This document shows, in pieces, positions 1 through 64,000 of a stretch of DNA of 64,000 nt. Position 1 is the stretch's first letter. Every line of letters starts with the position of its first letter. Below the pieces are notes generated by a model. The model was not told the DNA's origin. It worked only from the letters and a program-made list of their open reading frames with translations, and searched no databases. This DNA comes from Persicobacter psychrovividus (lineage in GTDB: Bacteria; Bacteroidota; Bacteroidia; Cytophagales; Cyclobacteriaceae): the NCBI RefSeq assembly GCF_036492425.1, contig NZ_AP025292.1, forward strand, positions 930,001 to 994,000, read 5' to 3'. The position numbers were made by a program, and so were the translations under genes.

Positions 1-305
1 TGGTCGTTTCCTCAGAATTTGCTGATATTTTCAAAAATAACTGTCTGAACAATGGTCTGTTGCCTGTGGAGGTAACCCCCGCATTTTTGTCGGAGTTGTT
101 TGAGCGTGTTGAGGCAGATCCTTCAACGTCGGTAACGGTGGACCTTGCAGCGCAAACCATCAGCCTGACGGGAACAGACAAGCAGGAGCAGTTTGAAATC
201 AACGAGTACAAAAAGCATTGTTTGATGCAGGGATTGGATGATATCGATTACCTATTGAGCATTCAGTCTGAAATCGAAGCTTTTGAAACCACACCTAATA
301 TCTAA
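1..305 (+). CDS. leuD: 3-isopropylmalate dehydratase small subunit, 3' part
   Basis: This is the C-terminal part of the LeuD swivel subunit of isopropylmalate isomerase, which with LeuC converts 2- to 3-isopropylmalate in leucine synthesis. The reading frame is open from the left edge (codons begin at base 3) and reads [20 protein letters not shown], the typical LeuD segment around the conserved FxNN and NNGLLP motifs, then an acidic tail ending in TPNI. The real start lies outside the window. The stop is two bases before leuB, so the two genes are cotranscribed. Identification rests on the family motif and on the leuB neighbour. Confidence 0.9.
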
Positions 306-307
306 TC

Positions 308-1384
308 ATGGCTAAATCAACTAAAAATATAACCGTTCTTCCTGGTGACGGCATCGGTCCAGAGATTGTCAGTGAAGCACAAAAAGTATTGGCTGCAGTT
401 GCAGGAAAGTACGATGTGGAATTCAATTATACCGAAGGGCTTATCGGTGCAGTAGCAATTGATGCGACGGGTTCTGCTTTGCCTGAGGATACCATAGCGG
501 CCTGCCAGTCAGCAGACGCAGTAATCCTTGGCGCAGTTGGAGACCCTCGATTTGACAATGACCCTAAAGCAAAGGTGCGTCCTGAGCAAGGCTTGTTGGC
601 TATTCGTAAGGCTTTGGGATTATTCTGTAACATTCGTCCAATCCGTACTTTTGATGCGCTCCTTGATCAGGCACCGATCAAAGCTGATCGCCTTCAGGGG
701 GTTGACTTTGTGATCTACCGTGAGCTGACAGGAGGAATTTACTTCGGTGAAAAAGGAACGATCGGCGAAGATAAAGCTTTTGACAACTGTGTTTATGAGC
801 GTTCAGAAATTGAGCGTATTGCACACTTGGCTTTTGAAGCTGCAACTAAACGCTGCAATAAACTGACTTTGGTAGATAAGGCGAATGTATTGGAGACGTC
901 TCGTTTGTGGAGAAAAGTGGTGCAGGAACTTTCCGCACAATACCCATCAGTGGAGGTGGATTACCTTTTCGTTGACAATGCTGCCATGCAGGTGATTTTG
1001 AATCCTGCACAGTTTGATGTGGTATTGACTGAAAATATGTTCGGAGATATCATTTCTGACGAAGCCTCGATTATCAGTGGTTCGCTCGGAATGCTACCAT
1101 CGGCTTCTGTAGGTACAGGTTCTTCACTTTTCGAACCTATCCATGGTTCTTACCCTCAGGCGGCAGGAAAAAATATTGCCAATCCAATGGCAACGATCCT
1201 TTCTGTAGCTATGATGCTTGACCACCTGGATTTGCCAGAAGCAGCCAAGGATGTTCGTAAGGCAGTGGATGATGCCTTGAACAGTGGTTTTGCGACTATT
1301 GATGTAAACAAGGATGAGCCACAAAGCACTTCAGCAGTAGGTGATCGTATCGCTGACCTGATTAGTGCAGAGGTTTCTGCTTAA
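308..1384 (+). CDS. leuB: 3-isopropylmalate dehydrogenase
   Basis: The product oxidises and decarboxylates 3-isopropylmalate to 2-oxoisocaproate with NAD, the third step of leucine synthesis, in the cytoplasm. At 358 residues it has the family's full length. Visible motifs are the N-terminal LPGDGIGPEIV, the substrate loop RELTGGIYFGEKG, DKANVLETSRLWR with the catalytic Lys, and SDEASIISGSLGMLPSAS for Mg and cofactor binding. The ATG follows the leuD stop by two bases. A hairpin with a T-run at 1437-1471 ends the operon. Confidence 0.97.
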   Translation: MAKSTKNITVLPGDGIGPEIVSEAQKVLAAVAGKYDVEFNYTEGLIGAVAIDATGSALPEDTIAACQSADAVILGAVGDPRFDNDPKAKVRPEQGLLAIRKALGLFCNIRPIRTFDALLDQAPIKADRLQGVDFVIYRELTGGIYFGEKGTIGEDKAFDNCVYERSEIERIAHLAFEAATKRCNKLTLVDKANVLETSRLWRKVVQELSAQYPSVEVDYLFVDNAAMQVILNPAQFDVVLTENMFGDIISDEASIISGSLGMLPSASVGTGSSLFEPIHGSYPQAAGKNIANPMATILSVAMMLDHLDLPEAAKDVRKAVDDALNSGFATIDVNKDEPQSTSAVGDRIADLISAEVSA

Positions 1385-1436
1385 AAAATAAGAGTGCATA
1401 AGTAGCACTCAAAAAATAATATTCTGTTGTTTGTTG

Positions 1437-1471
1437 CCCGTTGCTTTTCGATAAGCGGCGGGTATTTTTTT
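1437..1471 (+). terminator. Rho-independent terminator of leuDB
   Basis: A stem CCCGTTGCTT / AAGCGGCGGG (two G-T wobbles) with a 6-nt loop is followed by TATTTTTTT. A smaller perfect hairpin, GAGTGC/GCACTC at 1392-1410, lies just after the leuB stop and may add to it. Confidence 0.8.
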
Positions 1472-1474
1472 GCC

Positions 1475-1505
1475 AAAAAAATAGCGATGGTTTGTCCACC
1501 GCTAT
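1475..1505 (-). terminator. Terminator of the GAF-protein gene
   Basis: Read on the minus strand, ATAGCGGTGG pairs with CCATCGCTAT (one G-T wobble) and a run of T follows. It sits 15 bases past the stop of the gene at 1521-2900, back to back with the leuDB terminator. Confidence 0.75.
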
Positions 1506-1520
1506 CATTTAAGTGCTTTT

Positions 1521-2900
1521 TTAGAGCTTCTTTTTTAAGTCTTCAATAATGGCATTTTTTTGCTCAATCTCTTCCTGGAACTTCATCGTTCGGCGCTCAG
1601 CCTCTTCCTGGGTTGCAGTAAGCTCTTCCATGTTTTGGCGCATTTCTTCTTCCTGTGCGCGGAGCATTTCACTTTGCATCTGCGATTCCTCCAAAAGCTT
1701 GCGGGTTTTTACCGTCACCTTTTGGTTCGAAACAAAGGAAGCGATACTCTGCCCAATACTTTCAATAAATTTTTGCTGATAGTCTGACAGTGCATCAAAA
1801 GAAGCGAGCTCTATGATGGCCACTACCTGCTCATTGTTGATCAGCGGAACCACGATAATACTGCCAGGTAGCGCTTCCCCCAGCCCTGAAGTAATATTGA
1901 CATAATCCTGCGGTACGTTGGTCATGTAAATAGGCGCTTTTTCAAGAAAACACTGCCCAACGACGCCTTCTCCAACTGCAATTTTTTTCTCGAGGTATTT
2001 TTTACGATTGTAAGCATAACAGCCCATCATCTTCAGGTGTAAATCGCCTGGTTCTTCATCCTGCAACAGGTAAATCGCACCCTGTGTAACTTCAAGATAA
2101 TTGACCGTAAAAGAAATCAGCTGATCGTAGATGTTGTCACTGTCTTCACTTGTTCTGAGCAGGTGGTCGATTTTTGACTGCCCCTCAGCAACCCATTGCC
2201 TTTGCTGATCTTCCTTCTGTTTCTTTTCTACTTCTTTAATATAATTGTTCAGTTCCGCATTTTGGTGCTCCATGTCCTTTTGCTGTTGCTGAACATCTTT
2301 CATCAGTAATAAAGTTTTTTCCTGCGATCTGATATTGATCATTCGAAAGGTTATCATGATAAAAAAGGAGATCAATACGGCTGCTCCTATAATCAGGTAG
2401 TGCATGAACCCACCCGTAAACGAATCGAGGCCTTGACCTGTCAAGTTCCAGCCGTCAGTCATTACAAGCCATAAAAAGCCAATAATGGCAATGATGTTGG
2501 CGGTGATGAACAGGGTACTTTCTTTTTTTTCGAACAGTAAAAAGCTGATGGAAAAGAAGGAGAGTTGCAACATGGTGAGCCCTACTACCAATGGGGCGTC
2601 GGGGGTTCTTAATGCCGTATGGTATAATGTCAGGCAAAGTGTTGAGCCAATAATTAGCAACAAGCGGCTGGCGTTGAGTTGCTTGAACCTGTTAAGGATG
2701 AGGGGGGATGCAAAAAAACAAGTGCCTATCACAGGGTAGACCAGTCCTTCAGGAAATACAAAAACAGAAAACAAAGTAACCAAGGCCCCGACAATGGTTA
2801 GAAATATAGATATGCCATTGGTGAGCTGGTACTTTAATTCTTCATCTTTGGTAAGCTCTTCCCGAAAGCTCGGCGTCAATATTCGTTCAATTAGCGACAT
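1521..2900 (-). CDS. Membrane-anchored GAF-domain protein, no output domain
   Basis: A 459-residue protein. The N-terminal part has about six hydrophobic segments (roughly residues 30-50, 52-70, 79-96, 103-123, 128-147, 165-187). A Gln/Glu-rich coiled coil follows (193-235), then a GAF domain (about 244-392, with VGEGVVGQCF and IIVVPLINNEQVVAIIELAS), then a long C-terminal coiled coil to the end. GAF domains bind small ligands or chromophores. Here no kinase, cyclase or phosphatase domain follows, so the coiled coil must pass the signal to a partner; this is inference. Such proteins are frequent in Cytophagales. The ligand is unknown. A perfect inverted repeat, CACTTGAAC/GTTCAAGTG, lies upstream at 2953-2977. 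Confidence 0.8.
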   Translation of the reverse strand: MSLIERILTPSFREELTKDEELKYQLTNGISIFLTIVGALVTLFSVFVFPEGLVYPVIGTCFFASPLILNRFKQLNASRLLLIIGSTLCLTLYHTALRTPDAPLVVGLTMLQLSFFSISFLLFEKKESTLFITANIIAIIGFLWLVMTDGWNLTGQGLDSFTGGFMHYLIIGAAVLISFFIMITFRMINIRSQEKTLLLMKDVQQQQKDMEHQNAELNNYIKEVEKKQKEDQQRQWVAEGQSKIDHLLRTSEDSDNIYDQLISFTVNYLEVTQGAIYLLQDEEPGDLHLKMMGCYAYNRKKYLEKKIAVGEGVVGQCFLEKAPIYMTNVPQDYVNITSGLGEALPGSIIVVPLINNEQVVAIIELASFDALSDYQQKFIESIGQSIASFVSNQKVTVKTRKLLEESQMQSEMLRAQEEEMRQNMEELTATQEEAERRTMKFQEEIEQKNAIIEDLKKKL

Positions 2901-2952
2901 CGATAATAAGTTAATGTTGAAATGTGCACTGTGTTATGATTTAGTGAAAGGA

Positions 2953-2977
2953 CACTTGAACTTTGTTTGTTCAAGTG
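2953..2977. promoter_or_regulatory. 9-bp inverted repeat between thiolase and GAF gene
   Basis: CACTTGAAC and GTTCAAGTG are separated by TTTGTTT. It is 52 bases upstream of the GAF-protein start and 90 bases past the thiolase stop. It could be an operator or a weak terminator of the thiolase transcript; only a poor T-rich tract follows on the minus strand. Confidence 0.4.
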
Positions 2978-3067
2978 CTTAACTTTTTCTCATGTTACAA
3001 ATCTATGTAAAAGTGTTATAATATGATAGCGATTTCCATCTATCAACTATAATTTTATATACCCTAT

Positions 3068-4246
3068 TTATACTTTTTCTACAATTAGCGCAGAGGCTCC
3101 TCCTCCTCCGTTGCAAATTCCAGCGACCCCCAGCTTGCCGTTTTCCTGATGTAAAACACTCAGCAGTGTACACAGGATTCGAGCGCCCGAACAGCCCAAA
3201 GGATGCCCCAAAGCAACGGCCCCTCCATACACATTTACCTTCGAGGGCGATAAATTCAATTGCTGTAAATTCGCAATGGCCACCGCTGAAAAGGCTTCGT
3301 TGATCTCAAAAAAGTCAATATCAGAGAGTTGGAGGTTCGCTTTATTGATCGCTTTATTAATGGCTTTGGTTGGCGCGGTAGTAAACCAAATCGGCTCATT
3401 GGAGGCATCACCCATGCCAACGATTTTTGCCAGGGGCTTTACCTGGTGTTTCTTTACCGCTTCGGCACTCATCAGCACCAAGACCGCGGCGCCGTCGTTA
3501 ATGGTCGAAGCATTGGCCGCAGTCACCGTACCATCTTTTTTGAAAACAGTTCTTAAGCTGGGTATTTTTTCGAGTTTAACATGCGAAGGTTCTTCGTCTT
3601 CGAGGATTTCTTCCGCGGGTCCTCGCCTGTTCGGAACCGCCACTGGTGTAATTTCCATCTTGAATTTGCCCTCTTTCTGGGCTTTTTGTGCACGACTGTA
3701 GGATTCTATGGCATAATCGTCTTGCATACTTCTGCTGATACGCATTTCTTCTGCCGTATTTTCGGCACAGTTCCCCATCGCAAAATCGTTATATGGTTCC
3801 CAAAGCCCATCTTTAACCAAGCCATCAACCATCTCTGTATGGCCAAATTTAAAGCCTTTTCGTGCGTTGGGAATATAATGCGGAATATTCGACATGCTTT
3901 CCATTCCGCCCGCAACGACGACATCATTTTGGCCAGACATGATAGTCTGTGCGCCAAGCATGACCGCCTTTAAGCCAGAGGAGCATACTTTATTGATGAT
4001 CGTACAGGGGATGTCGTTGCCAAGGCCTGCTTTAACAACGACCTGTTTTGCTGGTGCCTGACCAATATTTGCAGAGATCACATTGCCCATAAATACTTCA
4101 TCTATGGTCAGCTGATCGGAGGGGATTTTTGCTAAAGCAGCCTTCAGGGCAATTGCCCCGAGGTCGGGGGCAGAGAGGGTGGATAATTTTCCCATAAAAC
4201 TCCCCATAGGAGTACGTGCCATAGCAACTATAAAAACATCATTCAT
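3068..4246 (-). CDS. Acetyl-CoA C-acyltransferase (thiolase)
   Basis: A thiolase of 392 residues, the usual length for acetoacetyl-CoA thiolases (AtoB/PhaA type). It condenses two acetyl-CoA or cleaves 3-ketoacyl-CoA. The catalytic residues are all present: Cys88 in NKVCSSGLKAV, His348 in GGAVALGHPLGCSGAR and Cys378 in GICNGGGGASA. The NEAFSAVA motif is also there. The GGMESMSN segment is typical of the biosynthetic class. No beta-oxidation partner lies adjacent, although a MaoC-type hydratase is at 36.9 kb. Two 19-bp direct repeats lie just upstream (4283-4346). Direction (synthesis or degradation) cannot be read from sequence. Confidence 0.92.
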   Translation of the reverse strand: MNDVFIVAMARTPMGSFMGKLSTLSAPDLGAIALKAALAKIPSDQLTIDEVFMGNVISANIGQAPAKQVVVKAGLGNDIPCTIINKVCSSGLKAVMLGAQTIMSGQNDVVVAGGMESMSNIPHYIPNARKGFKFGHTEMVDGLVKDGLWEPYNDFAMGNCAENTAEEMRISRSMQDDYAIESYSRAQKAQKEGKFKMEITPVAVPNRRGPAEEILEDEEPSHVKLEKIPSLRTVFKKDGTVTAANASTINDGAAVLVLMSAEAVKKHQVKPLAKIVGMGDASNEPIWFTTAPTKAINKAINKANLQLSDIDFFEINEAFSAVAIANLQQLNLSPSKVNVYGGAVALGHPLGCSGARILCTLLSVLHQENGKLGVAGICNGGGGASALIVEKV

Positions 4247-4282
4247 TTTGGGTGTAGGTTAGTGGTTTATTAATAAAATACG

Positions 4283-4346
4283 ATATTTTACTGATAGATG
4301 CTAACCTGTCGAAATGAATGAGAATCAATATTTTGCTGGTAGATGC
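4283..4346. repeat. Two imperfect 19-bp direct repeats upstream of thiolase
   Basis: The 19-base segments at 4283-4301 and 4328-4346 differ at two positions (ATATTTT, A/G, CTG, A/G, TAGATGC) and are 45 bases apart start to start, about four helical turns. They fill much of the gap between the AarF stop and the thiolase start and could be binding sites for a thiolase regulator; function is inferred only from position. Confidence 0.5.
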
Positions 4347-4352
4347 AAGGTT

Positions 4353-6017
4353 TTATTTGTCTTTTTGCTTTTTGTCACGCCTGAGGATGTTCAGTACCAT
4401 ATAAAATCCAAGTACCGAGCTGAGGAAAAAACCGATAAACCCGAGGATGGGGATGTCATAAATTAGTGGGGGGATCTGGGCAAAAACAATCACTGAGGAG
4501 CCAATGATGATCGCGGCAATGATGATCGCCAAAGAGACGCTGTTGGCTGCGCTGTCGATGGTTTTTCGGAAACTTTCCAGCCCATGTAGCTGAACATCTA
4601 CCTTAAAATCTCCCGCTTTGGCAGATTCCACCAGGTCGGCGATGTCCTCAGGTAAATTCTTCAGCATCTGTAAGCCATAAAGAATATTGCTGATGCCATC
4701 TTTGGTGATGTTTTCGAAATTCACCTGATTGACGATAATCTTCCGCAGGTAAGGCTTAAGCTGATCGGTTACATGGAAATGAGGGTCAATTTTATGCCCC
4801 ATGCCTTCAAGAATGATGATGGTACGAAATACCGCATGGAGGAATGGCGGCAGCTGCACGCGGTATTTATAAATGATCCTGGTGAAATCTTTTACGAAAA
4901 CGGCGATCTTTAAATCGGAAAGTTCTCCTTCGAGCTGAAAAAGAATCGATTCGCAATCTTGTTCAAAGTCCTGAATATTGTGGATCTCGTGTGAGATGGC
5001 AATTGAGCGAACCGTTTTGGCGACGCGTCTGCTGTCTTTTTGCAAAAACTGAAAAAGGAGCCTCGACAGGACGTCTCTTTGCAGTTGGGTAAGGCGCCCC
5101 ATATTGCCAAAATCCAGGAAGCAGATCACGGCATGCTCCTGAATCATGATATTGCCTGCATGTGGATCCGCATGGAAAAATCCATTCTCAATAATCTGGG
5201 TAAAAAAGCTGTCGATCATATTTTTGATCATGCGCTGTTTTTGCTGCTCATCTTCGGCCACCCACAAATCGATATGTGTCCCTTCCATTTTTTCCATGGC
5301 CAAAAGGGTAGGGGTCGTCAGTGTTTTATAAACTTTCGGGCTAACGACTTTCGAGCTGTCTTTATGTTGCTGATAGAAGGCCTGAATGTTGCGGGACTCA
5401 TGTAAAAAGTCCAGTTCCTCACGCATATGTTTTCTGAAACTCTCGATCAATGTCAAGGGCTTCAGGGACGAAAAAAGTTCCGTGTTTTTTTCCATCTGTC
5501 CAGCAATGAGCGTCAGGATGTCAAGGTCTGCCTCAATGGTTTTCCGAATATTGGGGCGCTGCAGCTTGAGCACCATCTCGGTACCATCCTGATGAATGGC
5601 GTGATGTGCCTGCGCAATGGACCCACAGGCAATGGGTACAGGGTTTACATATCTGAAAACCTGATCACAGGGCTTTTTAAGGTTTTGCGAAATAAATGCT
5701 TTAATGTCCCAGTTGGGGACGGGCGTGCTGTCCTTTTGGCACTTGGCCAGCTCAGTTACCCAATCTTCAGGCAGTAGATCAGGGCGGTTGCTCATGATCT
5801 GCGCAAGTTTTACGAAGGTGGGGCCGAGCTCTTCGGCGGTCAGGCGGACGCGCTTGGCACGGGTAAGGGTGAGGGCTTCCTGATCGACCGTTTTTTTTAT
5901 GATAGGCGTCGCGACGATCAGTTCTTTGATGCGGGAGTGCGCAATGAAATCTTCAAAGCCATACTTGATCAGTATGGAGATGATCTGGCCGATGCGTTGG
6001 TTTTTACTGGTGGTCAT
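4353..6017 (-). CDS. AarF/UbiB (ABC1) family atypical kinase
   Basis: A 554-residue member of the UbiB/ADCK protein-kinase-like family, which supports ubiquinone or other isoprenoid-lipid metabolism. Visible are the family-specific KxGQ-like segment (Lys70-Leu-Ala-Gln73 before SNRPDLLPEDW), the nucleotide loop Ala130-Cys-Gly-Ser133, the VLK lysine (Lys151), REELDF, the catalytic HADPHAGN (282-289) and LDFG (Asp302). Two C-terminal membrane helices follow (SLAIIIAAIIIGSSVIVF and ILGFIGFFLSSVLGFYMVL), as usual for UbiB. Two normally invariant spots differ: KxGQ is KLAQ, and the alanine-rich loop AAAS is ACGS. Bacteroidota use menaquinone, so the substrate is unclear. Confidence 0.9.
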   Translation of the reverse strand: MTTSKNQRIGQIISILIKYGFEDFIAHSRIKELIVATPIIKKTVDQEALTLTRAKRVRLTAEELGPTFVKLAQIMSNRPDLLPEDWVTELAKCQKDSTPVPNWDIKAFISQNLKKPCDQVFRYVNPVPIACGSIAQAHHAIHQDGTEMVLKLQRPNIRKTIEADLDILTLIAGQMEKNTELFSSLKPLTLIESFRKHMREELDFLHESRNIQAFYQQHKDSSKVVSPKVYKTLTTPTLLAMEKMEGTHIDLWVAEDEQQKQRMIKNMIDSFFTQIIENGFFHADPHAGNIMIQEHAVICFLDFGNMGRLTQLQRDVLSRLLFQFLQKDSRRVAKTVRSIAISHEIHNIQDFEQDCESILFQLEGELSDLKIAVFVKDFTRIIYKYRVQLPPFLHAVFRTIIILEGMGHKIDPHFHVTDQLKPYLRKIIVNQVNFENITKDGISNILYGLQMLKNLPEDIADLVESAKAGDFKVDVQLHGLESFRKTIDSAANSVSLAIIIAAIIIGSSVIVFAQIPPLIYDIPILGFIGFFLSSVLGFYMVLNILRRDKKQKDK

Positions 6018-6133
6018 ATAGAATCAGGTGCTTGGTCGAGTGGAAAATCCGCTGCCGATGAAAGGCTGTTTTTTTGTTGCAGATCAACGGTGGCCGGTCA
6101 TTTGACGGTTAACGTATTTCGCCGATCCATAGC

Positions 6134-6169
6134 AAAAAAAACAAGCAGCTCGGTGATGAACTGCTTGTT
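6134..6169 (-). terminator. Terminator of the DUF4136 lipoprotein gene
   Basis: On the minus strand AACAAGCAG pairs with CTGCTTGTT around a 12-nt loop, followed by a run of T. It begins 6 bases past the stop of the gene at 6176. Confidence 0.8.
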
Positions 6170-6175
6170 AATATA

Positions 6176-6742
6176 TTATCCTTTTGGCTTATATCCGAAA
6201 GCTTCATGCGCTTTATGCGGATATCTCGTGAAAATTTCCTGAATGATCTTGGCGACCTGCTTGTCGGGGTCCTTCACGTCGCTGTCCATGGCGCCTGTGG
6301 CAACCCCCTGCCAGATAAGCTGCTTCTTTTTGGCATCTACAATATCGATCACCATATTTCCTTCTGTATATTCTGTTACGGAATACGGCTGACGGTAAGG
6401 TCCCCACATGCCGTACCAGCCTCCCCAGTAAGGGTCGTACATTACATCCTGCTTGTTTTGGGTTTTCAGGTAGAAGTTGATCAGCAGATCGGGATTTTTC
6501 TGTACCTCTTCATAGCCTCTCGCTGCCATTTCAGCGCCGACATTCGACATGACGCGCCTTTGGTTGAGCTCATTCAGCCCCACATTAATTTTGGCAGAAG
6601 GGTCTTTGAGCATAAAGCTGAAAGTACTGTATTGGGAAAAGTTAGCTTCACGATCGTAATCGGAGGTGATGCGCATACTGCTGCATGCTGAAATAGCCAC
6701 GGAGGCCATCAGCAGGAAAAATAGATTATGCCACTTTTTCAT
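6176..6742 (-). CDS. DUF4136 family lipoprotein
   Basis: A 188-residue exported lipoprotein with a signal peptide and a lipobox ending in Ile-Ser-Ala-Cys20. The mature part reads MRITSDYDREANFSQYSTF, the typical DUF4136 opening, and later has DLLINFYLK, an aromatic-rich GGWYGMWGPYRQPY loop and EGNMVIDIVDAKKKQLIWQG, also family hallmarks. DUF4136 proteins are outer-membrane or periplasmic lipoproteins of unknown role, common in Bacteroidota. The gene is single, with its own terminator, and probably not part of the Bat operon upstream. Confidence 0.88.
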   Translation of the reverse strand: MKKWHNLFFLLMASVAISACSSMRITSDYDREANFSQYSTFSFMLKDPSAKINVGLNELNQRRVMSNVGAEMAARGYEEVQKNPDLLINFYLKTQNKQDVMYDPYWGGWYGMWGPYRQPYSVTEYTEGNMVIDIVDAKKKQLIWQGVATGAMDSDVKDPDKQVAKIIQEIFTRYPHKAHEAFGYKPKG

Positions 6743-6877
6743 AGTAAATCATGTTTTATTCGACCGATGCAATCAGGCGAAATAGGTGAATACTTTCATT
6801 TTCGGTTAATGTTGGGCTCCTCTATATAATAGTGCATTTGTTGGTAAATATCCCCCAACAACACACCAATAAATTTT

Positions 6878-7615
6878 TTACCAGTCAGGTTTGCTGCTGT
6901 CCTTCTTCTTGGTGGCCTTACGCTTGTTTTGCTGTAAATACTGCACTTCAGCATTACGCATAGCGTCGAGGATCATCTTGGCCTTTCCTTCGGTCATGTT
7001 GATCTTTTTGAGGTTGTCGGCAGTGCTTGGCGCGGCAAGCTGTTCTTGTTTCTCCTTGTTGTCTTTGTCTTTTTCTCCCTGCTTCTGCTCTTGCTGATCC
7101 TTCTGATCTTTGTTTTTCTCGCCCTTCTGCTGATCGTCCTGTTCTCCCTTTTGGTCCTTCTTCTCGTCTTGTTTTCCTTGCTTGTCCTGATCTTTTCCCT
7201 GATCCTTTTGATCCTGCTTCTGCTGGTCTTTTTGATCTTTATTTTGATCCTTGTTATCGTCCTGTTTTTGGTCGTCTTTGTTCTGCTGATCTTTTTGGTC
7301 CTGCTTGTTTTGGTCCTGCTGGTCTTTTTGATCCTGCTGCTTTTTGTCCTGATCCTGCTTCTGCTGGTCTTTTTGCTTTTGCTGATCCTTTTTTTGCTGC
7401 TCCTTGATTTTTTTCAGCAGCTCCTGCATGTCCCTGTTGTTTGGGTATTGCTTCAGCCCTTGCTCCAAAGTGGCAATGGCCTGAGGTGTCTGATTATTGA
7501 TGTACTGCTGCGCCCCCTGATGAAAAGCAGGGGGATTGTTGGACTGGCCTTGCGCAACCGCGGGAACAGCCCATGCGGTGACCAATAATAATATGATGAT
7601 GATCTGATTTTTCAT
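6878..7615 (-). CDS. BatC-like exported protein with long Lys/Gln/Asp low-complexity tract
   Basis: A protein of 245 residues when started at the Met that opens the signal peptide (MKNQIIIILLLVTAWAVPAV), 10 bases after the preceding stop; an in-frame start upstream would add a non-signal extension. Residues 28-70 hold a single TPR-like helix pair (AFHQGAQQYINNQTPQAIATLEQGLKQYPNN, split here as one motif over residues 30-60). About 120 residues made almost only of K, Q, D, E and N follow. The tail (NMTEGKAKMILDAMRNAE ... KPDW) resembles the end of BatC proteins of the Bacteroides aerotolerance operon. The tract is probably disordered or coiled and may act as a spacer. It is the last gene of the VWA-TPR-BatC operon; the BatD gene that often follows is absent. 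Confidence 0.75.
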   Translation of the reverse strand: MKNQIIIILLLVTAWAVPAVAQGQSNNPPAFHQGAQQYINNQTPQAIATLEQGLKQYPNNRDMQELLKKIKEQQKKDQQKQKDQQKQDQDKKQQDQKDQQDQNKQDQKDQQNKDDQKQDDNKDQNKDQKDQQKQDQKDQGKDQDKQGKQDEKKDQKGEQDDQQKGEKNKDQKDQQEQKQGEKDKDNKEKQEQLAAPSTADNLKKINMTEGKAKMILDAMRNAEVQYLQQNKRKATKKKDSSKPDW

Positions 7616-7625
7616 GATCCTCGAT

Positions 7626-8267
7626 TTAGTTTTTATTGATTTCAGCGACCACACGGCTGCGGTGAATGAAGTCGTTATAATGCCCTACAGATTTATCTTT
7701 CTGCAATCCGTTTTCCAGCAAATCAACCGCCTCCTGATAAGCATGGCGTGACACCAACTGGTCGGCCTGCTTCTTCAGTTGCTTGGCAAAAGCAGTGAGT
7801 GGAGGCAGTTTTGGTTTCTCTTGGTTCTGTTTTTGATTTTGCTCAATGATTTTCTTGACCAGCTCATAGTTGTAGCGGGCACTCTCATTCTGCGGGTCGG
7901 CCTTCATGGCCATTTTAAAGTGCTGGAGTGCCTGGTCGTATTGCTGCTTTTGTACATCAATAACTCCCAACTGCTGATTGGCCACCGTGCGGATATTTTT
8001 TTGATCACTTACACTCACCATCTCGAAGTATTTCTCCGCATTGGTGGTGTCTTTGGTCATGAAATAAGCATTGGATAAGTTGAGGATGGCGGCATCCTCT
8101 TGCACCTTCATGGAGTCAATCAATTGATGATATAGTGTGATGGCTTCGGGATACGCTTTTGTTTCCATCGCCTCCTCCGCCTTTTTTTTCAGTGCGTTGG
8201 TTTTGGCAATGTGGTTGAAGCCATCAAAGCTCAGTGCGGCAAATAATATTACAAAAAAGTACCTCAT
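7626..8267 (-). CDS. Tetratricopeptide-repeat protein of the Bat operon
   Basis: A 213-residue TPR protein with a short hydrophobic N-terminus (MRYFFVILFAALSFDGF), so probably exported or anchored. TPR helices run from about residue 27 (KKKAEEAMETKAYPEAITLYHQL) through YDQALQHFKMAMKADPQNESARYNYELVK; a last repeat is near 165-185. Its ATG overlaps the VWA gene stop by four bases (ATGA), a sign of translational coupling. By position it matches the BatB/BatC-side TPR component of Bat loci, likely a scaffold for the VWA protein at the membrane; the partnership is inferred. Confidence 0.75.
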   Translation of the reverse strand: MRYFFVILFAALSFDGFNHIAKTNALKKKAEEAMETKAYPEAITLYHQLIDSMKVQEDAAILNLSNAYFMTKDTTNAEKYFEMVSVSDQKNIRTVANQQLGVIDVQKQQYDQALQHFKMAMKADPQNESARYNYELVKKIIEQNQKQNQEKPKLPPLTAFAKQLKKQADQLVSRHAYQEAVDLLENGLQKDKSVGHYNDFIHRSRVVAEINKN

Positions 8268-9232
8268 ATTTTTATTGTGCGAATGCTGGTCAAAACATCA
8301 ATTCCCATAAGTAATAAGCCGAAGGCAAGGAAGTAAAAATACTTGTTGGCCTTGACGTCGATTTTTCGTGTATCTCTTAATTCTCCCTCAATCTTACTGA
8401 TATCGTTGATCAGCTTTGGGACGTCGTTGCGCTGATCATTGACCTCGAAATATCTTCCGCCCGTTTTGGAGGCGATTTTTTTCAGTGAGCTGGCCTCCAG
8501 TTTAGTTAGTACGGGTTGTCCGTTGGATTGTCTTTTAAATCCTCTGCCAACAGGGATCCGTCCGCCGGCTTCGGTACCAACACCTACCGAAAATAATTTG
8601 ATGTTCTGATCTTCGACCTGAGTGATGGCATCTGCGGTGTTTTCACCAAAGTCTTCCCCGTCACTGATCAGGATGATGACCTTGGATTTGGGGCTGGAGT
8701 TGTCGTCTTGCTGTGCTTTAAGTTTGTCTAAAGCCATTTGAAGTGGCGGCCCAAAATCAGTTCCCGAATGCGGAACAAGGGAGGTGTTCATGGTTTCAAT
8801 GAACAGGTTCAAGGCGCTTTGGTCAAAAGTAAGCGGGCACTGCATAAATGCTTCAGAAGAAAATATAATCACCCCAACGCGGTCTGAAGCAAAGGATTTT
8901 ACCAAATTCTTGAGCTCAAACTTCACCTTCTCCAATCGCGAGGGCGCAATATCGGTAGCATCCATAGATCGGGATAAATCCACGCAGATCATAATGTCTT
9001 TTCCCTGCGACTTGATTTCCTGGGCCATCTGACCAAAAGAAGGGCCGAGTAGGGCAGCAATAAAACAACCGAAGTAGATGGTTCGGAGCACCAACTTTAC
9101 AAATACCCACTTGTATGCCGCACGCAATCGTTTTGCTATGCGGATGCTTCGCCAGATGTAAGCGATATAGAGGAAGCAAAAAAGGAGAATGAAAATGGTC
9201 TCCGTCGTTCCTAATGGTTTATACCAAGTCAT
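8264..9232 (-). CDS. BatA-like VWA-domain membrane protein
   Basis: A 322-residue protein from the ATG at 9232; upstream in-frame codons lack the family's start, while MTWYKPLGTTETIFILLF begins a membrane helix as in BatA/BatB. Two N-terminal membrane segments (12-28, 50-66) are followed by a VWA domain with an intact metal-binding MIDAS (Asp85-x-Ser-x-Ser89, Thr158 in SGTDFG, and ISDGEDFGE) and one membrane helix near the end (YFYFLAFGLLLMGIDVL). BatA-type proteins lie in MoxR-DUF58-VWA-TPR loci linked to stress tolerance. Here the gene is the first of its operon and the next thing upstream is the tRNA array, so MoxR and DUF58 are not adjacent. Confidence 0.85.
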   Translation of the reverse strand: MTWYKPLGTTETIFILLFCFLYIAYIWRSIRIAKRLRAAYKWVFVKLVLRTIYFGCFIAALLGPSFGQMAQEIKSQGKDIMICVDLSRSMDATDIAPSRLEKVKFELKNLVKSFASDRVGVIIFSSEAFMQCPLTFDQSALNLFIETMNTSLVPHSGTDFGPPLQMALDKLKAQQDDNSSPKSKVIILISDGEDFGENTADAITQVEDQNIKLFSVGVGTEAGGRIPVGRGFKRQSNGQPVLTKLEASSLKKIASKTGGRYFEVNDQRNDVPKLINDISKIEGELRDTRKIDVKANKYFYFLAFGLLLMGIDVLTSIRTIKI

Positions 9233-9483
9233 ATTTTTTGTTTTTCTACCTGTGTTTAAGCAAAAAATAGGTTCAGAAGCACTATTTACAGCCCTTAAGC
9301 CCAATTTTAATGGTTAATATTAGCAATGTTTCAACGAGTAGTCAAGCCTAAAAACAGATCGATTATTTTTTTTAACATTTTTTATGACTGCAATATGGTG
9401 TTTATCTCTTTGGGAAACATAGGATTAATCGTTTATTTGTATTTGTTGAAAATAATCCCCCTCAATTTTTTTTGAGTAGAAGG

Positions 9484-9515
9484 TTTGCGCAATAAAAATA
9501 AACCTTGTATGTTTG
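9484..9515 (+). promoter_or_regulatory. Promoter of the tRNA array
   Basis: TTTG (9484-9487), 20 bases, TATGTTTG (9508-9515): an exact fit to the Bacteroidota sigma-A pattern. It lies about 165 bases before the first tRNA. Confidence 0.75.
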
Positions 9516-9679
9516 CATCGCTTTAAGGGAAAACGCCCTTAGGAACGCTGGAACGGCACATTGGTGCTGCGGTTGAGAAATTAGCTTTTTAGCATCACTT
9601 TGAAATATTGATACCATGAACTGATCTTTTGATCAGTTGTGTTTTTCTGTGAAATCGTCTGATGGAACAGTAATATTAA
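9516..9679 (+). other. Leader of the tRNA array with two hairpins
   Basis: This stretch lies between promoter and first tRNA. It holds TAAGGG/CCCTTA (near 9526-9543) and a perfect 8-bp hairpin AACTGATC-TTTT-GATCAGTT at 9619-9638 followed by GTGTTTTTC, which resembles a weak terminator. It may be removed by processing, or may attenuate transcription. The bases 9305-9483 before the promoter hold nothing I recognise. Confidence 0.4.
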
Positions 9680-9752
<73 letters not shown>

Positions 9753-9756
9753 CCAT

Positions 9757-9843
9757 AGAGAGTTGGGTGAGTGGCTGAAACCACCAGTTTGCTAAACTGA
9801 CGTACGGGTAACCGTACCGGGGGTTCGAATCCCCCACTCTCTG
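9757..9843 (+). tRNA. tRNA-Ser(GCT), copy 1
   Basis: An 87-nt cloverleaf with a long variable arm; anticodon loop TTGCTAA, acceptor AGAGAGT/ACTCTCT. It starts one base after the CCA of the preceding tRNA-Thr. Confidence 0.96.
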
Positions 9844-9890
9844 CAACGTGTTTGTAGCGCTAAGGCAGGCTTTAGTGCTGCAAAATACAC

Positions 9891-9965
9891 GGGCTCTTAG
9901 CTCAGTTGGTTCAGAGCACCTGCCTTACAAGCAGGGGGTCACTGGTTCGAATCCAGTAGGGCCCA
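9891..9965 (+). tRNA. tRNA-Val(TAC), copy 1
   Basis: A 75-nt cloverleaf; anticodon loop CTTACAA, acceptor GGGCTCT/AGGGCCC. No encoded CCA. Confidence 0.97.
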
Positions 9966-10034
9966 CATTAAAAGGGAAGAGAAACATTTCTTCACGCAAT
10001 TTTTGGCACGATTGTCGCTAATGAATTGCACCAA

Positions 10035-10107
<73 letters not shown>

Positions 10108-10165
10108 CAGAATAGAAGGGGAGATTTGCAGTGTGTAAAATCATTTTCATTTCTTGGAACACTTT

Positions 10166-10240
10166 CGGGGTGTAGCGTAGCCCGGTCATCGCGCCTGCTT
10201 TGGGAGCAGGAGGTCGCAGGTTCGAATCCTGCCACCCCGA
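10166..10240 (+). tRNA. tRNA-Pro(TGG), copy 1
   Basis: A 75-nt cloverleaf; anticodon loop TTTGGGA, acceptor CGGGGTG/CACCCCG. Confidence 0.97.
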
Positions 10241-10274
10241 CGAAAAATGGAACCGTAACCATTCAAAAAAATAC

Positions 10275-10349
10275 GGGCTCTTAGCTCAGTTGGTTCAGAG
10301 CACCTGCCTTACAAGCAGGGGGTCACTGGTTCGAATCCAGTAGGGCCCA
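10275..10349 (+). tRNA. tRNA-Val(TAC), copy 2
   Basis: Same sequence as Val copy 1; it follows Pro copy 1 after a 34-nt spacer that recurs later in the array. Confidence 0.97.
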
Positions 10350-10376
10350 CAACACTTTAATAGTGTGTGACCGTTT

Positions 10377-10451
10377 CGGGGTGTAGCGTAGCCCGGTCAT
10401 CGCGCCTGCTTTGGGAGCAGGAGGTCGCAGGTTCGAATCCTGCCACCCCGA
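10377..10451 (+). tRNA. tRNA-Pro(TGG), copy 2
   Basis: Identical to Pro copy 1; anticodon loop TTTGGGA. Confidence 0.97.
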
Positions 10452-10486
10452 CGAAAAATGGAACCGTAACCATTCAAAAAAATAAA

Positions 10487-10561
10487 GGGCTCTTAGCTCA
10501 GTTGGTTCAGAGCACCTGCCTTACAAGCAGGGGGTCACTGGTTCGAATCCAGTAGGGCCCA
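10487..10561 (+). tRNA. tRNA-Val(TAC), copy 3
   Basis: Identical to the other Val copies. It opens the first 332-bp Val-Thr-Pro unit. Confidence 0.97.
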
Positions 10562-10617
10562 CAATCAATAGGATTGTGAGATCACATATTGAGCATATCG
10601 AATGAGAATTTGATACT

Positions 10618-10690
<73 letters not shown>

Positions 10691-10708
10691 CTTGAAGGAA
10701 AAAACCTT

Positions 10709-10783
10709 CGGGGTGTAGCGTAGCCCGGTCATCGCGCCTGCTTTGGGAGCAGGAGGTCGCAGGTTCGAATCCTGCCACCCCGA
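10709..10783 (+). tRNA. tRNA-Pro(TGG), copy 3
   Basis: Identical to other Pro copies; within the first 332-bp unit. Confidence 0.97.
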
Positions 10784-10818
10784 CGAAAAATGGAACCGTA
10801 ACCATTTAAAAAAATAAA

Positions 10819-10893
10819 GGGCTCTTAGCTCAGTTGGTTCAGAGCACCTGCCTTACAAGCAGGGGGTCACTGGTTCGAATCCAGTAGGGCCCA
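10819..10893 (+). tRNA. tRNA-Val(TAC), copy 4
   Basis: Identical to other Val copies; within the second 332-bp unit. Confidence 0.97.
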
Positions 10894-10949
10894 CAATCAA
10901 TAGGATTGTGAGATCACATATTGAGCATATCGAATGAGAATTTGATACT

Positions 10950-11022
<73 letters not shown>

Positions 11023-11040
11023 CTTGAAGGAAAAAACCTT

Positions 11041-11115
11041 CGGGGTGTAGCGTAGCCCGGTCATCGCGCCTGCTTTGGGAGCAGGAGGTCGCAGGTTCGA
11101 ATCCTGCCACCCCGA
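11041..11115 (+). tRNA. tRNA-Pro(TGG), copy 4
   Basis: Identical to other Pro copies; within the second 332-bp unit. Confidence 0.97.
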
Positions 11116-11150
11116 CGAAAAATGGAACCGTAACCATTTAAAAAAATAAA

Positions 11151-11225
11151 GGGCTCTTAGCTCAGTTGGTTCAGAGCACCTGCCTTACAAGCAGGGGGTC
11201 ACTGGTTCGAATCCAGTAGGGCCCA
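11151..11225 (+). tRNA. tRNA-Val(TAC), copy 5
   Basis: Identical to other Val copies; within the third 332-bp unit. Confidence 0.97.
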
Positions 11226-11281
11226 CAATCAATAGGATTGTGAGATCACATATTGAGCATATCGAATGAGAATTTGATACT

Positions 11282-11354
<73 letters not shown>

Positions 11355-11373
11355 CAAGAAGGAAAAAAACCTT

Positions 11374-11448
11374 CGGGGTGTAGCGTAGCCCGGTCATCGC
11401 GCCTGCTTTGGGAGCAGGAGGTCGCAGGTTCGAATCCTGCCACCCCGA
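11374..11448 (+). tRNA. tRNA-Pro(TGG), copy 5
   Basis: Identical to other Pro copies; last tRNA before the internal promoter. Confidence 0.97.
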
Positions 11449-11480
11449 CAATAAAAAATAAATAAAAATTGATTGCAAAG

Positions 11481-11510
11481 TTGCGGTTTGTTAAAAATCA
11501 TTTACCTTTG
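11481..11510 (+). promoter_or_regulatory. Internal promoter of the tRNA array
   Basis: TTG (11481-11483), 19 bases, TACCTTTG (11503-11510), in the only AT-rich spacer of the array. It would start a second transcript about 20 bases before Pro copy 6. Confidence 0.65.
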
Positions 11511-11536
11511 TAATCCCTTCAAAAACGAGGGCCTTT

Positions 11537-11611
11537 CGGGGTGTAGCGTAGCCCGGTCATCGCGCCTGCTTTGGGAGCAGGAGGTCGCAGGTTCGAATCC
11601 TGCCACCCCGA
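11537..11611 (+). tRNA. tRNA-Pro(TGG), copy 6
   Basis: Identical to other Pro copies; first tRNA after the internal promoter. Confidence 0.97.
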
Positions 11612-11645
11612 CGAAAAATGGAACCGTAACCATTTAAAAAAATAA

Positions 11646-11720
11646 GGGCTCTTAGCTCAGTTGGTTCAGAGCACCTGCCTTACAAGCAGGGGGTCACTGG
11701 TTCGAATCCAGTAGGGCCCA
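11646..11720 (+). tRNA. tRNA-Val(TAC), copy 6
   Basis: Identical to other Val copies. Confidence 0.97.
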
Positions 11721-11780
11721 CAATCAATAGGATTGTGAAATCATTTATTGAAATAAACTTTTCGGACATCGGTCTGATAA

Positions 11781-11853
<73 letters not shown>

Positions 11854-11857
11854 CCAT

Positions 11858-11944
11858 AGAGAGTTGGGTGAGTGGCTGAAACCACCAGTTTGCTAAACTG
11901 ACGTACGGGTAACCGTACCGGGGGTTCGAATCCCCCACTCTCTG
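11858..11944 (+). tRNA. tRNA-Ser(GCT), copy 2
   Basis: Same 87-nt sequence as copy 1; anticodon loop TTGCTAA. Confidence 0.96.
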
Positions 11945-11977
11945 CTACTGTTGCGTTAAGGCATGCCTTAACGTTAC

Positions 11978-12052
11978 GGGCTCTTAGCTCAGTTGGTTCA
12001 GAGCACCTGCCTTACAAGCAGGGGGTCACTGGTTCGAATCCAGTAGGGCCCA
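11978..12052 (+). tRNA. tRNA-Val(TAC), copy 7
   Basis: Identical to other Val copies; preceded by a spacer with the hairpin TTAAGGCATGCCTTAA. Confidence 0.97.
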
Positions 12053-12071
12053 CCACTTTTGGTGACCGTTT

Positions 12072-12146
12072 CGGGGTGTAGCGTAGCCCGGTCATCGCGC
12101 CTGCTTTGGGAGCAGGAGGTCGCAGGTTCGAATCCTGCCACCCCGA
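12072..12146 (+). tRNA. tRNA-Pro(TGG), copy 7
   Basis: Identical to other Pro copies; last gene of the array, four bases before the terminator stem. Confidence 0.97.
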
Positions 12147-12150
12147 CTTA

Positions 12151-12180
12151 AGACATTCTGTATAGGATGTCTTTTTTTTT
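12151..12180 (+). terminator. Terminator of the tRNA array
   Basis: AGACATTC pairs with GGATGTCT (one wobble) around TGTATA, followed by nine T. Confidence 0.85.
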
Positions 12181-12242
12181 GTCTATACTTTTGAGCTTTA
12201 TTGCCAGAGAGAACATCAACCCATAATATTTTTGACCTTAGC

Positions 12243-13319
12243 ATGAGGGTATTTCAACTTTTTCAACCGAGGCTCAAGCATGCCAGTTACGAGATGCAGG
12301 AGCTTCTGAGGGTAGCGCGACTGACGAGTCCAATCCTTGCACTGTATTCTTTTGGACCATTGTCTTTATTTCTAATGACCATGTCATCGCGTGGTGCCTT
12401 GGCCGAAGAAGTCAACCCACCCAAAGCACTCTTTGGTATTGTGATGCTCTGCGTTTTTCTTTATACCCATTGGCTGTTCAATATTTTTTTATTTCATATT
12501 CTTCCTCAAGATATTTTCAAAGGGAAGAAACGCTTTATCAGGTATGTCTTGTCTTACGGGGTGATTTTATTGGTGGCTATGACGTTCCTACACATAAAGA
12601 AGGGAGCGGTGATGGATAATGTTGGTTTTGTACGCTACTATCCCTTGTTCTCCACCGTCGCCAACAACAGCATCATGCTGATCATTTTTTCATTGGTCAA
12701 GGAACGGCACAAACGTAACCAATTGGCTTTGGAGAAAGCCGAGCTTGCCGTGGAGCATGAGCGTGCATTGAAGGAGAACCTCAAGCATAATATTCATCCG
12801 CACTTTCTTTTCAATACCCTCTTTACCCTGAAACTTTTGATTAAAAAGAATCAGACCGAAGCCGAACGCTACCTGAAGGAGATCTCGATGTTCTTGAGGC
12901 AATCTCTAACAGATAAAGGTAAGGACATGAATTTGGTAGAAGACGAAATTGCACACAGTCAGCGGTACTTTAATATTCAGAAGGTACGCTTCAGTGGGGC
13001 CATCTTTTTTGAAGTGGATGTTTCTGATCATGTTCGTCGAAATAAGACTTTGCCCGTCTTTGCTTTGCAATCCATGGTGGAGAATGCGATCAAGCACAAC
13101 GCTTTTTCCGAACAAAACCCCTTGGTGATGCGACTCTATGAAATGGACGACGGTGCATTGGCCTTCACCAATAATCATATACCCAAACTTGAGGAGGTAC
13201 CCTCCACGCAGGTAGGATTGAAAAACCTCGAACAGCGCTTTTCTTTTTATGGAAAAGATTACCTGAAGATTGATTTCAAGCCTGAAGAACATTTTACGCT
13301 TATTTTTAGGGCGGTTTAA
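12243..13319 (+). CDS. LytS/YehU-type sensor histidine kinase
   Basis: A 358-residue membrane kinase; the ATG at 12243 is chosen over a TTG at 12201. Four hydrophobic segments lie at about 28-46, 63-86, 101-117 and 134-152, then a helical linker, then the His_kinase domain with KHNIHPHFLFNTL (phosphate acceptor probably His187) and the ATP N-box MVENAIKHNAF. The end, TLIFRAV, follows a shortened ATPase lobe typical of this family. It should phosphorylate a LytTR regulator, and the matching gene is at 15274. An IS now separates the two. TACTTTTG at 12186-12193 could be its promoter -7 box, overlapping the end of the tRNA terminator. Confidence 0.9.
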   Translation: MRVFQLFQPRLKHASYEMQELLRVARLTSPILALYSFGPLSLFLMTMSSRGALAEEVNPPKALFGIVMLCVFLYTHWLFNIFLFHILPQDIFKGKKRFIRYVLSYGVILLVAMTFLHIKKGAVMDNVGFVRYYPLFSTVANNSIMLIIFSLVKERHKRNQLALEKAELAVEHERALKENLKHNIHPHFLFNTLFTLKLLIKKNQTEAERYLKEISMFLRQSLTDKGKDMNLVEDEIAHSQRYFNIQKVRFSGAIFFEVDVSDHVRRNKTLPVFALQSMVENAIKHNAFSEQNPLVMRLYEMDDGALAFTNNHIPKLEEVPSTQVGLKNLEQRFSFYGKDYLKIDFKPEEHFTLIFRAV

Positions 13320-13351
13320 GGATGCCAACGAAGACGCTTGCGTGTTTTGGA

Positions 13352-13370
13352 TCGTAGCGGAACGCTACGA
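13352..13370. repeat. Short perfect hairpin after the kinase gene
   Basis: TCGTAGCG-GAA-CGCTACGA, 32 bases past the kinase stop and 25 before the IS end. No T-run follows on either strand, so it is probably not a terminator. Confidence 0.4.
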
Positions 13371-13394
13371 CCAGTGAAGGTTTCTACTGCGTAG

Positions 13395-15214
13395 GGGGCT
13401 GTCGCAGATTCTCAGCCCTTCGTTTCAAAATAAATGTCATGGAAATTAAGTATATTAAGGTATTAAAAAAAGTACTTTTCCATGATCAAGAAGAAATTCA
13501 AATCTTACCAAAAAGATCAGGTTAGCCTGTTTCCTCTGAGTTTTGGGGAGCTGGTTCCGCCAGGGCATATCGCAAGGGTGATTGATTGTTTTGTTAATGG
13601 GCTGTCAATGGATTTGTTGGCTCGTTACTTTACAAATCAAGGAGGGAACGCTCCCTATAACCCTCGTATGATGATGAAGCTTTTGCTTTTTGGTTATCAG
13701 AGTGGAGTTTTCAGTAGTCGCAAAATTGAGGCATTTACCTATGAGTCGATTCCGTGCCTTTGGCTTTGTGGTGGCGAGCATCCTGATCATGCGACGATTG
13801 CTCGATTTCGGAGTCTCTATTTTCTCGATATTTTTCAGGATGTCTTCGTTCAGCTGATTCTTTTACTTGTGGAGAAAGGGCTTGTGAATCTTGAGGACTA
13901 TGTGCTTGACGGCACTAAGCTTGAGGCTGATGCGAACAAGTATAAAATGGTCTTTAAGAAAAATGCATTTCGATACAGTAAGATGGTTCGTGAGAAAATC
14001 ATAGCACTCTTTGCTGAGATAGATGAGATCGAAAAGCAGTCGGAGGAAGAGGCTAAAAAGGGGCATAAAATGGATTGTGAAGATTTCTCAAGTGAAGAGG
14101 TTTATGCTAAAGCACAAGAAATTGAAAAGTCAATTAACGAGGATTTGCCACCGAAGGAAAAGAAGAAAATCGAAACCCGATGTAGGCATCTGAAAAAAGG
14201 AGCAGATAAGCTAAAAGGTTACGAAGATCAGCTTCAAGAGCTTGGAGAGCGGAATTCTTACTCAAAAACAGATATAGATGCGACATATATGCGGATGAAA
14301 AATGATGAGTCGCGTCCAGGATATAACGTGCAAGTGGGTACAAACGGAGAGTTTATTACTGGGGCTACAGCTCATCAAAATGGTGGTGATTCAGCGTGCA
14401 CGATAGATCATTTAGAGGAGCGATCAAAGATGCTTGAACAGGTCAACTTGGATTCAATGCCAGAGACTTTGACGGCTGATGGGGGCTACGGAACAGAAGC
14501 TGTATTTGATTATTTAGAACAAAACGGGGTGAGTCCGAACGTTAAATTTACAGGTTATTACAAGGAGTCGAAGAAGACATTTAAGGAGGATATTTCGAGG
14601 TGGCAGAACATGCTTTATCATGAAGAGGGTGACTATTATGAGTGCGCCAACGGTCGGAAGTTAACGTGGAAAAAGCATAATATTGTAACAAACAAAAGCG
14701 GTTATGAATCACATCGGGATGTATATGAATCAGCTGATTGTTCGGACTGCCCGTTTAGGGAAAAGTGCTTTTCGATGAAGGGTAAAGTTAAGCAGATTGT
14801 GGTAAACAGGAACTTTCAACGGCACAAAGAACGAGCCCGACGAACCATCAAATCCGAAGAAGGAGGAGAGAAAATGAGAATGCGAGGCCATGATATCGAG
14901 ACGGTATTTGGCCACATCAAACACAATTTAAAATTCAAAAGATTCATGCTACGCGGACTTGAAAAAGTCGGTGCAGAACTTCTATTGCTTTCACTTTCTT
15001 ACAATCTTTCGAAAATGGCCAAATACAGTAAAAAGGCCTTAATTCGAGTTTTACTTTTTGTGTTTTTCGGAGAATGGATAAAAAAAGGCTTCAAGAGGTT
15101 CGAATTTCACTCTCAAAGCCTGTTTTTTATTCAAAATCAATTTTTGTACAAATTTTAAAAATCGTGGTAAAATTCCATTTTTACCCGATTTTTGAAGGGT
15201 TATGCGACAGCCCC
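13395..15214 (+). mobile_element. IS1182-like insertion sequence
   Basis: About 1820 bp between short inverted ends: GGGGCTGTCGCA at 13395-13406 and its complement at 15203-15214. It encodes one DDE transposase. The inner ends differ after 12 bases. A clear target duplication is not visible; only GTA flanks both sides, with one extra G on the left. The element sits between the kinase and regulator genes of one two-component pair. Its ends match those of MITE-1 at 20.5 and 62.7 kb. Confidence 0.85.
13482..15158 (+). CDS. IS1182 family DDE transposase
   Basis: A 558-residue, apparently intact transposase. The N-terminal part (FPLSFGELVPPGHIARVID, SGVFSSRKIE, EHPDHATIARFR) is the DUF772-type region of IS1182/IS5-like transposases. 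The catalytic triad is visible as Asp143 (VLDGTKLEA), Asp333 (LTADGGYG) and Glu473 (RGHDIETVFGHIKHN). A charged insertion of about 100 residues lies between the first and second Asp (160-260). A C-x2-C-x5-C cluster (420-429) precedes the last catalytic motif, as in the C-terminal DDE_Tnp_1 type. No frameshift is seen, so it may be active. Confidence 0.93.
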   Translation: MIKKKFKSYQKDQVSLFPLSFGELVPPGHIARVIDCFVNGLSMDLLARYFTNQGGNAPYNPRMMMKLLLFGYQSGVFSSRKIEAFTYESIPCLWLCGGEHPDHATIARFRSLYFLDIFQDVFVQLILLLVEKGLVNLEDYVLDGTKLEADANKYKMVFKKNAFRYSKMVREKIIALFAEIDEIEKQSEEEAKKGHKMDCEDFSSEEVYAKAQEIEKSINEDLPPKEKKKIETRCRHLKKGADKLKGYEDQLQELGERNSYSKTDIDATYMRMKNDESRPGYNVQVGTNGEFITGATAHQNGGDSACTIDHLEERSKMLEQVNLDSMPETLTADGGYGTEAVFDYLEQNGVSPNVKFTGYYKESKKTFKEDISRWQNMLYHEEGDYYECANGRKLTWKKHNIVTNKSGYESHRDVYESADCSDCPFREKCFSMKGKVKQIVVNRNFQRHKERARRTIKSEEGGEKMRMRGHDIETVFGHIKHNLKFKRFMLRGLEKVGAELLLLSLSYNLSKMAKYSKKALIRVLLFVFFGEWIKKGFKRFEFHSQSLFFIQNQFLYKF

Positions 15215-15273
15215 GTACCGATAGGTACAAAAATATTCGACAGCCTATTTGTAAACTATAATTTTTTCATTCC

Positions 15274-16029
15274 ATGAACATTATCATCATCGAAGACGAG
15301 GCACTGATTGCCGAGGAGTTACAGGAGCAGATCAACAACTATGATGAAAGCATCAAGGTGCTGGCGGTGCTCAAGAGTGTGGAAGAAGCACGGAGCTACC
15401 TGCAGAAGCACCCGCAACCCGATTTGTTTTTTTCGGACATCCAACTGCCCGACGGTTTGAGTTTTGAGATTTTTAAAACCGTAGAGACGAGCTGTCCCGT
15501 GATCTTTTGTACCGCATATGATGATTATGCCCTCGAAGCCTTCAAAGCCAATGGGGTGGATTATATCCTTAAACCGTTTGATGAGGAAGACATCTTTCAG
15601 ACCCTCGATAAATACCAACAACTGACCTCCAATGGTCATACAACTCTTTATCAAAAACAACAGCAGGCGATTGAGCAGGTGCTGACGCCCACCCAAATGA
15701 GTCATTTCCTGATCGAAAAGGGAGATCAGATTATTCCCGTGAAGGTGGATGATGTTGTTTTGGTTCATTATCAGGAAGGTGTCAGTTTTCTTTACACCGA
15801 CAAAGGAACTCGCTATCCTTACCCAAGAGCACTGGATGGAATCATGGAGCGACTCGGTGGGGAGTTCTATCGACTGAACCGTCAGGCGATCATTCAGCGC
15901 AAAGGCATCAGCAAGGTGTCCAAATACTTTGGCAGGAAGCTGTTGGTTCAGCCGACGGTCGAATGCTCGGAGCAGTTGTTGGTCAGCAAGGCAGGCGCTT
16001 CGGCTTTCTTGGAGTGGTTGGCGTATTGA
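15274..16029 (+). CDS. LytTR-type response regulator
   Basis: A 251-residue regulator. The receiver domain (1-120) has acidic residues Glu7/Asp8, phospho-acceptor Asp55 (FFSDIQLPDG), Thr80 and Lys100 (YILKPFDEED). The C-terminal LytTR domain (about 145-250) binds DNA: FLIEKGDQIIPVKVDDVVLV, FLYTDKGTRYPYPRALDGIM, FYRLNRQAIIQ. It is the natural partner of the LytS-type kinase ending at 13319. Without the IS the genes would be about 134 bases apart. It may now depend on a promoter within the IS right end or in the 59-base gap. Targets are unknown. Confidence 0.92.
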   Translation: MNIIIIEDEALIAEELQEQINNYDESIKVLAVLKSVEEARSYLQKHPQPDLFFSDIQLPDGLSFEIFKTVETSCPVIFCTAYDDYALEAFKANGVDYILKPFDEEDIFQTLDKYQQLTSNGHTTLYQKQQQAIEQVLTPTQMSHFLIEKGDQIIPVKVDDVVLVHYQEGVSFLYTDKGTRYPYPRALDGIMERLGGEFYRLNRQAIIQRKGISKVSKYFGRKLLVQPTVECSEQLLVSKAGASAFLEWLAY

Positions 16030-16100
16030 GGATAGGCTTTTCTCCCTAATACTCTAATGCCTTAGTTCCATGATTCTCAAGTAAGCTTGTTTTGAACGCT

Positions 16101-16178
16101 GTACGGATGCACCTACGTGTGTATCCAAACCATTTAAACTTATGATTACTTTGGGCAGACACATAGGTCAGCTCGTAC
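16101..16178. repeat. REP pair A1-B1 (BIME)
   Basis: A1 at 16105-16126: stem GGATGCAC/GTGTATCC, loop CTACGT, with GTAC directly before it. B1 at 16153-16174, inverted: stem GGGCTGAC-like arm (here GAGCTGAC)/GTCTGCCC, loop CTATGT, with GTAC outside. The two hairpins face each other across 26 bases, and the outer flanks GCTGTAC/GTACAGC are also complementary. Confidence 0.8.
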
Positions 16179-16247
16179 AGCTATCTAATTTAGGGCTGTC
16201 GAAAGGCATTGCTCAACGATTTTAGGAACAAGTTTATTTAGGACGCT

Positions 16248-16273
16248 GTATGGATGCACCTATGTGTGTATCC
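16248..16273 (+). repeat. Single REP unit A2 next to the RAYT stop
   Basis: GTAT followed by stem GGATGCAC/GTGTATCC with loop CTATGT (16252-16273). It ends five bases before the RAYT stop codon. RAYT genes are usually flanked by REPs like this. Confidence 0.8.
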
Positions 16274-16278
16274 TTCAA

Positions 16279-16812
16279 CTATTCCTTACAATAAAACCGA
16301 TCACTTTCCCAACGGGTAGGATTGGTCAAGATATAGTTTTCAATTTCGTCAAATGCCTGATCGTTTCTAATGATGTGTTCCCAATAGTTCCAATGCCAAA
16401 GTTTTTTGTCAAATGGAGTCCATCCTAATCCTTTTACTCTGCGAATATATTCATTGGTCGTCATGGTTTTGAACCACTGAATAACTCTTCCAAGAGTTGC
16501 TTTTTTATTAATGTGTGGGTAGTCTATAATTTGGATTATACAATGAAAATGGTTTGGCATTACGACCATAGATAAGCATTTGATTGATTCAAATTTATTT
16601 TCTAATTCAAAATACCACCTTTCAACCATGATTCCTGCAGAGTTTAAAACCATCTTTTCATTTTGAATCTTCCCGAAAAGACTGTGGTGTTTATTTGTGT
16701 TGATGGTCACAAAATATAGCCCTTGGTTAGAGTAGTCAAATCCTTTTAGGCGAAGGCTTTTTCTATGCCCTATTTGTGAGGTATCTCTATTCATAATGAT
16801 GTTTTTTAACAT
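16279..16812 (-). CDS. REP-associated tyrosine transposase (RAYT, Y1_Tnp)
   Basis: A 177-residue single-domain HUH transposase. Visible are GLYFVTINTNKHHSLFG, the HUH motif His88-Phe-His90 in VVMPNHFHCIIQI, and ENYILTNPTRW with the probable nucleophile Tyr160. This is the pattern of TnpA-REP proteins related to IS200/IS605, which cut REP hairpins as single strands next to a GTAG-like tetranucleotide. There is no TnpB or left-end/right-end IS structure. Instead seven GTAN-headed hairpins, one degenerate, surround the gene within 1 kb, and the same hairpins recur elsewhere in the window. That the enzyme spreads these REPs is inferred from this association and family knowledge. Confidence 0.9.
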   Translation of the reverse strand: MLKNIIMNRDTSQIGHRKSLRLKGFDYSNQGLYFVTINTNKHHSLFGKIQNEKMVLNSAGIMVERWYFELENKFESIKCLSMVVMPNHFHCIIQIIDYPHINKKATLGRVIQWFKTMTTNEYIRRVKGLGWTPFDKKLWHWNYWEHIIRNDQAFDEIENYILTNPTRWESDRFYCKE

Positions 16813-16884
16813 TAAGAATAATTTGGTAATTGTGTTTTTTAGGTGGATGTAATGAAATGATGTGTTTGTTTAATTTTTGTTAAT

Positions 16885-16955
16885 GTATGGTCTTGTGTGT
16901 ATTCAAATTCCGCCCTTTTATGATGATTTGGGCAGACACATAGGTCAGCCCGTAC
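16885..16955. repeat. REP pair with degenerate A unit and intact B2
   Basis: GTAT plus a shortened A unit (16889-16904, missing the 5' arm core but keeping GTGTGTATTC), then an inverted B2 at 16930-16951 (GGGC ... GCCC ends, loop complement ACATAG) with GTAC outside at 16952-16955. It is on the 5' side of the RAYT gene. Confidence 0.65.
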
Positions 16956-17029
16956 AGCGGTAAAATCAGGTTTGGAGCAGTATCAGAATTCACTTTTTTG
17001 AAATTAACAGAAAATATGTTTTGTAAGCT

Positions 17030-17098
17030 GTAAGGATGCACCTATGTGTGTATCCAAACTTTATGATGATTTGGGCAGACACATAGGTCGGCCCGTAC
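17030..17098. repeat. REP pair A3-B3 (BIME)
   Basis: GTAA then A3 at 17034-17055; inverted B3 at 17073-17094, then GTAC. The spacer is 17 bases. Pairs A3-B3 and 16885-16955 share their right flank (GTACAGCGGTAAAATC), so one was copied from the other. The stretch 16813-17260 holds only these pairs and the TonB-gene upstream region. Confidence 0.8.
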
Positions 17099-17260
17099 AG
17101 CGGTAAAATCAAATTCTTCTTAAACCTAATATCGATTGTATTTGAGCTTTGCTTGTCATGCCCACTTCAACCGCTGATTTGTCCGTTTCAGTGATTTTTT
17201 GACGCCAAACCAACACGATTGATGGTAGCTTTGGGACATCTAAACATCCCAACTATCAAT

Positions 17261-19582
17261 ATGAGAAGAATAATTGCTGGCCTTTGGCTGTTGTTGTTTG
17301 TTTGCACTGCCGTGATGGGGCAGGGGCAGAAATATACCTTGAGTGGAACGATCAAGGATGCCAATACGGGCGAGGACCTGATGATGGCCTACGCCGTAGT
17401 GGTCGGTCAGGCGGGAGTCGGTACCACCTCCAATGAGTATGGTTTTTATGCCTTGAAACTCCCCACAGGTACCTATGACATTCAGTTTTCCTACATTGGT
17501 TATGAGCCGATCGTTAAGACGGTCAAGCTCACCAAAAACCAAAGCATCAATATCCGTCTGAGCCCTGCCGTTAAGCAGATGGAAGAGGTGGTCATCTCTG
17601 CCGAGCGTGAAGACGCCAACGTTACCCAAAATAATGCAGGGGCGGTTTACCTTAGCCCCAAGAGCATGAAAGATCTCCCTACTTTCGGTGGGGAAACCGA
17701 TATCGTCAAGGCGATACAGACCACCGCTGGGGTCAAGCCTGCGGGTGATGGAAGCGCGGGTTACTATGTGCGTGGTGGTGGACTGGATCAAAACCTTGTC
17801 TTATTGGATGAAGCACCTGTTTACAACCCTTCCCACTTGTTGGGCTTCTTTTCGGTATTTAACAGTGATGCTCTGAAGGGCGCAACCATGTACAAAGGGG
17901 CGACGATGCCCGAGTATGGTGGGCGCACGGCTTCGGTGATGGACATCCGCATGAAGGATGGTAACAATCAGAACTTTTCGGGATCGGGTGGTATTGGAAC
18001 AATCGCATCTCGTCTTACGCTTGAAGGTCCAATCGTAAAGGATAAAGGTTCATTTATCATCTCTGGTCGTCGTACTTATGTTGATATGTTCCTTGGGCTG
18101 AGTGATCGATTCGATGGTTCAAGTCTTTATTTCTATGACTTGAATATGAAAGCCAACTATCAGGTCAGCTCCAAAGACCGTGTGTTTGTGTCGGGTTATT
18201 TCGGTCGGGATAAATTCGGTTTTGATGATGCAATGGGCATCGATTGGGGAAATGCGACGGGTACCTTACGATGGAATCATATTTTCAGTGGACAACTTTT
18301 CTCCAATACTTCCCTTGTGTTCAGTGATTACCAATATGGGGTAAGCATGGGCAGTGGTGAGGAGTCTGTTGGCTTGGAATCGGTGATCCGTGATTTTAAT
18401 TTAAAGCAGGATTTCTCTTTGAATCTTCACCCAAACCATGACCTGAAATTTGGTGCCAATGTGATTCAGCATACGATTCAGCCTGGTAATGTTGTGGCAG
18501 GTGCTGAGTCGGGTGTGAACTCTACCAAAGCGGAAGAGAAATATGGCTATGAGAGTGCTTTTTATATTCAGCATGAAGCGAAGGTCGGGTCGAAATGGCA
18601 GTTGAATTATGGTTTGCGCTATTCGATGTTCCATCAGGTAGGTGCGGGCAATCAGTACACCTATGATGCTTCGGGCAATGTTACCTCCAAGAAATATTTC
18701 GAATCGGGTGAAGTGATGGCCTTCCACGGAGGTTTCGAACCTCGTTTTATGGGAACCTATTTGATCAATGATCAGAGCTCCCTGAAGATGGGACTCAACC
18801 GCAACTATCAGTACATGCACATGCTGACCAACAGTACCTCTTCGAGCCCAACTGATACGTGGGTGATGAGCTCCAATAATATCAAACCGCAAATTGCCGA
18901 TCAGATCAGTTTGGGATACTTCCGCAATTTCAGCAACAATATGTATGAGTTCTCCACCGAGGTTTATTATAAGGAAATGCAAAATGTGATCGACTACAAA
19001 GACGGAGCAGATGTATTCCACAATGAACACCTCGAAGGGGATTTGGCTTATGGCGATGGTAAGGCTTACGGTATTGAGTTCATGTTCAAGAAAACCCAAG
19101 GACGATTCACAGGGTGGGCAAGCTACACGCTTTCACGCTCCTTGCGCCAAATCGATGGCATCAACCGTGGGGAGTGGTACGCCTCTCGTCAGGACCGTAT
19201 CCATGATTTCTCTCTTGTGGGTGCATACAAACTCAATGATAAATTCACGGTCTCGGGGAACTATATGTTCTACACGGGCGATGCGGTAACCTTCCCGACA
19301 GGCCGACAGATTATTGATGGCAAAGTTGTTCCTGTGTATTCGGACCGCAACAGCTACCGCATGCCGAACTACCGCCGACTGGATCTTAGCTTAACCAAGA
19401 TCATTAAGAAAACACCGAAGTTTGAATCGAGCTGGAACATCTCGCTTTACAACACCTTCGGAACTGAAAACGCCTACACGATCTCCTTCCGCCCTTCCGA
19501 GGACGACCCACAAGTTACCGAAGCGGTGCAGGTGGCCTTGTTCCGCTGGGTGCCTTCATTTACCTATAACTTTAAATTTTAA
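17261..19582 (+). CDS. TonB-dependent outer-membrane receptor
   Basis: A 773-residue receptor, with the start placed at the ATG that opens the signal peptide (MRRIIAGLWLLLFVCTAVMG). A CarboxypepD_reg-like domain (about 22-110: YTLSGTIKDANTGEDLMMAYAVV ... SFIGYEP-like FSYIGYEPIVK) precedes the plug (LPTFGGETDIVKAIQTTAGVKPAGDGSAGYYVRGGG, QNLVLLDEAPVYNPSHLLGFFS). The rest is a 22-strand-type barrel ending in FTYNFKF with a terminal Phe. It takes up an unknown ligand using TonB energy. It is paired with the DUF4249 lipoprotein that starts 3 bases after its stop, a standard Bacteroidota pair. Confidence 0.93.
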   Translation: MRRIIAGLWLLLFVCTAVMGQGQKYTLSGTIKDANTGEDLMMAYAVVVGQAGVGTTSNEYGFYALKLPTGTYDIQFSYIGYEPIVKTVKLTKNQSINIRLSPAVKQMEEVVISAEREDANVTQNNAGAVYLSPKSMKDLPTFGGETDIVKAIQTTAGVKPAGDGSAGYYVRGGGLDQNLVLLDEAPVYNPSHLLGFFSVFNSDALKGATMYKGATMPEYGGRTASVMDIRMKDGNNQNFSGSGGIGTIASRLTLEGPIVKDKGSFIISGRRTYVDMFLGLSDRFDGSSLYFYDLNMKANYQVSSKDRVFVSGYFGRDKFGFDDAMGIDWGNATGTLRWNHIFSGQLFSNTSLVFSDYQYGVSMGSGEESVGLESVIRDFNLKQDFSLNLHPNHDLKFGANVIQHTIQPGNVVAGAESGVNSTKAEEKYGYESAFYIQHEAKVGSKWQLNYGLRYSMFHQVGAGNQYTYDASGNVTSKKYFESGEVMAFHGGFEPRFMGTYLINDQSSLKMGLNRNYQYMHMLTNSTSSSPTDTWVMSSNNIKPQIADQISLGYFRNFSNNMYEFSTEVYYKEMQNVIDYKDGADVFHNEHLEGDLAYGDGKAYGIEFMFKKTQGRFTGWASYTLSRSLRQIDGINRGEWYASRQDRIHDFSLVGAYKLNDKFTVSGNYMFYTGDAVTFPTGRQIIDGKVVPVYSDRNSYRMPNYRRLDLSLTKIIKKTPKFESSWNISLYNTFGTENAYTISFRPSEDDPQVTEAVQVALFRWVPSFTYNFKF

Positions 19583-19585
19583 GTC

Positions 19586-20386
19586 ATGAATAGAGCATTG
19601 TATTTGATCCTGTTGTTGAGTAGTGTGTTTTTCGCTTGTGAGTCTGTGATTGAGATTGATCTGGATGAAAGTGAAACCCGTTTGGTGATCGAGGGCATCC
19701 TGAGTGAGGATGATCAGCAATTGACGGTCATGATCACCGAGACGGCTTCCTATTTTGATCCTGCCGAGGTGATCCGTGTGGGAGGGGCAGAGATTGAGTT
19801 GGTGGATCAGCAGGGAAACCGCTGGGCTGTCGAAGAAAAAGAACAAGGAGTTTATATGGTGAAGGTAGATCAGCTCGACTATCAAATGTATGAGTTGGTA
19901 GTGAATGTGCAGGGGCAGGAGTATCGTGCCAAAAGCGAACTCTTGCCCGCTATTCCGATCGCTGAGGTGTATGGTGAATATCAGGAAGGCTTTGGTCCGA
20001 TTGAGGCTGGTTACCTGATTTATGTGCGCTATCAGGATCCTGCGGAGGTCGAAAACCGTTACCGCATCCGATATTATATTGATGAGGAATTGCAGAATGC
20101 TTCCGATGATTTTGTGGTGTTTAATGATGACCGCAACGATGGGCAGTTGGTCAATATGACCATGGTGCGCAAGACCTTTGAGGAAGGGGTGAAGATGAAA
20201 GTAGAACTGATTCACTTTGACGCACCATCCTATGCTTATTTCTCAACCTTGGGCAATATTATTGGTGGTGGAATGGGACCTGGTGGTGGTGCCACCCCTG
20301 CCAACCCAACAAGTAATTGGTCTAATGAAGCCATGGGTTATTTCTCTGCCCAAAGCAGGGATGTGGTGAATTTTACGGTGAAGTAG
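19586..20386 (+). CDS. DUF4249 lipoprotein partner of the TonB receptor
   Basis: A 266-residue lipoprotein; the signal peptide ends at a cysteine in SSVFFAC and the mature start is ESVIEIDLDESETRLVIEGIL, the DUF4249 hallmark. A Gly-rich turn GGGMGPGGG and NPTSNWSNEAMGYFSAQS near the end are also usual for the family. DUF4249 proteins sit beside TonB receptors and are thought to act on the cell surface like SusD proteins; the role is not established. The ATG follows the receptor stop by 3 bases, so the genes form an operon. Confidence 0.88.
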   Translation: MNRALYLILLLSSVFFACESVIEIDLDESETRLVIEGILSEDDQQLTVMITETASYFDPAEVIRVGGAEIELVDQQGNRWAVEEKEQGVYMVKVDQLDYQMYELVVNVQGQEYRAKSELLPAIPIAEVYGEYQEGFGPIEAGYLIYVRYQDPAEVENRYRIRYYIDEELQNASDDFVVFNDDRNDGQLVNMTMVRKTFEEGVKMKVELIHFDAPSYAYFSTLGNIIGGGMGPGGGATPANPTSNWSNEAMGYFSAQSRDVVNFTVK

Positions 20387-20455
20387 AGGTGCCGATCGCT
20401 GTGACTGCCACACGACGTATTATTTCAATTTAGCACCTAATAATATTCCGTTTAG

Positions 20456-20481
20456 GTAGGGTCAAACCTATGTGTCTGACC
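20456..20481 (+). repeat. REP unit C1 (GTAG type)
   Basis: GTAG at 20456-20459 followed by stem GGTCAAAC/GTCTGACC (one A-C mismatch) and loop CTATGT. The flanks GTTTA/TAAAC extend the inverted repeat. It has the canonical GTAG head, unlike the GTAC/GTAT/GTAA heads of types A and B. Confidence 0.75.
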
Positions 20482-20506
20482 TAAACCGTTTTTAAATGAT
20501 GCTTTT

Positions 20507-20697
20507 GGGGCTGTTGCACAACCATAATCCGATATTATACCACGAAATTTTATTTGGCCACTGTATGGGCTGACCTATGTGTCTGCCCGAATCATCATAA
20601 GTTTTGGGTGGTTTGGATACACACATAGGTGCATCCGTACAGCTCACGAAATAATATTTTGTGCGTAATTTAAAAAACTGAGTTGTGCGACAGCCCC
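20507..20697. mobile_element. MITE-1, intact copy, carrying a B-A REP pair
   Basis: A 191-bp element without a gene. Its ends are GGGGCTGTTGCACAAC and the complement of GGGGCTGTCGCACAAC (one difference), sharing the first 12 bases with the IS1182-like element except for one C/T change. Inside are REP B4 (20567-20588, GTAT head) and inverted A4 (20615-20636, GTAC head). It lies between units C1 and C2, apparently inserted into a C-type pair. A target duplication is not obvious. Confidence 0.8.
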
Positions 20698-20775
20698 GCA
20701 CCCAACAGAATAAAAATTTGAATGCCATTATCAAATTGATGTTGTCCCCCTGAATGATCATGAAAATAAAATAGA

Positions 20776-20801
20776 GGTCAGGCACTTAGGCCAGACCCTA
20801 C
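20776..20801 (-). repeat. REP unit C2 (GTAG type)
   Basis: On the minus strand: GTAG, then stem GGTCTGGC/GCCTGACC (one T-T mismatch), loop CTAAGT. Inverted relative to C1. The stem has a G-C pair where C1 has A-T, a compensating change. Confidence 0.7.
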
Positions 20802-20828
20802 CAAAAATTACCTAACATCATCAACTAT

Positions 20829-22055
20829 ATGAAATTTTTTCACTTGCTGATCATCCTTTTTTCAACGATGACAGTATTCGCAAATAATCAAGAAGAAGCC
20901 ACGCCTAAGCACGAACCTTTGTACGTGCAGTGGTCAGAAAAATACAGCCCACCATTTTATGAAGAAGGGGCTAAAGTCATCAATTATGTAGGCTGGGAAC
21001 AGTCTTTCGAAGACCTGCAAAAAGAGATGAATGCCTTGCTCAATATCAGGCACCGCATCAACATGAACAAGATTTTCCTGATTGTAAAGGGAAGCGAAGA
21101 ATTCATTCGCACCATAGAAGCGGGGATCAATACCGATCTGTTTGCACAGGTGATTTTACTGACCGACGACCCTGTCAAGGAAGAGTTGGCGCACACGGTG
21201 ATGCCCCTTGAAACTTCCCGTGAGGATATTTTGGCCGAATGTGAACGGCACTACAATTGGGATGTGAAATTAAGTAACATCCGTGAGAAATATACCCGAC
21301 CACAGGATGGGGCAGGCTTCAAAGGACTTAATGTTGGCTTGAACCAACAGTTTCAGACTTCGGTAACCAAAGAAGCTGGTCCTCGCTATTTCGGTAGTTA
21401 TGAGTTTGGTTATTCGGAGCTTTATCCTTCAGGGTGGATGTGGATGTTGAGCTATGATGCACGCTTCAAACTCCCCAATATGGAGAAGATCATGCAGGAA
21501 GAGATGAAAGGACAGATGGATCCTTCGGACATGATGGGTGGAGGAAGAGTAACGATTACTCTGCAAAGGGAAATTCCTTTGGTGATACATAATCAAATCA
21601 ATGTGAGTGTGCGTAAATACCTTCCCTGGAAGGAGAAACAAACCTATCTGCAAGGCGGATTGGCATTCCAAAGTTATATGGGTGGTATCATCGAGATGGA
21701 TACTTCTTTCACCGTATCAGGCGGTATGGGCGGAGGAATGCCAAGCGGAGGGATGGGTGGAGGCGGTGGTTTCGGTCCTGGAGGCGGAGGCTTTGGTGGC
21801 GATATTGAGGGCGAAGGGATGTCTGGGAGCATAACCTCAATCGGGGAGACCTCCCTGTTGTTGGAGGCAGGTTGTACCTTTCCGTTTTTCGACGCTTCAA
21901 AGCTGGATGCTTATGTGAAATATCAAGTTCCGATTTCCCTATTCGATAAAAACCGTCAGCATTACTTCAATCAGTTTGTGGTTGGCTTCCGATACCGATT
22001 TGAATGGGTGCCGAAGAAGAAACAGACGGTGGATTATCTGCGGTTAAAACGGTGA
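20829..22055 (+). CDS. Exported protein of unknown function with Gly/Met-rich loop
   Basis: I do not recognise this 408-residue protein. It has a signal peptide (MKFFHLLIILFSTMTVFANN). Residues 40-165 look like a mixed alpha/beta domain (FEDLQKEMNALLNIRHRINMNKIFLIVKG). From about 180 it has alternating strands ending in NQFVVGFRYRFEW, like an outer-membrane barrel half. Near residues 297-335 lies a Gly/Met/Pro-rich segment (GGMGGGMPSGGMGGGGG and following). The end VDYLRLKR is not a usual barrel end. It is about 440 bases after the DUF4249 gene with REPs and MITE-1 between, so a shared operon is unlikely now. Outer-membrane or periplasmic location is inferred. Confidence 0.65.
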   Translation: MKFFHLLIILFSTMTVFANNQEEATPKHEPLYVQWSEKYSPPFYEEGAKVINYVGWEQSFEDLQKEMNALLNIRHRINMNKIFLIVKGSEEFIRTIEAGINTDLFAQVILLTDDPVKEELAHTVMPLETSREDILAECERHYNWDVKLSNIREKYTRPQDGAGFKGLNVGLNQQFQTSVTKEAGPRYFGSYEFGYSELYPSGWMWMLSYDARFKLPNMEKIMQEEMKGQMDPSDMMGGGRVTITLQREIPLVIHNQINVSVRKYLPWKEKQTYLQGGLAFQSYMGGIIEMDTSFTVSGGMGGGMPSGGMGGGGGFGPGGGGFGGDIEGEGMSGSITSIGETSLLLEAGCTFPFFDASKLDAYVKYQVPISLFDKNRQHYFNQFVVGFRYRFEWVPKKKQTVDYLRLKR

Positions 22056-22121
22056 TTTGAATACGATATGATGAAAGTATAAATGGCAACTTATATCAGA
22101 ACGAGACACATTAATCAAAAA

Positions 22122-22153
22122 AAACAGGCTTGCCAATAAGAGCAAGCCTGTTT
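22122..22153. terminator. Bidirectional terminator
   Basis: AAACAGGCTTGC pairs with GCAAGCCTGTTT around an 8-nt loop. Nine A on the left give a U-run for the minus-strand MFS gene; the plus side has only TTTGTT. It lies between two convergent genes. Confidence 0.85.
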
Positions 22154-22178
22154 GTTATCATCTAATTTCCAAGGTCTG

Positions 22179-23390
22179 TTACGCCACAACCACCTTTTCC
22201 TTAGCCCGCAACAAATAATAAGCCCCACAAGACAACACCACCTGCACTGCCAAAATAATCAGCATTGCATTTTGAAAGTCCCATGAGTAAAGGAACACAA
22301 AGATGGTTGGGGCTAAAGCGGTGGCGATCGCCAGGAAGCTACTGCCCAATCCACGACAGGTACCCACGCGGTCCACGCCGAAAAGCTCTGCCCAAAGGGC
22401 GGTACCGACCACGTTGCTGATGCTCAGCGAGCCTGCCAAGATGAACAGAAAAATCGGTAAGCTCCATTGATTGGGGATCAGGCTGATGATCGCTACGGCA
22501 ACGGATAAAGGTAGCAGAGCAAAAGGCGCCAAGGTTCTTGCGGAGAACTTGTCCACCAGCGGACCTGATGAAAAAGAACCAACAATACGTCCCACGCCAA
22601 AGGTGGCAAACGCCAAGGCATACCATTCCAAAGACCAATTTCGAGCTTCCAAAACGAGGTTATGATTCAGCAAAAATCCCGCATTGAGGAATGCGGAGAA
22701 GGCGAAGATGGTCGCCATCAGCAGAAAGACGGGATTGCGGAACAGTTGCTTGATAAAGGTTTTATTGTCTGCCTTGGAGGCGGTATTCTGTACTTTGCAA
22801 AAGTCGGGAATGCGTCCCACCAACAAATAGGTGATCAGTGGGAAGGCAATTCCTTCAATCATGGCGATACCATACCAAAGGGTTTTCCAGTCACAGATTT
22901 TCAGTGCCCCAACGATGATTCCGGGGATCAGCATTTCGGCAAACGACAAGCCCAACATCGAGAAGGAAAGTGCCTTGCCTCGGTTCGGACCAAAATGTTT
23001 GCCCATAGCGGTCATACTGATAAAAGGCATCATCGCCTGACCACAAAAACGAAGCCCGAGGATACCAAACAATAGCATCCATGGGTTATGGACATTAGCC
23101 ATCAGGATGCAGAACAACGCCCCGCCGAAGCCACTGAAATAGGCGAACTTGCGGATGTCATAGCGATCGACCATCGGCCCGACAAATGACAGCAGGAAGC
23201 CACTCACCAAAGCGGCGGCGGTATAGATATAGCTGACTCCTTTTTGGTCCATGCCCGAAAGTTCAATGAACTGGGGAACGAACATGCTGAGCAAGAAGGC
23301 TTGGCCCATCGCTGAAAAAAAGAACTGATTAGCCCCAAAGATCATCGCTCCTGGAGACTTGCGTAAAAGTTGTGCGTACGTTTGCTTCAT
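22179..23390 (-). CDS. MFS transporter
   Basis: A 403-residue major facilitator with about 12 membrane helices; the ATG at 23390 (MKQTYAQLLRKSPGAMIFG) is preferred to an upstream GTG or ATG. The loop between helices 2 and 3 reads GPMVDRYDIRKFAY, a form of the MFS signature, and GRIVGSFSSGPLVDKFSAR lies in the matching loop of the second half. It resembles oxalate/formate-antiporter and YhjX-like groups of the family, but the substrate cannot be told. A monocistronic gene with a strong terminator. Confidence 0.85.
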   Translation of the reverse strand: MKQTYAQLLRKSPGAMIFGANQFFFSAMGQAFLLSMFVPQFIELSGMDQKGVSYIYTAAALVSGFLLSFVGPMVDRYDIRKFAYFSGFGGALFCILMANVHNPWMLLFGILGLRFCGQAMMPFISMTAMGKHFGPNRGKALSFSMLGLSFAEMLIPGIIVGALKICDWKTLWYGIAMIEGIAFPLITYLLVGRIPDFCKVQNTASKADNKTFIKQLFRNPVFLLMATIFAFSAFLNAGFLLNHNLVLEARNWSLEWYALAFATFGVGRIVGSFSSGPLVDKFSARTLAPFALLPLSVAVAIISLIPNQWSLPIFLFILAGSLSISNVVGTALWAELFGVDRVGTCRGLGSSFLAIATALAPTIFVFLYSWDFQNAMLIILAVQVVLSCGAYYLLRAKEKVVVA

Positions 23391-23567
23391 ATTTGATTTT
23401 ATCTGCCACAAAATTAGGGCAATAAGTTGAATTGACCTAAGGATCGTTCAATAATTGGTAAACCAATTTTGGAGTATATGCACAAACATACTTTTACGCT
23501 TTCTCGGGTTCAGGCTTATTTATTGAGCGATCACGGGAAGGGGGGCTTGCGATAGCTGAGGTATTTA

Positions 23568-23598
23568 TTTGCTTCCTTGCGCAAAGGGTTTAATTTTG
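23568..23598 (+). promoter_or_regulatory. Promoter of the sodium:solute symporter gene
   Basis: TTTG (23568-23571), 19 bases, TAATTTTG (23591-23598). The first good ATG is 31 bases downstream, which argues against the longer reading frame that begins inside this promoter. Confidence 0.7.
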
Positions 23599-23628
23599 AG
23601 CTTTTATCACGGACTCTACAGTATTTTT

Positions 23629-25089
23629 ATGATGTCACCAACGCTCGTTTTTGTTATCCTTTTTGCCTATTTCCTGTTGCTGATCATGCTCTCTTATTTT
23701 ACTGGCCGCAACAGTAACAGCGATGCTTTCTTTTCAGGAAACCATGCTTCGCCCTGGTATTTGGTGGCCTTCGGAATGGTGGGGGCTTCATTGAGTGGGG
23801 TAACTTTCATTTCAGTGCCGGGGCAGGTGAATGTGCAGGGCTTTGCCTATCTGCAATTTGTGTTGGGGAATTTTGTGGGCTATTGGCTCATTGCCGAAGT
23901 GCTGTTGCCTTTATATTATAAGAACAAAGTAACGAGTATTTACGAATTGATTGCCCAACGACTCGGGCGGGTCAGTCATCGTACGGCCTCGGTAGCTTTT
24001 GTGGTGTCGCAATTGATCGGCGCTTCCTTTCGGATGTTTCTGGCGGTGATGGTTCTTCAGATGGCCTTTTTTGATCCTGTGGGTATTCCATTTCCTGTCA
24101 CGGTGGCAATCATGATCCTGATGATTTACGCCTATACTTTCCGTTCGGGTATCAAGACGATTGTCTGGACGGATACCCTGCAAACAGCCTGTATGCTGGT
24201 GGCGGTGTTCGTTACCCTGTTTTATATTAAGGCACATCTATCGATGAGTTTCGGGGAGTTGTGGGCAAATGCTTCGGGGCAGGGGTACACCAAGCTTTGG
24301 GACTGGCAATGGCAATCGGCGACCTTCTTTCCCAAACAGTTTTTCGCAGGAATTTTTATTACGATCGTGATGGTGGGCTTGGATCAAAACATGATGCAGA
24401 AGAATTTGACCTGTAAAGACCTGCCTTCCGCCCAAAAGAATATGCGCTGGTTCAGTATCAGCTTTTTGATTTCCTGTGCTTTTTTCCTGTTCACAGGCGC
24501 CTGTCTATATTTATACGCCATCGATGCAGGATTGCCCTTTCCTGAAAAGGGTGATCAGCTATTTCCGATGCTCGCTTTGCAATACATGCCCGTGGGCGTG
24601 AGCATTGCCTTTTTGTTGGGCATCATCGCCTCGGCCTATTCTTCGGCAGACTCTTCCCTGACTGCACTTACCACGAGCGTGTGTATCGACTGGTTCGATA
24701 AAAAACAACCCACCAAACGCTTCAGAACGGTGGTTCATGTCAGTCTATCTGTTTTAATGTGGTTGGTGATTGTGGTCTTTGATGCGGTACAAAACCAAAG
24801 TGTGGTGACGGCGGTATTCAAAGTGGCGGGATACACTTACGGCCCGCTGTTGGGTATGTTCTGCTTTGCATTTTTCTTTAAAGAAAGAAGTTTGCCTGCT
24901 TGGGCAACGCCTGTGGCCTCCATCTTGGCGCCTTTAATTTGCTGGGTAATTTCGACCAACAGTCAGCAGTGGTTTTGGGGCTATCAGTTTGGCTTTGAGT
25001 TGTTGATCTTGAATGGAGGATTGATGGTGGGCTTGTTGGCGTTGTTTAATCGTTTGGCAAGTATATCATCCACAGATTTCACAGATTAA
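23629..25089 (+). CDS. Sodium:solute symporter (SSS/SLC5 family)
   Basis: A 486-residue permease with about 13 membrane helices. Hallmarks are YFTGRNSNSDAFFSGNHASPWYLVAFGMVGASLSGVTF at the start (typical SSS opening), the VTSIYELIAQRLGR motif, the MVGLDQNMMQKNLTCKD segment, and GIIASAYSSADSSLTALTTSVCIDW, the sodium-site region. It imports a solute together with Na+; substrate unknown. Start selection rests on the promoter just upstream. The last codons (STDFTD) are formed by a CACAGATT repeat that continues past the stop, so the original C-terminus may have been replaced by this repeat. Confidence 0.9.
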   Translation: MMSPTLVFVILFAYFLLLIMLSYFTGRNSNSDAFFSGNHASPWYLVAFGMVGASLSGVTFISVPGQVNVQGFAYLQFVLGNFVGYWLIAEVLLPLYYKNKVTSIYELIAQRLGRVSHRTASVAFVVSQLIGASFRMFLAVMVLQMAFFDPVGIPFPVTVAIMILMIYAYTFRSGIKTIVWTDTLQTACMLVAVFVTLFYIKAHLSMSFGELWANASGQGYTKLWDWQWQSATFFPKQFFAGIFITIVMVGLDQNMMQKNLTCKDLPSAQKNMRWFSISFLISCAFFLFTGACLYLYAIDAGLPFPEKGDQLFPMLALQYMPVGVSIAFLLGIIASAYSSADSSLTALTTSVCIDWFDKKQPTKRFRTVVHVSLSVLMWLVIVVFDAVQNQSVVTAVFKVAGYTYGPLLGMFCFAFFFKERSLPAWATPVASILAPLICWVISTNSQQWFWGYQFGFELLILNGGLMVGLLALFNRLASISSTDFTD

Positions 25090-25097
25090 CACAGATT
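25071..25097. repeat. Triple CACAGATT repeat over the symporter stop codon
   Basis: CACAGATT at 25071-25078, 25080-25087 and 25090-25097. Similar tracts are scattered in many Bacteroidota genomes (from memory). Here it supplies the last codons and the stop of the symporter gene. Confidence 0.55.
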
Positions 25098-25131
25098 TTT
25101 TTTAAAGAGAGGTTGACTAATGAGACTGCCT

Positions 25132-25334
25132 TACGAAATATTATTTGCCTACTGTATGGGCTGACTCAATGTTATTAAATTAAGGATTTTAACCTGCCCC
25201 AGGTCTAAATTTGAAATGCTTGTAGAGGTGTTATTTTTAACGACTCACATCACAATTTGAATAATTCAAGCGGTAGTCTATAAAATCAGCACTACGTTAG
25301 ACGTTAATAATAACGTCTCTACAGGGCCCTGCGC
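25132..25334. mobile_element. Decayed MITE-1 fragment with truncated MITE-2 inside its REP
   Basis: 25132-25166 matches the inside of MITE-1 (TTACGAAAT ... CTGTATGGGCTGAC) up to the 5' arm of REP B. From 25167 (CAATGTTATTAAATTAAG) to about 25334 the sequence matches MITE-2 at 62.7 kb in the same REP-relative orientation; its far end is missing. The gap 25090-25421 holds nothing else I can identify. Confidence 0.7.
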
Positions 25335-25421
25335 TGTACCCATGGATTTTGAAAATATAAAAACAAATCATTAATTCGATCAGGTTTATCGCCTTTCAAA
25401 TGAATTGATTAATTTTACACT

Positions 25422-26201
25422 ATGGAAAATATTGGATTCACTGCCTTGGCAGGCATTACTATAAAATATTACTCGGGGGACGTGCCTCCGCCGTTTTGTT
25501 GTCAGTACGAGTTGGCGATTGATCTTCAGGATCAGTTATTTACCCGCTACAAGATTGAGTATTTGTTCCGTGAGGAGCTGTCGGAGCAGGAAATAGTTGA
25601 TGAAGGCTTTGCCCCTGATGATAACTTCAGCTGGAAAGGGAACTTGCCCGTTTTGTGGGAGGAGGAGTTCGAGGAGATTCTTTCGAAAACATCATGGATT
25701 CGCAAAAAGGTCAGCCGCAAGCCTGAAGATCCTGTGATTGAGGTTACCTTGCTCGATCTTGATGGGAACACTTTTGTGGGCTATCCTGGAGAGATGGATT
25801 TATGGTTGTATTTTATGGAAGAAGCGATTCAGGCCGTATATGAATTGGCAGGTCGTTCAAAGCCGCTGGAAATTCGCTATATGGACCTGACGGAGGAACA
25901 GCCACTGAAAGTAAGCATGGAAGTGAAGTTTGCCGTTCGTCAGTTTCTGATTACTAAAGAGCAAAAAGGGCTTGCACCCGTTGAAAAAGAATACCCTTGG
26001 GCGGAAGTGAAGAACTACCTCAAGGATATTTATGTGCCAGAGTACAACTGGGAAGCAGTGGTGCAGGGAAAACCCAAGCAAGGTGCCAAATACATTGATC
26101 CGGGTGAAGGCGTTTGGCTGAAATTCAATAGTGGAGTGGTGAATCCTAATGCGAAAATTGACGCTTTGGGCAGAATCAGTGCCATGATGGCAGATTTGTA
26201 A
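25422..26201 (+). CDS. Uncharacterised cytoplasmic protein
   Basis: I do not recognise this 259-residue protein. There is no signal peptide or membrane segment. It is acidic and rich in aromatic residues. It opens with ENIGFTALAGITIKYYSGDVPPPFCCQYELAIDL, and has a central stretch (IEVTLLDLDGNTFVGYPGEMDLWLYFMEEAIQAVYELAG) that suggests a two-layer alpha/beta fold. Codon use is like its neighbours. It is alone, between decayed MITE sequence and a possible small-RNA locus, and no partner is suggested. Confidence 0.65.
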   Translation: MENIGFTALAGITIKYYSGDVPPPFCCQYELAIDLQDQLFTRYKIEYLFREELSEQEIVDEGFAPDDNFSWKGNLPVLWEEEFEEILSKTSWIRKKVSRKPEDPVIEVTLLDLDGNTFVGYPGEMDLWLYFMEEAIQAVYELAGRSKPLEIRYMDLTEEQPLKVSMEVKFAVRQFLITKEQKGLAPVEKEYPWAEVKNYLKDIYVPEYNWEAVVQGKPKQGAKYIDPGEGVWLKFNSGVVNPNAKIDALGRISAMMADL

Positions 26202-26447
26202 AAACCACACGATTATTTGCAGATCAACGGTCGGAGGCAGTATATGGCTGCCACGACTAAGCATCAACGGAGCGGCGTCTATCCTTGCTGATGATCAGTA
26301 TTAGCGGATAAGTAGCCACTGAGGGGATTTGTTGGCATGCATTGATCTAATAATGGCACAAGGAATAGATTTCAGTGCGTTTTTTTAGGTCAAAACCTTC
26401 AGACTAACATATTCAGTATTGATATTTGTCAGGAGGTCTGAAAGTCG

Positions 26448-26483
26448 ATCAATCATCAATGATTATTGATGTCTATATATTTG
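26448..26483 (+). promoter_or_regulatory. Operator-like dyad and -7 box before a strong orphan terminator
   Basis: ATCAATCATCA and TGATTATTGAT (26448-26470) form an inverted repeat with one mismatch around a single A. TATATTTG (26476-26483), an exact Bacteroidota -7 box, follows; the dyad covers the place of the -33 box, which is not conserved. This fits a regulated promoter, by position only. Confidence 0.45.
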
Positions 26484-26489
26484 AGATTT

Positions 26490-26637
26490 GCCCTTGTGGC
26501 ATAGCATTTGTTTAAATTCAATTGAATTTGGTACTGGAAAATATATATACCAAAAAGTCCCTGTGATTTCATTATCATGGATTGATTCAGAAGCGCCCTT
26601 AACACTATATCGCTACATTGTTAAGGGCGCCTTTTTT
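26490..26637 (+). ncRNA. Possible structured small RNA
   Basis: About 148 nt between a -7 box and a strong terminator with no credible gene. It contains the perfect palindrome AAATTCAATTGAATTT (26514-26529), overlapping a hairpin TTTGGTA/TACCAAA (26527-26554), and the terminator stem (26593-26630). A 69-codon open frame runs through but also through the terminator and lacks a typical start context. No match to a known RNA family is recognised. The rest of 26202-26447 shows no features. Confidence 0.4.
26593..26637 (+). terminator. Strong terminator with no protein gene upstream
   Basis: A perfect 12-bp stem GCGCCCTTAACA/TGTTAAGGGCGC with a 14-nt loop, then CTTTTTT. The nearest plus-strand gene stops almost 400 bases upstream. 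Confidence 0.85.
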
Positions 26638-26703
26638 ATCTGCTTAGCCAAAATCAATACCAATATGCCGACGGTGCAGCAGGAAGGTCAATTTTAGGAT
26701 TCG

Positions 26704-28128
26704 TTAATAGAAATTGGCCAGTCTTTCGTGCAGCCATTCCATATATTCCTCTAAAATCTGTCGATTATCGTCGGCTAAATCTTCTTCCTGAAGGAGTTCT
26801 TCCGTGCGCTCAAGGGCTTTTTGAGCCGTTAAACGGGGTCTGCCTGTTTTATCGATAATGTCTTCGTCGGCCCATCTTTCCGTAATAAATTCCATTTGCT
26901 GGGCGCCAAGTTCAGGGCTCAGGCGTTCTTCATTTCTGAACAGAATTCTGCGGGCAAGCGTTCGGACAGTTTCATTGGGGTAAAGGCCCGCAATATCATA
27001 CTTTTCATTCCAGTCTTTGGCTTGGTGAAAGGACAGGTTCATGTTTTTTACCTTGCTCTCCCAAAACCCCTGATAGATGCGATCATCCTCATCTACATTT
27101 TGTACTTCGGCATATCTGAAATCAATCTGAAATTGGCGAAGTTGCTCAAATGACTGAGGATTATTTTTTATCCACTGTATATTTTTTGACATCAGTGCTC
27201 TACGTTCCTCAGTAATATATTCGCTTTGTAATTTATCAAAAGGAAGGATAAATGGCGGCTCTCCAGCCTTGCCTCTCCACACGCAATTGAGTTCGTTAAG
27301 CGTCCCTTCCTGATCAGCAGCCTCCAAGTCTGTGCGGTCAAGCTGAAGGTACAGGTGTTGTTTCATGCCCGTAAATCCGAGGTAAAGCACGGGTGCCTGG
27401 TAGCCGTTCAGTCCGCCAAGTTTATTGTCCACCAGCAATCCCCACTGAATAGTCAGTTGTTCCCCAAGCTTTTTGGCTTCGAGGTATTTTTCGAGTCGGC
27501 TATTGTAATTGTTTTTATCGAAATAGCCCATGGCCCAGCTCCAGATGGTGGCATTCTGTTTCATTTTTCGTGCGAGTGCCAGTGTGGCCTCGACATCCAC
27601 CATGGCGTCATGGGCATTGCCAGAAGCCAAAGCATTCAATTTTGAGATCAGCTCCAGCTTCATGCTCGGTTTGCCTTCCTCGGTAACGGGCCACTGAATG
27701 CCTTCAGGAGCAAATTGTCGGTAGATAATCGCTACGGGCAATAAATCCGCTCGGCTGCATTTGTTGCTGTACCCGTGGGTATAAGGGTCGAAGAGGTTGC
27801 GGTAAAATGCATGGCGAAGCATCAGGTCGTCAAAACCAATAGAATTGTAACCGATGGAGGTGGTTTCTGGGGTATTGATGAGCGCATGGATCACCTTCAT
27901 GGCCTCATACTCATTGTACGTTCCTTGATGTAGCAACTCGGGGTTCACCTTGGTGGTGGTCAGCGCTTCAGGTGAAGGGATCACATCTGGGCGTATTTTG
28001 ATGCGGAACTCGTGGCGTTCAATTTCCTCGAGCTGTTCATTGGTTCGAATGGCGCCAAATTGCAATACCTGATCGAAGGCATGATGAAGTCCTGAGGTTT
28101 CTAAATCGTAAAAAAGAAATGTACGCAT
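26704..28128 (-). CDS. sbcB: Exodeoxyribonuclease I
   Basis: A 474-residue ExoI, the length of the family. It degrades single-stranded DNA 3' to 5' in repair and recombination. The DnaQ-type DEDDh exonuclease domain (1-190) shows Asp8 and Glu10 (FYDLETSGL), GYNSIGFDDLMLRHAFYR, and the GNAHDAMVDVEATLAL motif with His and the last Asp. The SH3-like and C-terminal helical ExoI domains follow (residues about 200-474; LARRILFRNEERL). ExoI of this type is less usual in Bacteroidota than in Gammaproteobacteria, but the match over the full length is clear. A single gene. Confidence 0.92.
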   Translation of the reverse strand: MRTFLFYDLETSGLHHAFDQVLQFGAIRTNEQLEEIERHEFRIKIRPDVIPSPEALTTTKVNPELLHQGTYNEYEAMKVIHALINTPETTSIGYNSIGFDDLMLRHAFYRNLFDPYTHGYSNKCSRADLLPVAIIYRQFAPEGIQWPVTEEGKPSMKLELISKLNALASGNAHDAMVDVEATLALARKMKQNATIWSWAMGYFDKNNYNSRLEKYLEAKKLGEQLTIQWGLLVDNKLGGLNGYQAPVLYLGFTGMKQHLYLQLDRTDLEAADQEGTLNELNCVWRGKAGEPPFILPFDKLQSEYITEERRALMSKNIQWIKNNPQSFEQLRQFQIDFRYAEVQNVDEDDRIYQGFWESKVKNMNLSFHQAKDWNEKYDIAGLYPNETVRTLARRILFRNEERLSPELGAQQMEFITERWADEDIIDKTGRPRLTAQKALERTEELLQEEDLADDNRQILEEYMEWLHERLANFY

Positions 28129-28446
28129 AGGGTAATTCTATTATTGGTTTATCCACTGCGAAGGTCAGTATTTTTTTCAATTAAGGGAAGCCTTCGTGAA
28201 CATTTTGTTGTTTTTAGCCCTGTTAAGACTATTTTAATTCAAGCCCTTGTTATATGCTATTATTGTAAATAAATAGGTCTTTTTATAGCCGATAATGTAA
28301 ATAAAATTAAATAATCATGAAAATTCTTGGTATTTGGTTTTTGGTTTACCAAATTAGATTTATGATAAGCTGAACGAGTGAATAAGGTAGTGGCGTAGAA
28401 GGCTTCAGTTTTCATTAACCTATTTTTTAACAACTTCTTTATTTTT
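28129..28446. other. AT-rich divergent intergenic region of sbcB and susC
   Basis: No gene. It contains two copies of TGTAAATAAA (near 28263 and 28299) and an inverted repeat TTGGTA ... TACCAA around 28330-28355. A near -7 box TAGATTTA lies close by. Nothing firm can be assigned. Confidence 0.4.
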
Positions 28447-31400
28447 ATGAGGAAATTATTTACTACCTGTGTATTTCTACTCATGGGATTCATGGCGGGT
28501 TCAGCCTTTGCACAATCATTCACGGTGAAAGGGATTGTAAAAGACGAAACAAGTTTTGCGCTGCCAGGTGTTTCGGTGCTGGTCAATGGTTCAACGATCG
28601 GGACAGTAACCGATTTTAATGGAGCCTACACCATCGAAGTTCCTGAGGGCATGGAGACCCTGACCTTCAGCTATGTCGGCTTTAAAACCCAACATCTCCA
28701 AATTCAGAATCGGTCTGAAATCAATCCTATTCTAAAAACAGACAATGTCATGCTCGACCAGATTGTGGTAACGGGTTATGGCGAGCAAAAAAAATCACAC
28801 CTTACTGGGGCAATTGCCAAACTGGAGAACACCAATCTGGAGCAAATTCCTGTTCCTCGGGTAGATCAGGCGCTTTACGGAAAGCTGGCGGGGGTACAGA
28901 TCCAAACCACCGACGGTGACGCAGGTGCTACGCCTTACATTCAGATTCGTGGTCAGGCGACTATCAATGCGGGTTCTGGTCCATTAATCGTGGTGGATGG
29001 CTTCCCTATTCCTGATGATCTTTCGGCGGTGGACATGAACGATGTGGCCTCTATTGAGGTGCTGAAAGATGCGGCATCAGCAGCTATTTATGGTTCACGT
29101 GGTGCCAATGGCGTGATTTTGATTACGACCAAAACGGGTAAAAAAGGGAAAATGAAGGTTTCCTTTACTTCAAACATGAGTGTGAAAACCCCTGCTTTGG
29201 GTTACGATCTTGACAACCCAAATTCATGGGCAGATTATGCACTCAACAAGCCAAATCTTTCAGAAACAGACAAAGAAAAGATCTTGTTCGCTCAGCAATT
29301 GGGCCACAATTACGATGCGATGGAAGAGATGACCCGCGCAGGTTTTTCGCAGAATTATCAGATCAATTTGAGTGGCGGTTCTGAAAATACCAGCTATTAT
29401 ATCTCGGGTCAGGCCATGGACGACGAAGGGGTGGTAGAAGGTAACAACTTCAGAAAATACTCTTTACGCGTAAAAGTCGATACCAAACTGAATGAGCGAT
29501 TCAAAGTAGGGGTAAATATGAACGGTTCGTTGCAACAGCGCGACGTGATCGAGACGCGTATGCACGATGTCGGGCGTAGTGCTTCATGGATGCCAAGCTT
29601 CCACACACCAGAGACTTCCGCAATGACAGGCTACCCCGTAGGATCATGGACGATGGAAGAGCATTTCCGTCCGAGTGCCAACCCTATTTATGGCGATCAG
29701 GGTTACCCCGATATCCGAAATACCAGTAATGTGAATGGTTATGCCAAATTGGTAGGGCGCCCGAAAGATGAGCAAACCGTTCGGATGTATGTGAATGCTT
29801 ATGCAGCCTATCAGATCACCGACGATTTGGAGTTCCGCTCCACTGGTGGCGTTTATTATACCAACTTCCAGCGAAATTATTTTCAGACTTCCTACGGCCA
29901 TCGAAATGGTGCACCTGAGGCGCTATACCTCAATCAGAATACTTTCAACTTCCTGAATGAGAATATTCTGAACTACAAAAAGAAGATCGGTGACCACGAG
30001 ATTTCTGCCATGGGTGGTTTTACAATCCAGACCAATAAGGTGAACAGCCTGGGAACGGGAGCCAATGGGTTTTTGAATGATAAAATTCAGTTACCTTCTG
30101 CGGCGACAAACACCTGGGTGGTTCAGGATGATACTTATGAAACACAGAACAATCTGGTTTCCACTTTGGCCCGTGTGAATTATGCTTTCCGCAACAAATA
30201 TTTGCTTTCGGTAAGTTCTCGCTGGGATGGCAGCTCAAGATTTGGCGCCAACAACCGATGGGGGTATTTCCCTGCGGTGAGTGTGGGCTGGAGACTGATG
30301 GAAGAGCCATTCATGGCGCAGTTCCGTGAGGTGGTGAGTGAATTGAAATTGACTTCTTCTTACGGTGCAACAGGTAACAATGCCATCGGCGATTATTTGC
30401 ACATTGGTAATATGGCCTCTGGAAACTATGTAACGGGTAGCGATAATGTGGTGCCAGGTTATGTGCTGAACAACAAGAGTAACCCAGATTTGGGCTGGGA
30501 GAGAACCTTTGAGTACAATGGTGGGGTGAACATTGGTTTGTTCGAAAACCGTGTGTATCTGGGCGTTCAATATTATTCATCAACAACAGACCAGTTGCTG
30601 CTGAACATGGATATTCCGTCGATGTCGGGTTTTGAAACCCTTTGGGTAAACCACGGAAAAGTACGCAACAGTGGGGTGGAAATTGAACTGACCACCCGTA
30701 ACATTGTGAAGGATGATTTCTCCTGGGAAACCACCGCAACTCTTACCACCACTAAAAATGAGGTGTTGAATTTCGGTCAGCATGATTCCTTTCAGTCTAC
30801 CACAGAATCTAAGCGTCCGAATCACTTCCTGACGCAGGTAGGTTCGCCAATCTCTCAATTCTATGGCTACCGAGTGAAGCGTGAACTTACTGATGAAGAG
30901 TTCGGCCTTTACTGGCCAATCGGTTTGCAGGCAAACAATGTGTATGCGCAGGACTTGAACGGTGACGGTGTGATTGATGAGAATGATATGGAAGTTTTGG
31001 GTAAAGCCAATCCAGATTTCGTTTGGGGATTGACCAACACGGTTCGATACAAGCAGTTCGATTTAAGTTTTACCTTCCAGGGATCGCATGGTGCATCGGT
31101 TTTCAATATTGATGACCACTATTTGCAAACCCACTGGGCAGGTACCAACGATAAAATCGGTTTGGATGATCCTGACGGTTTGACCGTGAGAAAAACAGAA
31201 ACAGACTGGCACGTGCAGGATGCTTCCTATGTGGCTTTGCGTAACCTGAACTTTGGTTACACTTTCCCACTGCAAAGCGAGCATATCAGGAACCTTCGCG
31301 TATTCTTCGCAGGCAGCAACTTACTTTATCTGACTTCAAGCGAATATACAGGTCTTAACCCTGAAGGGATCAACGCCAACACAGAATCAGCTTATACACG

Positions 31401-31467
31401 AGGTTACCAGCGTGGTCCAATGCCATTGGCCAAAAGCTTCTCTTTGGGTGTAAAGCTTGATTTTTAA
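28447..31467 (+). CDS. SusC/RagA family TonB-linked outer-membrane protein
   Basis: A 1006-residue SusC-type transporter. A signal peptide (MRKLFTTCVFLLMGFMAGSAFA) and a carboxypeptidase-like domain (25-105: VKGIVKDETSFALPGVSVLVNGSTIGTVTDFNGAYTI, FSYVGFKTQ) are followed by the TonB motif region VVTGYGEQKKSHLTGAIAKLEN, the plug with DGFPIPDDLSAVDMNDVASIEVLKDAASAAIYGSRGANGVILITTK, and the barrel. A calcium-type loop DLNGDGVIDENDMEVLGKANPDFVWG near residue 840 and the terminal LGVKLDF are usual. It forms the channel of a nutrient uptake pair with the SusD-like lipoprotein 33 bases downstream. No glycoside hydrolase or regulator is adjacent, so the substrate is open. Confidence 0.96.
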   Translation: MRKLFTTCVFLLMGFMAGSAFAQSFTVKGIVKDETSFALPGVSVLVNGSTIGTVTDFNGAYTIEVPEGMETLTFSYVGFKTQHLQIQNRSEINPILKTDNVMLDQIVVTGYGEQKKSHLTGAIAKLENTNLEQIPVPRVDQALYGKLAGVQIQTTDGDAGATPYIQIRGQATINAGSGPLIVVDGFPIPDDLSAVDMNDVASIEVLKDAASAAIYGSRGANGVILITTKTGKKGKMKVSFTSNMSVKTPALGYDLDNPNSWADYALNKPNLSETDKEKILFAQQLGHNYDAMEEMTRAGFSQNYQINLSGGSENTSYYISGQAMDDEGVVEGNNFRKYSLRVKVDTKLNERFKVGVNMNGSLQQRDVIETRMHDVGRSASWMPSFHTPETSAMTGYPVGSWTMEEHFRPSANPIYGDQGYPDIRNTSNVNGYAKLVGRPKDEQTVRMYVNAYAAYQITDDLEFRSTGGVYYTNFQRNYFQTSYGHRNGAPEALYLNQNTFNFLNENILNYKKKIGDHEISAMGGFTIQTNKVNSLGTGANGFLNDKIQLPSAATNTWVVQDDTYETQNNLVSTLARVNYAFRNKYLLSVSSRWDGSSRFGANNRWGYFPAVSVGWRLMEEPFMAQFREVVSELKLTSSYGATGNNAIGDYLHIGNMASGNYVTGSDNVVPGYVLNNKSNPDLGWERTFEYNGGVNIGLFENRVYLGVQYYSSTTDQLLLNMDIPSMSGFETLWVNHGKVRNSGVEIELTTRNIVKDDFSWETTATLTTTKNEVLNFGQHDSFQSTTESKRPNHFLTQVGSPISQFYGYRVKRELTDEEFGLYWPIGLQANNVYAQDLNGDGVIDENDMEVLGKANPDFVWGLTNTVRYKQFDLSFTFQGSHGASVFNIDDHYLQTHWAGTNDKIGLDDPDGLTVRKTETDWHVQDASYVALRNLNFGYTFPLQSEHIRNLRVFFAGSNLLYLTSSEYTGLNPEGINANTESAYTRGYQRGPMPLAKSFSLGVKLDF

Positions 31468-31500
31468 AGACCTATTTTTTGACCGTTTAAGATTAAGAAC

Positions 31501-32862
31501 ATGAAACTTAAAAATATTTTTTGTGGCCTTTTGGCTGCTTTCATGATGTCGGGACTGAGCAGTTGTTCAGATTTTCTGACGCTTACCCCACCAAGTTCAA
31601 TTGGTGAAAACAACTTCTTTGAGAATACCGAAGAGGTGGAGTCTGCCGTGATCGGAGTGTATGATGGCTTGCAGGAACTGACCAATATCGCCTGGTCGAT
31701 CGAGGGAATTGTGGACGACAATACTTTCCCAGGAACGGAAGGATTCTATGCAGAGATGAATGCCTTTACTTTTGACCCCTTTACTGGCTTTTTCTATGAT
31801 TACTGGCGCATCTGTTATTCGACCATCAACCGCGCCAATATGGTTTTGGAGAATATAGAAGTGGTAGAGGAAGGAGCGAAACGTGATCAGCTGAAAGGTG
31901 AAGTGTTGTTCATCAGGGCCTATGTTTACCACCAAATGGTGCAGATTTATGGCAGCTCGCCACTGATCTTAAAGACGATCGGACATGCTGATTATGCCGA
32001 AATGGCCAATACACCCGAGGCTGATATTTATGCCCAGGTGATCGCCGACCTGAAAGAAGCCGCGACCTTGTTGCCTGATAGTTATTCGTCGGATGAGTTG
32101 GGCCGCGCAACAGCCTGGTCGGCCAAGGGGATTTTGGCAAAAGCCTATCTTTCTTCAGGTGATGACGTGTCAGCGAAAACCCTTTTGAAGGAAATCATGG
32201 ACAGTGGTAATTTTAAATTGCAGGAGAACTACAAAGAGGTGTTTGAGGTGGAGATGAACAACGAAATCTTGTTCGCCGTTCGTTATGTGGCAAGTGACAA
32301 CGAGCATCAGACTTTCTCCTATACCTTCAGCTCTAAAGGAGAGTTTGGTGGTGTGATGGCTACAACCGATATCCTGAATACCTACGAGGATGGTGATCTG
32401 CGGAAGGATGCCAGTGTTGGTGAAGACGGTGGTAAAATGGTTGTTGATAAATACAATTCTGTGGGCATCAGCAATGAGCAGTCTGGTGTGGACTGGGTGG
32501 CTTTGCGCTATGCTGATGTGATTTTGCTTTATGCGGAACTGTTGGCCAATGAAGGCATGAATACTGAAGCCGTTGATATTGTTAATCAGATTCGTACACG
32601 TGCTGGGCTTGCCCCAAAAACTTTCGCCACTCAGCAGGAACTGATCGATGGAATAGCCCTTGAACGTCGCCTTGAGCTTGCTTTTGAAGGACATCGCTGG
32701 TTCGACTTAAAACGATACGGTAATGCGATTGAAACCATTAAGGCGTATTTGGAAAGTGAAAATATTACTACGCCAATCAGCGATCACCACTTGTTATTCC
32801 CTATTCCTAACCGCGAGATTAACCTTGCAGATGGGAATTTAAGACAAAATGATGGCTATTAA
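31501..32862 (+). CDS. SusD/RagB family surface lipoprotein
   Basis: A 453-residue nutrient-binding lipoprotein; the signal ends at a lipobox LSSC. It opens with SDFLTLTPPSSIGENNFFENTEEVESAVIGVYDGLQ and has the SusD TPR-like helices (NRANMVLENIEV, GEVLFIRAYVYHQMVQIYGSSPLI). The C-terminal part IALERRLELAFEGHRWFDLKRYG and LLFPIPNREINLADGNLRQNDGY is diagnostic. It caps the SusC barrel on the cell surface. Both genes share a transcript that ends at the terminator 32891-32918. Confidence 0.96.
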   Translation: MKLKNIFCGLLAAFMMSGLSSCSDFLTLTPPSSIGENNFFENTEEVESAVIGVYDGLQELTNIAWSIEGIVDDNTFPGTEGFYAEMNAFTFDPFTGFFYDYWRICYSTINRANMVLENIEVVEEGAKRDQLKGEVLFIRAYVYHQMVQIYGSSPLILKTIGHADYAEMANTPEADIYAQVIADLKEAATLLPDSYSSDELGRATAWSAKGILAKAYLSSGDDVSAKTLLKEIMDSGNFKLQENYKEVFEVEMNNEILFAVRYVASDNEHQTFSYTFSSKGEFGGVMATTDILNTYEDGDLRKDASVGEDGGKMVVDKYNSVGISNEQSGVDWVALRYADVILLYAELLANEGMNTEAVDIVNQIRTRAGLAPKTFATQQELIDGIALERRLELAFEGHRWFDLKRYGNAIETIKAYLESENITTPISDHHLLFPIPNREINLADGNLRQNDGY

Positions 32863-32890
32863 ACGACCCTATTGTTGAATAATGGATGTG

Positions 32891-32918
32891 AAAGAGGTGC
32901 TTCGGCACCTCTTTTTTT
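32891..32918 (+). terminator. Terminator of the SusCD operon
   Basis: Stem GAGGTGC-TTCG-GCACCTC with a stable tetraloop and seven T, 30 bases past the susD-like stop. Confidence 0.9.
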
Positions 32919-32941
32919 GTCATTGATTTTCAAGGTACCAG

Positions 32942-33436
32942 CTAAATTGCCGTCAACTCAAAATGCCTGCTGAGCAATCGAGCCAACGCAATATAGGACC
33001 TGATTAGTTTTCGCTCCCTTTCATTATCTGCTTCAATCTCTTCCTCTTTCATAAATAAGTATTCGGTGAATCCCTCACAAAAAACATACTGTTTGGAGCT
33101 GTATGGATAATCGGACATCGGTGGAATAAATGATAAGTCGATGTAGTTTGAGATGCGCAATTCACTACCATCCTTGAAAGAAACATAAACCATATCCTCA
33201 TCATGGCCAACTTCTCCCTCGACCAAAGCTTTGTATTTGCCGATCAGCTTTTCAAATTTCTCTGCAGTATTGTATTTCCCAATTGCATAATCTGTATCAT
33301 CCTCAAAATCTTTTCTTTTTACGATCCTTTTGGTGTCATAAAGGTCGAGGCCTCCTTCACCATTATAAACGGCCAAATATTTCGTTCCATCCTCAGCAGT
33401 GAGGTACTTTTTGTCAAGTGAGTAGTTCGCAGTCAT
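32942..33436 (-). CDS. Uncharacterised small cytoplasmic protein
   Basis: A 164-residue protein from the ATG at 33436 (a GTG at 33460 is the alternative). It has no signal peptide or membrane segment. It opens with MTANYSLDKKYLTAEDGTKYLAVYNGEGG and continues with a beta-rich part (YVSFKDGSELRISNYIDLSFIPP) and an acidic, helical C-terminus (EEEIEADNERERKLIRSYIALARLLSRHFEL). I recognise no family. It is alone, convergent with the SusCD operon. Confidence 0.6.
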   Translation of the reverse strand: MTANYSLDKKYLTAEDGTKYLAVYNGEGGLDLYDTKRIVKRKDFEDDTDYAIGKYNTAEKFEKLIGKYKALVEGEVGHDEDMVYVSFKDGSELRISNYIDLSFIPPMSDYPYSSKQYVFCEGFTEYLFMKEEEIEADNERERKLIRSYIALARLLSRHFELTAI

Positions 33437-33520
33437 ATTGTGAATTCTTTTGTTTTCCACAAAGAAATGAGTGGTGAGTGCATTGTAAGTGCCTTTGGTG
33501 AAAAAGGAAATTTATGCCAT

Positions 33521-33551
33521 AAAAAAAGGACGCTGCACGCAACGTCCTTTT
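33521..33551 (-). terminator. Terminator of the DUF2490-MORN operon
   Basis: On the minus strand AAAGGACG pairs with CGTCCTTT around an inner TTGCGTGCAG-like loop, then seven T. It is 19 bases past the MORN gene stop. Confidence 0.8.
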
Positions 33552-33569
33552 GATGAAAATCTATCTTTC

Positions 33570-34457
33570 TTATTTCTTCTTTTTAGTCTTATCCTTCTGC
33601 AACTCATCCTTTACCCAGGTGCCCGAAGCAACCTCCTTACCTTTGGCATCGATGATTTTTCCTTCGCCATCGCGCAGGTCATTTTTCCAGCCTCCAATGT
33701 ATTTTTCCCCTGAGCTAAAGTGATAAGTTCCTATTCCCGAACGTTTGCCATCTACATATTCTCCCTTGTAAATGTCGCCGTTGGCCCAATAATAGGTACC
33801 CTTTCCATTTCGCTTGTTATGCGCCCAATGCCCTTCGTAAAAGCCTTTCTTGTCGAAGATCGCGTAGCCATAGCCTTCTGCCTGATCATTGATGGTGTGG
33901 CCAATATATTTGACCTCCACGCCGTCCTGATTTTTGAAGGTCTTCATCAACACCGACTTATTGGCCTGGTGGAGGTTAAGCTCCAGCTTGGCAATTTTCC
34001 CCTCTGCCTCTTCCAGCAACTGCAGATGATGATTGTGCTTGATCAGTAGGCTGTCCCACTGCAATTCAAGGTGACTGATCATCTGTTTCTTTTTTAGGGT
34101 GTCTTTGGCTAAAATATTCTCCTTGCCCTGGTATTTTTTAAGGTGATTAGACAATCGGTCGCCAAGGGCTATATGGTCGTGCAGGTCATTGCTGAGCGCA
34201 ATGGTCATGCTATCGACATAAGAAGAGAAGGTTGCAGGACGCAGGCTGTTGGCTTCTTGGTATCTTTCAAGTGCTTTTGAATATTCCCCACTGAGCATCA
34301 GACTGTCGGCATTTCTCTTTATCTCGTAGTATTCCAGCAATTGCACCTGCTTTGGATCCACTTCCTGCTCCTCTCTGTTAAGCAACAGAAAATTGGCAAG
34401 AATAGATATCCCGAGTGCAATAATTAAGAATAGTTGTATCAGCGGTAATTTCTTCAT
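33570..34457 (-). CDS. Membrane-anchored MORN-repeat protein
   Basis: A 295-residue protein; the ATG at 34457, one base after the DUF2490 stop, opens with MKKLPLIQLFLIIALGISI, a signal anchor, so longer frames that overlap the upstream gene are rejected. A TPR-like/coiled-coil part (YSKALERYQEANSLRP, residues about 60-165) is followed by at least three MORN repeats (YEGHWAHNKRNGKGTYYWANG, YKGEYVDGKRSGIGTYHFSSG, YIGGWKNDLRDGEGKIIDAKG, read as residues about 195-280) and a Lys-rich tail. MORN repeats bind lipids or proteins in other systems; here the role is unknown. Cotranscription with DUF2490 is likely. Confidence 0.8.
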   Translation of the reverse strand: MKKLPLIQLFLIIALGISILANFLLLNREEQEVDPKQVQLLEYYEIKRNADSLMLSGEYSKALERYQEANSLRPATFSSYVDSMTIALSNDLHDHIALGDRLSNHLKKYQGKENILAKDTLKKKQMISHLELQWDSLLIKHNHHLQLLEEAEGKIAKLELNLHQANKSVLMKTFKNQDGVEVKYIGHTINDQAEGYGYAIFDKKGFYEGHWAHNKRNGKGTYYWANGDIYKGEYVDGKRSGIGTYHFSSGEKYIGGWKNDLRDGEGKIIDAKGKEVASGTWVKDELQKDKTKKKK

Positions 34458-34458
34458 A

Positions 34459-35280
34459 TTAGTATCCCAGGTTGATTTTTGGTAATAGGTCGCCAGATTT
34501 GCGGAAATCCATACCGATGAAAACATTGAATCTGAAAATGTGACTGGACTTGTATTCATAACCGCTCGACTTTTGCCCGAGGGTATACATGTGTCCAACG
34601 AAGAAGGTGACATTGTTATTTAATACATAACCAAGGCCATTGTAAGTTCGGAAATCTTCCATCGGATTCGCGCCAATGGATTCCCCACTGTGCATAAATA
34701 TCTCTGCACTGGGAGAGAAATAGAGGGTTTTCTCCTTGATTTTCTTGGAGTTCAGCGGAATATAAGCAAAAAGCTTATAACGATATCGGTTGGTGTAATC
34801 GTGTTCTTCCCCTACATCATTCTTCCTTTTCCAGCGGTGTTCAAAACGAAACTGATGGTAGAACTTAAACCGTCCCATGGCTGGCATTTTTAATAGCCAT
34901 TGGTGCCATATCCGTGGTTCATAAGTCACTTTTTCAAACTCTTCATTTCCTGTTTCAGGCGTGAAGTTCATCACGAGGGTCGGGCCTATTACGCCTTCGA
35001 AATACTCATTGAAGAAGATGTTCAGACCGAAACGGTTGTACATCTGACGTTTTCGGCCATAAAATGACCACACATCGTCGAGGTCGTTACGTACCCGCCA
35101 GTGGTGTTCGCCATAGTAGCCGAGCCTTTCCGAAAATTGAAACTTCAGGTAGGCACCAAACCAAAGGCCGGTTTCCTCCATAGTGGTAACGGAAGGCTGA
35201 GCGGCCGCTTTTTGTGCATGAACAAGTTGTGGGAGTAGGAGTAGGGTGAGTACGAGTGTTGCAATAAAATTCTTAAGCAT
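34459..35280 (-). CDS. DUF2490 family outer-membrane protein
   Basis: A 273-residue protein with a signal peptide (MLKNFIATLVLTLLLLPQLVHA). The mature part has the DUF2490 pattern of amphipathic strands: GLWFGAYLKFQFSERLGYYGEHHWRVR, QMYNRFGLNIFFNEYFEGVIGPTLVMNF, KFYHQFRFEHRW, RYRYKLFAYIPL, and FFVGHMYTLG, ending in KINLGY. It is probably a small outer-membrane barrel of unknown function. The next gene (MORN) starts one base after its stop. Confidence 0.82.
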   Translation of the reverse strand: MLKNFIATLVLTLLLLPQLVHAQKAAAQPSVTTMEETGLWFGAYLKFQFSERLGYYGEHHWRVRNDLDDVWSFYGRKRQMYNRFGLNIFFNEYFEGVIGPTLVMNFTPETGNEEFEKVTYEPRIWHQWLLKMPAMGRFKFYHQFRFEHRWKRKNDVGEEHDYTNRYRYKLFAYIPLNSKKIKEKTLYFSPSAEIFMHSGESIGANPMEDFRTYNGLGYVLNNNVTFFVGHMYTLGQKSSGYEYKSSHIFRFNVFIGMDFRKSGDLLPKINLGY

Positions 35281-35442
35281 ATAGATGTTTGTTATCCCCA
35301 GACATGCAAAACAGGAGACTCAAGGTTGAGGTATGAGTTTCAGAGCCGAAAATTACGGCAAATAAAGCAGAAGACAACAAAATATCATTAAAATTTACGA
35401 ATCGGGATATTCGCAATCGGAAGAAGGGGCGTTTTTGGGCAT

Positions 35443-35472
35443 AAAAAAAGCCAATCCGAAGAGGATTGGCTT
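35443..35472 (-). terminator. Terminator of gapA
   Basis: On the minus strand AAGCCAATCC pairs with GGATTGGCTT around TCTTC, then seven T; 22 bases past the gapA stop. Confidence 0.9.
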
Positions 35473-35494
35473 AATGTTTTATCTGAAGGATAAA

Positions 35495-36511
<1,017 letters not shown>

Positions 36512-36547
36512 TTATATTTTTTGTGAATGGTTAACTTTGTTATGACA

Positions 36548-36577
36548 CAAATGTAGGAGTTCCATTGAATTTTCAAA
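36548..36577 (-). promoter_or_regulatory. Promoter of gapA
   Basis: On the minus strand: TTTG (36577-36574), 18 bases, TACATTTG (36555-36548), 43 bases before the ATG. Confidence 0.75.
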
Positions 36578-36802
36578 CCGAATCATGTGGTTTATTTTTA
36601 TGATCTGTATCACGTTTTGAATGATCGGTATAATAATCGGCTTATACGCGCTGTATCGGCATTTTTTGGGGAAATTGTGGTGCTGATTTTGCCAAGTTGG
36701 CAGTGGTGTTTTTTTCTGAAAAAAGGTACACGGCGCTTTTTTTGCCGCTAAAAAGGGTGAAAATACGGGTGTAAAAAAAAGTGGGATTTCTTCTAAACAA
36801 CA

Positions 36803-36828
36803 ACAGCCCGGCATGGTTGCCGAGCTGT
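36803..36828 (-). terminator. Possible terminator of the MaoC gene
   Basis: ACAGC-CGGCA pairs with TGCCG-GCTGT with one mismatch; only TTGTTGTTT follows on the minus strand, so it is weak. The remaining sequence between this and the gapA promoter shows nothing else. Confidence 0.5.
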
Positions 36829-36854
36829 GCGTGTTTTATGATAAAGGAGGGCTA

Positions 36855-37268
36855 TTAAGAAACAAAAGTTTTTTTGTTCATAGCTTTAGCCTCACCTTTT
36901 ACAACGATTTTTCCAGATTCAATATGTCGGATGTTGGTTTCAACAACGGCGATATGCACTCGGCCGATCACGCGTTTCACTTCCAACTCAATGCGGTATT
37001 GGTCTCCAGGATACATCGGTCCTTTGAACTCAATGTTTTGCCCAAGATACAAGGATCCCTCGCCTGGCCATTGCGTTCCCATCACTCTTGAAATGATGGA
37101 AAGACCAAAAACGCCATGAATTACTGTTCTGCCAAATTCTGATGTTTTTGCAAACTCAGGATCAATGTGTACAGGATTGGTATCCCCGGTAATCCTTGCA
37201 AATTCGTTCACTTCTTCCTGACTAATGGAAAAATCGTAATGGTATTGATCTCCTACTTTTAAAATCAT
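36855..37268 (-). CDS. MaoC-type (R)-specific enoyl-CoA hydratase-like protein
   Basis: A 137-residue single hot-dog fold protein of the MaoC family. The hydratase motif is complete: Asp29 and His34 within ARITGDTNPVHIDPEFAKTS, then FGRTVIHGVFGLSIISRVMGTQWPG. Such enzymes hydrate trans-2-enoyl-CoA to (R)-3-hydroxyacyl-CoA, or act in related acyl-CoA dehydrations. The true substrate is not known. It may work with the thiolase at 3 kb but is not linked to it. TACATTTG at 37306-37299 (minus) is a fitting -7 box 31 bases before the ATG, overlapping the LolD-like gene region end. Confidence 0.88.
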   Translation of the reverse strand: MILKVGDQYHYDFSISQEEVNEFARITGDTNPVHIDPEFAKTSEFGRTVIHGVFGLSIISRVMGTQWPGEGSLYLGQNIEFKGPMYPGDQYRIELEVKRVIGRVHIAVVETNIRHIESGKIVVKGEAKAMNKKTFVS

Positions 37269-37312
37269 GATCTAAAATAATGATGTATTTACTCAGCGCA
37301 AATGTAAATAAA

Positions 37313-37984
37313 TTATTCGTTAGGTGAATGGTTTTCGATAATTTGTCCGTCCACCATGGTCAATTTACGGTCGGTCATATCTGCCAGCTCGGGGTTGTGA
37401 GTTACGATCACGAAGGTCAGGTCGAGCTCATCACGCAATTCAAAGAAAAGTGCGTGCAAGTTCTGAGCGCCAATGCTGTCGAGGTTACCCGAAGGTTCGT
37501 CAGCAAAAATAATGTCCGGCTTGTTGATCAGTGCCCTGGCCACTGCCACACGCTGTTGCTCACCCCCAGAAAGTTCTCCCGGCTTATGGTTCATTCGGTG
37601 TCCAAGCCCAAGACGATCGAGCAGGTGCTGTGCTTCAAGTTCTGCGGTTTCTTTATCAGTACCAGCAAGAAAAGCGGGTAAACAGACATTCTCTATGGCA
37701 GAAAACTCCGGCAACAGGTTATGGAACTGAAAGATAAATCCAATCTTCTGGTTTCTAAACCGTGCAAGCCCATCTTTGTTCAGCTGGCCAATTTCCTGAT
37801 TGGCAATGTACACTTCACCGGAGTCGGCATGGTCGAGGGTTCCGATAATTTGCAGCAGGGTGCTTTTTCCTGCGCCCGATGCACCTACTATAGAAACGAT
37901 CTCTCCTTTTTTTACCAGCAGGTCCACCCCTTTGAGTACCTCAAGGTGGCCGTATTTTCGGTGAATATTTTTAGCTTTTAACAT
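37313..37984 (-). CDS. LolD-like ABC transporter ATP-binding protein
   Basis: A 223-residue ATPase of the LolD/MacB class (lipoprotein release or export across the inner membrane). Walker A is GASGAGKST, Q-loop FIFQFHNLLPEFSAIENV, signature LSGGEQQRVAVARAL, Walker B IIFADEPSGNLD, and switch His in VIVTHNPELADM. The typical LolD opening LKAKNIHRKYGHLEVLKGVDL is present. No LolC/E permease is adjacent, as is usual in Bacteroidota, so the partner must be elsewhere. TATGTTTG at 38046-38039 on the minus strand may be its -7 box. Confidence 0.9.
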   Translation of the reverse strand: MLKAKNIHRKYGHLEVLKGVDLLVKKGEIVSIVGASGAGKSTLLQIIGTLDHADSGEVYIANQEIGQLNKDGLARFRNQKIGFIFQFHNLLPEFSAIENVCLPAFLAGTDKETAELEAQHLLDRLGLGHRMNHKPGELSGGEQQRVAVARALINKPDIIFADEPSGNLDSIGAQNLHALFFELRDELDLTFVIVTHNPELADMTDRKLTMVDGQIIENHSPNE

Positions 37985-38152
37985 TTGCCTTAGTGCCTGT
38001 TTTATCGTGATAATTACTCACTTGTGGTTCAGAAGCTACAAACATATAAAAAATTCAAGCTTTATCCTGTTTCCTTGCGGGGCAAATCTTTGGTAATTTT
38101 CCTCAATTAACTTACTTTAGTTGAAAGACAAGCAAATAATAACCCAACAACC

Positions 38153-39343
38153 ATGAATATTCACGAATATCAAGCAAAAGACATATTAAAAAGCTACGGC
38201 GTGGTGGTTCCTGCACAGAAATTGGCAGAAACTCCCGAGGTGGCTGTCAATGCAGCACGTCAATTATTTGAAGAAACAAAAACGGCTGTATTTGTTTTAA
38301 AAGCGCAGATTCACGCCGGTGGCCGTGGAAAAGGCGGCGGGGTGAAAATCGCCAAAAATGTGGAAGAGGTGTATCAGTTAGCGGACCAGATCATCGGGAT
38401 GCAGTTGGTGACTCCCCAAACAGGCCCTGAAGGGAAAAAGGTCAACAAGATCATCGTTTCAGAGGATGTTTACTACCCTGGCGCATCGGAGCCTTCAGAA
38501 ATTTACCTGAGTGTACTGCTGGATCGTGCCAAAGGCTGTGACGTTATCATGGCATCTACCGAAGGTGGTGTGGACATTGAAGAAGTAGCGGAACAAACGC
38601 CGGAAAAAATCATTAAAGAGTGGGTTGATCCTAAGGTGGGTTTACAGGCTTATCAGGCAAGAAAAGTGGCTTTCGCTTTAGGCTTGGAAGGTTTGGCACT
38701 GAAGAATATGATCAAGTTCATTACCAACATTTATAAGGCTTACCGTGGAATCGATGCTTCACAGGTGGAAATTAACCCGGTATTGAAGGCCTCGGATGAT
38801 GCAATTATTGCGGTGGATGCTAAGATCAACCTGGACGATAACGCTTTGTACCGTCATAAAGATTTTATTGCTTTGCGTGATGAGTCGGAGGAAGATCCTT
38901 TGGAAGTGGAAGCTTCAAAATCGGGCTTGAACTACGTGAAGCTGGATGGTAATGTAGGCTGTATGGTGAACGGTGCCGGTTTGGCAATGGCCACCATGGA
39001 CATGATTAAGCTTTCAGGTGGTGAGCCTGCAAACTTCCTTGATGTTGGGGGTGGGGCAAATGCACAAACAGTAGAAGCTGGTTTCCGCATTATCCTTCAG
39101 GACCCGAACGTTAAAGCGATTTTGATCAATATTTTTGGTGGTATCGTACGTTGTGACCGTGTAGCAAGTGGTGTGGTGGAAGCTTACAAAAATATCGGCC
39201 AAATTGATATTCCGATTATTGTTCGTCTTCAGGGAACAAATGCTGAAGAAGGAGCGAAGATTATCGAGGAGTCCGGTTTGCGTGTGGTTTCTGCTATTTT
39301 ACTGAAAGATGCAGCAGATTGCGTTAAAGAGGCATTGGTATAA
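38153..39343 (+). CDS. sucC: Succinate-CoA ligase (ADP-forming), beta subunit
   Basis: A 396-residue ATP-grasp subunit of succinyl-CoA synthetase in the TCA cycle. It begins MNIHEYQAKDILKSYGV, the family start, has HAGGRGKGGGVKIAKN in the nucleotide-binding part, EINPV, GLNYVKLDGNVGCMVNGAGLAMATMD and LINIFGGIVRCDRVASG in the C-terminal ligase domain. sucD, the alpha subunit, is not next to it; the gene stands alone between a minus-strand transporter ATPase and a convergent phosphatase, and ends at a strong terminator. Confidence 0.97.
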   Translation: MNIHEYQAKDILKSYGVVVPAQKLAETPEVAVNAARQLFEETKTAVFVLKAQIHAGGRGKGGGVKIAKNVEEVYQLADQIIGMQLVTPQTGPEGKKVNKIIVSEDVYYPGASEPSEIYLSVLLDRAKGCDVIMASTEGGVDIEEVAEQTPEKIIKEWVDPKVGLQAYQARKVAFALGLEGLALKNMIKFITNIYKAYRGIDASQVEINPVLKASDDAIIAVDAKINLDDNALYRHKDFIALRDESEEDPLEVEASKSGLNYVKLDGNVGCMVNGAGLAMATMDMIKLSGGEPANFLDVGGGANAQTVEAGFRIILQDPNVKAILINIFGGIVRCDRVASGVVEAYKNIGQIDIPIIVRLQGTNAEEGAKIIEESGLRVVSAILLKDAADCVKEALV

Positions 39344-39363
39344 TCGACCATTATAATTACAAT

Positions 39364-39399
39364 AAAAGGCTGATACTTGAAGTTATCAGCCTTTTTTTT
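39364..39399 (+). terminator. Terminator of sucC
   Basis: AAAAGGCTGATA pairs with TATCAGCCTTTT around an 8-nt loop, followed by further T. Confidence 0.9.
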
Positions 39400-39450
39400 A
39401 TGCTTTTTTTCTATCAGCGGAAAAGAGAATGTTCTGGTTTAAACACGCTT

Positions 39451-39951
39451 TTAAGAAAGCTCATTAATCACCTCGATCAATGTGCCTGTGCCTTCCGATA
39501 CTTCCTGCCAGTGATCCACCTCAAGGCTTATTTTTATCACACCTGCCGGCTGAAGAAAGGGCATTTCTTTGTTGGTCAGGACTTCTGCAAGATGCGGCAG
39601 CCCAGGGTAATGTGCCACAACGGCTAATGTATTGACTTCCTCAGGGGCACTGCAAATACTTTGCAACAAGACCCGTGGCGAGGCATTATACAACTCTTCG
39701 CTATATTCAATTTTATTCATTGGCCAATCGAACTGTTCCGCGATCAGCTTGGCGGTCATCTCAGTTCTAAAAGCAGTGGACACCATCAGGTGGTCAAAAA
39801 CACAGTTTTGCTGTTTGAGGTGTTCCCCAAGCTTGGCGGCTGAACGAATGCCATGTTGTGTGAGCGTTCTTTTGATGTCCGGCTCATGATAATGAGCTTC
39901 CTGTGCTTCTGCATGTCTGATCAGCAGTAAAGTCTTGGTCGTGTTCTGCAT
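39451..39951 (-). CDS. SixA-like histidine phosphatase
   Basis: A 166-residue member of the histidine phosphatase (phosphoglycerate mutase-like) superfamily, short as SixA. The catalytic RHG box is LLIRHAEAQ (His13); the second half has VVAHYPGLPHLAEVL with the second His. SixA removes phosphate from phosphohistidine in phosphotransfer proteins, but small members of this family also act on other phosphates, so the substrate is unsure. A single gene convergent with sucC. Confidence 0.85.
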   Translation of the reverse strand: MQNTTKTLLLIRHAEAQEAHYHEPDIKRTLTQHGIRSAAKLGEHLKQQNCVFDHLMVSTAFRTEMTAKLIAEQFDWPMNKIEYSEELYNASPRVLLQSICSAPEEVNTLAVVAHYPGLPHLAEVLTNKEMPFLQPAGVIKISLEVDHWQEVSEGTGTLIEVINELS

Positions 39952-40250
39952 ATAGTAATAAATAAAGCAATCTGTTCAATGAAGGAATACGCCCATTCCT
40001 CTTTCTTTAAGATAGCGGATTCCTAATGCGAAATAATCTAAATTTTTGATTATTTAAAGTGGATTTAGGAATAGATTTCTACCTGAGGCCGTTATTTTTT
40101 TTCAAACAGGAAGAATGTTGGGATGTTTTGCGTTTTCAAATAGTTGATAATCAATAGGTTCTAATTAAAGGTTTATAGGTTGTTTTAGCTTAAAAATGGA
40201 CGTAATTATTTATTTTTTTTAGGCAGAGGGATAATTTTCTCTTGTATTTA

Positions 40251-40283
40251 TTTGAAAAACCGACAAATTTAAACCTATGTTTG
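40251..40283 (+). promoter_or_regulatory. Upstream promoter of topA
   Basis: TTTG (40251-40254), 21 bases, TATGTTTG (40276-40283). Bases 39952-40250 show no gene or other feature. Confidence 0.65.
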
Positions 40284-40321
40284 TAGATATGCACCAGTCA
40301 AATGAGTACTTCAATGTTGAA

Positions 40322-40354
40322 TTTGTTCAATAATTAGTGCATATTCTATTTTTG
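40322..40354 (+). promoter_or_regulatory. Downstream promoter of topA
   Basis: TTTG (40322-40325), 21 bases, TATTTTTG (40347-40354), 53 bases before the ATG. Together with the box at 40276 this makes a tandem promoter. Confidence 0.65.
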
Positions 40355-40407
40355 TTTTTAGGGTGCCTTATAGAAATGGGCATCGGAATATAACCTGTGC
40401 TGTAACG

Positions 40408-42906
40408 ATGCAGAAAAATTTGGTAATAGTGGAGTCCCCTGCCAAGGCCAAGACCATTGAAGGCTATTTGGGAGAGGACTATAAAGTTGTTTCGAGCTTT
40501 GGGCACGTTCGGGATTTGCCCAAGGGGAACAATGCCATTGATATAGAGAATGGTTTTAAGCCGACCTATGAAGTAAGTGCTGACAAGAAGGAGGTTATTC
40601 GTGACCTGAAAAAATTAGCCAAGGATGCCGAATTGGTCTATCTCGCATCCGATGATGACCGTGAGGGAGAGGCGATTTCATGGCACTTGAAAGAAACCTT
40701 AAAATTGGAAGATGAGCGTACCAAACGGATTGTCTTTCATGAAATTACCAAAAATGCGATTGTCAAGGCGATTAACAATCCACGGACCATCGATGAAAAC
40801 CTGGTGAATGCACAACAGGCACGAAGGGTCCTTGACCGCTTGGTGGGTTTTGAGCTTTCGCCAGTTTTATGGAAAAAAATTAAGGCCGGCCTGTCGGCGG
40901 GTCGTGTGCAGTCCGTAGCAGTACGTATTGTCGTGGAGCGCGAACGCACGATTGATGCGCATCAGGTGAGTTCATTTTTTAAGATCAAAGCACGTTTCGA
41001 TCTCCCTGAAGGCCGTTATCTGCATGCAGAATTGCCTGCAAGGTTCAAGACCGAGGAGGAAGCCAACGCTTTCCTTACCGACTGTCAGCAAGCGACTTTC
41101 AAGATCAACAGCCTGACCAAAAAGCCAAGTAAGAAATCTCCGGCACCACCGTTCACGACTTCTACCCTTCAGCAGGAAGCATCGCGGAAGTTGGGCTTCT
41201 CGGTAGCACAAACCATGGCGGTAGCACAGCGTTTGTATGAAGCCGGTAAGATTACTTATATGCGTACCGATTCCCTGAATTTATCTGATGATGCTTTGGC
41301 TGCTGCGGCAAAAGAAGTGACTCAGGCCTATGGAGAGGAATACGCACATACGAGAAAATACACCACGAAATCTGCTTCGGCACAGGAGGCTCACGAGGCC
41401 ATCCGTCCGACAAATTTCGCTGAGCATAAAATCACCACCGGAGAGCGTAACGAGCAACGCCTTTACGAATTGATCTGGAAACGTGCCATTGCATCGCAGA
41501 TGTCACAAGCCGAGATTGAAAAGACGACCGCTAAAATTGGGGTTTCTACCCGCAGCGAGGAGCTTTCGGCAACAGGGCAGGTGGTTACTTTTGAAGGTTT
41601 CTTAAAGGTTTACATCGAATCTTCGGACGATGAGGATCAAAATGAAGAATCCAAAGATATGTTGCCGCCATTGTCTGAGGGGCAGGAATTGGCCTTCAAT
41701 GAAATGATTGCACGTCAGGGGTTCACACGTCCGCCGGCAAGATTTACAGAGGCCAGTCTGGTGAAAGAACTGGAGGAAAAAGGCATCGGTCGTCCTTCTA
41801 CTTATGCACCGACGATCTCTACGGTACAGCGCCGAAATTATGTGGTGAAAGAGCCACGCGACGGGGTGGAACGCCCTTACCGTGAATTGATTTTGGGCTC
41901 GGATTTGCAACTGACGGCTTTGGATAAAACCGAAACGACAGGCGCAGAGAAGAACAAGCTATACCCAACAGATATTGGGATGGTGGTAAATGATTTCTTG
42001 GTCGAATATTTCCCGAATGTGGTCGATTTCTCCTTCACCGCAAAAGTGGAAAAGGAATTTGATGAAATTGCTCACGGACAGCAAAACTGGGACGAGATGA
42101 TCGGCAGTTTTTACAGCGGTTTCCATACCAAAGTAGAACAGGCAGAATTGATTGACCGTCGTGAAATTAGCTCTGCCCGGGAATTGGGGAATGATCCTAA
42201 AACCGGAAAGCCTGTGATTGCACGATTGGGCCGATTTGGTCCATTGGTACAACTCGGAGAAACTTCCGAAGAGGAAGGTGCAGAAAAGCCACAGTTTGCC
42301 AGCTTGCGCAAGGGGCAGTATCTGGAGAAAATTACTTTGGAGGAGGCTTTGGAGCTCTTCAAATTGCCACGTGATGTGGGGATGTATGAAGATAAAAAAG
42401 TGGTGGCGGCCATTGGTCGCTTCGGGCCATACCTTCGCCATGATGGAAAATTTGTCTCTTTGGGTAAAGAGTATGATCCGCTTTCAGTGGAAATTGATAC
42501 CGCCATTGAGCTGATTGAAGCCAAGCGTCAGGCAGATCGTGAGAAGTTTATCAAGGCTTTTGATGAAGATCCTGAGGTGCAGGTGCTGAAAGGCCGCTGG
42601 GGGCCATACATCAAGTTTGGGAAGAAAAATGTAAAGATTCCGAAAGAGCTTAAAGAAACGCCTCTTGAAATTACCTGGGAACAGGCCGTAGAGTGGGAAG
42701 CAGCGACACCGGAAAAAGGCAAAAAAGGGGCGGCAAAGAAAACCACCGCAGCGAAAAAGCCAGCGGCGAAGAAAGCCACTGCCAAAAAGCCTGCAGCCAA
42801 GAAAACGGCAGCAAAGAAACCCGCGGCGAAGAAAACGACCACCGCAAAAAAAACAACCACCCGTAAAAAAGCCACTCCAGTAGTGGAAAAAGAGGCGGAA
42901 GCCTAA
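40408..42906 (+). CDS. topA: DNA topoisomerase I
   Basis: An 832-residue type IA topoisomerase that relaxes negative supercoils. The ATG at 40408 gives MQKNLVIVESPAKAKTIEGYLG, the canonical start with Glu9; an earlier in-frame start lies in the promoter leader. The Toprim domain has SDDDREGE (82-84), and the catalytic Tyr284 is in GKITYMRTDSLN. Instead of Cys4 zinc fingers, the C-terminal part carries topo-C repeats (ARLGRFGPLVQLG, AAIGRFGPYLRHDGKF, LKGRWGPYIKFGKKNVKIPKE), as in many Bacteroidota. The last 60 or so residues are an Ala/Lys repeat tail like histone H1 (AAKKPAAKKATAKK), which probably binds DNA. Confidence 0.97.
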   Translation: MQKNLVIVESPAKAKTIEGYLGEDYKVVSSFGHVRDLPKGNNAIDIENGFKPTYEVSADKKEVIRDLKKLAKDAELVYLASDDDREGEAISWHLKETLKLEDERTKRIVFHEITKNAIVKAINNPRTIDENLVNAQQARRVLDRLVGFELSPVLWKKIKAGLSAGRVQSVAVRIVVERERTIDAHQVSSFFKIKARFDLPEGRYLHAELPARFKTEEEANAFLTDCQQATFKINSLTKKPSKKSPAPPFTTSTLQQEASRKLGFSVAQTMAVAQRLYEAGKITYMRTDSLNLSDDALAAAAKEVTQAYGEEYAHTRKYTTKSASAQEAHEAIRPTNFAEHKITTGERNEQRLYELIWKRAIASQMSQAEIEKTTAKIGVSTRSEELSATGQVVTFEGFLKVYIESSDDEDQNEESKDMLPPLSEGQELAFNEMIARQGFTRPPARFTEASLVKELEEKGIGRPSTYAPTISTVQRRNYVVKEPRDGVERPYRELILGSDLQLTALDKTETTGAEKNKLYPTDIGMVVNDFLVEYFPNVVDFSFTAKVEKEFDEIAHGQQNWDEMIGSFYSGFHTKVEQAELIDRREISSARELGNDPKTGKPVIARLGRFGPLVQLGETSEEEGAEKPQFASLRKGQYLEKITLEEALELFKLPRDVGMYEDKKVVAAIGRFGPYLRHDGKFVSLGKEYDPLSVEIDTAIELIEAKRQADREKFIKAFDEDPEVQVLKGRWGPYIKFGKKNVKIPKELKETPLEITWEQAVEWEAATPEKGKKGAAKKTTAAKKPAAKKATAKKPAAKKTAAKKPAAKKTTTAKKTTTRKKATPVVEKEAEA

Positions 42907-42918
42907 TAGGCAAAACAT

Positions 42919-42956
42919 AAAAATCCCCGCAACGGAAGCGCTGCGGGGATTTTTTT
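42919..42956. terminator. Bidirectional terminator between topA and ppk2
   Basis: AAATCCCCGCA pairs with TGCGGGGATTT around a 10-nt loop, with T on the right and A on the left. It touches the ppk2 stop codon. Confidence 0.88.
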
Positions 42957-43755
42957 ATTCATATTTTTTGGGAACATAGGTCAGCTCTGAAATCGGCATC
43001 CGGATATAGCCTTTGCTTTTATCGATTTCCGGCAGGACAATTTCCTCATCAGGAATGTCCTCATAATCTATCTGATCAAGCAAGTGGGCAATACAGTTCA
43101 GCCGTGCCGCTTTTTTGTTATCGGCCTTTACCACATTCCAGGGGCTCTGCTTGGTGTCTGTATAGGAGAACATCTGATCTTTGGCCTGCGAATATTCCAT
43201 CCATTTTTCCCTGGATTTAATATCCATCGGGGAGAATTTCCATCGCTTCATGGGCGTTGCAAGCCTTTCCTTGAAGCGCTTCTCCTGCTCGTCATCACTT
43301 ACAGAGAACCAGTATTTAACAAGGATCAGCCCCGAGCGGATCAGCATACGTTCAAATTCCGGACAGCTGCGCAAAAATTCTTCATATTGCTCCTGACTGC
43401 AATAGCCCATCACATGTTCTACCCCTGCGCGGTTGTACCAGCTTCTGTCAAAAAGGACAATCTCTCCGGCAGCGGGTAAATGGTGAACATAACGCTGGAA
43501 GTACCATTGCGTTTTCTCTTTTTCAGTAGGAATACCCAGCGCAACCACTTTGCAAATTCTCGGGCTCAGGTTTTCACGGATACGCTTGATGGCTCCACCT
43601 TTTCCGGCGGCATCTCTTCCTTCAAATAAAACACAAACGCGTAAGCCCTTTTTCTTGACCCATTTTTGCAGTTTTACCAGTTCAAGCTGAAGGCGCTCCA
43701 GCTCTTTTTCATAAATTTTTTTGTTGACCTTAATCGGTTGCTGTTGGTTCTCCAT
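42955..43755 (-). CDS. ppk2: Polyphosphate kinase 2 family protein
   Basis: A 266-residue single-domain PPK2, which transfers phosphate between polyphosphate and nucleotides. Walker A is FEGRDAAGKGGAIKRI, Walker B IVLFDRSWYNRAGVEHVMGYC, and the lid lysine/arginine part KRWKFSPMDIKSREKWMEY. WNVVKADNKKAARLN is the conserved end motif. The length fits class I PPK2 enzymes, which favour ADP or GDP, but class assignment from sequence by eye is tentative. A single gene, convergent with topA. Confidence 0.95.
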   Translation of the reverse strand: MENQQQPIKVNKKIYEKELERLQLELVKLQKWVKKKGLRVCVLFEGRDAAGKGGAIKRIRENLSPRICKVVALGIPTEKEKTQWYFQRYVHHLPAAGEIVLFDRSWYNRAGVEHVMGYCSQEQYEEFLRSCPEFERMLIRSGLILVKYWFSVSDDEQEKRFKERLATPMKRWKFSPMDIKSREKWMEYSQAKDQMFSYTDTKQSPWNVVKADNKKAARLNCIAHLLDQIDYEDIPDEEIVLPEIDKSKGYIRMPISELTYVPKKYE

Positions 43756-43834
43756 ACTCCTATTTGGCTTTGATTATACTTAAATAATACAACTAAGAAG
43801 TTGGTGATTTTGTGGTGAAATACCATGTTTTAAT

Positions 43835-43864
43835 CAAAAAAAAACCGACAATTGCCGGCTTTTT
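43835..43864 (-). terminator. Terminator of the uracil/xanthine permease gene
   Basis: On the minus strand AAAAGCCGGCAATTG with TGTCGGTTTT forms an imperfect stem (one mismatch) followed by a long run of T. Confidence 0.7.
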
Positions 43865-43890
43865 ATAAATATCTTGATTTTTGGGGTACT

Positions 43891-45111
43891 TTATTTTTTA
43901 GCGTGCGATTTATCAGGAAGAATCAGGTTCAGTACTACCCCAACCAAAGAGGCCAAGCCAATACCTGAAAGAGAAAATTCACCGAACTGAAATACTGCAC
44001 CACCAATACCGATGGTCAGGATGACCGCTGCAATCGCCTGATTACGAGGCTGTGCGAAATGATCCTTGTTTTGTACCAGCGCACCAATACCTACCGAGGC
44101 AATGGTTCCGAAAAGCAATAACATGATCCCCCCTAAAACGGCCTGAGGAATCGTTCTCAAAAAACCACTCACTTTACCAATGACCGAGAAACAGATCGCT
44201 GTAATGGCGGAAATTCGAAGGATCGTCGGGTTGGTTACACCTGTAAGGGAAATTGCACCTGTAACTTCAGAATAGGTGGTGTTTGGAGGCCCTCCCAAGA
44301 AGCCCGCAAAGGCTGTGGCAATACCATCGCCTAATAACGTACGGTGTAAGCCAGGCTCTTTAACGAAGTCTTTTTTCGCTACAGTACTGATGGCGTACAT
44401 ATCTCCGATATGCTCAATCATAGGAGCAAAAGCGACCGGCAGCATGAACAATACCGCATTCCAGTTAAATTCAGGATGGATGAATTTAGGCAAAGCAAAC
44501 CAGTCCGCATTAATAATTGGGCTGAAGTCAATAATTTTGTCACCAAAGTGAACATAAAGTCCAGAGAGGTCAAGGGCTACTGAAAGGCAATACCCGATAA
44601 CAAGTGCACCAAAAATCGGCACCAATTTCATAAACCCTTTACCATAAATGTTAATCACCATGGCGGTCAATAAAACGACAATGGCGACAAACCAATTGGT
44701 TTTGGCCATATCAACGGCCACATGTGCCAGCGACAATCCAATCACCATAATTACTGGCCCAACAACCGCAGGGGGAAACAAGCGCTCCACATCTTTTAAG
44801 CCACGAAGCTTTATTAAACCCGATGCTACGGCATACACGCCACCTACTGCAATTAGGCCGGAGAAGGTAGATTCCAGTCCGTAGAGTTTGGTACAGGCAA
44901 TAATTGGTGCAATAAACGCAAAGCTACTGCCCAGGAATACAGGTACTTTTCCTTTGGTGATAAGGTGAAAGATAAGCGTTCCGACGCCGGCAGTAAATAG
45001 GGCAACAGCGGGATCAATGCCCACCAATAGCGGTACCAAAACTGTTGCGCCAAAGGCGACAAACAGGAATTGAACACCTAAGACGACTTGCTGTCCTGAA
45101 GATTGTTTCAT
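43891..45111 (-). CDS. Uracil/xanthine permease (NCS2 family)
   Basis: A 406-residue NCS2 transporter with about 14 membrane segments, probably importing uracil with protons (UraA type). The hallmarks are VQFLFVAFGATVLVPLLVGIDPAVALFTAGVGTLIFH near the start, VPVFLGSSFAFIAPI, FPPAVVGPVIMVIGLSLA, the substrate motif AFAPMIEHIGDMYAIS with the key Glu, and FLGGPPNTTYSEVTGAISLTGVTNP. The Glu-His-Ile-Gly-Asp order and length (about 400) favour uracil over xanthine. A single gene with its own terminator. Confidence 0.92.
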   Translation of the reverse strand: MKQSSGQQVVLGVQFLFVAFGATVLVPLLVGIDPAVALFTAGVGTLIFHLITKGKVPVFLGSSFAFIAPIIACTKLYGLESTFSGLIAVGGVYAVASGLIKLRGLKDVERLFPPAVVGPVIMVIGLSLAHVAVDMAKTNWFVAIVVLLTAMVINIYGKGFMKLVPIFGALVIGYCLSVALDLSGLYVHFGDKIIDFSPIINADWFALPKFIHPEFNWNAVLFMLPVAFAPMIEHIGDMYAISTVAKKDFVKEPGLHRTLLGDGIATAFAGFLGGPPNTTYSEVTGAISLTGVTNPTILRISAITAICFSVIGKVSGFLRTIPQAVLGGIMLLLFGTIASVGIGALVQNKDHFAQPRNQAIAAVILTIGIGGAVFQFGEFSLSGIGLASLVGVVLNLILPDKSHAKK

Positions 45112-45331
45112 TTCGATAGATAGATTAAAATTTGCGAAATTTAGGACAAAAATCTGATGATTGCGATGACAATTGTTAGTTTAATGCCTTGATCCACACA
45201 ATATTTTGCTTCAATTTTCATTCATTGTTCAAAGGATTAAATATTTTATTCGATAGATTAAATATAGTACATGGGCTGATATATTATATCGATTCAATTA
45301 TATTTGATCATAGCATTAGACTTACGCTTTT

Positions 45332-45964
45332 ATGAAACAGATAAAAACAATCATATTTGATTTTGGTGCAGTTTTGCTCGATATTAGCCTTCAGCGTGCC
45401 ATTGAGGCCTTCTCACAATTATCGGGGAAGCCAGTGGCAGTCCTTTCTGAAAGTATTTATGAGACAGACCTGTTCAATGCCCATGAGAAGGGACAGCTGA
45501 GCAATACCGATTTTTTAAACCGGCTCAGTGCGCAACTCGGCGTGGAGGTTCCACATCAGGTATTGATCGATCACTGGAATAAAGTACTGGTGGATTTACC
45601 CAAAGAGCGGCTTGAAATGGTACAGTCACTGCGCGAAAATTACCGGGTTTTACTGCTGAGCAACACCAACGCAATTCATGTTGCGCAATTCGATGGGATG
45701 GTTAATCAGCATGGTTTTGAAGGCGGGATGCACGCGATGTTCGACAAAGTGTACTATTCAAATGAGATAGGGATGCGTAAGCCTGATCCGGCAATTTTTG
45801 AATACGTGGTTGAGCAGGAAAACATTGACCTGAGCGAGATGTTGTTTGTGGACGACAATGAGGCCAATTGTAAAACCTGCCGCGCCCTTGGCTGGCAAGT
45901 GGAGCAAATGAAACCCAATTCTGGTGATTTCTCCTTTTTTGCCGACTACGGTATTCAGTATTAA
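45332..45964 (+). CDS. YihX-like HAD family phosphatase
   Basis: A 210-residue HAD-IA phosphatase. Motif I is IIFDFGAVLLD with nucleophile Asp10; the usual second Asp is Gly, as in YihX-type enzymes. Motif II is LLLSNTNAIH, motif III EIGMRKPDPAIFEYV with the Lys, motif IV LFVDDNEANCKT. The cap segment FNAHEKGQLSNTDFLNRLSAQLG closely follows that of YihX, an alpha-D-glucose-1-phosphatase, but the substrate here is not shown. TATATTTG at 45299-45306 is a good -7 box 26 bases before the ATG. A weak -33 region precedes it. Confidence 0.88.
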   Translation: MKQIKTIIFDFGAVLLDISLQRAIEAFSQLSGKPVAVLSESIYETDLFNAHEKGQLSNTDFLNRLSAQLGVEVPHQVLIDHWNKVLVDLPKERLEMVQSLRENYRVLLLSNTNAIHVAQFDGMVNQHGFEGGMHAMFDKVYYSNEIGMRKPDPAIFEYVVEQENIDLSEMLFVDDNEANCKTCRALGWQVEQMKPNSGDFSFFADYGIQY

Positions 45965-46016
45965 TGGTCAACCGTAATGCGATAATCACATCGCACCTCA
46001 CGGTGAGCACCATCAT

Positions 46017-46050
46017 AAGCCCTCTTTTTTGAAGAAACAGCGGGCTTTTT
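46017..46050 (+). terminator. Terminator of the HAD phosphatase gene
   Basis: AAGCCC pairs with GGGCTT; an inner TCTT/AAGA extends the stem. TTTTT follows. Confidence 0.6.
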
Positions 46051-46114
46051 ACTTTCCATCGGATTGACTATTCATTGAAATTACACCCGCCCACAGTGGG
46101 GTGGAAGCAGATTT

Positions 46115-47230
46115 ATGGCAAAAAAAATATTTATACACCTCGGCTTGTTCATCATCACCCTGATCACCACCACCCTTGCTGGTGCCGAGTGGATGTTTGG
46201 GAAATCGTGGTTCTTTGGGGAACAAACGCTCACCTTCCCAGACTTTCTTGCGGGCCTTCACTACTCCCTGCCTTTTTTGGGGATTTTGACCGTCCATGAG
46301 TTTGGACATTATTTTACGGCTAAAAAGCATAAGATTGACACCACACTGCCTTACTACATTCCGCAGTGGTTTATGTCAATTTCCCCAAGCCTCGGGACTT
46401 TTGGCGCACTGATAAGAATTAAAAGCTATATCGGTTCAAGAAAAAAATATTTCGATGTCGGCCTCTCAGGCCCACTTGCGGGCTTTATCGTTTGTGTGGG
46501 CGTGCTGATTTACGGATTTACCCATATTCCATCGATCGACTACCTTTACAGTATTCATCCAGAGTATCTAAAATATGGGCAAGATTATGCCCAGCACGTC
46601 TATCAGGCGGGGGACGGTGGGTTCTCTCTGGGTTCAAATTTGTTGATGAAAGGACTCGCCTGGCTGTTTGTTGCCGACCCATCGACGATCCCCAACGCCC
46701 ACGAACTGATGCATTATCCCTTTCTGTTTGCCGGCTACCTGTCGTTGTTTTTTACCGCACTTAACTTATTGCCCATCGGTCAGCTTGATGGCGGGCATAT
46801 CCTGTATGGCCTGATTGGTGATAAGGCTCACCGAATCTTTTCAAAATGGTTATTTTTACTGTTGTTGTTTTTAGGGGGCATTGGTATGGTAAGCCCACAA
46901 ATGCCCACAGAAGATATTTTGATTTACAGCCCATTGTACCTGTTCTTTCTGTATATGTGTTTTTATAAAATGACCGAGAACAGGCTTGAGCGGGTTTATT
47001 ATGCCACCATTATTTTTGCGTTGCAGTTTGGCTGTAAACTGATTTTTCCATCATTTGAGGGCTTTTCCGTATGGCTGGCTTTCATGTTCATGCTTGGCAG
47101 ATTTTTGGGCATCTATCACCCAAATACTTATGATCAGCAGCCATTGGGAAGAAAACGGGTGATATTGGGTTGGCTGGCGATGCTGATTTTTATCCTCAGC
47201 TTCACCCCACAAGTATTTATTATGAATTAA
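46115..47230 (+). CDS. Site-2 protease family (M50) membrane metalloprotease
   Basis: A 371-residue integral membrane protease. The zinc site is complete: LTVHEFGHYFTAKKH (HExxH) and ALNLLPIGQLDGGHILYGL, the third ligand motif. About eight hydrophobic segments are seen. A PDZ domain of the RseP kind is not visible; the loop after HExxH is instead a short IPQWFMSISPSLGTFGALIRIKS as in the EGY1/S2P-like bacterial group. The target is unknown; such enzymes cut membrane-bound regulators or clear signal peptides. Its stop overlaps the convergent CoA-binding gene by four bases. Confidence 0.9.
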   Translation: MAKKIFIHLGLFIITLITTTLAGAEWMFGKSWFFGEQTLTFPDFLAGLHYSLPFLGILTVHEFGHYFTAKKHKIDTTLPYYIPQWFMSISPSLGTFGALIRIKSYIGSRKKYFDVGLSGPLAGFIVCVGVLIYGFTHIPSIDYLYSIHPEYLKYGQDYAQHVYQAGDGGFSLGSNLLMKGLAWLFVADPSTIPNAHELMHYPFLFAGYLSLFFTALNLLPIGQLDGGHILYGLIGDKAHRIFSKWLFLLLLFLGGIGMVSPQMPTEDILIYSPLYLFFLYMCFYKMTENRLERVYYATIIFALQFGCKLIFPSFEGFSVWLAFMFMLGRFLGIYHPNTYDQQPLGRKRVILGWLAMLIFILSFTPQVFIMN

Positions 47231-47592
47231 TATTGATGGGTACGGAGTAAGACCAGTGTGCAGGCTTCCTGCGCTTCAATGCCCGCTTCCTCGAGCTGTT
47301 CAATAAAGGCAGGATTGTATGTGCCAGGATTGAAGATCACCCGCTTTGGATGAAGGCTCAGAATATAATCAATATAACTGCCCTGATTTTCCGGAGAGAG
47401 GTAAAGCGTTACGGTGTCTATATCTTCGTAATGTTTTTTTTCTGATAAGGAAAGAATCTCATGCCCTTCAATATTTCCCGAACGAATGCCCAGTGGAATG
47501 ACTGGGTGGCGGAACTCTGAAAGCATTTTGGTGGCTTTATAGCTATATCGGGCGTCGTTTGGTGATGCCCCTATGATGATCGTTTTTTTCAT
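47227..47592 (-). CDS. CoA-binding domain protein (YccU-like)
   Basis: A 121-residue single Rossmann-type CoA-binding domain (CoA_binding_2). The start MKKTIIIGASPNDARYSYKATKML contains the nucleotide-type glycine turn; later parts are VIPLGIRSGNIEGHEIL, YLSPENQGSYIDYIL and the end motif VIFNPGTYNPAFIEQLEEAGIEAQEACTLVLL. Proteins of this group are widespread and poorly understood. It overlaps the M50 stop tail to tail. Confidence 0.85.
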   Translation of the reverse strand: MKKTIIIGASPNDARYSYKATKMLSEFRHPVIPLGIRSGNIEGHEILSLSEKKHYEDIDTVTLYLSPENQGSYIDYILSLHPKRVIFNPGTYNPAFIEQLEEAGIEAQEACTLVLLRTHQY

Positions 47593-47697
47593 TTTTTTCA
47601 GTATTAATTATGTGAAAAATATTGTAATTAGGATATTGTTTTGAATATAACCTTATCATTTTTTATCGACCTACTTCATTAACCAATTTATACCTTG

Positions 47698-49554
47698 TTG
47701 TCTTTAACCCGACGGATATTTTTCACTTTCTTTTTCGCCTATGGGCTGTTATCGTATTGCTGTGCGCAAAAATTGGTAAAAACCTATTATGATGATGCCC
47801 ACACGCAATTGATGGAAACCTATGAGGTGAGTAGCGATGATCCTGAAATTATGGAAGGTCGGTACACGATGTATTTCAAAAGTGGGAATAAAAGTGCCGA
47901 AGGGAATTATTTTCAGGACGAACCCGTGGGCTTCTGGCGCTATTACCATGAGAATGGGCAGGTGAAAATGCAGGGGGAGATTGTTAATCGGGTGAATGCA
48001 GGCAAGTGGCAATATTTTCACGATAACGGTCAGCCGAAAATGCAGGGGGAGCTGATGAACAATAAAAGAGTAGGGGAGTGGCTGTTTTTCGACCGACAAG
48101 GGAAATTGCAGGCTTCGGGAGTGTTTAAGGGAAGCCGCCGGACTGGCTGGTGGAAGTTCTATTTTCCCAATGGCAAACTCAAGTCGGAAATCAATTTCAG
48201 CAAAGCCGAAGGTGAGTTTATTGATTATTATCCGAGTGGCAACATTAAGGGAGAAGGTTCGCAGTGGCAAGGCAAACGACAGGGCGAATGGCGATTGTAT
48301 CACGACAACGGTAAAGTGGCTGGCGAGGGGCTTTTTTCTGCTGATCTTCAGCATGGCGAATGGCGGCTATATAATGAGGACGGTTACCTGAAGGCCAGTG
48401 GGCAATATGATGATGGTGAACGCAGTGGTTCCTGGAAAACATTTTATACTAACAAGCAAAAATCCGCAGAAGGAAATTATTATAAGGGAAAGCGCGAAGG
48501 GCAATGGCAATTTTTCGATCCCAACGGAAAGCCTGCTGGTGTAGTGAATTATGCCAACGACCAAGGGACTTTTACAGGAAGGGACGCTCAGGGGCATATC
48601 CATACCCAGGGGCAAGTTAAGGGAGGCTATTTTGTGGGCGACTGGCTTTATTTTAAACCTGACGGGCAGGTAAAAGGGCAATGTCATTATAAAGAAGGAG
48701 TTGGAGAATACACGGAGGTTTATCCGAATGGTAACCTCAAAGTCAAAGGGAGCCTCGTCAATGGGGTGAAAAGTGGGGTTTGGGTGATGTATGCCGAAGA
48801 TGCCTCAGTGATTGGCTATCATCAGGCGTCTGCCAACGAACCTTTGCAACAGGCACTGACCGTGGAGGAATTCACCAATGCCCAGCCGCAGCAAACTGCC
48901 GCACCTGCCCGGGTGAGCCACAAACCGGATTACCGATACAAGAAAAAAAGTTCCCGCTACTTTTTGCCACGGCTGAATGAGTTCCGGGGTTTTATCGTCA
49001 GCATTGCCCCCATTAATACTTTTGCAGGAGAACTTCCCCTGAGTATGGAGTATTATATTCAGGAGCGACATGGTATTGAAATGAGTGTCAGTTTACTTCG
49101 AGAACCATTTTTCAGTACGCATAGCCAACTGCCAAGAGGAACACTCTTTGATCTGGGCTATGCAATTAGCCTTCGGCAGAAGTTTTATCAGCGGAATAAA
49201 CCATACGGTATGCTGTATTTTGGGCATGAGATTCGGTACTGTGAGAATTTGCATGCGGTGGAGGTACTGGATGATGCCGGTGCCCCACTGGAACTTCAGG
49301 TACAGGAACGGAAAGTGCAATATGCCCTCTTATTGGGCGACCGCCTGATCGTCAGTCCGCAATCCACAAGAAAAAATCACCGGCCTTCTGTGCGATTTAC
49401 ATTGGATTGGTACATTGGCGTCGCTGCGGGCCCGCGGTTTATTTGGCGCAATTACGATGCTCAGAGCGATTATGAAGACTATTTTTCGACAATAACCACA
49501 GATTACTTTCCTGTGGACTTCCGCTTCGGTCTGAGCTTTGGTTTGGTGTTTTAA
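47698..49554 (+). CDS. Exported YwqK/MORN_2 repeat protein with C-terminal barrel-like domain
   Basis: A 618-residue protein. There is no ATG near the start: the signal peptide SLTRRIFFTFFFAYGLLSYCCAQ is in frame only with TTG at 47698 (or 47695), so a TTG start is inferred. Residues about 45-370 are at least ten MORN_2 (toxin-antitoxin YwqK-like) repeats of the form GxWxxYhxNGqxkxxGxYxxGkrxG. A Pro/Lys-rich linker (KPDYRYKKKSSRYFLPRLNEF) leads to about 180 residues of amphipathic strands (FRFGLSFGLVF at the end, final Phe), like a PorT-type barrel. It probably displays the repeats from the outer membrane; partner unknown. Confidence 0.78.
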   Translation: MSLTRRIFFTFFFAYGLLSYCCAQKLVKTYYDDAHTQLMETYEVSSDDPEIMEGRYTMYFKSGNKSAEGNYFQDEPVGFWRYYHENGQVKMQGEIVNRVNAGKWQYFHDNGQPKMQGELMNNKRVGEWLFFDRQGKLQASGVFKGSRRTGWWKFYFPNGKLKSEINFSKAEGEFIDYYPSGNIKGEGSQWQGKRQGEWRLYHDNGKVAGEGLFSADLQHGEWRLYNEDGYLKASGQYDDGERSGSWKTFYTNKQKSAEGNYYKGKREGQWQFFDPNGKPAGVVNYANDQGTFTGRDAQGHIHTQGQVKGGYFVGDWLYFKPDGQVKGQCHYKEGVGEYTEVYPNGNLKVKGSLVNGVKSGVWVMYAEDASVIGYHQASANEPLQQALTVEEFTNAQPQQTAAPARVSHKPDYRYKKKSSRYFLPRLNEFRGFIVSIAPINTFAGELPLSMEYYIQERHGIEMSVSLLREPFFSTHSQLPRGTLFDLGYAISLRQKFYQRNKPYGMLYFGHEIRYCENLHAVEVLDDAGAPLELQVQERKVQYALLLGDRLIVSPQSTRKNHRPSVRFTLDWYIGVAAGPRFIWRNYDAQSDYEDYFSTITTDYFPVDFRFGLSFGLVF

Positions 49555-49636
49555 TAGGATAGGATTATTTTAACATTTATTGACTTATAGTTCATTAACC
49601 TACTACTGAATCACCACTAATCTAATTGTCTGCACG

Positions 49637-49933
49637 ATGAAAAAATTCATTATAGTTGGAATGCTGTTGTTGGCCGTTGTCATTGTTACTCCCTCGTTTA
49701 TTGCTGAACGGGATTATGCCCCCGTTGACCCTCACCTGATTCTTGGGCAGTCTATCCATTTTTTGGGGAGCACACAAGGGAAGGCCTATATCGTGATCGG
49801 CTACAGGGATGAATATGATTCGGAGGTGGACAAGCAATGGAAAGATCAGGATTATGTGGTTTTTCTTTATACCACTGAGCTTGGCGAATTTAAAACAAGC
49901 ACCATTCACCGCAATGCGGTAGTCAAAAAATAA
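49637..49933 (+). CDS. Small exported protein of unknown function
   Basis: A 98-residue protein with an N-terminal signal or anchor (MKKFIIVGMLLLAVVIVTPSF), then a short beta-rich domain (KAYIVIGYRDEYDSEVDKQWKDQDYVVFLYTTELGEFKTSTIHRNAVVKK). I recognise no family. It lies between the YwqK-type gene and the carboxypeptidase-like gene, all on the plus strand with 80-base gaps, so a loose operon is possible. Confidence 0.55.
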   Translation: MKKFIIVGMLLLAVVIVTPSFIAERDYAPVDPHLILGQSIHFLGSTQGKAYIVIGYRDEYDSEVDKQWKDQDYVVFLYTTELGEFKTSTIHRNAVVKK

Positions 49934-50015
49934 TTAAGTCGTATTTCTGACAAAAGAATTGTTTTTCATATCAAAAGCATGTTTCAGATGGTTAATCTCT
50001 CGGAGGACCTTAACT

Positions 50016-50741
50016 ATGATAAAAAAACTGTTGTTATGCTTTTGTTTTATTGGACTGATTTGCGCACCTACTTTTGCTCAAACCGACCAACCCATTACCA
50101 TTAATGGACTAATTCTCGACGCAGAAACCTTGAGCCCCTTGGGTAATACCAACTTACTTGACATTCAGGAGAATAAGCGCTACGGGAAATCAGCCCAGGA
50201 CGACGGCCGTTTTGTCATCAGTGCCATGCCGAACGATACAATTCACTTCTCAAGGGTAGGCTTTAAATCTTCTTATGTTGTGGTGCCACAGCAAGTGGTG
50301 GGTAATGAGTATGCCGTGATTCAGATGCTTGAACCCGACACAACGATGCTGGCCAATGTAACGATCCTTGATTACCCGACACTCGAAGATAATATTGATA
50401 ATGCCATGGCGTTGGGAAGTGTAGATTCGGTGTCAGTTCCGAACGTTACCATTGTAACGGTATACCACCAGGAGCGAAATGCCTATTTTGCACAGGTATA
50501 TCAGCGATTCACCAAATACTGGATGCATCACAATTATAATATCCCTAAAAATCAGTGGATCAACCCCTGGGTGTGGCGACGATTCATCAAAAATGAGCAA
50601 AGCAATAAGTATGCTTACCTGGAAATGGAAGATATGTACAACGCTGGGCCAAATCGCGACAATATTGAAAACCAATATATCCCCCCATCACGATCAATAC
50701 ATTATGAAATGATCCTCGCTGATCTGGAAGAAAAGGAATAG
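50016..50741 (+). CDS. Exported carboxypeptidase-like regulatory domain protein
   Basis: A 241-residue protein; the ATG at 50016 opens a signal peptide (MIKKLLLCFCFIGLICAPTFA) and follows a GGAGG tract by a suitable distance, unusual here, so the longer frame is rejected. Residues 25-105 form a CarboxypepD_reg-like beta-sandwich (ITINGLILDAETLSPLGNTNLLD, DDGRFVISAMPNDTIHFSRVGFKSSYVVV). The rest is helical and aromatic (WMHHNYNIPKNQWINPWVWRRFI). Such proteins are common in Bacteroidota and function is unknown. Confidence 0.7.
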   Translation: MIKKLLLCFCFIGLICAPTFAQTDQPITINGLILDAETLSPLGNTNLLDIQENKRYGKSAQDDGRFVISAMPNDTIHFSRVGFKSSYVVVPQQVVGNEYAVIQMLEPDTTMLANVTILDYPTLEDNIDNAMALGSVDSVSVPNVTIVTVYHQERNAYFAQVYQRFTKYWMHHNYNIPKNQWINPWVWRRFIKNEQSNKYAYLEMEDMYNAGPNRDNIENQYIPPSRSIHYEMILADLEEKE

Positions 50742-50780
50742 GGAGATTTGGCGGTGAAATCGATTTGTGGAGGATTTCGC

Positions 50781-51590
50781 TTAAATGCGGTCCAGGTCAG
50801 GATGGATTTCGAACCTGTCCTGATCCAAGTGTGCAGGGAAACGATCCCTGACCCCCTGAAGTACTTCATAAGAAAGGGTGACTACCTCAACAGATTGCGC
50901 AGTGCCCTGATTATGGATACTGAAGCCCTTTGGGCCATAGGATTGTGATCCGCCCTGATAATTCAGCCCATTGCCATCTTGACCAATACGATTGACGCCA
51001 ATGGTGTAGGCCTGATTTTCAATCGCTCGGGCAGGCAGGAGGGTGTTCCAAACATGGTGTCTGCTTTCTGGCCAGGAAGAAGGATAAATGAGGACGTCAT
51101 AATCCATGCTGCCGCCAGGATGTGAGATATTTCTTGACCAGATAGGAAAGCGCAGATCGTAGCAGATCAATGGACATATACGCCACCCTTCAAGCTCTAC
51201 AATCAGTTTTTCATCACCAGCATGAAATGCCAGATGTTCCTTTCCCATACGGAACAGGTGTCGCTTATCATAAAAAAGAAAAGAGCCGTCTGCTTTCATC
51301 CATATCAGGCGGTTATAATAAGCACCACCTTCTTTGATGATGTAACTTCCTGTCACCACACAATTGTGCTGTGTCGCCAAGAGTTTCATCCATCGGAATG
51401 TTTTGCCATTCATATGTTCGGCCACGGCCTGATTATGCGTAAAACCAGTGTTAAACATTTCTGGCAGGACAATCAAATCAGCTTCAAACGCTTGGGCGCT
51501 GATCAATTCCTCTAAATGAGCCAGGTTGGCATCAATGTCTTCCCAGTAGAGGTCAGCTTGTACAGTAGCGATTTTCAGATCCTTTTTCAT
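50781..51590 (-). CDS. Nitrilase-family omega-amidase (YafV-like)
   Basis: A 269-residue carbon-nitrogen hydrolase with the Glu-Lys-Cys triad: Glu44 (LIVLPEMFNTGF), Lys109 (FYDKRHLF) and Cys143 (LICYDLRFPIWSRN). The sequences MFNTGFT and HLFRMGKEH are typical of YafV/NIT2-like omega-amidases, which turn 2-oxoglutaramate or 2-oxosuccinamate into the keto acid and ammonia, a metabolite-repair step. The ATG at 51590 is preferred to one two codons earlier (51596). A single gene. Confidence 0.9.
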   Translation of the reverse strand: MKKDLKIATVQADLYWEDIDANLAHLEELISAQAFEADLIVLPEMFNTGFTHNQAVAEHMNGKTFRWMKLLATQHNCVVTGSYIIKEGGAYYNRLIWMKADGSFLFYDKRHLFRMGKEHLAFHAGDEKLIVELEGWRICPLICYDLRFPIWSRNISHPGGSMDYDVLIYPSSWPESRHHVWNTLLPARAIENQAYTIGVNRIGQDGNGLNYQGGSQSYGPKGFSIHNQGTAQSVEVVTLSYEVLQGVRDRFPAHLDQDRFEIHPDLDRI

Positions 51591-51680
51591 GAACATTCAA
51601 AGAAGGGAGTAATATATTAAAGTGTGAAATAGGGATTTTTTTTTCAATCAAACGATGATCCACCTCATGATTGGTGGTTA

Positions 51681-51722
51681 AACAAAAAAAATCCCGATAA
51701 AAAGAGCATTATCGGGATTTTT
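51681..51722 (-). terminator. Terminator of def
   Basis: On the minus strand AAATCCCGATAA pairs with TTATCGGGATTT around an 8-nt loop, then more T; 35 bases past the def stop. Confidence 0.88.
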
Positions 51723-51757
51723 TGAGCCTATTCAGGGCTTTAAAATAAACAGTATCC

Positions 51758-52312
51758 TTACTTAGGGAACTTCATACGGTAATCGTGTGGAGCAACGCCC
51801 TTGGCAATATTGGTCAGTTTTTTCTTTAACAAACGCTTCTTGAAAGGGGTGAGGTAGTCGGTGAAAAGGATGCCTTCTACGTGGTCATATTCATGCTGAA
51901 CGATGCGCGCACGTAAGCCATCAAATTCCTCTTCATGTTCCTGCCAGTTTTCATCGCGGTAGCGAATGAGTACTTTTTCTGGGCGCATGACAGTTTCGCG
52001 AATGCCAGGAATACTCAGGCAGCCTTCTTCGAAACCCCATTCTTCACCGTATTCCTCGATGATTTCCGGGTTGATGAACACTTTTTTGAAGCCTTCGCAT
52101 TTTGGGTCTTCCTCTGCCATCGGCGAACCGTCAATCACAAAAATTCTCAAATTTTCATTGACTTGTGGGCCTGCTAAGCCAACCCCTGAGGCTTTGTACA
52201 TGGTTTCAAACATGTTGGCAACCAATGCCTGTACTTCCTCATTGTTTTCTTCAATATCTACGGCTAACTTTTTCAATACCGGCATGCCATAGGCGGTAAT
52301 CGGTAAAATCAT
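51758..52312 (-). CDS. def: Peptide deformylase
   Basis: A 184-residue metalloenzyme that removes the formyl group from new proteins. The three motifs are GVGLAGPQV (44-51), EGCLSIPG with metal ligand Cys98, and QHEYDHVEG with His140, Glu141 and His144. The ATG at 52312 gives MILPITAYGMPVLKKLA, the family start; an upstream in-frame start would add 18 residues that do not fit. The acidic loop MAEEDPKCEGFKKVF is usual for Bacteroidota enzymes. Confidence 0.97.
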   Translation of the reverse strand: MILPITAYGMPVLKKLAVDIEENNEEVQALVANMFETMYKASGVGLAGPQVNENLRIFVIDGSPMAEEDPKCEGFKKVFINPEIIEEYGEEWGFEEGCLSIPGIRETVMRPEKVLIRYRDENWQEHEEEFDGLRARIVQHEYDHVEGILFTDYLTPFKKRLLKKKLTNIAKGVAPHDYRMKFPK

Positions 52313-52445
52313 TTGTGTATGCTTTGTAAGATTGTAATTAATTTTCAATTCGTCGGTATCGGGCACTTTGGCCCTACTTTAGATTAACTCCAAAATACAC
52401 CAAAGCGTTTGTTAATTTTTATTTCCTTCCCAACGGTTGCGGTGG

Positions 52446-53276
52446 CTATTTAACTAAGGTAATGCCTTCTTTATCGAGGGTGATTTTGCCTGCCTTATAC
52501 AAGCCTCCAAGTACTTTTTTAAAGGTACGTTTGGACATCTGAAAAACCTCTTTAATTTCTTCCGCATTAGATTTGTCATGGTAAGGTAAAAAACCTCCAG
52601 CTTCTTCAAGCTTACCAATAATATCATCTGTAGAATTCACTACGGCCTCATAACCTTCCTGTTGCAGGGTCAGGTCAAGTTTTCCGTCCTCACGGATGGT
52701 CTTGATGAAACCTTCAACACGGTCGCCAGGGCGCACGAATTTAAATACCTGATTGTCAAAAAGCATTCCTTCATACTGCCCATCAACAACTACCGTATAG
52801 CCAAGTGGCGTTTTACGATAGATCATCATGTCAACTTTTTGTCCTTTTTCCAGCCCTTCGAGATCACGGTTGAAAAAAGATTTAATCTTTGAGGATGCGA
52901 TGATGCGGTCGGATTTATGATCATGGATGATCTGAACGACATACTTGCGCCCTTTCTCCATGTTTTCATCCATTTCACTCTTAGGAACCAAAAGGTCTTT
53001 ATCAAGACCCCAGTCTAAAAATGCACCAAATTTGGTGAGATCCACACACATTAGTGTAGCCATTTCCCCTACTTCAGCCTTCGGGGTTTGTGTGGTGGCG
53101 GTCAGACGATCCTTAAAATCTCGATAAATGAATACCGAGAGCTCTTGTCCGATTTCCATATCGGATTTGACAAATTTGTTTGGCAAAAGGATATCCCCCT
53201 GATCAGAATCAAGGATTAATCCAAATGGAATTTGTCGTAAGATCTTAAGCGTATTTGTTGCTCCGATTTTTAACAT
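52446..53276 (-). CDS. CvfB-like S1 RNA-binding protein
   Basis: A 276-residue protein of the CvfB/YitL family. Three S1-like barrels (residues about 1-65, 70-135, 150-215: MCVDLTKFGAFLDWGLDKDLLVP is the clearest) are followed by a winged helix (KEVFQMSKRTFKKVLGGLYKAGKITLDKEGI). The family binds RNA and affects gene expression in Gram-positives; in Bacteroidota its role is unproven. TATCTTTG at 53288-53281 on the minus strand is a perfect -7 box but only four bases before the ATG, which would make the mRNA leaderless. Confidence 0.9.
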   Translation of the reverse strand: MLKIGATNTLKILRQIPFGLILDSDQGDILLPNKFVKSDMEIGQELSVFIYRDFKDRLTATTQTPKAEVGEMATLMCVDLTKFGAFLDWGLDKDLLVPKSEMDENMEKGRKYVVQIIHDHKSDRIIASSKIKSFFNRDLEGLEKGQKVDMMIYRKTPLGYTVVVDGQYEGMLFDNQVFKFVRPGDRVEGFIKTIREDGKLDLTLQQEGYEAVVNSTDDIIGKLEEAGGFLPYHDKSNAEEIKEVFQMSKRTFKKVLGGLYKAGKITLDKEGITLVK

Positions 53277-53349
53277 TCTACAAAGATACGAAAAAACGTG
53301 GCATCCATTCGTTCCGATACTAATAATTATCAGATATATTCCCCAGCGG

Positions 53350-54231
53350 TTATTCTTCTTCGGAAGGCAGTTCGCCGTCGGTGAAATCCACCGTTATGCT
53401 GAATACGCCCTGTTTTACATTAAAAGAGTGGTTGCATTCTCCAGTACCGAAATTGATCTGTCGGGTGTGGCCCTGGTATCGTAAAATCTTTTCGCCTTGC
53501 GAAGGCATCAGGAAGTTTTGTGTCAGGCAGTTGTAAGAATGGAGTAGGGCGTTGTTTTCCATAACCTCGACCTGATAGTCTTCTCCCTTTGCCGTAACCC
53601 CCGTGCTTTCTCCCCAGGTTTTGCGCTCAAGTCCAATATAGGTATCGTCCGCGACGTTGGAAGTCTGCGTAAATTCACCGTTTCTTTGGGTACTGAGGCT
53701 GCCGTTGGTCATGACAATATTCTCCTGCTGAAGGCGGTAAATCTTGGCATCAATGGTGTCTGATTCAGAAATGTTCTCCAAATACTGGGTGCCAAAGAAG
53801 TTGTAATCATTGACACGGTAATTATCAAAATCGATCCTCAGCTTGGCACCGCGTTTGTGTGGGAATGCTTTGGGGGAGTCAATGCCACCACTGTACGTGA
53901 TGATGATTTTCCCACTGTGGTTGAGTTCCCGAATCAGGCAGTCCTCATTAAAATCAAGGGTCAGCTTGTTTAAGTTGGGGTCCCAGATGGAGGTGTAACA
54001 ATGCGGATTCTCCTCGTCCTCTTTGGTGTCCAAAGCCACAATGGCTTCATCGGTGATACTCATGGCATCGTACAGCAAAATATCTAACTGAAGGTCTTCG
54101 GCAATACTGCCGTCAGAGAATAAATCGGCAGCTGATTCCAACTTGTCAATGGGTGAGCATGAGCTTATACAGAGGCAAATACAGAGCAGCAGGCTAAAAA
54201 AACAGGGATAAAAAGTGGAGGCTGATTTCAT
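53350..54231 (-). CDS. Lipoprotein of unknown function
   Basis: A 293-residue lipoprotein; the signal (MKSASTFYPCFFSLLLCICLCISSC) ends at a lipobox SSC. The mature part is beta-rich with acidic patches (EEDEENPHCYTSIWDPNLNKLTLDFNEDC, SGKIIITYSGGI, KLRIDFDNYRVNDY, FGTGECNHSFNVKQGVFSITVDFTDGELPSEEE). I recognise a type often seen in Cytophagales but no named family. It starts 35 bases after the TamB-like gene stop, so the two may be cotranscribed. Confidence 0.7.
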   Translation of the reverse strand: MKSASTFYPCFFSLLLCICLCISSCSPIDKLESAADLFSDGSIAEDLQLDILLYDAMSITDEAIVALDTKEDEENPHCYTSIWDPNLNKLTLDFNEDCLIRELNHSGKIIITYSGGIDSPKAFPHKRGAKLRIDFDNYRVNDYNFFGTQYLENISESDTIDAKIYRLQQENIVMTNGSLSTQRNGEFTQTSNVADDTYIGLERKTWGESTGVTAKGEDYQVEVMENNALLHSYNCLTQNFLMPSQGEKILRYQGHTRQINFGTGECNHSFNVKQGVFSITVDFTDGELPSEEE

Positions 54232-54265
54232 GTCAAAATAATTTTCAGTGGGGTAAAATGGGAAA

Positions 54266-57200
54266 TTAAAAATCTGTTTTCGGGCGATCGCTGGCAGGTT
54301 CGGCGCTGTTGTCCTGTTCCTGGTCGTCTGCGGAAAGCCCTTTTGGAGCCAAAGGGGAAAGTCGTATTTTGAGTGTTTTCGTATTATCTTTTCTGCGTTT
54401 TTTAAATGGGTTGAAAGAGCGCAACAGGTCCTCGAAGGAGTTGAAGGTCGCCGTGTGCAATAAGGAGACCCCCGTAGTGGTGGTGTTGGCTTGGTTCAGG
54501 GAAGCATCGAGGTTGGAATAATTATTTCGGGTGTACATTTTTACCCGATATTTCCCTGAGGGTGTCAGTAGATATTCCACCGACCAGTCACCAGCGATAG
54601 AGGCAAAATCTACCTTCGATTGCTCATTGGTGAAACCGCCGTCGCGAGAAACCCGCAAGCGCCCATCGAGGAAGGTATAGCCCAGCCGTAGCTGGAAGGT
54701 ATTGACCGCATCGGCATCCATTTGCCCCAGATCCAGGGCTATGGAGAGGTTGTCGTCCACCTGATTAATCCAGTAACTCAGCTGGTTGGAGACAAACTCA
54801 CTCAGACTGTTACCCACCGTATTGGAGGTGTTGAAGGAGTTGGCAGGGGCCAGCGATCCGAGGACGATGAGTGAGAACACCTGACGTTTCATTTCCTGCT
54901 CATTAACATGAATGTTGTTTTTGAAACCATTCACATAAGTGTCAAGGCTGATATTTGACCCGTTGCTTGCCGTAAAGGTGCTCGGGTATTTATCCAGGTT
55001 AATATCGAAGCTAAGCTCGGGCTTCATCATCGGGCCATTGAGTTTCAGCAACACTTTGGCAGGGTAACGACGACGAATTTCTGGACTTTCCGCATAAGTG
55101 GTGTCCACAATGGCCGTCAGGTTGGTGAGCTGGTCATATTCAGCATCGATATGCAATTGCGCCTGATAGGGGTCGCCATTCCAGCTGATGGTACTCTCGG
55201 GCTTAATGATAAATTCTTTGTTGATAATATTGGACAAGGTGAAATTATAGGACCCCTGCGTAAAGGAAAGGTCACCGAATACACTCATGTCGCCCTGTCG
55301 GTTGATCTTCAGCTCGAGGTTTCCATTTCCTCGGCCCTGAATAATATCTCCCGCCTGCAAATCAAAAATCAACTGCCCAAAGGCATCGGGCGTTACCTTA
55401 AATTTAAAGTCATAGTTTACACCTTTAACCTGTACCTTTTTCACTTCCTGCTGAAAAACATTTTTCAGGAAATCAAACTCGTTCTTTCGGGCCTTAAAGG
55501 TGATGTAATCCTGATTACCGACTTCCTCTGAACTGGACTCCAGCGGGATATTGAACTTGGTGTTTTTGCGCGTCTCCATATTGGCCGAAATATTAAAATT
55601 GTCGATCGGGCCAAAGAAGCGCATATTCCCCGAAGCGTATGCTTTACCGTAATACAGGCTGTTGTCTTTTGCAGTGGTGTTCAGCACCATCAGGTTATTG
55701 AAATTGGCATTGATGTTAAAGTCAAAATTTCGCAAGCCATGGTGCGTGATCTCGCCTGTCACATTACCAAAATTCCCCTCGGTATCTCTTACCGACAAGC
55801 CCTGAAATACAAATTTGTCGGGCTGAATCAGGATGGCGCCATTGGCACGGTAGCGGGTCTGTAGATAATCGACTTTTACCGTAGCGGTATCAATCATCAT
55901 TTTTCCGTTAATCACTGGTTTGCTCAAATTGCCTGTTACATCGACAAAGCCCGAAGTGGTACCATTGAAATCAGAGGCATAATCCTTCAAAAATGGCTCT
56001 GCCACGGCGATGGGCAGGTCTTTGATTTTAAGCGCCAAATCGAGGGTCTGCTTCTTTCGATAAGGGTAATAGGCTCCTTCGAGGGTCAGGAATTGCTGAC
56101 GCTTTCGGCTTCCGCGGAAGGTAATGTCAAGCTTTGATTCGTCGTTATCCCAAATAGCCTGCCCTTTCATTCGGCCCAGGGGCAAATCGTTGAAGCTGAA
56201 ATTATCGATGAAAAGGCGATTCTGGATCAGTGGGACGGTGTAGAAATTTTTCATCGTCAGGGAACCGTTGAAAATACCATCGACTTCGGTGTCAATAAAA
56301 TTTTCAAGGTGGTTGAGCTCGAAATCCTCTACAATCAACTGAAACTCCTTGTTGGGCTGCTCAGAAATCCCTCCTTTTATGGCCAGTTTCTGACGGCTAC
56401 TCTGAAGAACCACATGACTGAAATCGATATTCTTGCCATTGAGCGTAATGGTGTTTTTTGGATCGAGCTGCCAGTCGTCGCCAAAAATATGGAGCTCTGG
56501 CGCTTTGGTGCTCATAATGGTTTGCCCATCCAGAAAGTCGAGGTGACCAATGAGGTCCACTTTGTTTTTTGTTTTATTTTGTTTGATCTGAAAAAGGTAG
56601 TCCATCTTACGGTCAAACCAGTTCAGCTCGGTTACCAGGTTGTTGGTATTCAGTGTTTTGAAAAAGGTCTGATGATCGGAGGTCATGGTAATGACTGCCT
56701 CAGGATCAGGCTCATTGATCACTTTCGATGTTTTCACGGAAAGCGAGGTGTTGGAGAGCGCATTCCCCTGCCAGTTCAGGCTGTCAAGATAGGTGTCCAT
56801 GGTCAGGTTATACGAATAACCGATCAGCATTTTTCCATGAATATTCGCCCCCGAGGTCATGTAGAAATTCGGGTAAAATAACCGCATGATGGGGTTGAAA
56901 TCAAAGAAACGAACATCAAAATTAATGTAGGACGGGTCGCTGTAATCTACCGCAGGCTGTTGGCTGTAATATCGCTTGAGCTGTTGAGGGTCATTTTTTA
57001 TGGCCATCATATATTCCTTGCTCATTTTTGGAATGCTCGCCCATAGAATGGAAGGCTTAAAGGTGCCATCAATACGCAACTGCCCGAAATCAGAGTACAG
57101 GTCCAGGGCCCTGAAATTGTCGGAGTCTTTGGTCGAGGTAAATTTGAGGTGGTTGAAATCCAGCGTGTCGCCATCATAACTGATGGAGAAGTTCTTCGCC

Positions 57201-58924
57201 TGTGCCGTACCGAGCAGGTCATCCATTTTCAGTCCCTGAAAATCAAGGTTCAGGTTGCCTTTCATACTGGCCGAAACGCCCTTGACAATATTCATGGTGT
57301 GAAGGTCGGCAAAAGGGATTTCAGCATTGATCTTCAGGTATGGATTTTTATTCCCCAGATTAATGGCTCCGTTAATCGTCGACTGAAAAGAAGAGTCATT
57401 GACCACCATATCGCCGATGAATATCTCACGGGAAAATCGGGCTTTGGTATCAATATTATGGTAATCATAACCATAAATACCCACATGTTCGGCTTTGGCT
57501 TTCAGGTTGAAATCCGCCGTAGAGACGGTCAGTCCTGTGCCTTCAATATCTCCTTCAAGGGTTACATTTTGAATGTACTTGGGGTTGTCAATCACCCGCC
57601 CGAGGTTAAAATCTTTGGTAATCAGATGCCCTTTATAATAGGGTTTGCCTCCTTCGGGAATTTTGAAGTTAATATCTGAAATGATCGAGCCCACGGGCGC
57701 GTCAAATTTTCCGTTGGCTACAAAATCCAGCGGGAAGCCTGTAAATCGACCATTGAATTTCACATCGTCCAACTCTTTCAGTGTACGGTTGGGGCTGTTG
57801 CCAATATAGGGGTACAGGTCCTCGATATTAATGCGTGACCGCTTGAAGTTGGCATCAATGAAAGTATCAAAAAACTGGGGGAGCCCACTGAAGCTGATCC
57901 GTCCGTGGAGGTGGGAATTGCTGCCAAATTCAAGGTCGAGATTTCGAATGTCGAAATTGGAAATGGGACCCTTCCAATGTCCTTTGAAGTGATAGGAATC
58001 CAGATAACCCCGCATAAAAGGGAGTACCTGCGCAAGGTCCCTGGAGGTCAGGTAGGATTGCTTGACCTCGGCATCGATACTGATTTTCCGCATGAAGTCG
58101 GAATAGTCCTGCCAGCCATTGTAATAAAAGTTGAGGTCGCCCTTCAGTCGGCTCTCACCAACATACAGGCTGGTTTTGTCGAGTTTGAGTGCATGGCGAC
58201 AGATCATAAAATCCGACCGCATATCCAGAATAGGCATATCACTGGTAACCTCGTGGCCCTGCATGCTTTCGATTTTCATGGCAATGGTGTCCTGATCAAT
58301 TCTGAAATCAGTAACTTCCCCAAAAATATCTTTTACGGTAAAGTTGTGGTTGTCAAAGCCAAAATCAACGGAATCGATTTGCGGATTCTGCATCCTGAAA
58401 ACAGAATTCTCCACCGTAATTTTTCCGATTTTCAGGTGGATATGGGTGCTGTCGTTGGGGTCGGGAGGGCCAGCGAGTCCATTGAGGCCATCGACCCATT
58501 GGTTGAGGCCAAACCGACCGTCGGATTGGGCGATGAGCTGGACATCGGCACCACGGATGTTGGCTTCGTTGAAATCGAGCCCACCATTGATCACCATATT
58601 CCAGAAGCCAAAATTGGCGTGCAACTGCTTCACATAAATGACAGGATTTTGGAGGGAGTCGAGGATTTTTACATCATGAAGTACGGCCTCATCCACCCAG
58701 CTGAACTCCACCCTCCCAACACTCATTGGGGCGTGGATTTTTCCGCCGATTTTCCCGAGGTAATAGTCGGTCAGTTGGGTCTGGAAGAAGGGCAAACGAA
58801 GCAGGCTAACCGCGATGATCCACAAAAAAATGCATACGGTAACCGCCCAAAGGAAAACTTTGAGTGCTCGGCGCGCGATACTTTTTTTGGGAGCAGGTAA
58901 CTGTTCAGTATTTGTTTCTTCCAT
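54266..58924 (-). CDS. TamB/AsmA-like inter-membrane bridge protein
   Basis: A 1552-residue giant with one N-terminal membrane helix (about residues 20-42, FLWAVTVCIFLWIIAVSLL) and a long periplasmic body of beta-strand repeats of the AsmA/TamB type. The last 400 residues carry the TamB/DUF490 domain (GNLELKINRQGDMSVFGDLSFTQGSYNFTLSNIINKEFIIKPESTISWNGDPYQAQLHIDAEY, about 1200-1260, and FSLIVLGSLAP). TamB-type proteins form a hydrophobic groove that moves phospholipid to the outer membrane and help outer-membrane assembly. The Bacteroidota versions lack TamA next to them, as here. It is divergent to tsaD. The ATG at 58924 is preferred to one six codons upstream. TATCTTTG (58984-58977, minus) may be its -7 box. 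Confidence 0.88.
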   Translation of the reverse strand: MEETNTEQLPAPKKSIARRALKVFLWAVTVCIFLWIIAVSLLRLPFFQTQLTDYYLGKIGGKIHAPMSVGRVEFSWVDEAVLHDVKILDSLQNPVIYVKQLHANFGFWNMVINGGLDFNEANIRGADVQLIAQSDGRFGLNQWVDGLNGLAGPPDPNDSTHIHLKIGKITVENSVFRMQNPQIDSVDFGFDNHNFTVKDIFGEVTDFRIDQDTIAMKIESMQGHEVTSDMPILDMRSDFMICRHALKLDKTSLYVGESRLKGDLNFYYNGWQDYSDFMRKISIDAEVKQSYLTSRDLAQVLPFMRGYLDSYHFKGHWKGPISNFDIRNLDLEFGSNSHLHGRISFSGLPQFFDTFIDANFKRSRINIEDLYPYIGNSPNRTLKELDDVKFNGRFTGFPLDFVANGKFDAPVGSIISDINFKIPEGGKPYYKGHLITKDFNLGRVIDNPKYIQNVTLEGDIEGTGLTVSTADFNLKAKAEHVGIYGYDYHNIDTKARFSREIFIGDMVVNDSSFQSTINGAINLGNKNPYLKINAEIPFADLHTMNIVKGVSASMKGNLNLDFQGLKMDDLLGTAQAKNFSISYDGDTLDFNHLKFTSTKDSDNFRALDLYSDFGQLRIDGTFKPSILWASIPKMSKEYMMAIKNDPQQLKRYYSQQPAVDYSDPSYINFDVRFFDFNPIMRLFYPNFYMTSGANIHGKMLIGYSYNLTMDTYLDSLNWQGNALSNTSLSVKTSKVINEPDPEAVITMTSDHQTFFKTLNTNNLVTELNWFDRKMDYLFQIKQNKTKNKVDLIGHLDFLDGQTIMSTKAPELHIFGDDWQLDPKNTITLNGKNIDFSHVVLQSSRQKLAIKGGISEQPNKEFQLIVEDFELNHLENFIDTEVDGIFNGSLTMKNFYTVPLIQNRLFIDNFSFNDLPLGRMKGQAIWDNDESKLDITFRGSRKRQQFLTLEGAYYPYRKKQTLDLALKIKDLPIAVAEPFLKDYASDFNGTTSGFVDVTGNLSKPVINGKMMIDTATVKVDYLQTRYRANGAILIQPDKFVFQGLSVRDTEGNFGNVTGEITHHGLRNFDFNINANFNNLMVLNTTAKDNSLYYGKAYASGNMRFFGPIDNFNISANMETRKNTKFNIPLESSSEEVGNQDYITFKARKNEFDFLKNVFQQEVKKVQVKGVNYDFKFKVTPDAFGQLIFDLQAGDIIQGRGNGNLELKINRQGDMSVFGDLSFTQGSYNFTLSNIINKEFIIKPESTISWNGDPYQAQLHIDAEYDQLTNLTAIVDTTYAESPEIRRRYPAKVLLKLNGPMMKPELSFDINLDKYPSTFTASNGSNISLDTYVNGFKNNIHVNEQEMKRQVFSLIVLGSLAPANSFNTSNTVGNSLSEFVSNQLSYWINQVDDNLSIALDLGQMDADAVNTFQLRLGYTFLDGRLRVSRDGGFTNEQSKVDFASIAGDWSVEYLLTPSGKYRVKMYTRNNYSNLDASLNQANTTTTGVSLLHTATFNSFEDLLRSFNPFKKRRKDNTKTLKIRLSPLAPKGLSADDQEQDNSAEPASDRPKTDF

Positions 58925-59015
58925 GAATAAGCAGTGTTGCACAAAAATAGGCTAAAAAATGTGGATTTTTGCCCTTCAAAGATAATTTTAACACGCTTTA
59001 TCAACTTTGTGCTGT

Positions 59016-59046
59016 TATGAATTCGGCAATACATTGATTATCTTTG
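59016..59046 (+). promoter_or_regulatory. Promoter of tsaD
   Basis: TTTG (59016-59019), 19 bases, TATCTTTG (59039-59046); 79 bases before the tsaD ATG. Confidence 0.72.
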
Positions 59047-59125
59047 CAAACTGTCCAAGAAAATGGCGTTGAACGCCGAGAGAAGAAGAGTTTTATTTTC
59101 CCCCAGGGAATCCAAATACATATAA

Positions 59126-60133
59126 ATGGAACATATCACCATTTTAGCCATAGAGTCATCTTGTGATGAAACCTCCGCATCTATCGTACGCGATGGGGTG
59201 GTACTGAATAATGTTGTGGCCACGCAAAAAGTACATGAAGAATATGGCGGAGTAGTGCCCGAGCTGGCCTCAAGGGCGCATCAGCAGAATATTATCCCTG
59301 TTGTGGAGCAGGCGTTCCGTGAAACGGGAATTGCCAAAGAGGAACTGACGGCGATCGGTTTTACCCGTGGGCCAGGTTTGCTCGGCGCCTTGCTGGTGGG
59401 TACGGCCTATGCGAAGTCGATGGCTTTGGCGCTGGATATTCCACTGATAGAGGTGAACCATATGGAGGCACATATTTTGGCGCACTTTATCGATGAGCCA
59501 CGCCCGCCCTTTCCATTTCTGTGCTTGACCGTGAGTGGTGGGCACACCCAGATTGTTTTGGTGAAAGACCACCTGACCATGGAAGTGGTTGGGAAAACTC
59601 AGGATGATGCCGTCGGGGAAGCCTTCGACAAGTCGGCCAAGCTGTTGGGCTTGCCCTATCCTGGTGGGCCGATGATCGACAAGTATGCGCAATTGGGGGA
59701 CCCGCACAAGTTCGAGTTTCCTGTTTCTGAAATGGAAGGTTACAATTATTCCTTCAGTGGAATAAAAACGGCAATTTTGTATTTCTTGCAGCGTGAAAAA
59801 CGTAAAGATGAACAGTTCATTGAGAAGAATTTAAATGACATTTGTGCAAGTATTCAGTTTACTTTCATTAAAATGCTGATGCAAAAACTCAAGCGGGCAA
59901 GCCGAGAATTGAAAGTTCCCCATATTGCTATTGCAGGAGGGGTTTCTGCCAACAAAGGGCTGCGTCAGGCATTGGAAGAGGAAGCGAAAAAAAGCCGCTG
60001 GACGGTTTATTTCCCCGATTTCGAATATTGTACTGATAATGCTGGTATGATTGCCATTGCGGCGCATTACAAATATGAGGCGGGAGAGTTTTGCGAACAG
60101 TCCGTTTCTCCTGATCCGAGAATGAGTATTTAA
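59126..60133 (+). CDS. tsaD: tRNA N6-adenosine threonylcarbamoyltransferase
   Basis: A 335-residue TsaD/Kae1/YgjD enzyme that, with TsaB and TsaE, moves threonylcarbamoyl to A37 of ANN-decoding tRNAs. Signs are the start ILAIESSCDETSASIV, the iron site NHMEAHILAH, SGGHTQIVLVKDH, the ATP site DDAVGEAFDKSAKLLGLPYPGGP and SFSGIKTAILYFL, and IAGGVSANKGLRQAL with YCTDNAGMIA near the end. It is divergent to the TamB-like gene, an arrangement I recall from other Bacteroidota. Confidence 0.97.
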   Translation: MEHITILAIESSCDETSASIVRDGVVLNNVVATQKVHEEYGGVVPELASRAHQQNIIPVVEQAFRETGIAKEELTAIGFTRGPGLLGALLVGTAYAKSMALALDIPLIEVNHMEAHILAHFIDEPRPPFPFLCLTVSGGHTQIVLVKDHLTMEVVGKTQDDAVGEAFDKSAKLLGLPYPGGPMIDKYAQLGDPHKFEFPVSEMEGYNYSFSGIKTAILYFLQREKRKDEQFIEKNLNDICASIQFTFIKMLMQKLKRASRELKVPHIAIAGGVSANKGLRQALEEEAKKSRWTVYFPDFEYCTDNAGMIAIAAHYKYEAGEFCEQSVSPDPRMSI

Positions 60134-60337
60134 TATTCGTTTATTTTATTGGCTGCGGATAAATGGCGTGTAAAGGATGATCTTATTGAGGTTGATCGGC
60201 TTTCTTTTTAGTAAGGTGCTGATCATCAGTTTTATCCGATAGATTTCATTTGGCTGTGGGCAAGACTAAAGACTATTATTTGATATGCGTTTACCATTAG
60301 TAATTTGGGGACGAAAATATTAACCATTGATTTTTTT

Positions 60338-60814
60338 ATGGCGAAGCAAAAGAATAAAAAAGATAGATTCAGTAACAATATCAATATCAAAAACCGCAAG
60401 GCGAGGTATGAATATGAGGTGATCGATAAACTTTCGGCAGGGATTGTGCTGAAAGGCTCAGAGATCAAATCGATTCGTGAGGGGCAGGTAACCCTCGGCG
60501 ATGCCTTCTGTGTTTTTCAAAAAGGGGAGTTGTTTGTTCGACATATGCACATCAGCCCCTATTCACACGGGAACAGTGAAAACCATCAGGATACCCGCGA
60601 ACGGAAACTGTTGCTGAATAAAACAGAACTGCAAAGATGGGAGCAGAAAATGGACGAGAAAGGGCTGACGATCGTTCCGTTGCGCTTGTACTTGACTGGC
60701 AAAGGGCTGGCCAAAGTGGAGGTTGCACTGGCGAGAGGTAAGAAGCTTTTCGACAAACGTTCGACCATTAAAGACAAAGACGTGAAGCGCGATTTGGAGC
60801 GTGTAAAATATTGA
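60338..60814 (+). CDS. smpB: SsrA-binding protein
   Basis: A 158-residue SmpB, partner of tmRNA in freeing stalled ribosomes. The OB-fold core is clear: NRKARYEYEVIDKLSAGIVLKGSEIKSIREGQVTLGDAFC, HMHISPYSHGNSENHQDTRERKLLLNK, and KVEVALARGKKLFDKRSTIKDKDVKRDLERV near the end with the basic DKR-x-tail. The ATG at 60338 is chosen over a TTG 33 bases upstream because MAKQKNKKDRFSNNINIKNRKAR is the usual start. Its terminator lies directly after. The tmRNA gene itself is not seen. Confidence 0.97.
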   Translation: MAKQKNKKDRFSNNINIKNRKARYEYEVIDKLSAGIVLKGSEIKSIREGQVTLGDAFCVFQKGELFVRHMHISPYSHGNSENHQDTRERKLLLNKTELQRWEQKMDEKGLTIVPLRLYLTGKGLAKVEVALARGKKLFDKRSTIKDKDVKRDLERVKY

Positions 60815-60817
60815 TGA

Positions 60818-60846
60818 AAAGGTGGGGGAATCCTCACCTTTTTTTT
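60818..60846 (+). terminator. Terminator of smpB
   Basis: AAAGGTG-GGG pairs with CCT-CACCTTT (one wobble), then T-run. Confidence 0.8.
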
Positions 60847-60986
60847 ACCTCCAATTTTAGTCAGTAGCTGATCGTAATGCCTTGTGCCTACGCAATGAGC
60901 GTTGATGGTCTCAGTGGCCACAGGGCTTTTATCAGCATCATGTCATCAACTACTATTTCATTCATTTAATCAAACTAATCAACAGC

Positions 60987-61709
60987 ATGAATTACGGACA
61001 ATGCCAATTACCAATTGTTCCAGTAAGAGCCACCGCCAGCGATGCCGCAGAGCAAGTTACCCAGTTGCTTTTCGGAGAGGGCTACCGCGTGATGGATACC
61101 GCCAAAGAAGGCAAATGGATACAGATCCAGTCGTTGCAGGATCAATATGTAGGGTGGATTGACCATCGCCAGCATTTTGCCACCGAGCAGCAACCACAGG
61201 CGGGGGAATATATTCTTTTTGAACCTATGGTTCGCCTCGAAGAAGCCTTTATAATGGCAGGGGCAACTTTTTCTGAACCAAAGCCCGAACATGCCTCTTT
61301 AATTAAGGTAAAAGATAAAAGATGGGATGCTGACCTGATTGCTGGCTGGGCTTACCGCTTGTTGGGTTGTCCATATCAGTGGGGAGGCAAAACCATGGCA
61401 GGCATTGATTGTTCTGGCCTTACGCAGCTCGCTTATGCGATAGGGGGCTATGCCATTCCGAGAGATGCCAGTGAGCAGGTGAAGCTTGGTAGCGGGGTGG
61501 CATTTATCGACCGAAAAGCTGGGGATCTTGCTTTTTTCAGCAATGAACAAGGGAAGATCAACCATGTGGGGCTGGTTACCCAGGAAGGAGAGATTATCCA
61601 TGCCTCGGGCAAGGTGCGTGTCGATAGCCTGACGGTTGCGGGGATATATTGTGTGGAGGAAGACCGATTGACGCATCAACTTGCGGAGGTGCGCAGATTG
61701 ATAAATTAA
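60987..61709 (+). CDS. NlpC/P60 (C40) peptidase with N-terminal SH3-like domain
   Basis: A 240-residue cell-wall peptidase of the NlpC/P60 class. Residues 1-65 form a bacterial SH3-like domain (CQLPIVPVRATASDAAEQVTQLLFGEGYRVMD, EGKWIQIQSLQDQYVGWID) and residues 115-240 the catalytic part: Cys142 in GIDCSGLTQLAY, His193 in INHVGLVTQ and His205 in IIHASGKVRVD. It cuts gamma-D-Glu-diamino acid bonds in peptidoglycan stem peptides. There is no signal peptide, as in cytoplasmic recycling enzymes of this type such as YkfC relatives. It is coupled to the CDF gene 3 bases downstream. Confidence 0.9.
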   Translation: MNYGQCQLPIVPVRATASDAAEQVTQLLFGEGYRVMDTAKEGKWIQIQSLQDQYVGWIDHRQHFATEQQPQAGEYILFEPMVRLEEAFIMAGATFSEPKPEHASLIKVKDKRWDADLIAGWAYRLLGCPYQWGGKTMAGIDCSGLTQLAYAIGGYAIPRDASEQVKLGSGVAFIDRKAGDLAFFSNEQGKINHVGLVTQEGEIIHASGKVRVDSLTVAGIYCVEEDRLTHQLAEVRRLIN

Positions 61710-61712
61710 TTT

Positions 61713-62591
61713 ATGAAGCAATATCAAAAGAAACAGTGGCTAATAGGAGTGAGTGCCCTTTCCATCGGGGTGAACTTACTGCTGTTTGCTGTCAAGTATT
61801 ATGTCGGTACTGCCGATAACTCCATTGCACTGATTGCCGACGCCTGGCATACACTTTCAGATTCCCTGTCGTCCCTGATATTGATGCTCTGCCTGCAGCT
61901 GGCCACCAAGCCTGCCGACGGGGACCATCCTTTTGGACATGGACGAGCGGAAATTCTTGCCAGTCTGACCATCGGAGGGATGTTGCTGGCCGTGGGGGTG
62001 TTGCTGGGTTTTGAAGGCTTTGAAGCCCTCTACCATCAATCGCACCCTAATTATTCCGAATGGGCAATTTATGTCACCATTGCCTCGATTGTGGTGAAAG
62101 AGCTGGTGGCACAAATCAGCTTTTATGTGGCGAAGAAGTACAATTCTTCTGCACTGAAAGCAGACGGCTGGCATCACCGTTCCGATGCCCTGACCTCGCT
62201 GGTGGTCCTGATCGGGATTTGGCTCGGTCAATATTTCAGCTGGCTCGATGGTGTGCTCGGTATTGGGGTAGGAATCGTGATTCTGTTTTCCGCCATAGAA
62301 ATTTTGAAAGAGAACATCAATCACTTTTTGGGGCAGGATGTCCGCCCTGAACTGGTAGAGAAGGCTTCCAATATCTGCGATAATATTGCAGGGACTTCGG
62401 TGGATGTTCATCACGTGCATGTGCATGACTATGGGGAACATAAGGAGATGACCCTTCACGCTCGTCTGCCTAAGCACTTATCGTTGATTGAGGCGCATGA
62501 TATGGTAACAGAAATGGAGCGTGCACTGGCCAACAAGCTCGATGTGGAGGTAACGATTCATATGGAACCTTACCTTACCGCTCCTGACTAA
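61713..62591 (+). CDS. Cation diffusion facilitator (CDF) transporter
   Basis: A 292-residue CDF exporter for Zn, Mn, Fe or similar ions. Six membrane helices are seen. The metal-site motifs are IADAWHTLSDSLSSLIL in helix 2 and KADGWHHRSDALTSLVVL in helix 5 (His/Asp type). ADGDHPFGHGRAEILAS is the family signature loop. The cytoplasmic C-terminal domain has HHVHVHDYGEHKEMTLHARLP. The His-Asp pair of helix 2 and the Asp-His pair of helix 5 fit Zn or Cd more than Mn. Cotranscribed with the peptidase gene upstream (3-base gap). Confidence 0.92.
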   Translation: MKQYQKKQWLIGVSALSIGVNLLLFAVKYYVGTADNSIALIADAWHTLSDSLSSLILMLCLQLATKPADGDHPFGHGRAEILASLTIGGMLLAVGVLLGFEGFEALYHQSHPNYSEWAIYVTIASIVVKELVAQISFYVAKKYNSSALKADGWHHRSDALTSLVVLIGIWLGQYFSWLDGVLGIGVGIVILFSAIEILKENINHFLGQDVRPELVEKASNICDNIAGTSVDVHHVHVHDYGEHKEMTLHARLPKHLSLIEAHDMVTEMERALANKLDVEVTIHMEPYLTAPD

Positions 62592-62653
62592 TGCCCGCTG
62601 CGGTACTTCAAAAGTGCTGCAAAAGAATTTAAAAATTCGTAGGATGGCGCTAT

Positions 62654-63038
62654 GGGGCTGTTGCATAACCATAAATTGATTTTGTCCCACGAAATTTTAT
62701 TTGTCACTGTATGGGCTGACCTGCGTGTCTGCCCGAATCATCATAAATTTTGTGTGGTTTGGATACACACATAGGTGCATCCGCAATGTCATTAAGTTAA
62801 GCGCATTATCCTGTATAGACGTTATTTTTAACGTCTAATTCAATGGTGATTTTATAGGTTTCCTCTTAGATTTATTCAAATTGTTACGTGAGTCGTTAAG
62901 AATAACGCCTCTACGAGCATTTCAAATTTAGACCTGTGTCCCTCAAAATCCTTAACTTAATGACATTGGGTGCATCCGTACAGCTCACGAAATAAAATTT
63001 TGCACTAAATGCAGAGAGCTGAGTTGTGCGACACCCCC
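62654..63038. mobile_element. MITE-1, second copy, split by MITE-2
   Basis: Same ends as the 20.5-kb copy (GGGGCTGTTGCATAACC at left; right end complement GGGGGTGTCGCACAAC). Inside are REP B (62713-62734, GTAT head, loop CTGCGT) and inverted REP A (62761-62782). Removing MITE-2 and one target copy (195 bases) leaves 190 bp, matching the intact 191-bp copy. The left 17 bases also match the inner right end of the IS1182-like element. Confidence 0.82.
62784..62968. mobile_element. MITE-2, complete copy inserted in a REP
   Basis: A 185-bp element with perfect 18-bp inverted ends CAATGTCATTAAGTTAAG, flanked by a 10-bp direct repeat GGTGCATCCG (62774-62783 and 62969-62978). The interior has the perfect hairpin AGACGTTA-TTTT-TAACGTCT and no reading frame. 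A truncated relative is at 25167-25334. The target is the 5' arm of REP A. Confidence 0.85.
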
Positions 63039-63089
63039 ACGAATAGCAATTCCCTCAAATAACGATCATCTGTGGGCCATAAAATAATC

Positions 63090-63232
63090 ATGTGGTATTT
63101 AAATACCTCTTATAGCATGTTCCCTGCGGATACTGAAAGAGGCTGTCGCTTAACTTCATTCAGCAGCTTGTTTTCCAACAGCATTGGAAGGCAGGAAGCC
63201 GGAAAGGAGTGAGGCGGAAGCCTCTTTTTTTT
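63090..63232 (+). ncRNA. Possible small RNA before an orphan terminator
   Basis: About 140 nt ending in a terminator, more than 600 bases past the last plus-strand gene. Contains GGTATTTAAATACC and TTCCAA/TTGGAA hairpins. No TAnnTTTG promoter is seen and GAGGCTGTCGC inside resembles an IS end, so it may equally be an IS relic. Confidence 0.25.
63211..63232 (+). terminator. Orphan terminator
   Basis: GAGGC-GGAA-GCCTC followed by a run of T. Confidence 0.7.
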
Positions 63233-63416
63233 GTTTATATGCTGAAAGTACCATTGCTGAATTCATCACTCCAAGAATAGCTGAAAATCCAAAATTTCAG
63301 GAAATGGCTGTTTTAAGCTTTTAAACGCCGTTTTGGTGTCGTAGTTTGAAGTCAAATAAATAAGTTTAACGGTTTGGATATATGCGACAAAAAATGAAAT
63401 CAGTAAAGTATAGTGC

Positions 63417-63447
63417 AAAAAAAAGCATCTTTAAAATAAAGATGCTT
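63417..63447 (-). terminator. Terminator of the right-edge tRNA array
   Basis: On the minus strand AAGCATCTTTA pairs with TAAAGATGCTT around TTT, then eight T; five bases past the last tRNA-Tyr. Confidence 0.88.
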
Positions 63448-63451
63448 AAAG

Positions 63452-63533
63452 TGGGGGGAGCAGGATTCGAACCTGCGAAGTCGAAGACAACGGATTTACA
63501 GTCCGTCCCATTTGGCCGCTCTGGAATCCCCCC
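63452..63533 (-). tRNA. tRNA-Tyr(GTA), copy 1
   Basis: An 82-nt cloverleaf with a long variable arm; anticodon loop CTGTAAA, acceptor GGGGGGA/TCCCCCC. No encoded CCA. Confidence 0.96.
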
Positions 63534-63593
63534 AGAACTACACTATAATAGTGTGATCAATAAAATTATACAAAACCGATTGTTTTGTAAATG

Positions 63594-63665
63594 AGCCAAG
63601 GAGGAGAATTGAACTCCCGACCTCTTCCTTACCAAGGAAGCGCTCTACCCCTGAGCTACCTCGGC
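63594..63665 (-). tRNA. tRNA-Thr(GGT), copy 1
   Basis: A 72-nt cloverleaf; anticodon loop TTGGTAA, acceptor GCCGAGG/CCTTGGC with one wobble. Confidence 0.96.
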
Positions 63666-63674
63666 TTAATCTTG

Positions 63675-63747
63675 AGCGGGCGACTGGGTTCGAACCTGCG
63701 ACCTACAGCTTGGAAGGCTGTCGCTCTACCAACTGAGCTACGCCCGC
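63675..63747 (-). tRNA. tRNA-Gly(TCC), copy 1
   Basis: A 73-nt cloverleaf; anticodon loop CTTCCAA, acceptor GCGGGCG/CGCCCGC. Confidence 0.96.
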
Positions 63748-63767
63748 TTATATGCGATTAAGCAATG

Positions 63768-63849
63768 TGGGGGGAGCAGGATTCGAACCTGCGAAGTCGA
63801 AGACAACGGATTTACAGTCCGTCCCATTTGGCCGCTCTGGAATCCCCCC
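63768..63849 (-). tRNA. tRNA-Tyr(GTA), copy 2
   Basis: Identical to copy 1, one 316-bp unit further. Confidence 0.96.
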
Positions 63850-63909
63850 AGAACTACACTATAATAGTGTGATCAATAAAATTGTACAAAACCGATTGTT
63901 TTGTAAATG

Positions 63910-63981
63910 AGCCAAGGAGGAGAATTGAACTCCCGACCTCTTCCTTACCAAGGAAGCGCTCTACCCCTGAGCTACCTCGGC
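63910..63981 (-). tRNA. tRNA-Thr(GGT), copy 2
   Basis: Identical to copy 1, one 316-bp unit further. Confidence 0.96.
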
Positions 63982-63990
63982 TTAATCTTG

Positions 63991-64000
63991 AGCGGGCGAC
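63991..64000 (-). tRNA. tRNA-Gly(TCC), copy 2, cut by the window edge
   Basis: Only the 3' ten bases are present; they match the 3' end of Gly copy 1 at the right 316-bp distance. Confidence 0.85.

Follow-up and report, generated by a model that had tools for sequence, protein, structure and literature searches.

In the genome of Persicobacter psychrovividus, a small HUH transposase gene lies among short hairpins, most of them in inverted pairs, which raises the question of whether gene and hairpins form a RAYT (TnpA_REP) with its own REPs and, if so, why the head beside these hairpins is not GTAG and what spread the hairpins through the genome. A sequence-only reading of the window, the whole stretch of 64,000 nucleotides analysed here (G000:C1:930001-994000), had proposed such a pairing. 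The pairing is of a known kind; what is new is a changed head together with a changed guide-contact motif, the nesting of REP doublets in a MITE, and the presence of a second MITE in the hairpin arms. On balance, we regard the locus as probably the REPtron of a Persicobacter species, that is, a domesticated RAYT amid its own REPs, with a changed head and with many copies carried by a MITE.

The RAYT gene and its hairpins

The features at and near the gene are listed below by window position.

16279 to 16812, minus strand: RAYT (TnpA_REP) gene, an ORF of 177 aa, assigned by profile matches, motifs, and predicted fold
Motifs of the RAYT protein: HUH motif P-N-H88-F-H90; guide-contact motif W139-H140-W141-N-Y-W-E145-H146-I-I-R149; catalytic Y160
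16101 to 16126 (hairpin from 16105), plus strand: REP unit A1, head GTAC followed by GGATGCAC CTACGT GTGTATCC
16153 to 16178, minus strand: REP unit B1, inverted partner of A1, head GTAC followed by GAGCTGAC CTATGT GTCTGCCC
16248 to 16273 (hairpin from 16252), plus strand: REP unit A2, single, head GTAT
About 16883 to 16904, plus strand: degenerate A unit (A3), recognisable mainly through its 3' arm and read by eye
16930 to 16955, minus strand: REP unit B3, head GTAC
17030 to 17055 (hairpin from 17034), plus strand: REP unit A4, head GTAA
17073 to 17098, minus strand: REP unit B4, inverted partner of A4, head GTAC
20460 to 20481, plus strand: type II REP unit, head GTAG, GGTCAAAC..GTCTGACC

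The protein matched Pfam Y1_Tnp at 26.2 bits (cut-off, 23) and NCBIfam REP_Tyr_transpos (NF047646) at 68.4 bits, under the curated cut-off of 80; five RAYT relatives scored in the same way reached 62.3 to 79.8 bits, all under 80 as well, so NF047646 covers this RAYT clade poorly. Rfam and PADLOC gave no matches. An AlphaFold model built from a 34-row alignment (pLDDT, 85) showed the HUH Y1 fold in Foldseek, with ISDra2 and IS608 TnpA and the E. coli RAYT-REP complex 4er8 as the best solved relatives, the last at 21% identity in the structural match. H88, H90, and Y160 are invariant across the 34 aligned RAYTs, and a Y-I-L-T-N-P motif is present. With its HUH motif, single catalytic tyrosine, and Y1 transposase fold, and with its gene flanked by REP hairpins that recur genome-wide, the protein can be called a RAYT; the proposal that a member of the Bacteroidota has a RAYT accompanied by REP hairpins of its own was thus borne out by gene motifs, fold, and six hairpins plus a degenerate unit. 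Between the two genomes compared, there is one copy in the source genome (G000) and one, 98% identical, at the matching locus of a sister genome of the same species (G049); the four replacement and two silent changes between them (dN/dS, 0.44) are too few to reveal selection. The remaining Y1 genes of G000 are distant homologues.

The six hairpins and the degenerate unit are arranged as A1 B1' A2 [gene] a3 B3' A4 B4', where a prime marks an inverted unit and a3 is the degenerate one; all seven had been named by the sequence-only reading and were found again around the gene by pattern search or, for the degenerate unit, by eye. The consensus A unit is GGATGCAC-CTAYGT-GTGTATCC, and the consensus B unit is GGGCYGAC-CTATGT-GTCTGCCC (GAGC in B1). 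The stem of 8 bp with one weak pair and the CTATGT-like loop were likewise as described: the A-unit stem contains a single G.T pair, at whose position B units carry a T.T mismatch (the B unit at 16153 has a second one), and loops are CTATGT or CTACGT. Single-strand DNA folding gave z scores of -2.8 for A and -4.7 for B. None of the six intact heads is GTAG; they read, in order, GTAC, GTAC, GTAT, GTAC, GTAA, and GTAC, which agrees with the earlier remark that the head departs from GTAG. With up to three mismatches, the pattern matched the window eight times (0.01 expected), and further units, absent from the first list, lie at 20460, 20567, 20615 (minus), 62713, and 62761 (minus).

A genome-wide count had been suggested as a check, with confinement of the hairpins to the window, or equal abundance in relatives that lack the RAYT, as the outcomes that would tell against the pairing. 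Exact matches to the hairpin pattern number 46 in the 6.15-Mb genome, nine of them inside the window, and the reversed control pattern has none; at two mismatches there were 152 matches against 87 for the control, so weak matches are mostly background. RAYT homologues (E <= 0.001), mostly distant, are present in 48 of the 148 family genomes, and the exact pattern is present in six: 46 copies in G000, 49 in G049, two in G139, and one in each of three genomes where the matches are poor palindromes (across these genomes the control matched six times). None of the 146 genomes other than G000 and G049 exceeds two copies. G139 carries a related RAYT that matches in two pieces, each in its own frame, at 52 to 53% identity; about 130 bp separate the nearer of them from a hairpin. 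A genome of the same genus that is 91% complete (G113) has no hairpins and no such RAYT (best match, 34%). Neither of the outcomes that would tell against the pairing was obtained. Because the counts track the presence of this RAYT across the 148 genomes, the hairpins go with it at species level: the REP family is common to the RAYT and its orthologue and missing from relatives without the RAYT, a comparison that includes one orthologue.

REP doublets inside a MITE

The mobile elements that bear on the hairpins within the window are as follows.

13395 to 15215, plus strand: IS1182-family IS, transposase at 13482 to 15158, ends GGGGCTGTCGCA
20507 to 20697, plus strand: MITE of about 190 bp with IS1182-like ends (GGGGCTGTYGCAYAAC), holding a type I doublet (B at 20567 to 20588, plus; A at 20615 to 20636, minus)
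62654 to 63038, plus strand: second copy of the MITE of about 190 bp, doublet at 62713 to 62734 and 62761 to 62782, split by another MITE
62784 to 62968, plus strand: second MITE, 185 bp, ends CAATGTCATTAAGTTAAG, in an A hairpin arm, with a 10-bp target repeat GGTGCATCCG at 62774 to 62783 and 62969 to 62978

We surveyed 46 inverted doublets in part of G000 for the ends GGGGCTGTYGCAYAAC, allowing up to five mismatches. Both ends were found about 60 bp to each side in 23 of the 46, one end in 10, and none in 13; at 17,790 random window positions, both ends were found in no case and one end in 49. For six of the 23, scoring used wider windows and allowed for a second MITE at the foot, neither of which the null included. 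Neither complete doublet at the RAYT is bounded by a MITE end. The same MITE frame holds doublets of type II (GGTCAGAC / GGGCGAAC; heads GTAG and GTAC), and type I copies in the MITE share founder heads, mostly GTAC on A and GTAT or GTAC on B. Among 138 hairpins at the RAYT loci of relatives, no MITE end was found within 130 bp at up to three mismatches (three at four mismatches).

The MITE ends share GGGGCTGTCGCA over at least 12 bases with the IS1182-family element of the window, an identical copy of which is on contig 3 and whose transposase we take to be of the double-strand DDE type. The MITE probably took up a REP doublet, whose copies would then be passengers mobilised by a DDE transposase, and, judging from the similarity of the ends, the IS1182 element of the window is a likely source of the moving activity. 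Having such ends does not make an element a REP carrier, since elements of 215 to 222 bp with the same IS1182-like ends and no REP hairpins exist (L273, L280, L284, L288); these are perhaps a sister MITE family. Since 23 of the 46 doublets ride in a two-ended MITE, REP copy number is no measure of RAYT activity, a caution wherever counts could be taken for it. The claim that the hairpins are the RAYT's own therefore stands as regards co-occurrence; the idea that the whole population is simply the work of the RAYT does not.

Comparison of G000 with G049 gave one clear site difference (L011/L250). At the MITE site 20507 to 20697, G049 carries a type II hairpin instead; this partner of the type II unit at 20460 has been replaced in G000 by the adjoining MITE. 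Presence or absence of doublets between the two genomes was set aside as a movement test, as only L011 was clean: L020, L024, L035, L041, and L043 were otherwise rearranged, L021 was confounded by tandem repeats, and L028 was not placed.

The MITE of about 185 bp lies in hairpin arms of both REP types, flanked by target repeats of 9 to 10 bp that were read by eye. Its loci are the window copy at 62784 to 62968 and L004, L013, L015, L020, L022, L023, L024, L034, L037, and L039; L034 apparently has two copies at one target. Four insertions in G000 are missing in G049 (L013/L241, L023/L209, L037/L224, and L039/L228). The sequence CTTAACTTAATGACATTG at hairpin feet, considered as a possible RAYT cleavage product, proved to be the end of this second MITE with its 9- to 10-bp target repeats. 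Two further observations concern the mobile elements. By eye, elements with IS1182-like ends at L026, at L004, and at 13395 are flanked by GTAC and GTAG, which looks like an insertion replacing the centre of another dispersed palindrome. At L199 (positions 1 to 600), an array of short direct repeats in tandem adjoins a REP MITE, and G049 has corresponding repeats (L222).

The changed head and the guide-contact motif

A scan of named genomes for relatives of the RAYT yielded 530 related stretches, the best 80 of which came from records named Bacteroidota, Chloroflexota, a Clostridia, Proteobacteria, Planctomycetes, and others. Relatives in several phyla have hairpins beside the gene with the same stem and loop but with a GTAG head, and several carry extra coding sequence inserted between the HUH motif and the Tyr motif. 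Hairpins of the same plan at loci L103 to L181 have GTAG in 113 of 129 cases; the four bases beside the stem are G in 127, T in 127, A in 121, and G in 123, and the two preceding bases are free. The Persicobacter RAYT would thus belong to a clade spread over several phyla, with REPs that mostly follow the plan GTAG-GGGCNNAC-CTRYGT-GTNNGCCC. We counted heads in 54 genomes, namely G000, G049, G139, G008, and the source genomes of 50 of the 80 named loci. The ratio of GTAG to GTA[ACT] was 7:49 in G000 and 3:54 in G049, jointly 10:103, against 486:14 summed over the other 52 RAYT genomes, 36 of which had a GTAG match.

In 54 undisturbed feet of G000, positions -6 to -2 are C in 52, T in 51, G in 51, T in 53, and A in 53, and the base adjacent to the stem is C in 30, T in 16, G in 5, and A in 3; G049 feet show a similar pattern. 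Head copies inside MITEs are not independent. When the count was restricted to A2, B3, and those type I doublets that have at most one MITE end, CTGTA was present in 26 of 30 undisturbed feet (the exceptions are in L198, L002, L024, and L034), and the next base in those 26 was C in 14, T in 9, A in 3, and never G. All six feet at the RAYT keep CTGTA, and the five intact heads at the G049 RAYT locus (L084) are GTAC or GTAA. Because CTGTA is fixed and the stem-adjacent base is free, the conserved block has moved outward, which goes beyond the mere loss of a base; the head is best written as CTGTA plus one free base, versus GTAG in relatives.

The head is changed in Persicobacter, and so is the guide-contact motif, from WQRN, which relatives such as the Flammeovirga RAYTs (L108, L112) have, to WHWN. 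In a phmmer alignment, W139-H140 corresponds to W94-Q95 of 4er8 (E. coli); Q140 and R141 are conserved at 90% or more in the 34 aligned RAYTs, and the Persicobacter RAYT has H and W. According to PMC8266576, Q95, D100, and R104 are among the GTAG-contact residues relatively conserved between groups; PMC6006769, which also counts Q95 as a GTAG contact, discusses W94, Q95, E100, H101, and R104. Among the best 80 of the 530 stretches, a motif scan found H in two (L102, which is the Persicobacter RAYT, and L107), L in L155, no match in L120, and Q in the other 76.

A wider motif scan covered 395 Bacteroidota genomes and matched W-H in 14 (no RAYT row was obtained for L296, L300, and L301). Two RAYT loci in viral contigs were left out. 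Pooled with the other loci, these made up 16 H and 104 Q rows, for 10 and 72 of which, respectively, a GTAN hairpin was found within 900 bp or in the gene; none was detectable for six of the 16 H rows, one of which is a 56-aa fragment. Guide base 4 was C in 20, G in 7, A in 3, and T in 3 for H rows and G in 182, A in 9, C in 4, and T in 1 for Q rows, with GTAC feet seen, for example, at L067/L101, L297, L298, and L302. Any non-G head occurred at 8 of 10 H loci and 11 of 72 Q loci (Fisher p, 7e-5, kinship ignored), and a majority of non-G heads at 7 of 10 and 4 of 72. The loci share ancestry: L084 and L292 represent a single gene from two strains, and L297/L298 and L302/L303 are pairs of near relatives. 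A quick tree was built from 106 rows, 15 of them H; on it the residue changes nine times, and a tree test of H against head gave three independent pairs on supported branches, too few for the sign test to reach significance (seven on the best tree, likewise nonsignificant). L107 and L294 have H with GTAG only and L082 has H with mostly GTAG; a narrower motif scan of 128 genomes of one order returned L302 and L303 again and no new locus. A clean code from residue to guide was dropped, given the relatedness of the rows, the nonsignificant tree test, and the H loci with GTAG; the association is suggestive of a tendency of H-type RAYTs toward GTAC feet.

Explanations weighed against known systems

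From the species-level co-occurrence, the co-location in two genomes, and the changed guide-contact motif, we infer that the RAYT recognises these hairpins. The enzyme would bind the folded single strand of A or B, hold the 5' head in a pocket around W139 to R149, and use Y160 to cleave and rejoin DNA beside the hairpin; cleavage and rejoining of this kind have been shown in vitro for the E. coli, S. maltophilia, and Marinomonas enzymes (PMC8266576). Reading of the head probably changed along with the protein, leaving the stem-adjacent base free (C, T, or A, rarely G) and CTGTA fixed as Q-R became H-W. As the head has changed, the choice of cleavage site should change too: by the Marinomonas rule (PMC8266576), a GTAC head predicts a shift from CT/CA to GT/GA, and if the register itself has moved, we would expect cleavage at TA or TC. 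The REP doublet would later have joined the MITE of about 190 bp, which a DDE transposase probably copied around the genome. A natural recoding of the guide, with the head shifted by about one base as W-Q-R became W-H-W, cleavage moved off CT to a site set by the new head, and the change from Q to H recurring in RAYTs with a tendency toward GTAC, is a possibility that we take seriously while holding it only tentatively; if it is true, a simple recognition code would link residue 95 of the protein to base 4 of the guide. Natural enzyme-hairpin pairs share the stem plan and loop, with proteins 44 to 58% identical to the Persicobacter RAYT, and differ in their heads, so that an exchange of two residues and one or two bases could probe how the guide is read.

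The head could also simply have decayed, the doublets copied by the MITE having been freed from reading by a RAYT that recognises GTAG or nothing, so that the base drifted. Half of the doublets examined do lie in two-ended MITEs, and the type I copies there share founder heads, but drift is not expected to keep CTGTA in 26 of 30 feet outside two-ended MITEs and yet avoid G, and the five intact heads at the G049 RAYT locus are also GTAC or GTAA; we consider decay unlikely. Still less probable is that the hairpins are structural parts of the MITE and the RAYT a bystander or recent arrival. Doublets of both types do sit at one shared position within MITEs that have common ends; however, both complete doublets at the RAYT are without MITE ends, relatives in other genera and phyla have gene-side hairpins without them, and the 91%-complete genome of the same genus that lacks the RAYT has none of the hairpins. 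As for the copies borne by the MITE, it is very improbable that the RAYT rather than IS1182 moved them and that IS1182-like ends are merely a frequent landing place: no direct support was found for it and the two genomes compared are compatible with it; against it, the ends stand at a near-constant distance of about 60 bp on both sides of 23 of 46 doublets, and same-ended elements without a REP exist.

The locus had been likened to the REP and BIME logic of Gammaproteobacteria. The likeness holds; a restriction to that class does not, as RAYT/REP units of subclasses 2.4 and 2.6 have been published for Bacteroidetes (Quentin et al. 2018, PMC6006769) and GTAG relatives occur in several phyla. 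By its motifs, rather than by a tree with published members, the Persicobacter RAYT would belong to subclass 2.4 (group 4 of Bertels et al.), which it resembles in NHFH, Y-x-x-x-N-P, similar length, and presence in Bacteroidetes. Of the features of that subclass, NH[IFV]H is present (NHFH), WQ is replaced by WH, YIxNNP is one position off (YILTNP), and the GT[AG]G head is absent in Persicobacter and present in most relatives. REP insertions between the HUH and Y motifs are a subclass 2.4 feature (PMC6006769); some relatives share such in-gene insertions and GTAG REPs with G-C-rich stem feet, whereas the Persicobacter RAYT has no in-gene REP. The features of subclass 2.6 (group 5), NH[LIV]H, YIH[QN]NP, and SS after the Tyr, are replaced here by NHFH and YILTNP, with no SS.

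The E. coli REPtron (TnpA_REP, 4er8; BIME/REPIN) is alike in fold and in having one gene flanked by related inverted hairpin pairs; its RAYT requires GTAG and a bulged stem (PMC8266576), whereas the Persicobacter head is CTGTA plus a free base and the loop CTATGT. In the Marinomonas REPtron Mb (group 3), the head is a mutable guide, and GTAC shifted cleavage from CT/CA to GT/GA (PMC8266576); that head change was made in the laboratory, whereas in Persicobacter it is natural, lineage-wide, and accompanied by a protein change. ISPpu9 of Pseudomonas putida reportedly targets REPs (PMC8450116) and resembles the present case in REP insertion, the difference being that the Persicobacter inserter is a 185-bp MITE with 9- to 10-bp target repeats. 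REPINs, reportedly described by Bertels and Rainey in 2011, are likewise inverted REP doublets dispersed genome-wide and tied to one RAYT; the Persicobacter case differs in that a MITE with DDE-type ends encloses half of the doublets examined. In the literature lying outside most subscription journals, searches for Persicobacter REPs, for REP doublets inside an IS1182-type MITE, and for a naturally occurring GTAC/CTGTA guide combined with a Q95 change turned up no earlier description.

Several other genes and repeats were noted. A third RAYT-like gene (G000:C1:1055424-1055945, L082 and L306; G049:C26, L083), with a stop in the G000 match and open in G049, adjoins eight detected hairpins GTAC-GGACGTTGCATGCAACGTC-(A/C)CTAC that show GTAC on one strand and GTAG on the other; the hairpin also occurs at L036. 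A RAYT of 184 aa (G000:C1:1060573-1061127; L047, 2574 to 3128) fits subclass 2.6 (NHIH, YLHYNP, SS) and scores 98 bits against the NCBIfam model; no cognate hairpins were recognised for it, and a second REPtron considered there was dropped, its type II doublet being a MITE copy about 590 bp away. At L046 (2361 to 2813), a 150-aa IS200-like TnpA (DHVH, YIKNQKIHH) fits subclass 1.2, which is reported to be without REPs (PMC6006769). Finally, positions 9946 to 11722 of the window (minus strand) contain the 26-base tRNA-like sequence CTACTGGATTCGAACCAGTGACCCCC six times, in what looks like a tandem tRNA array.
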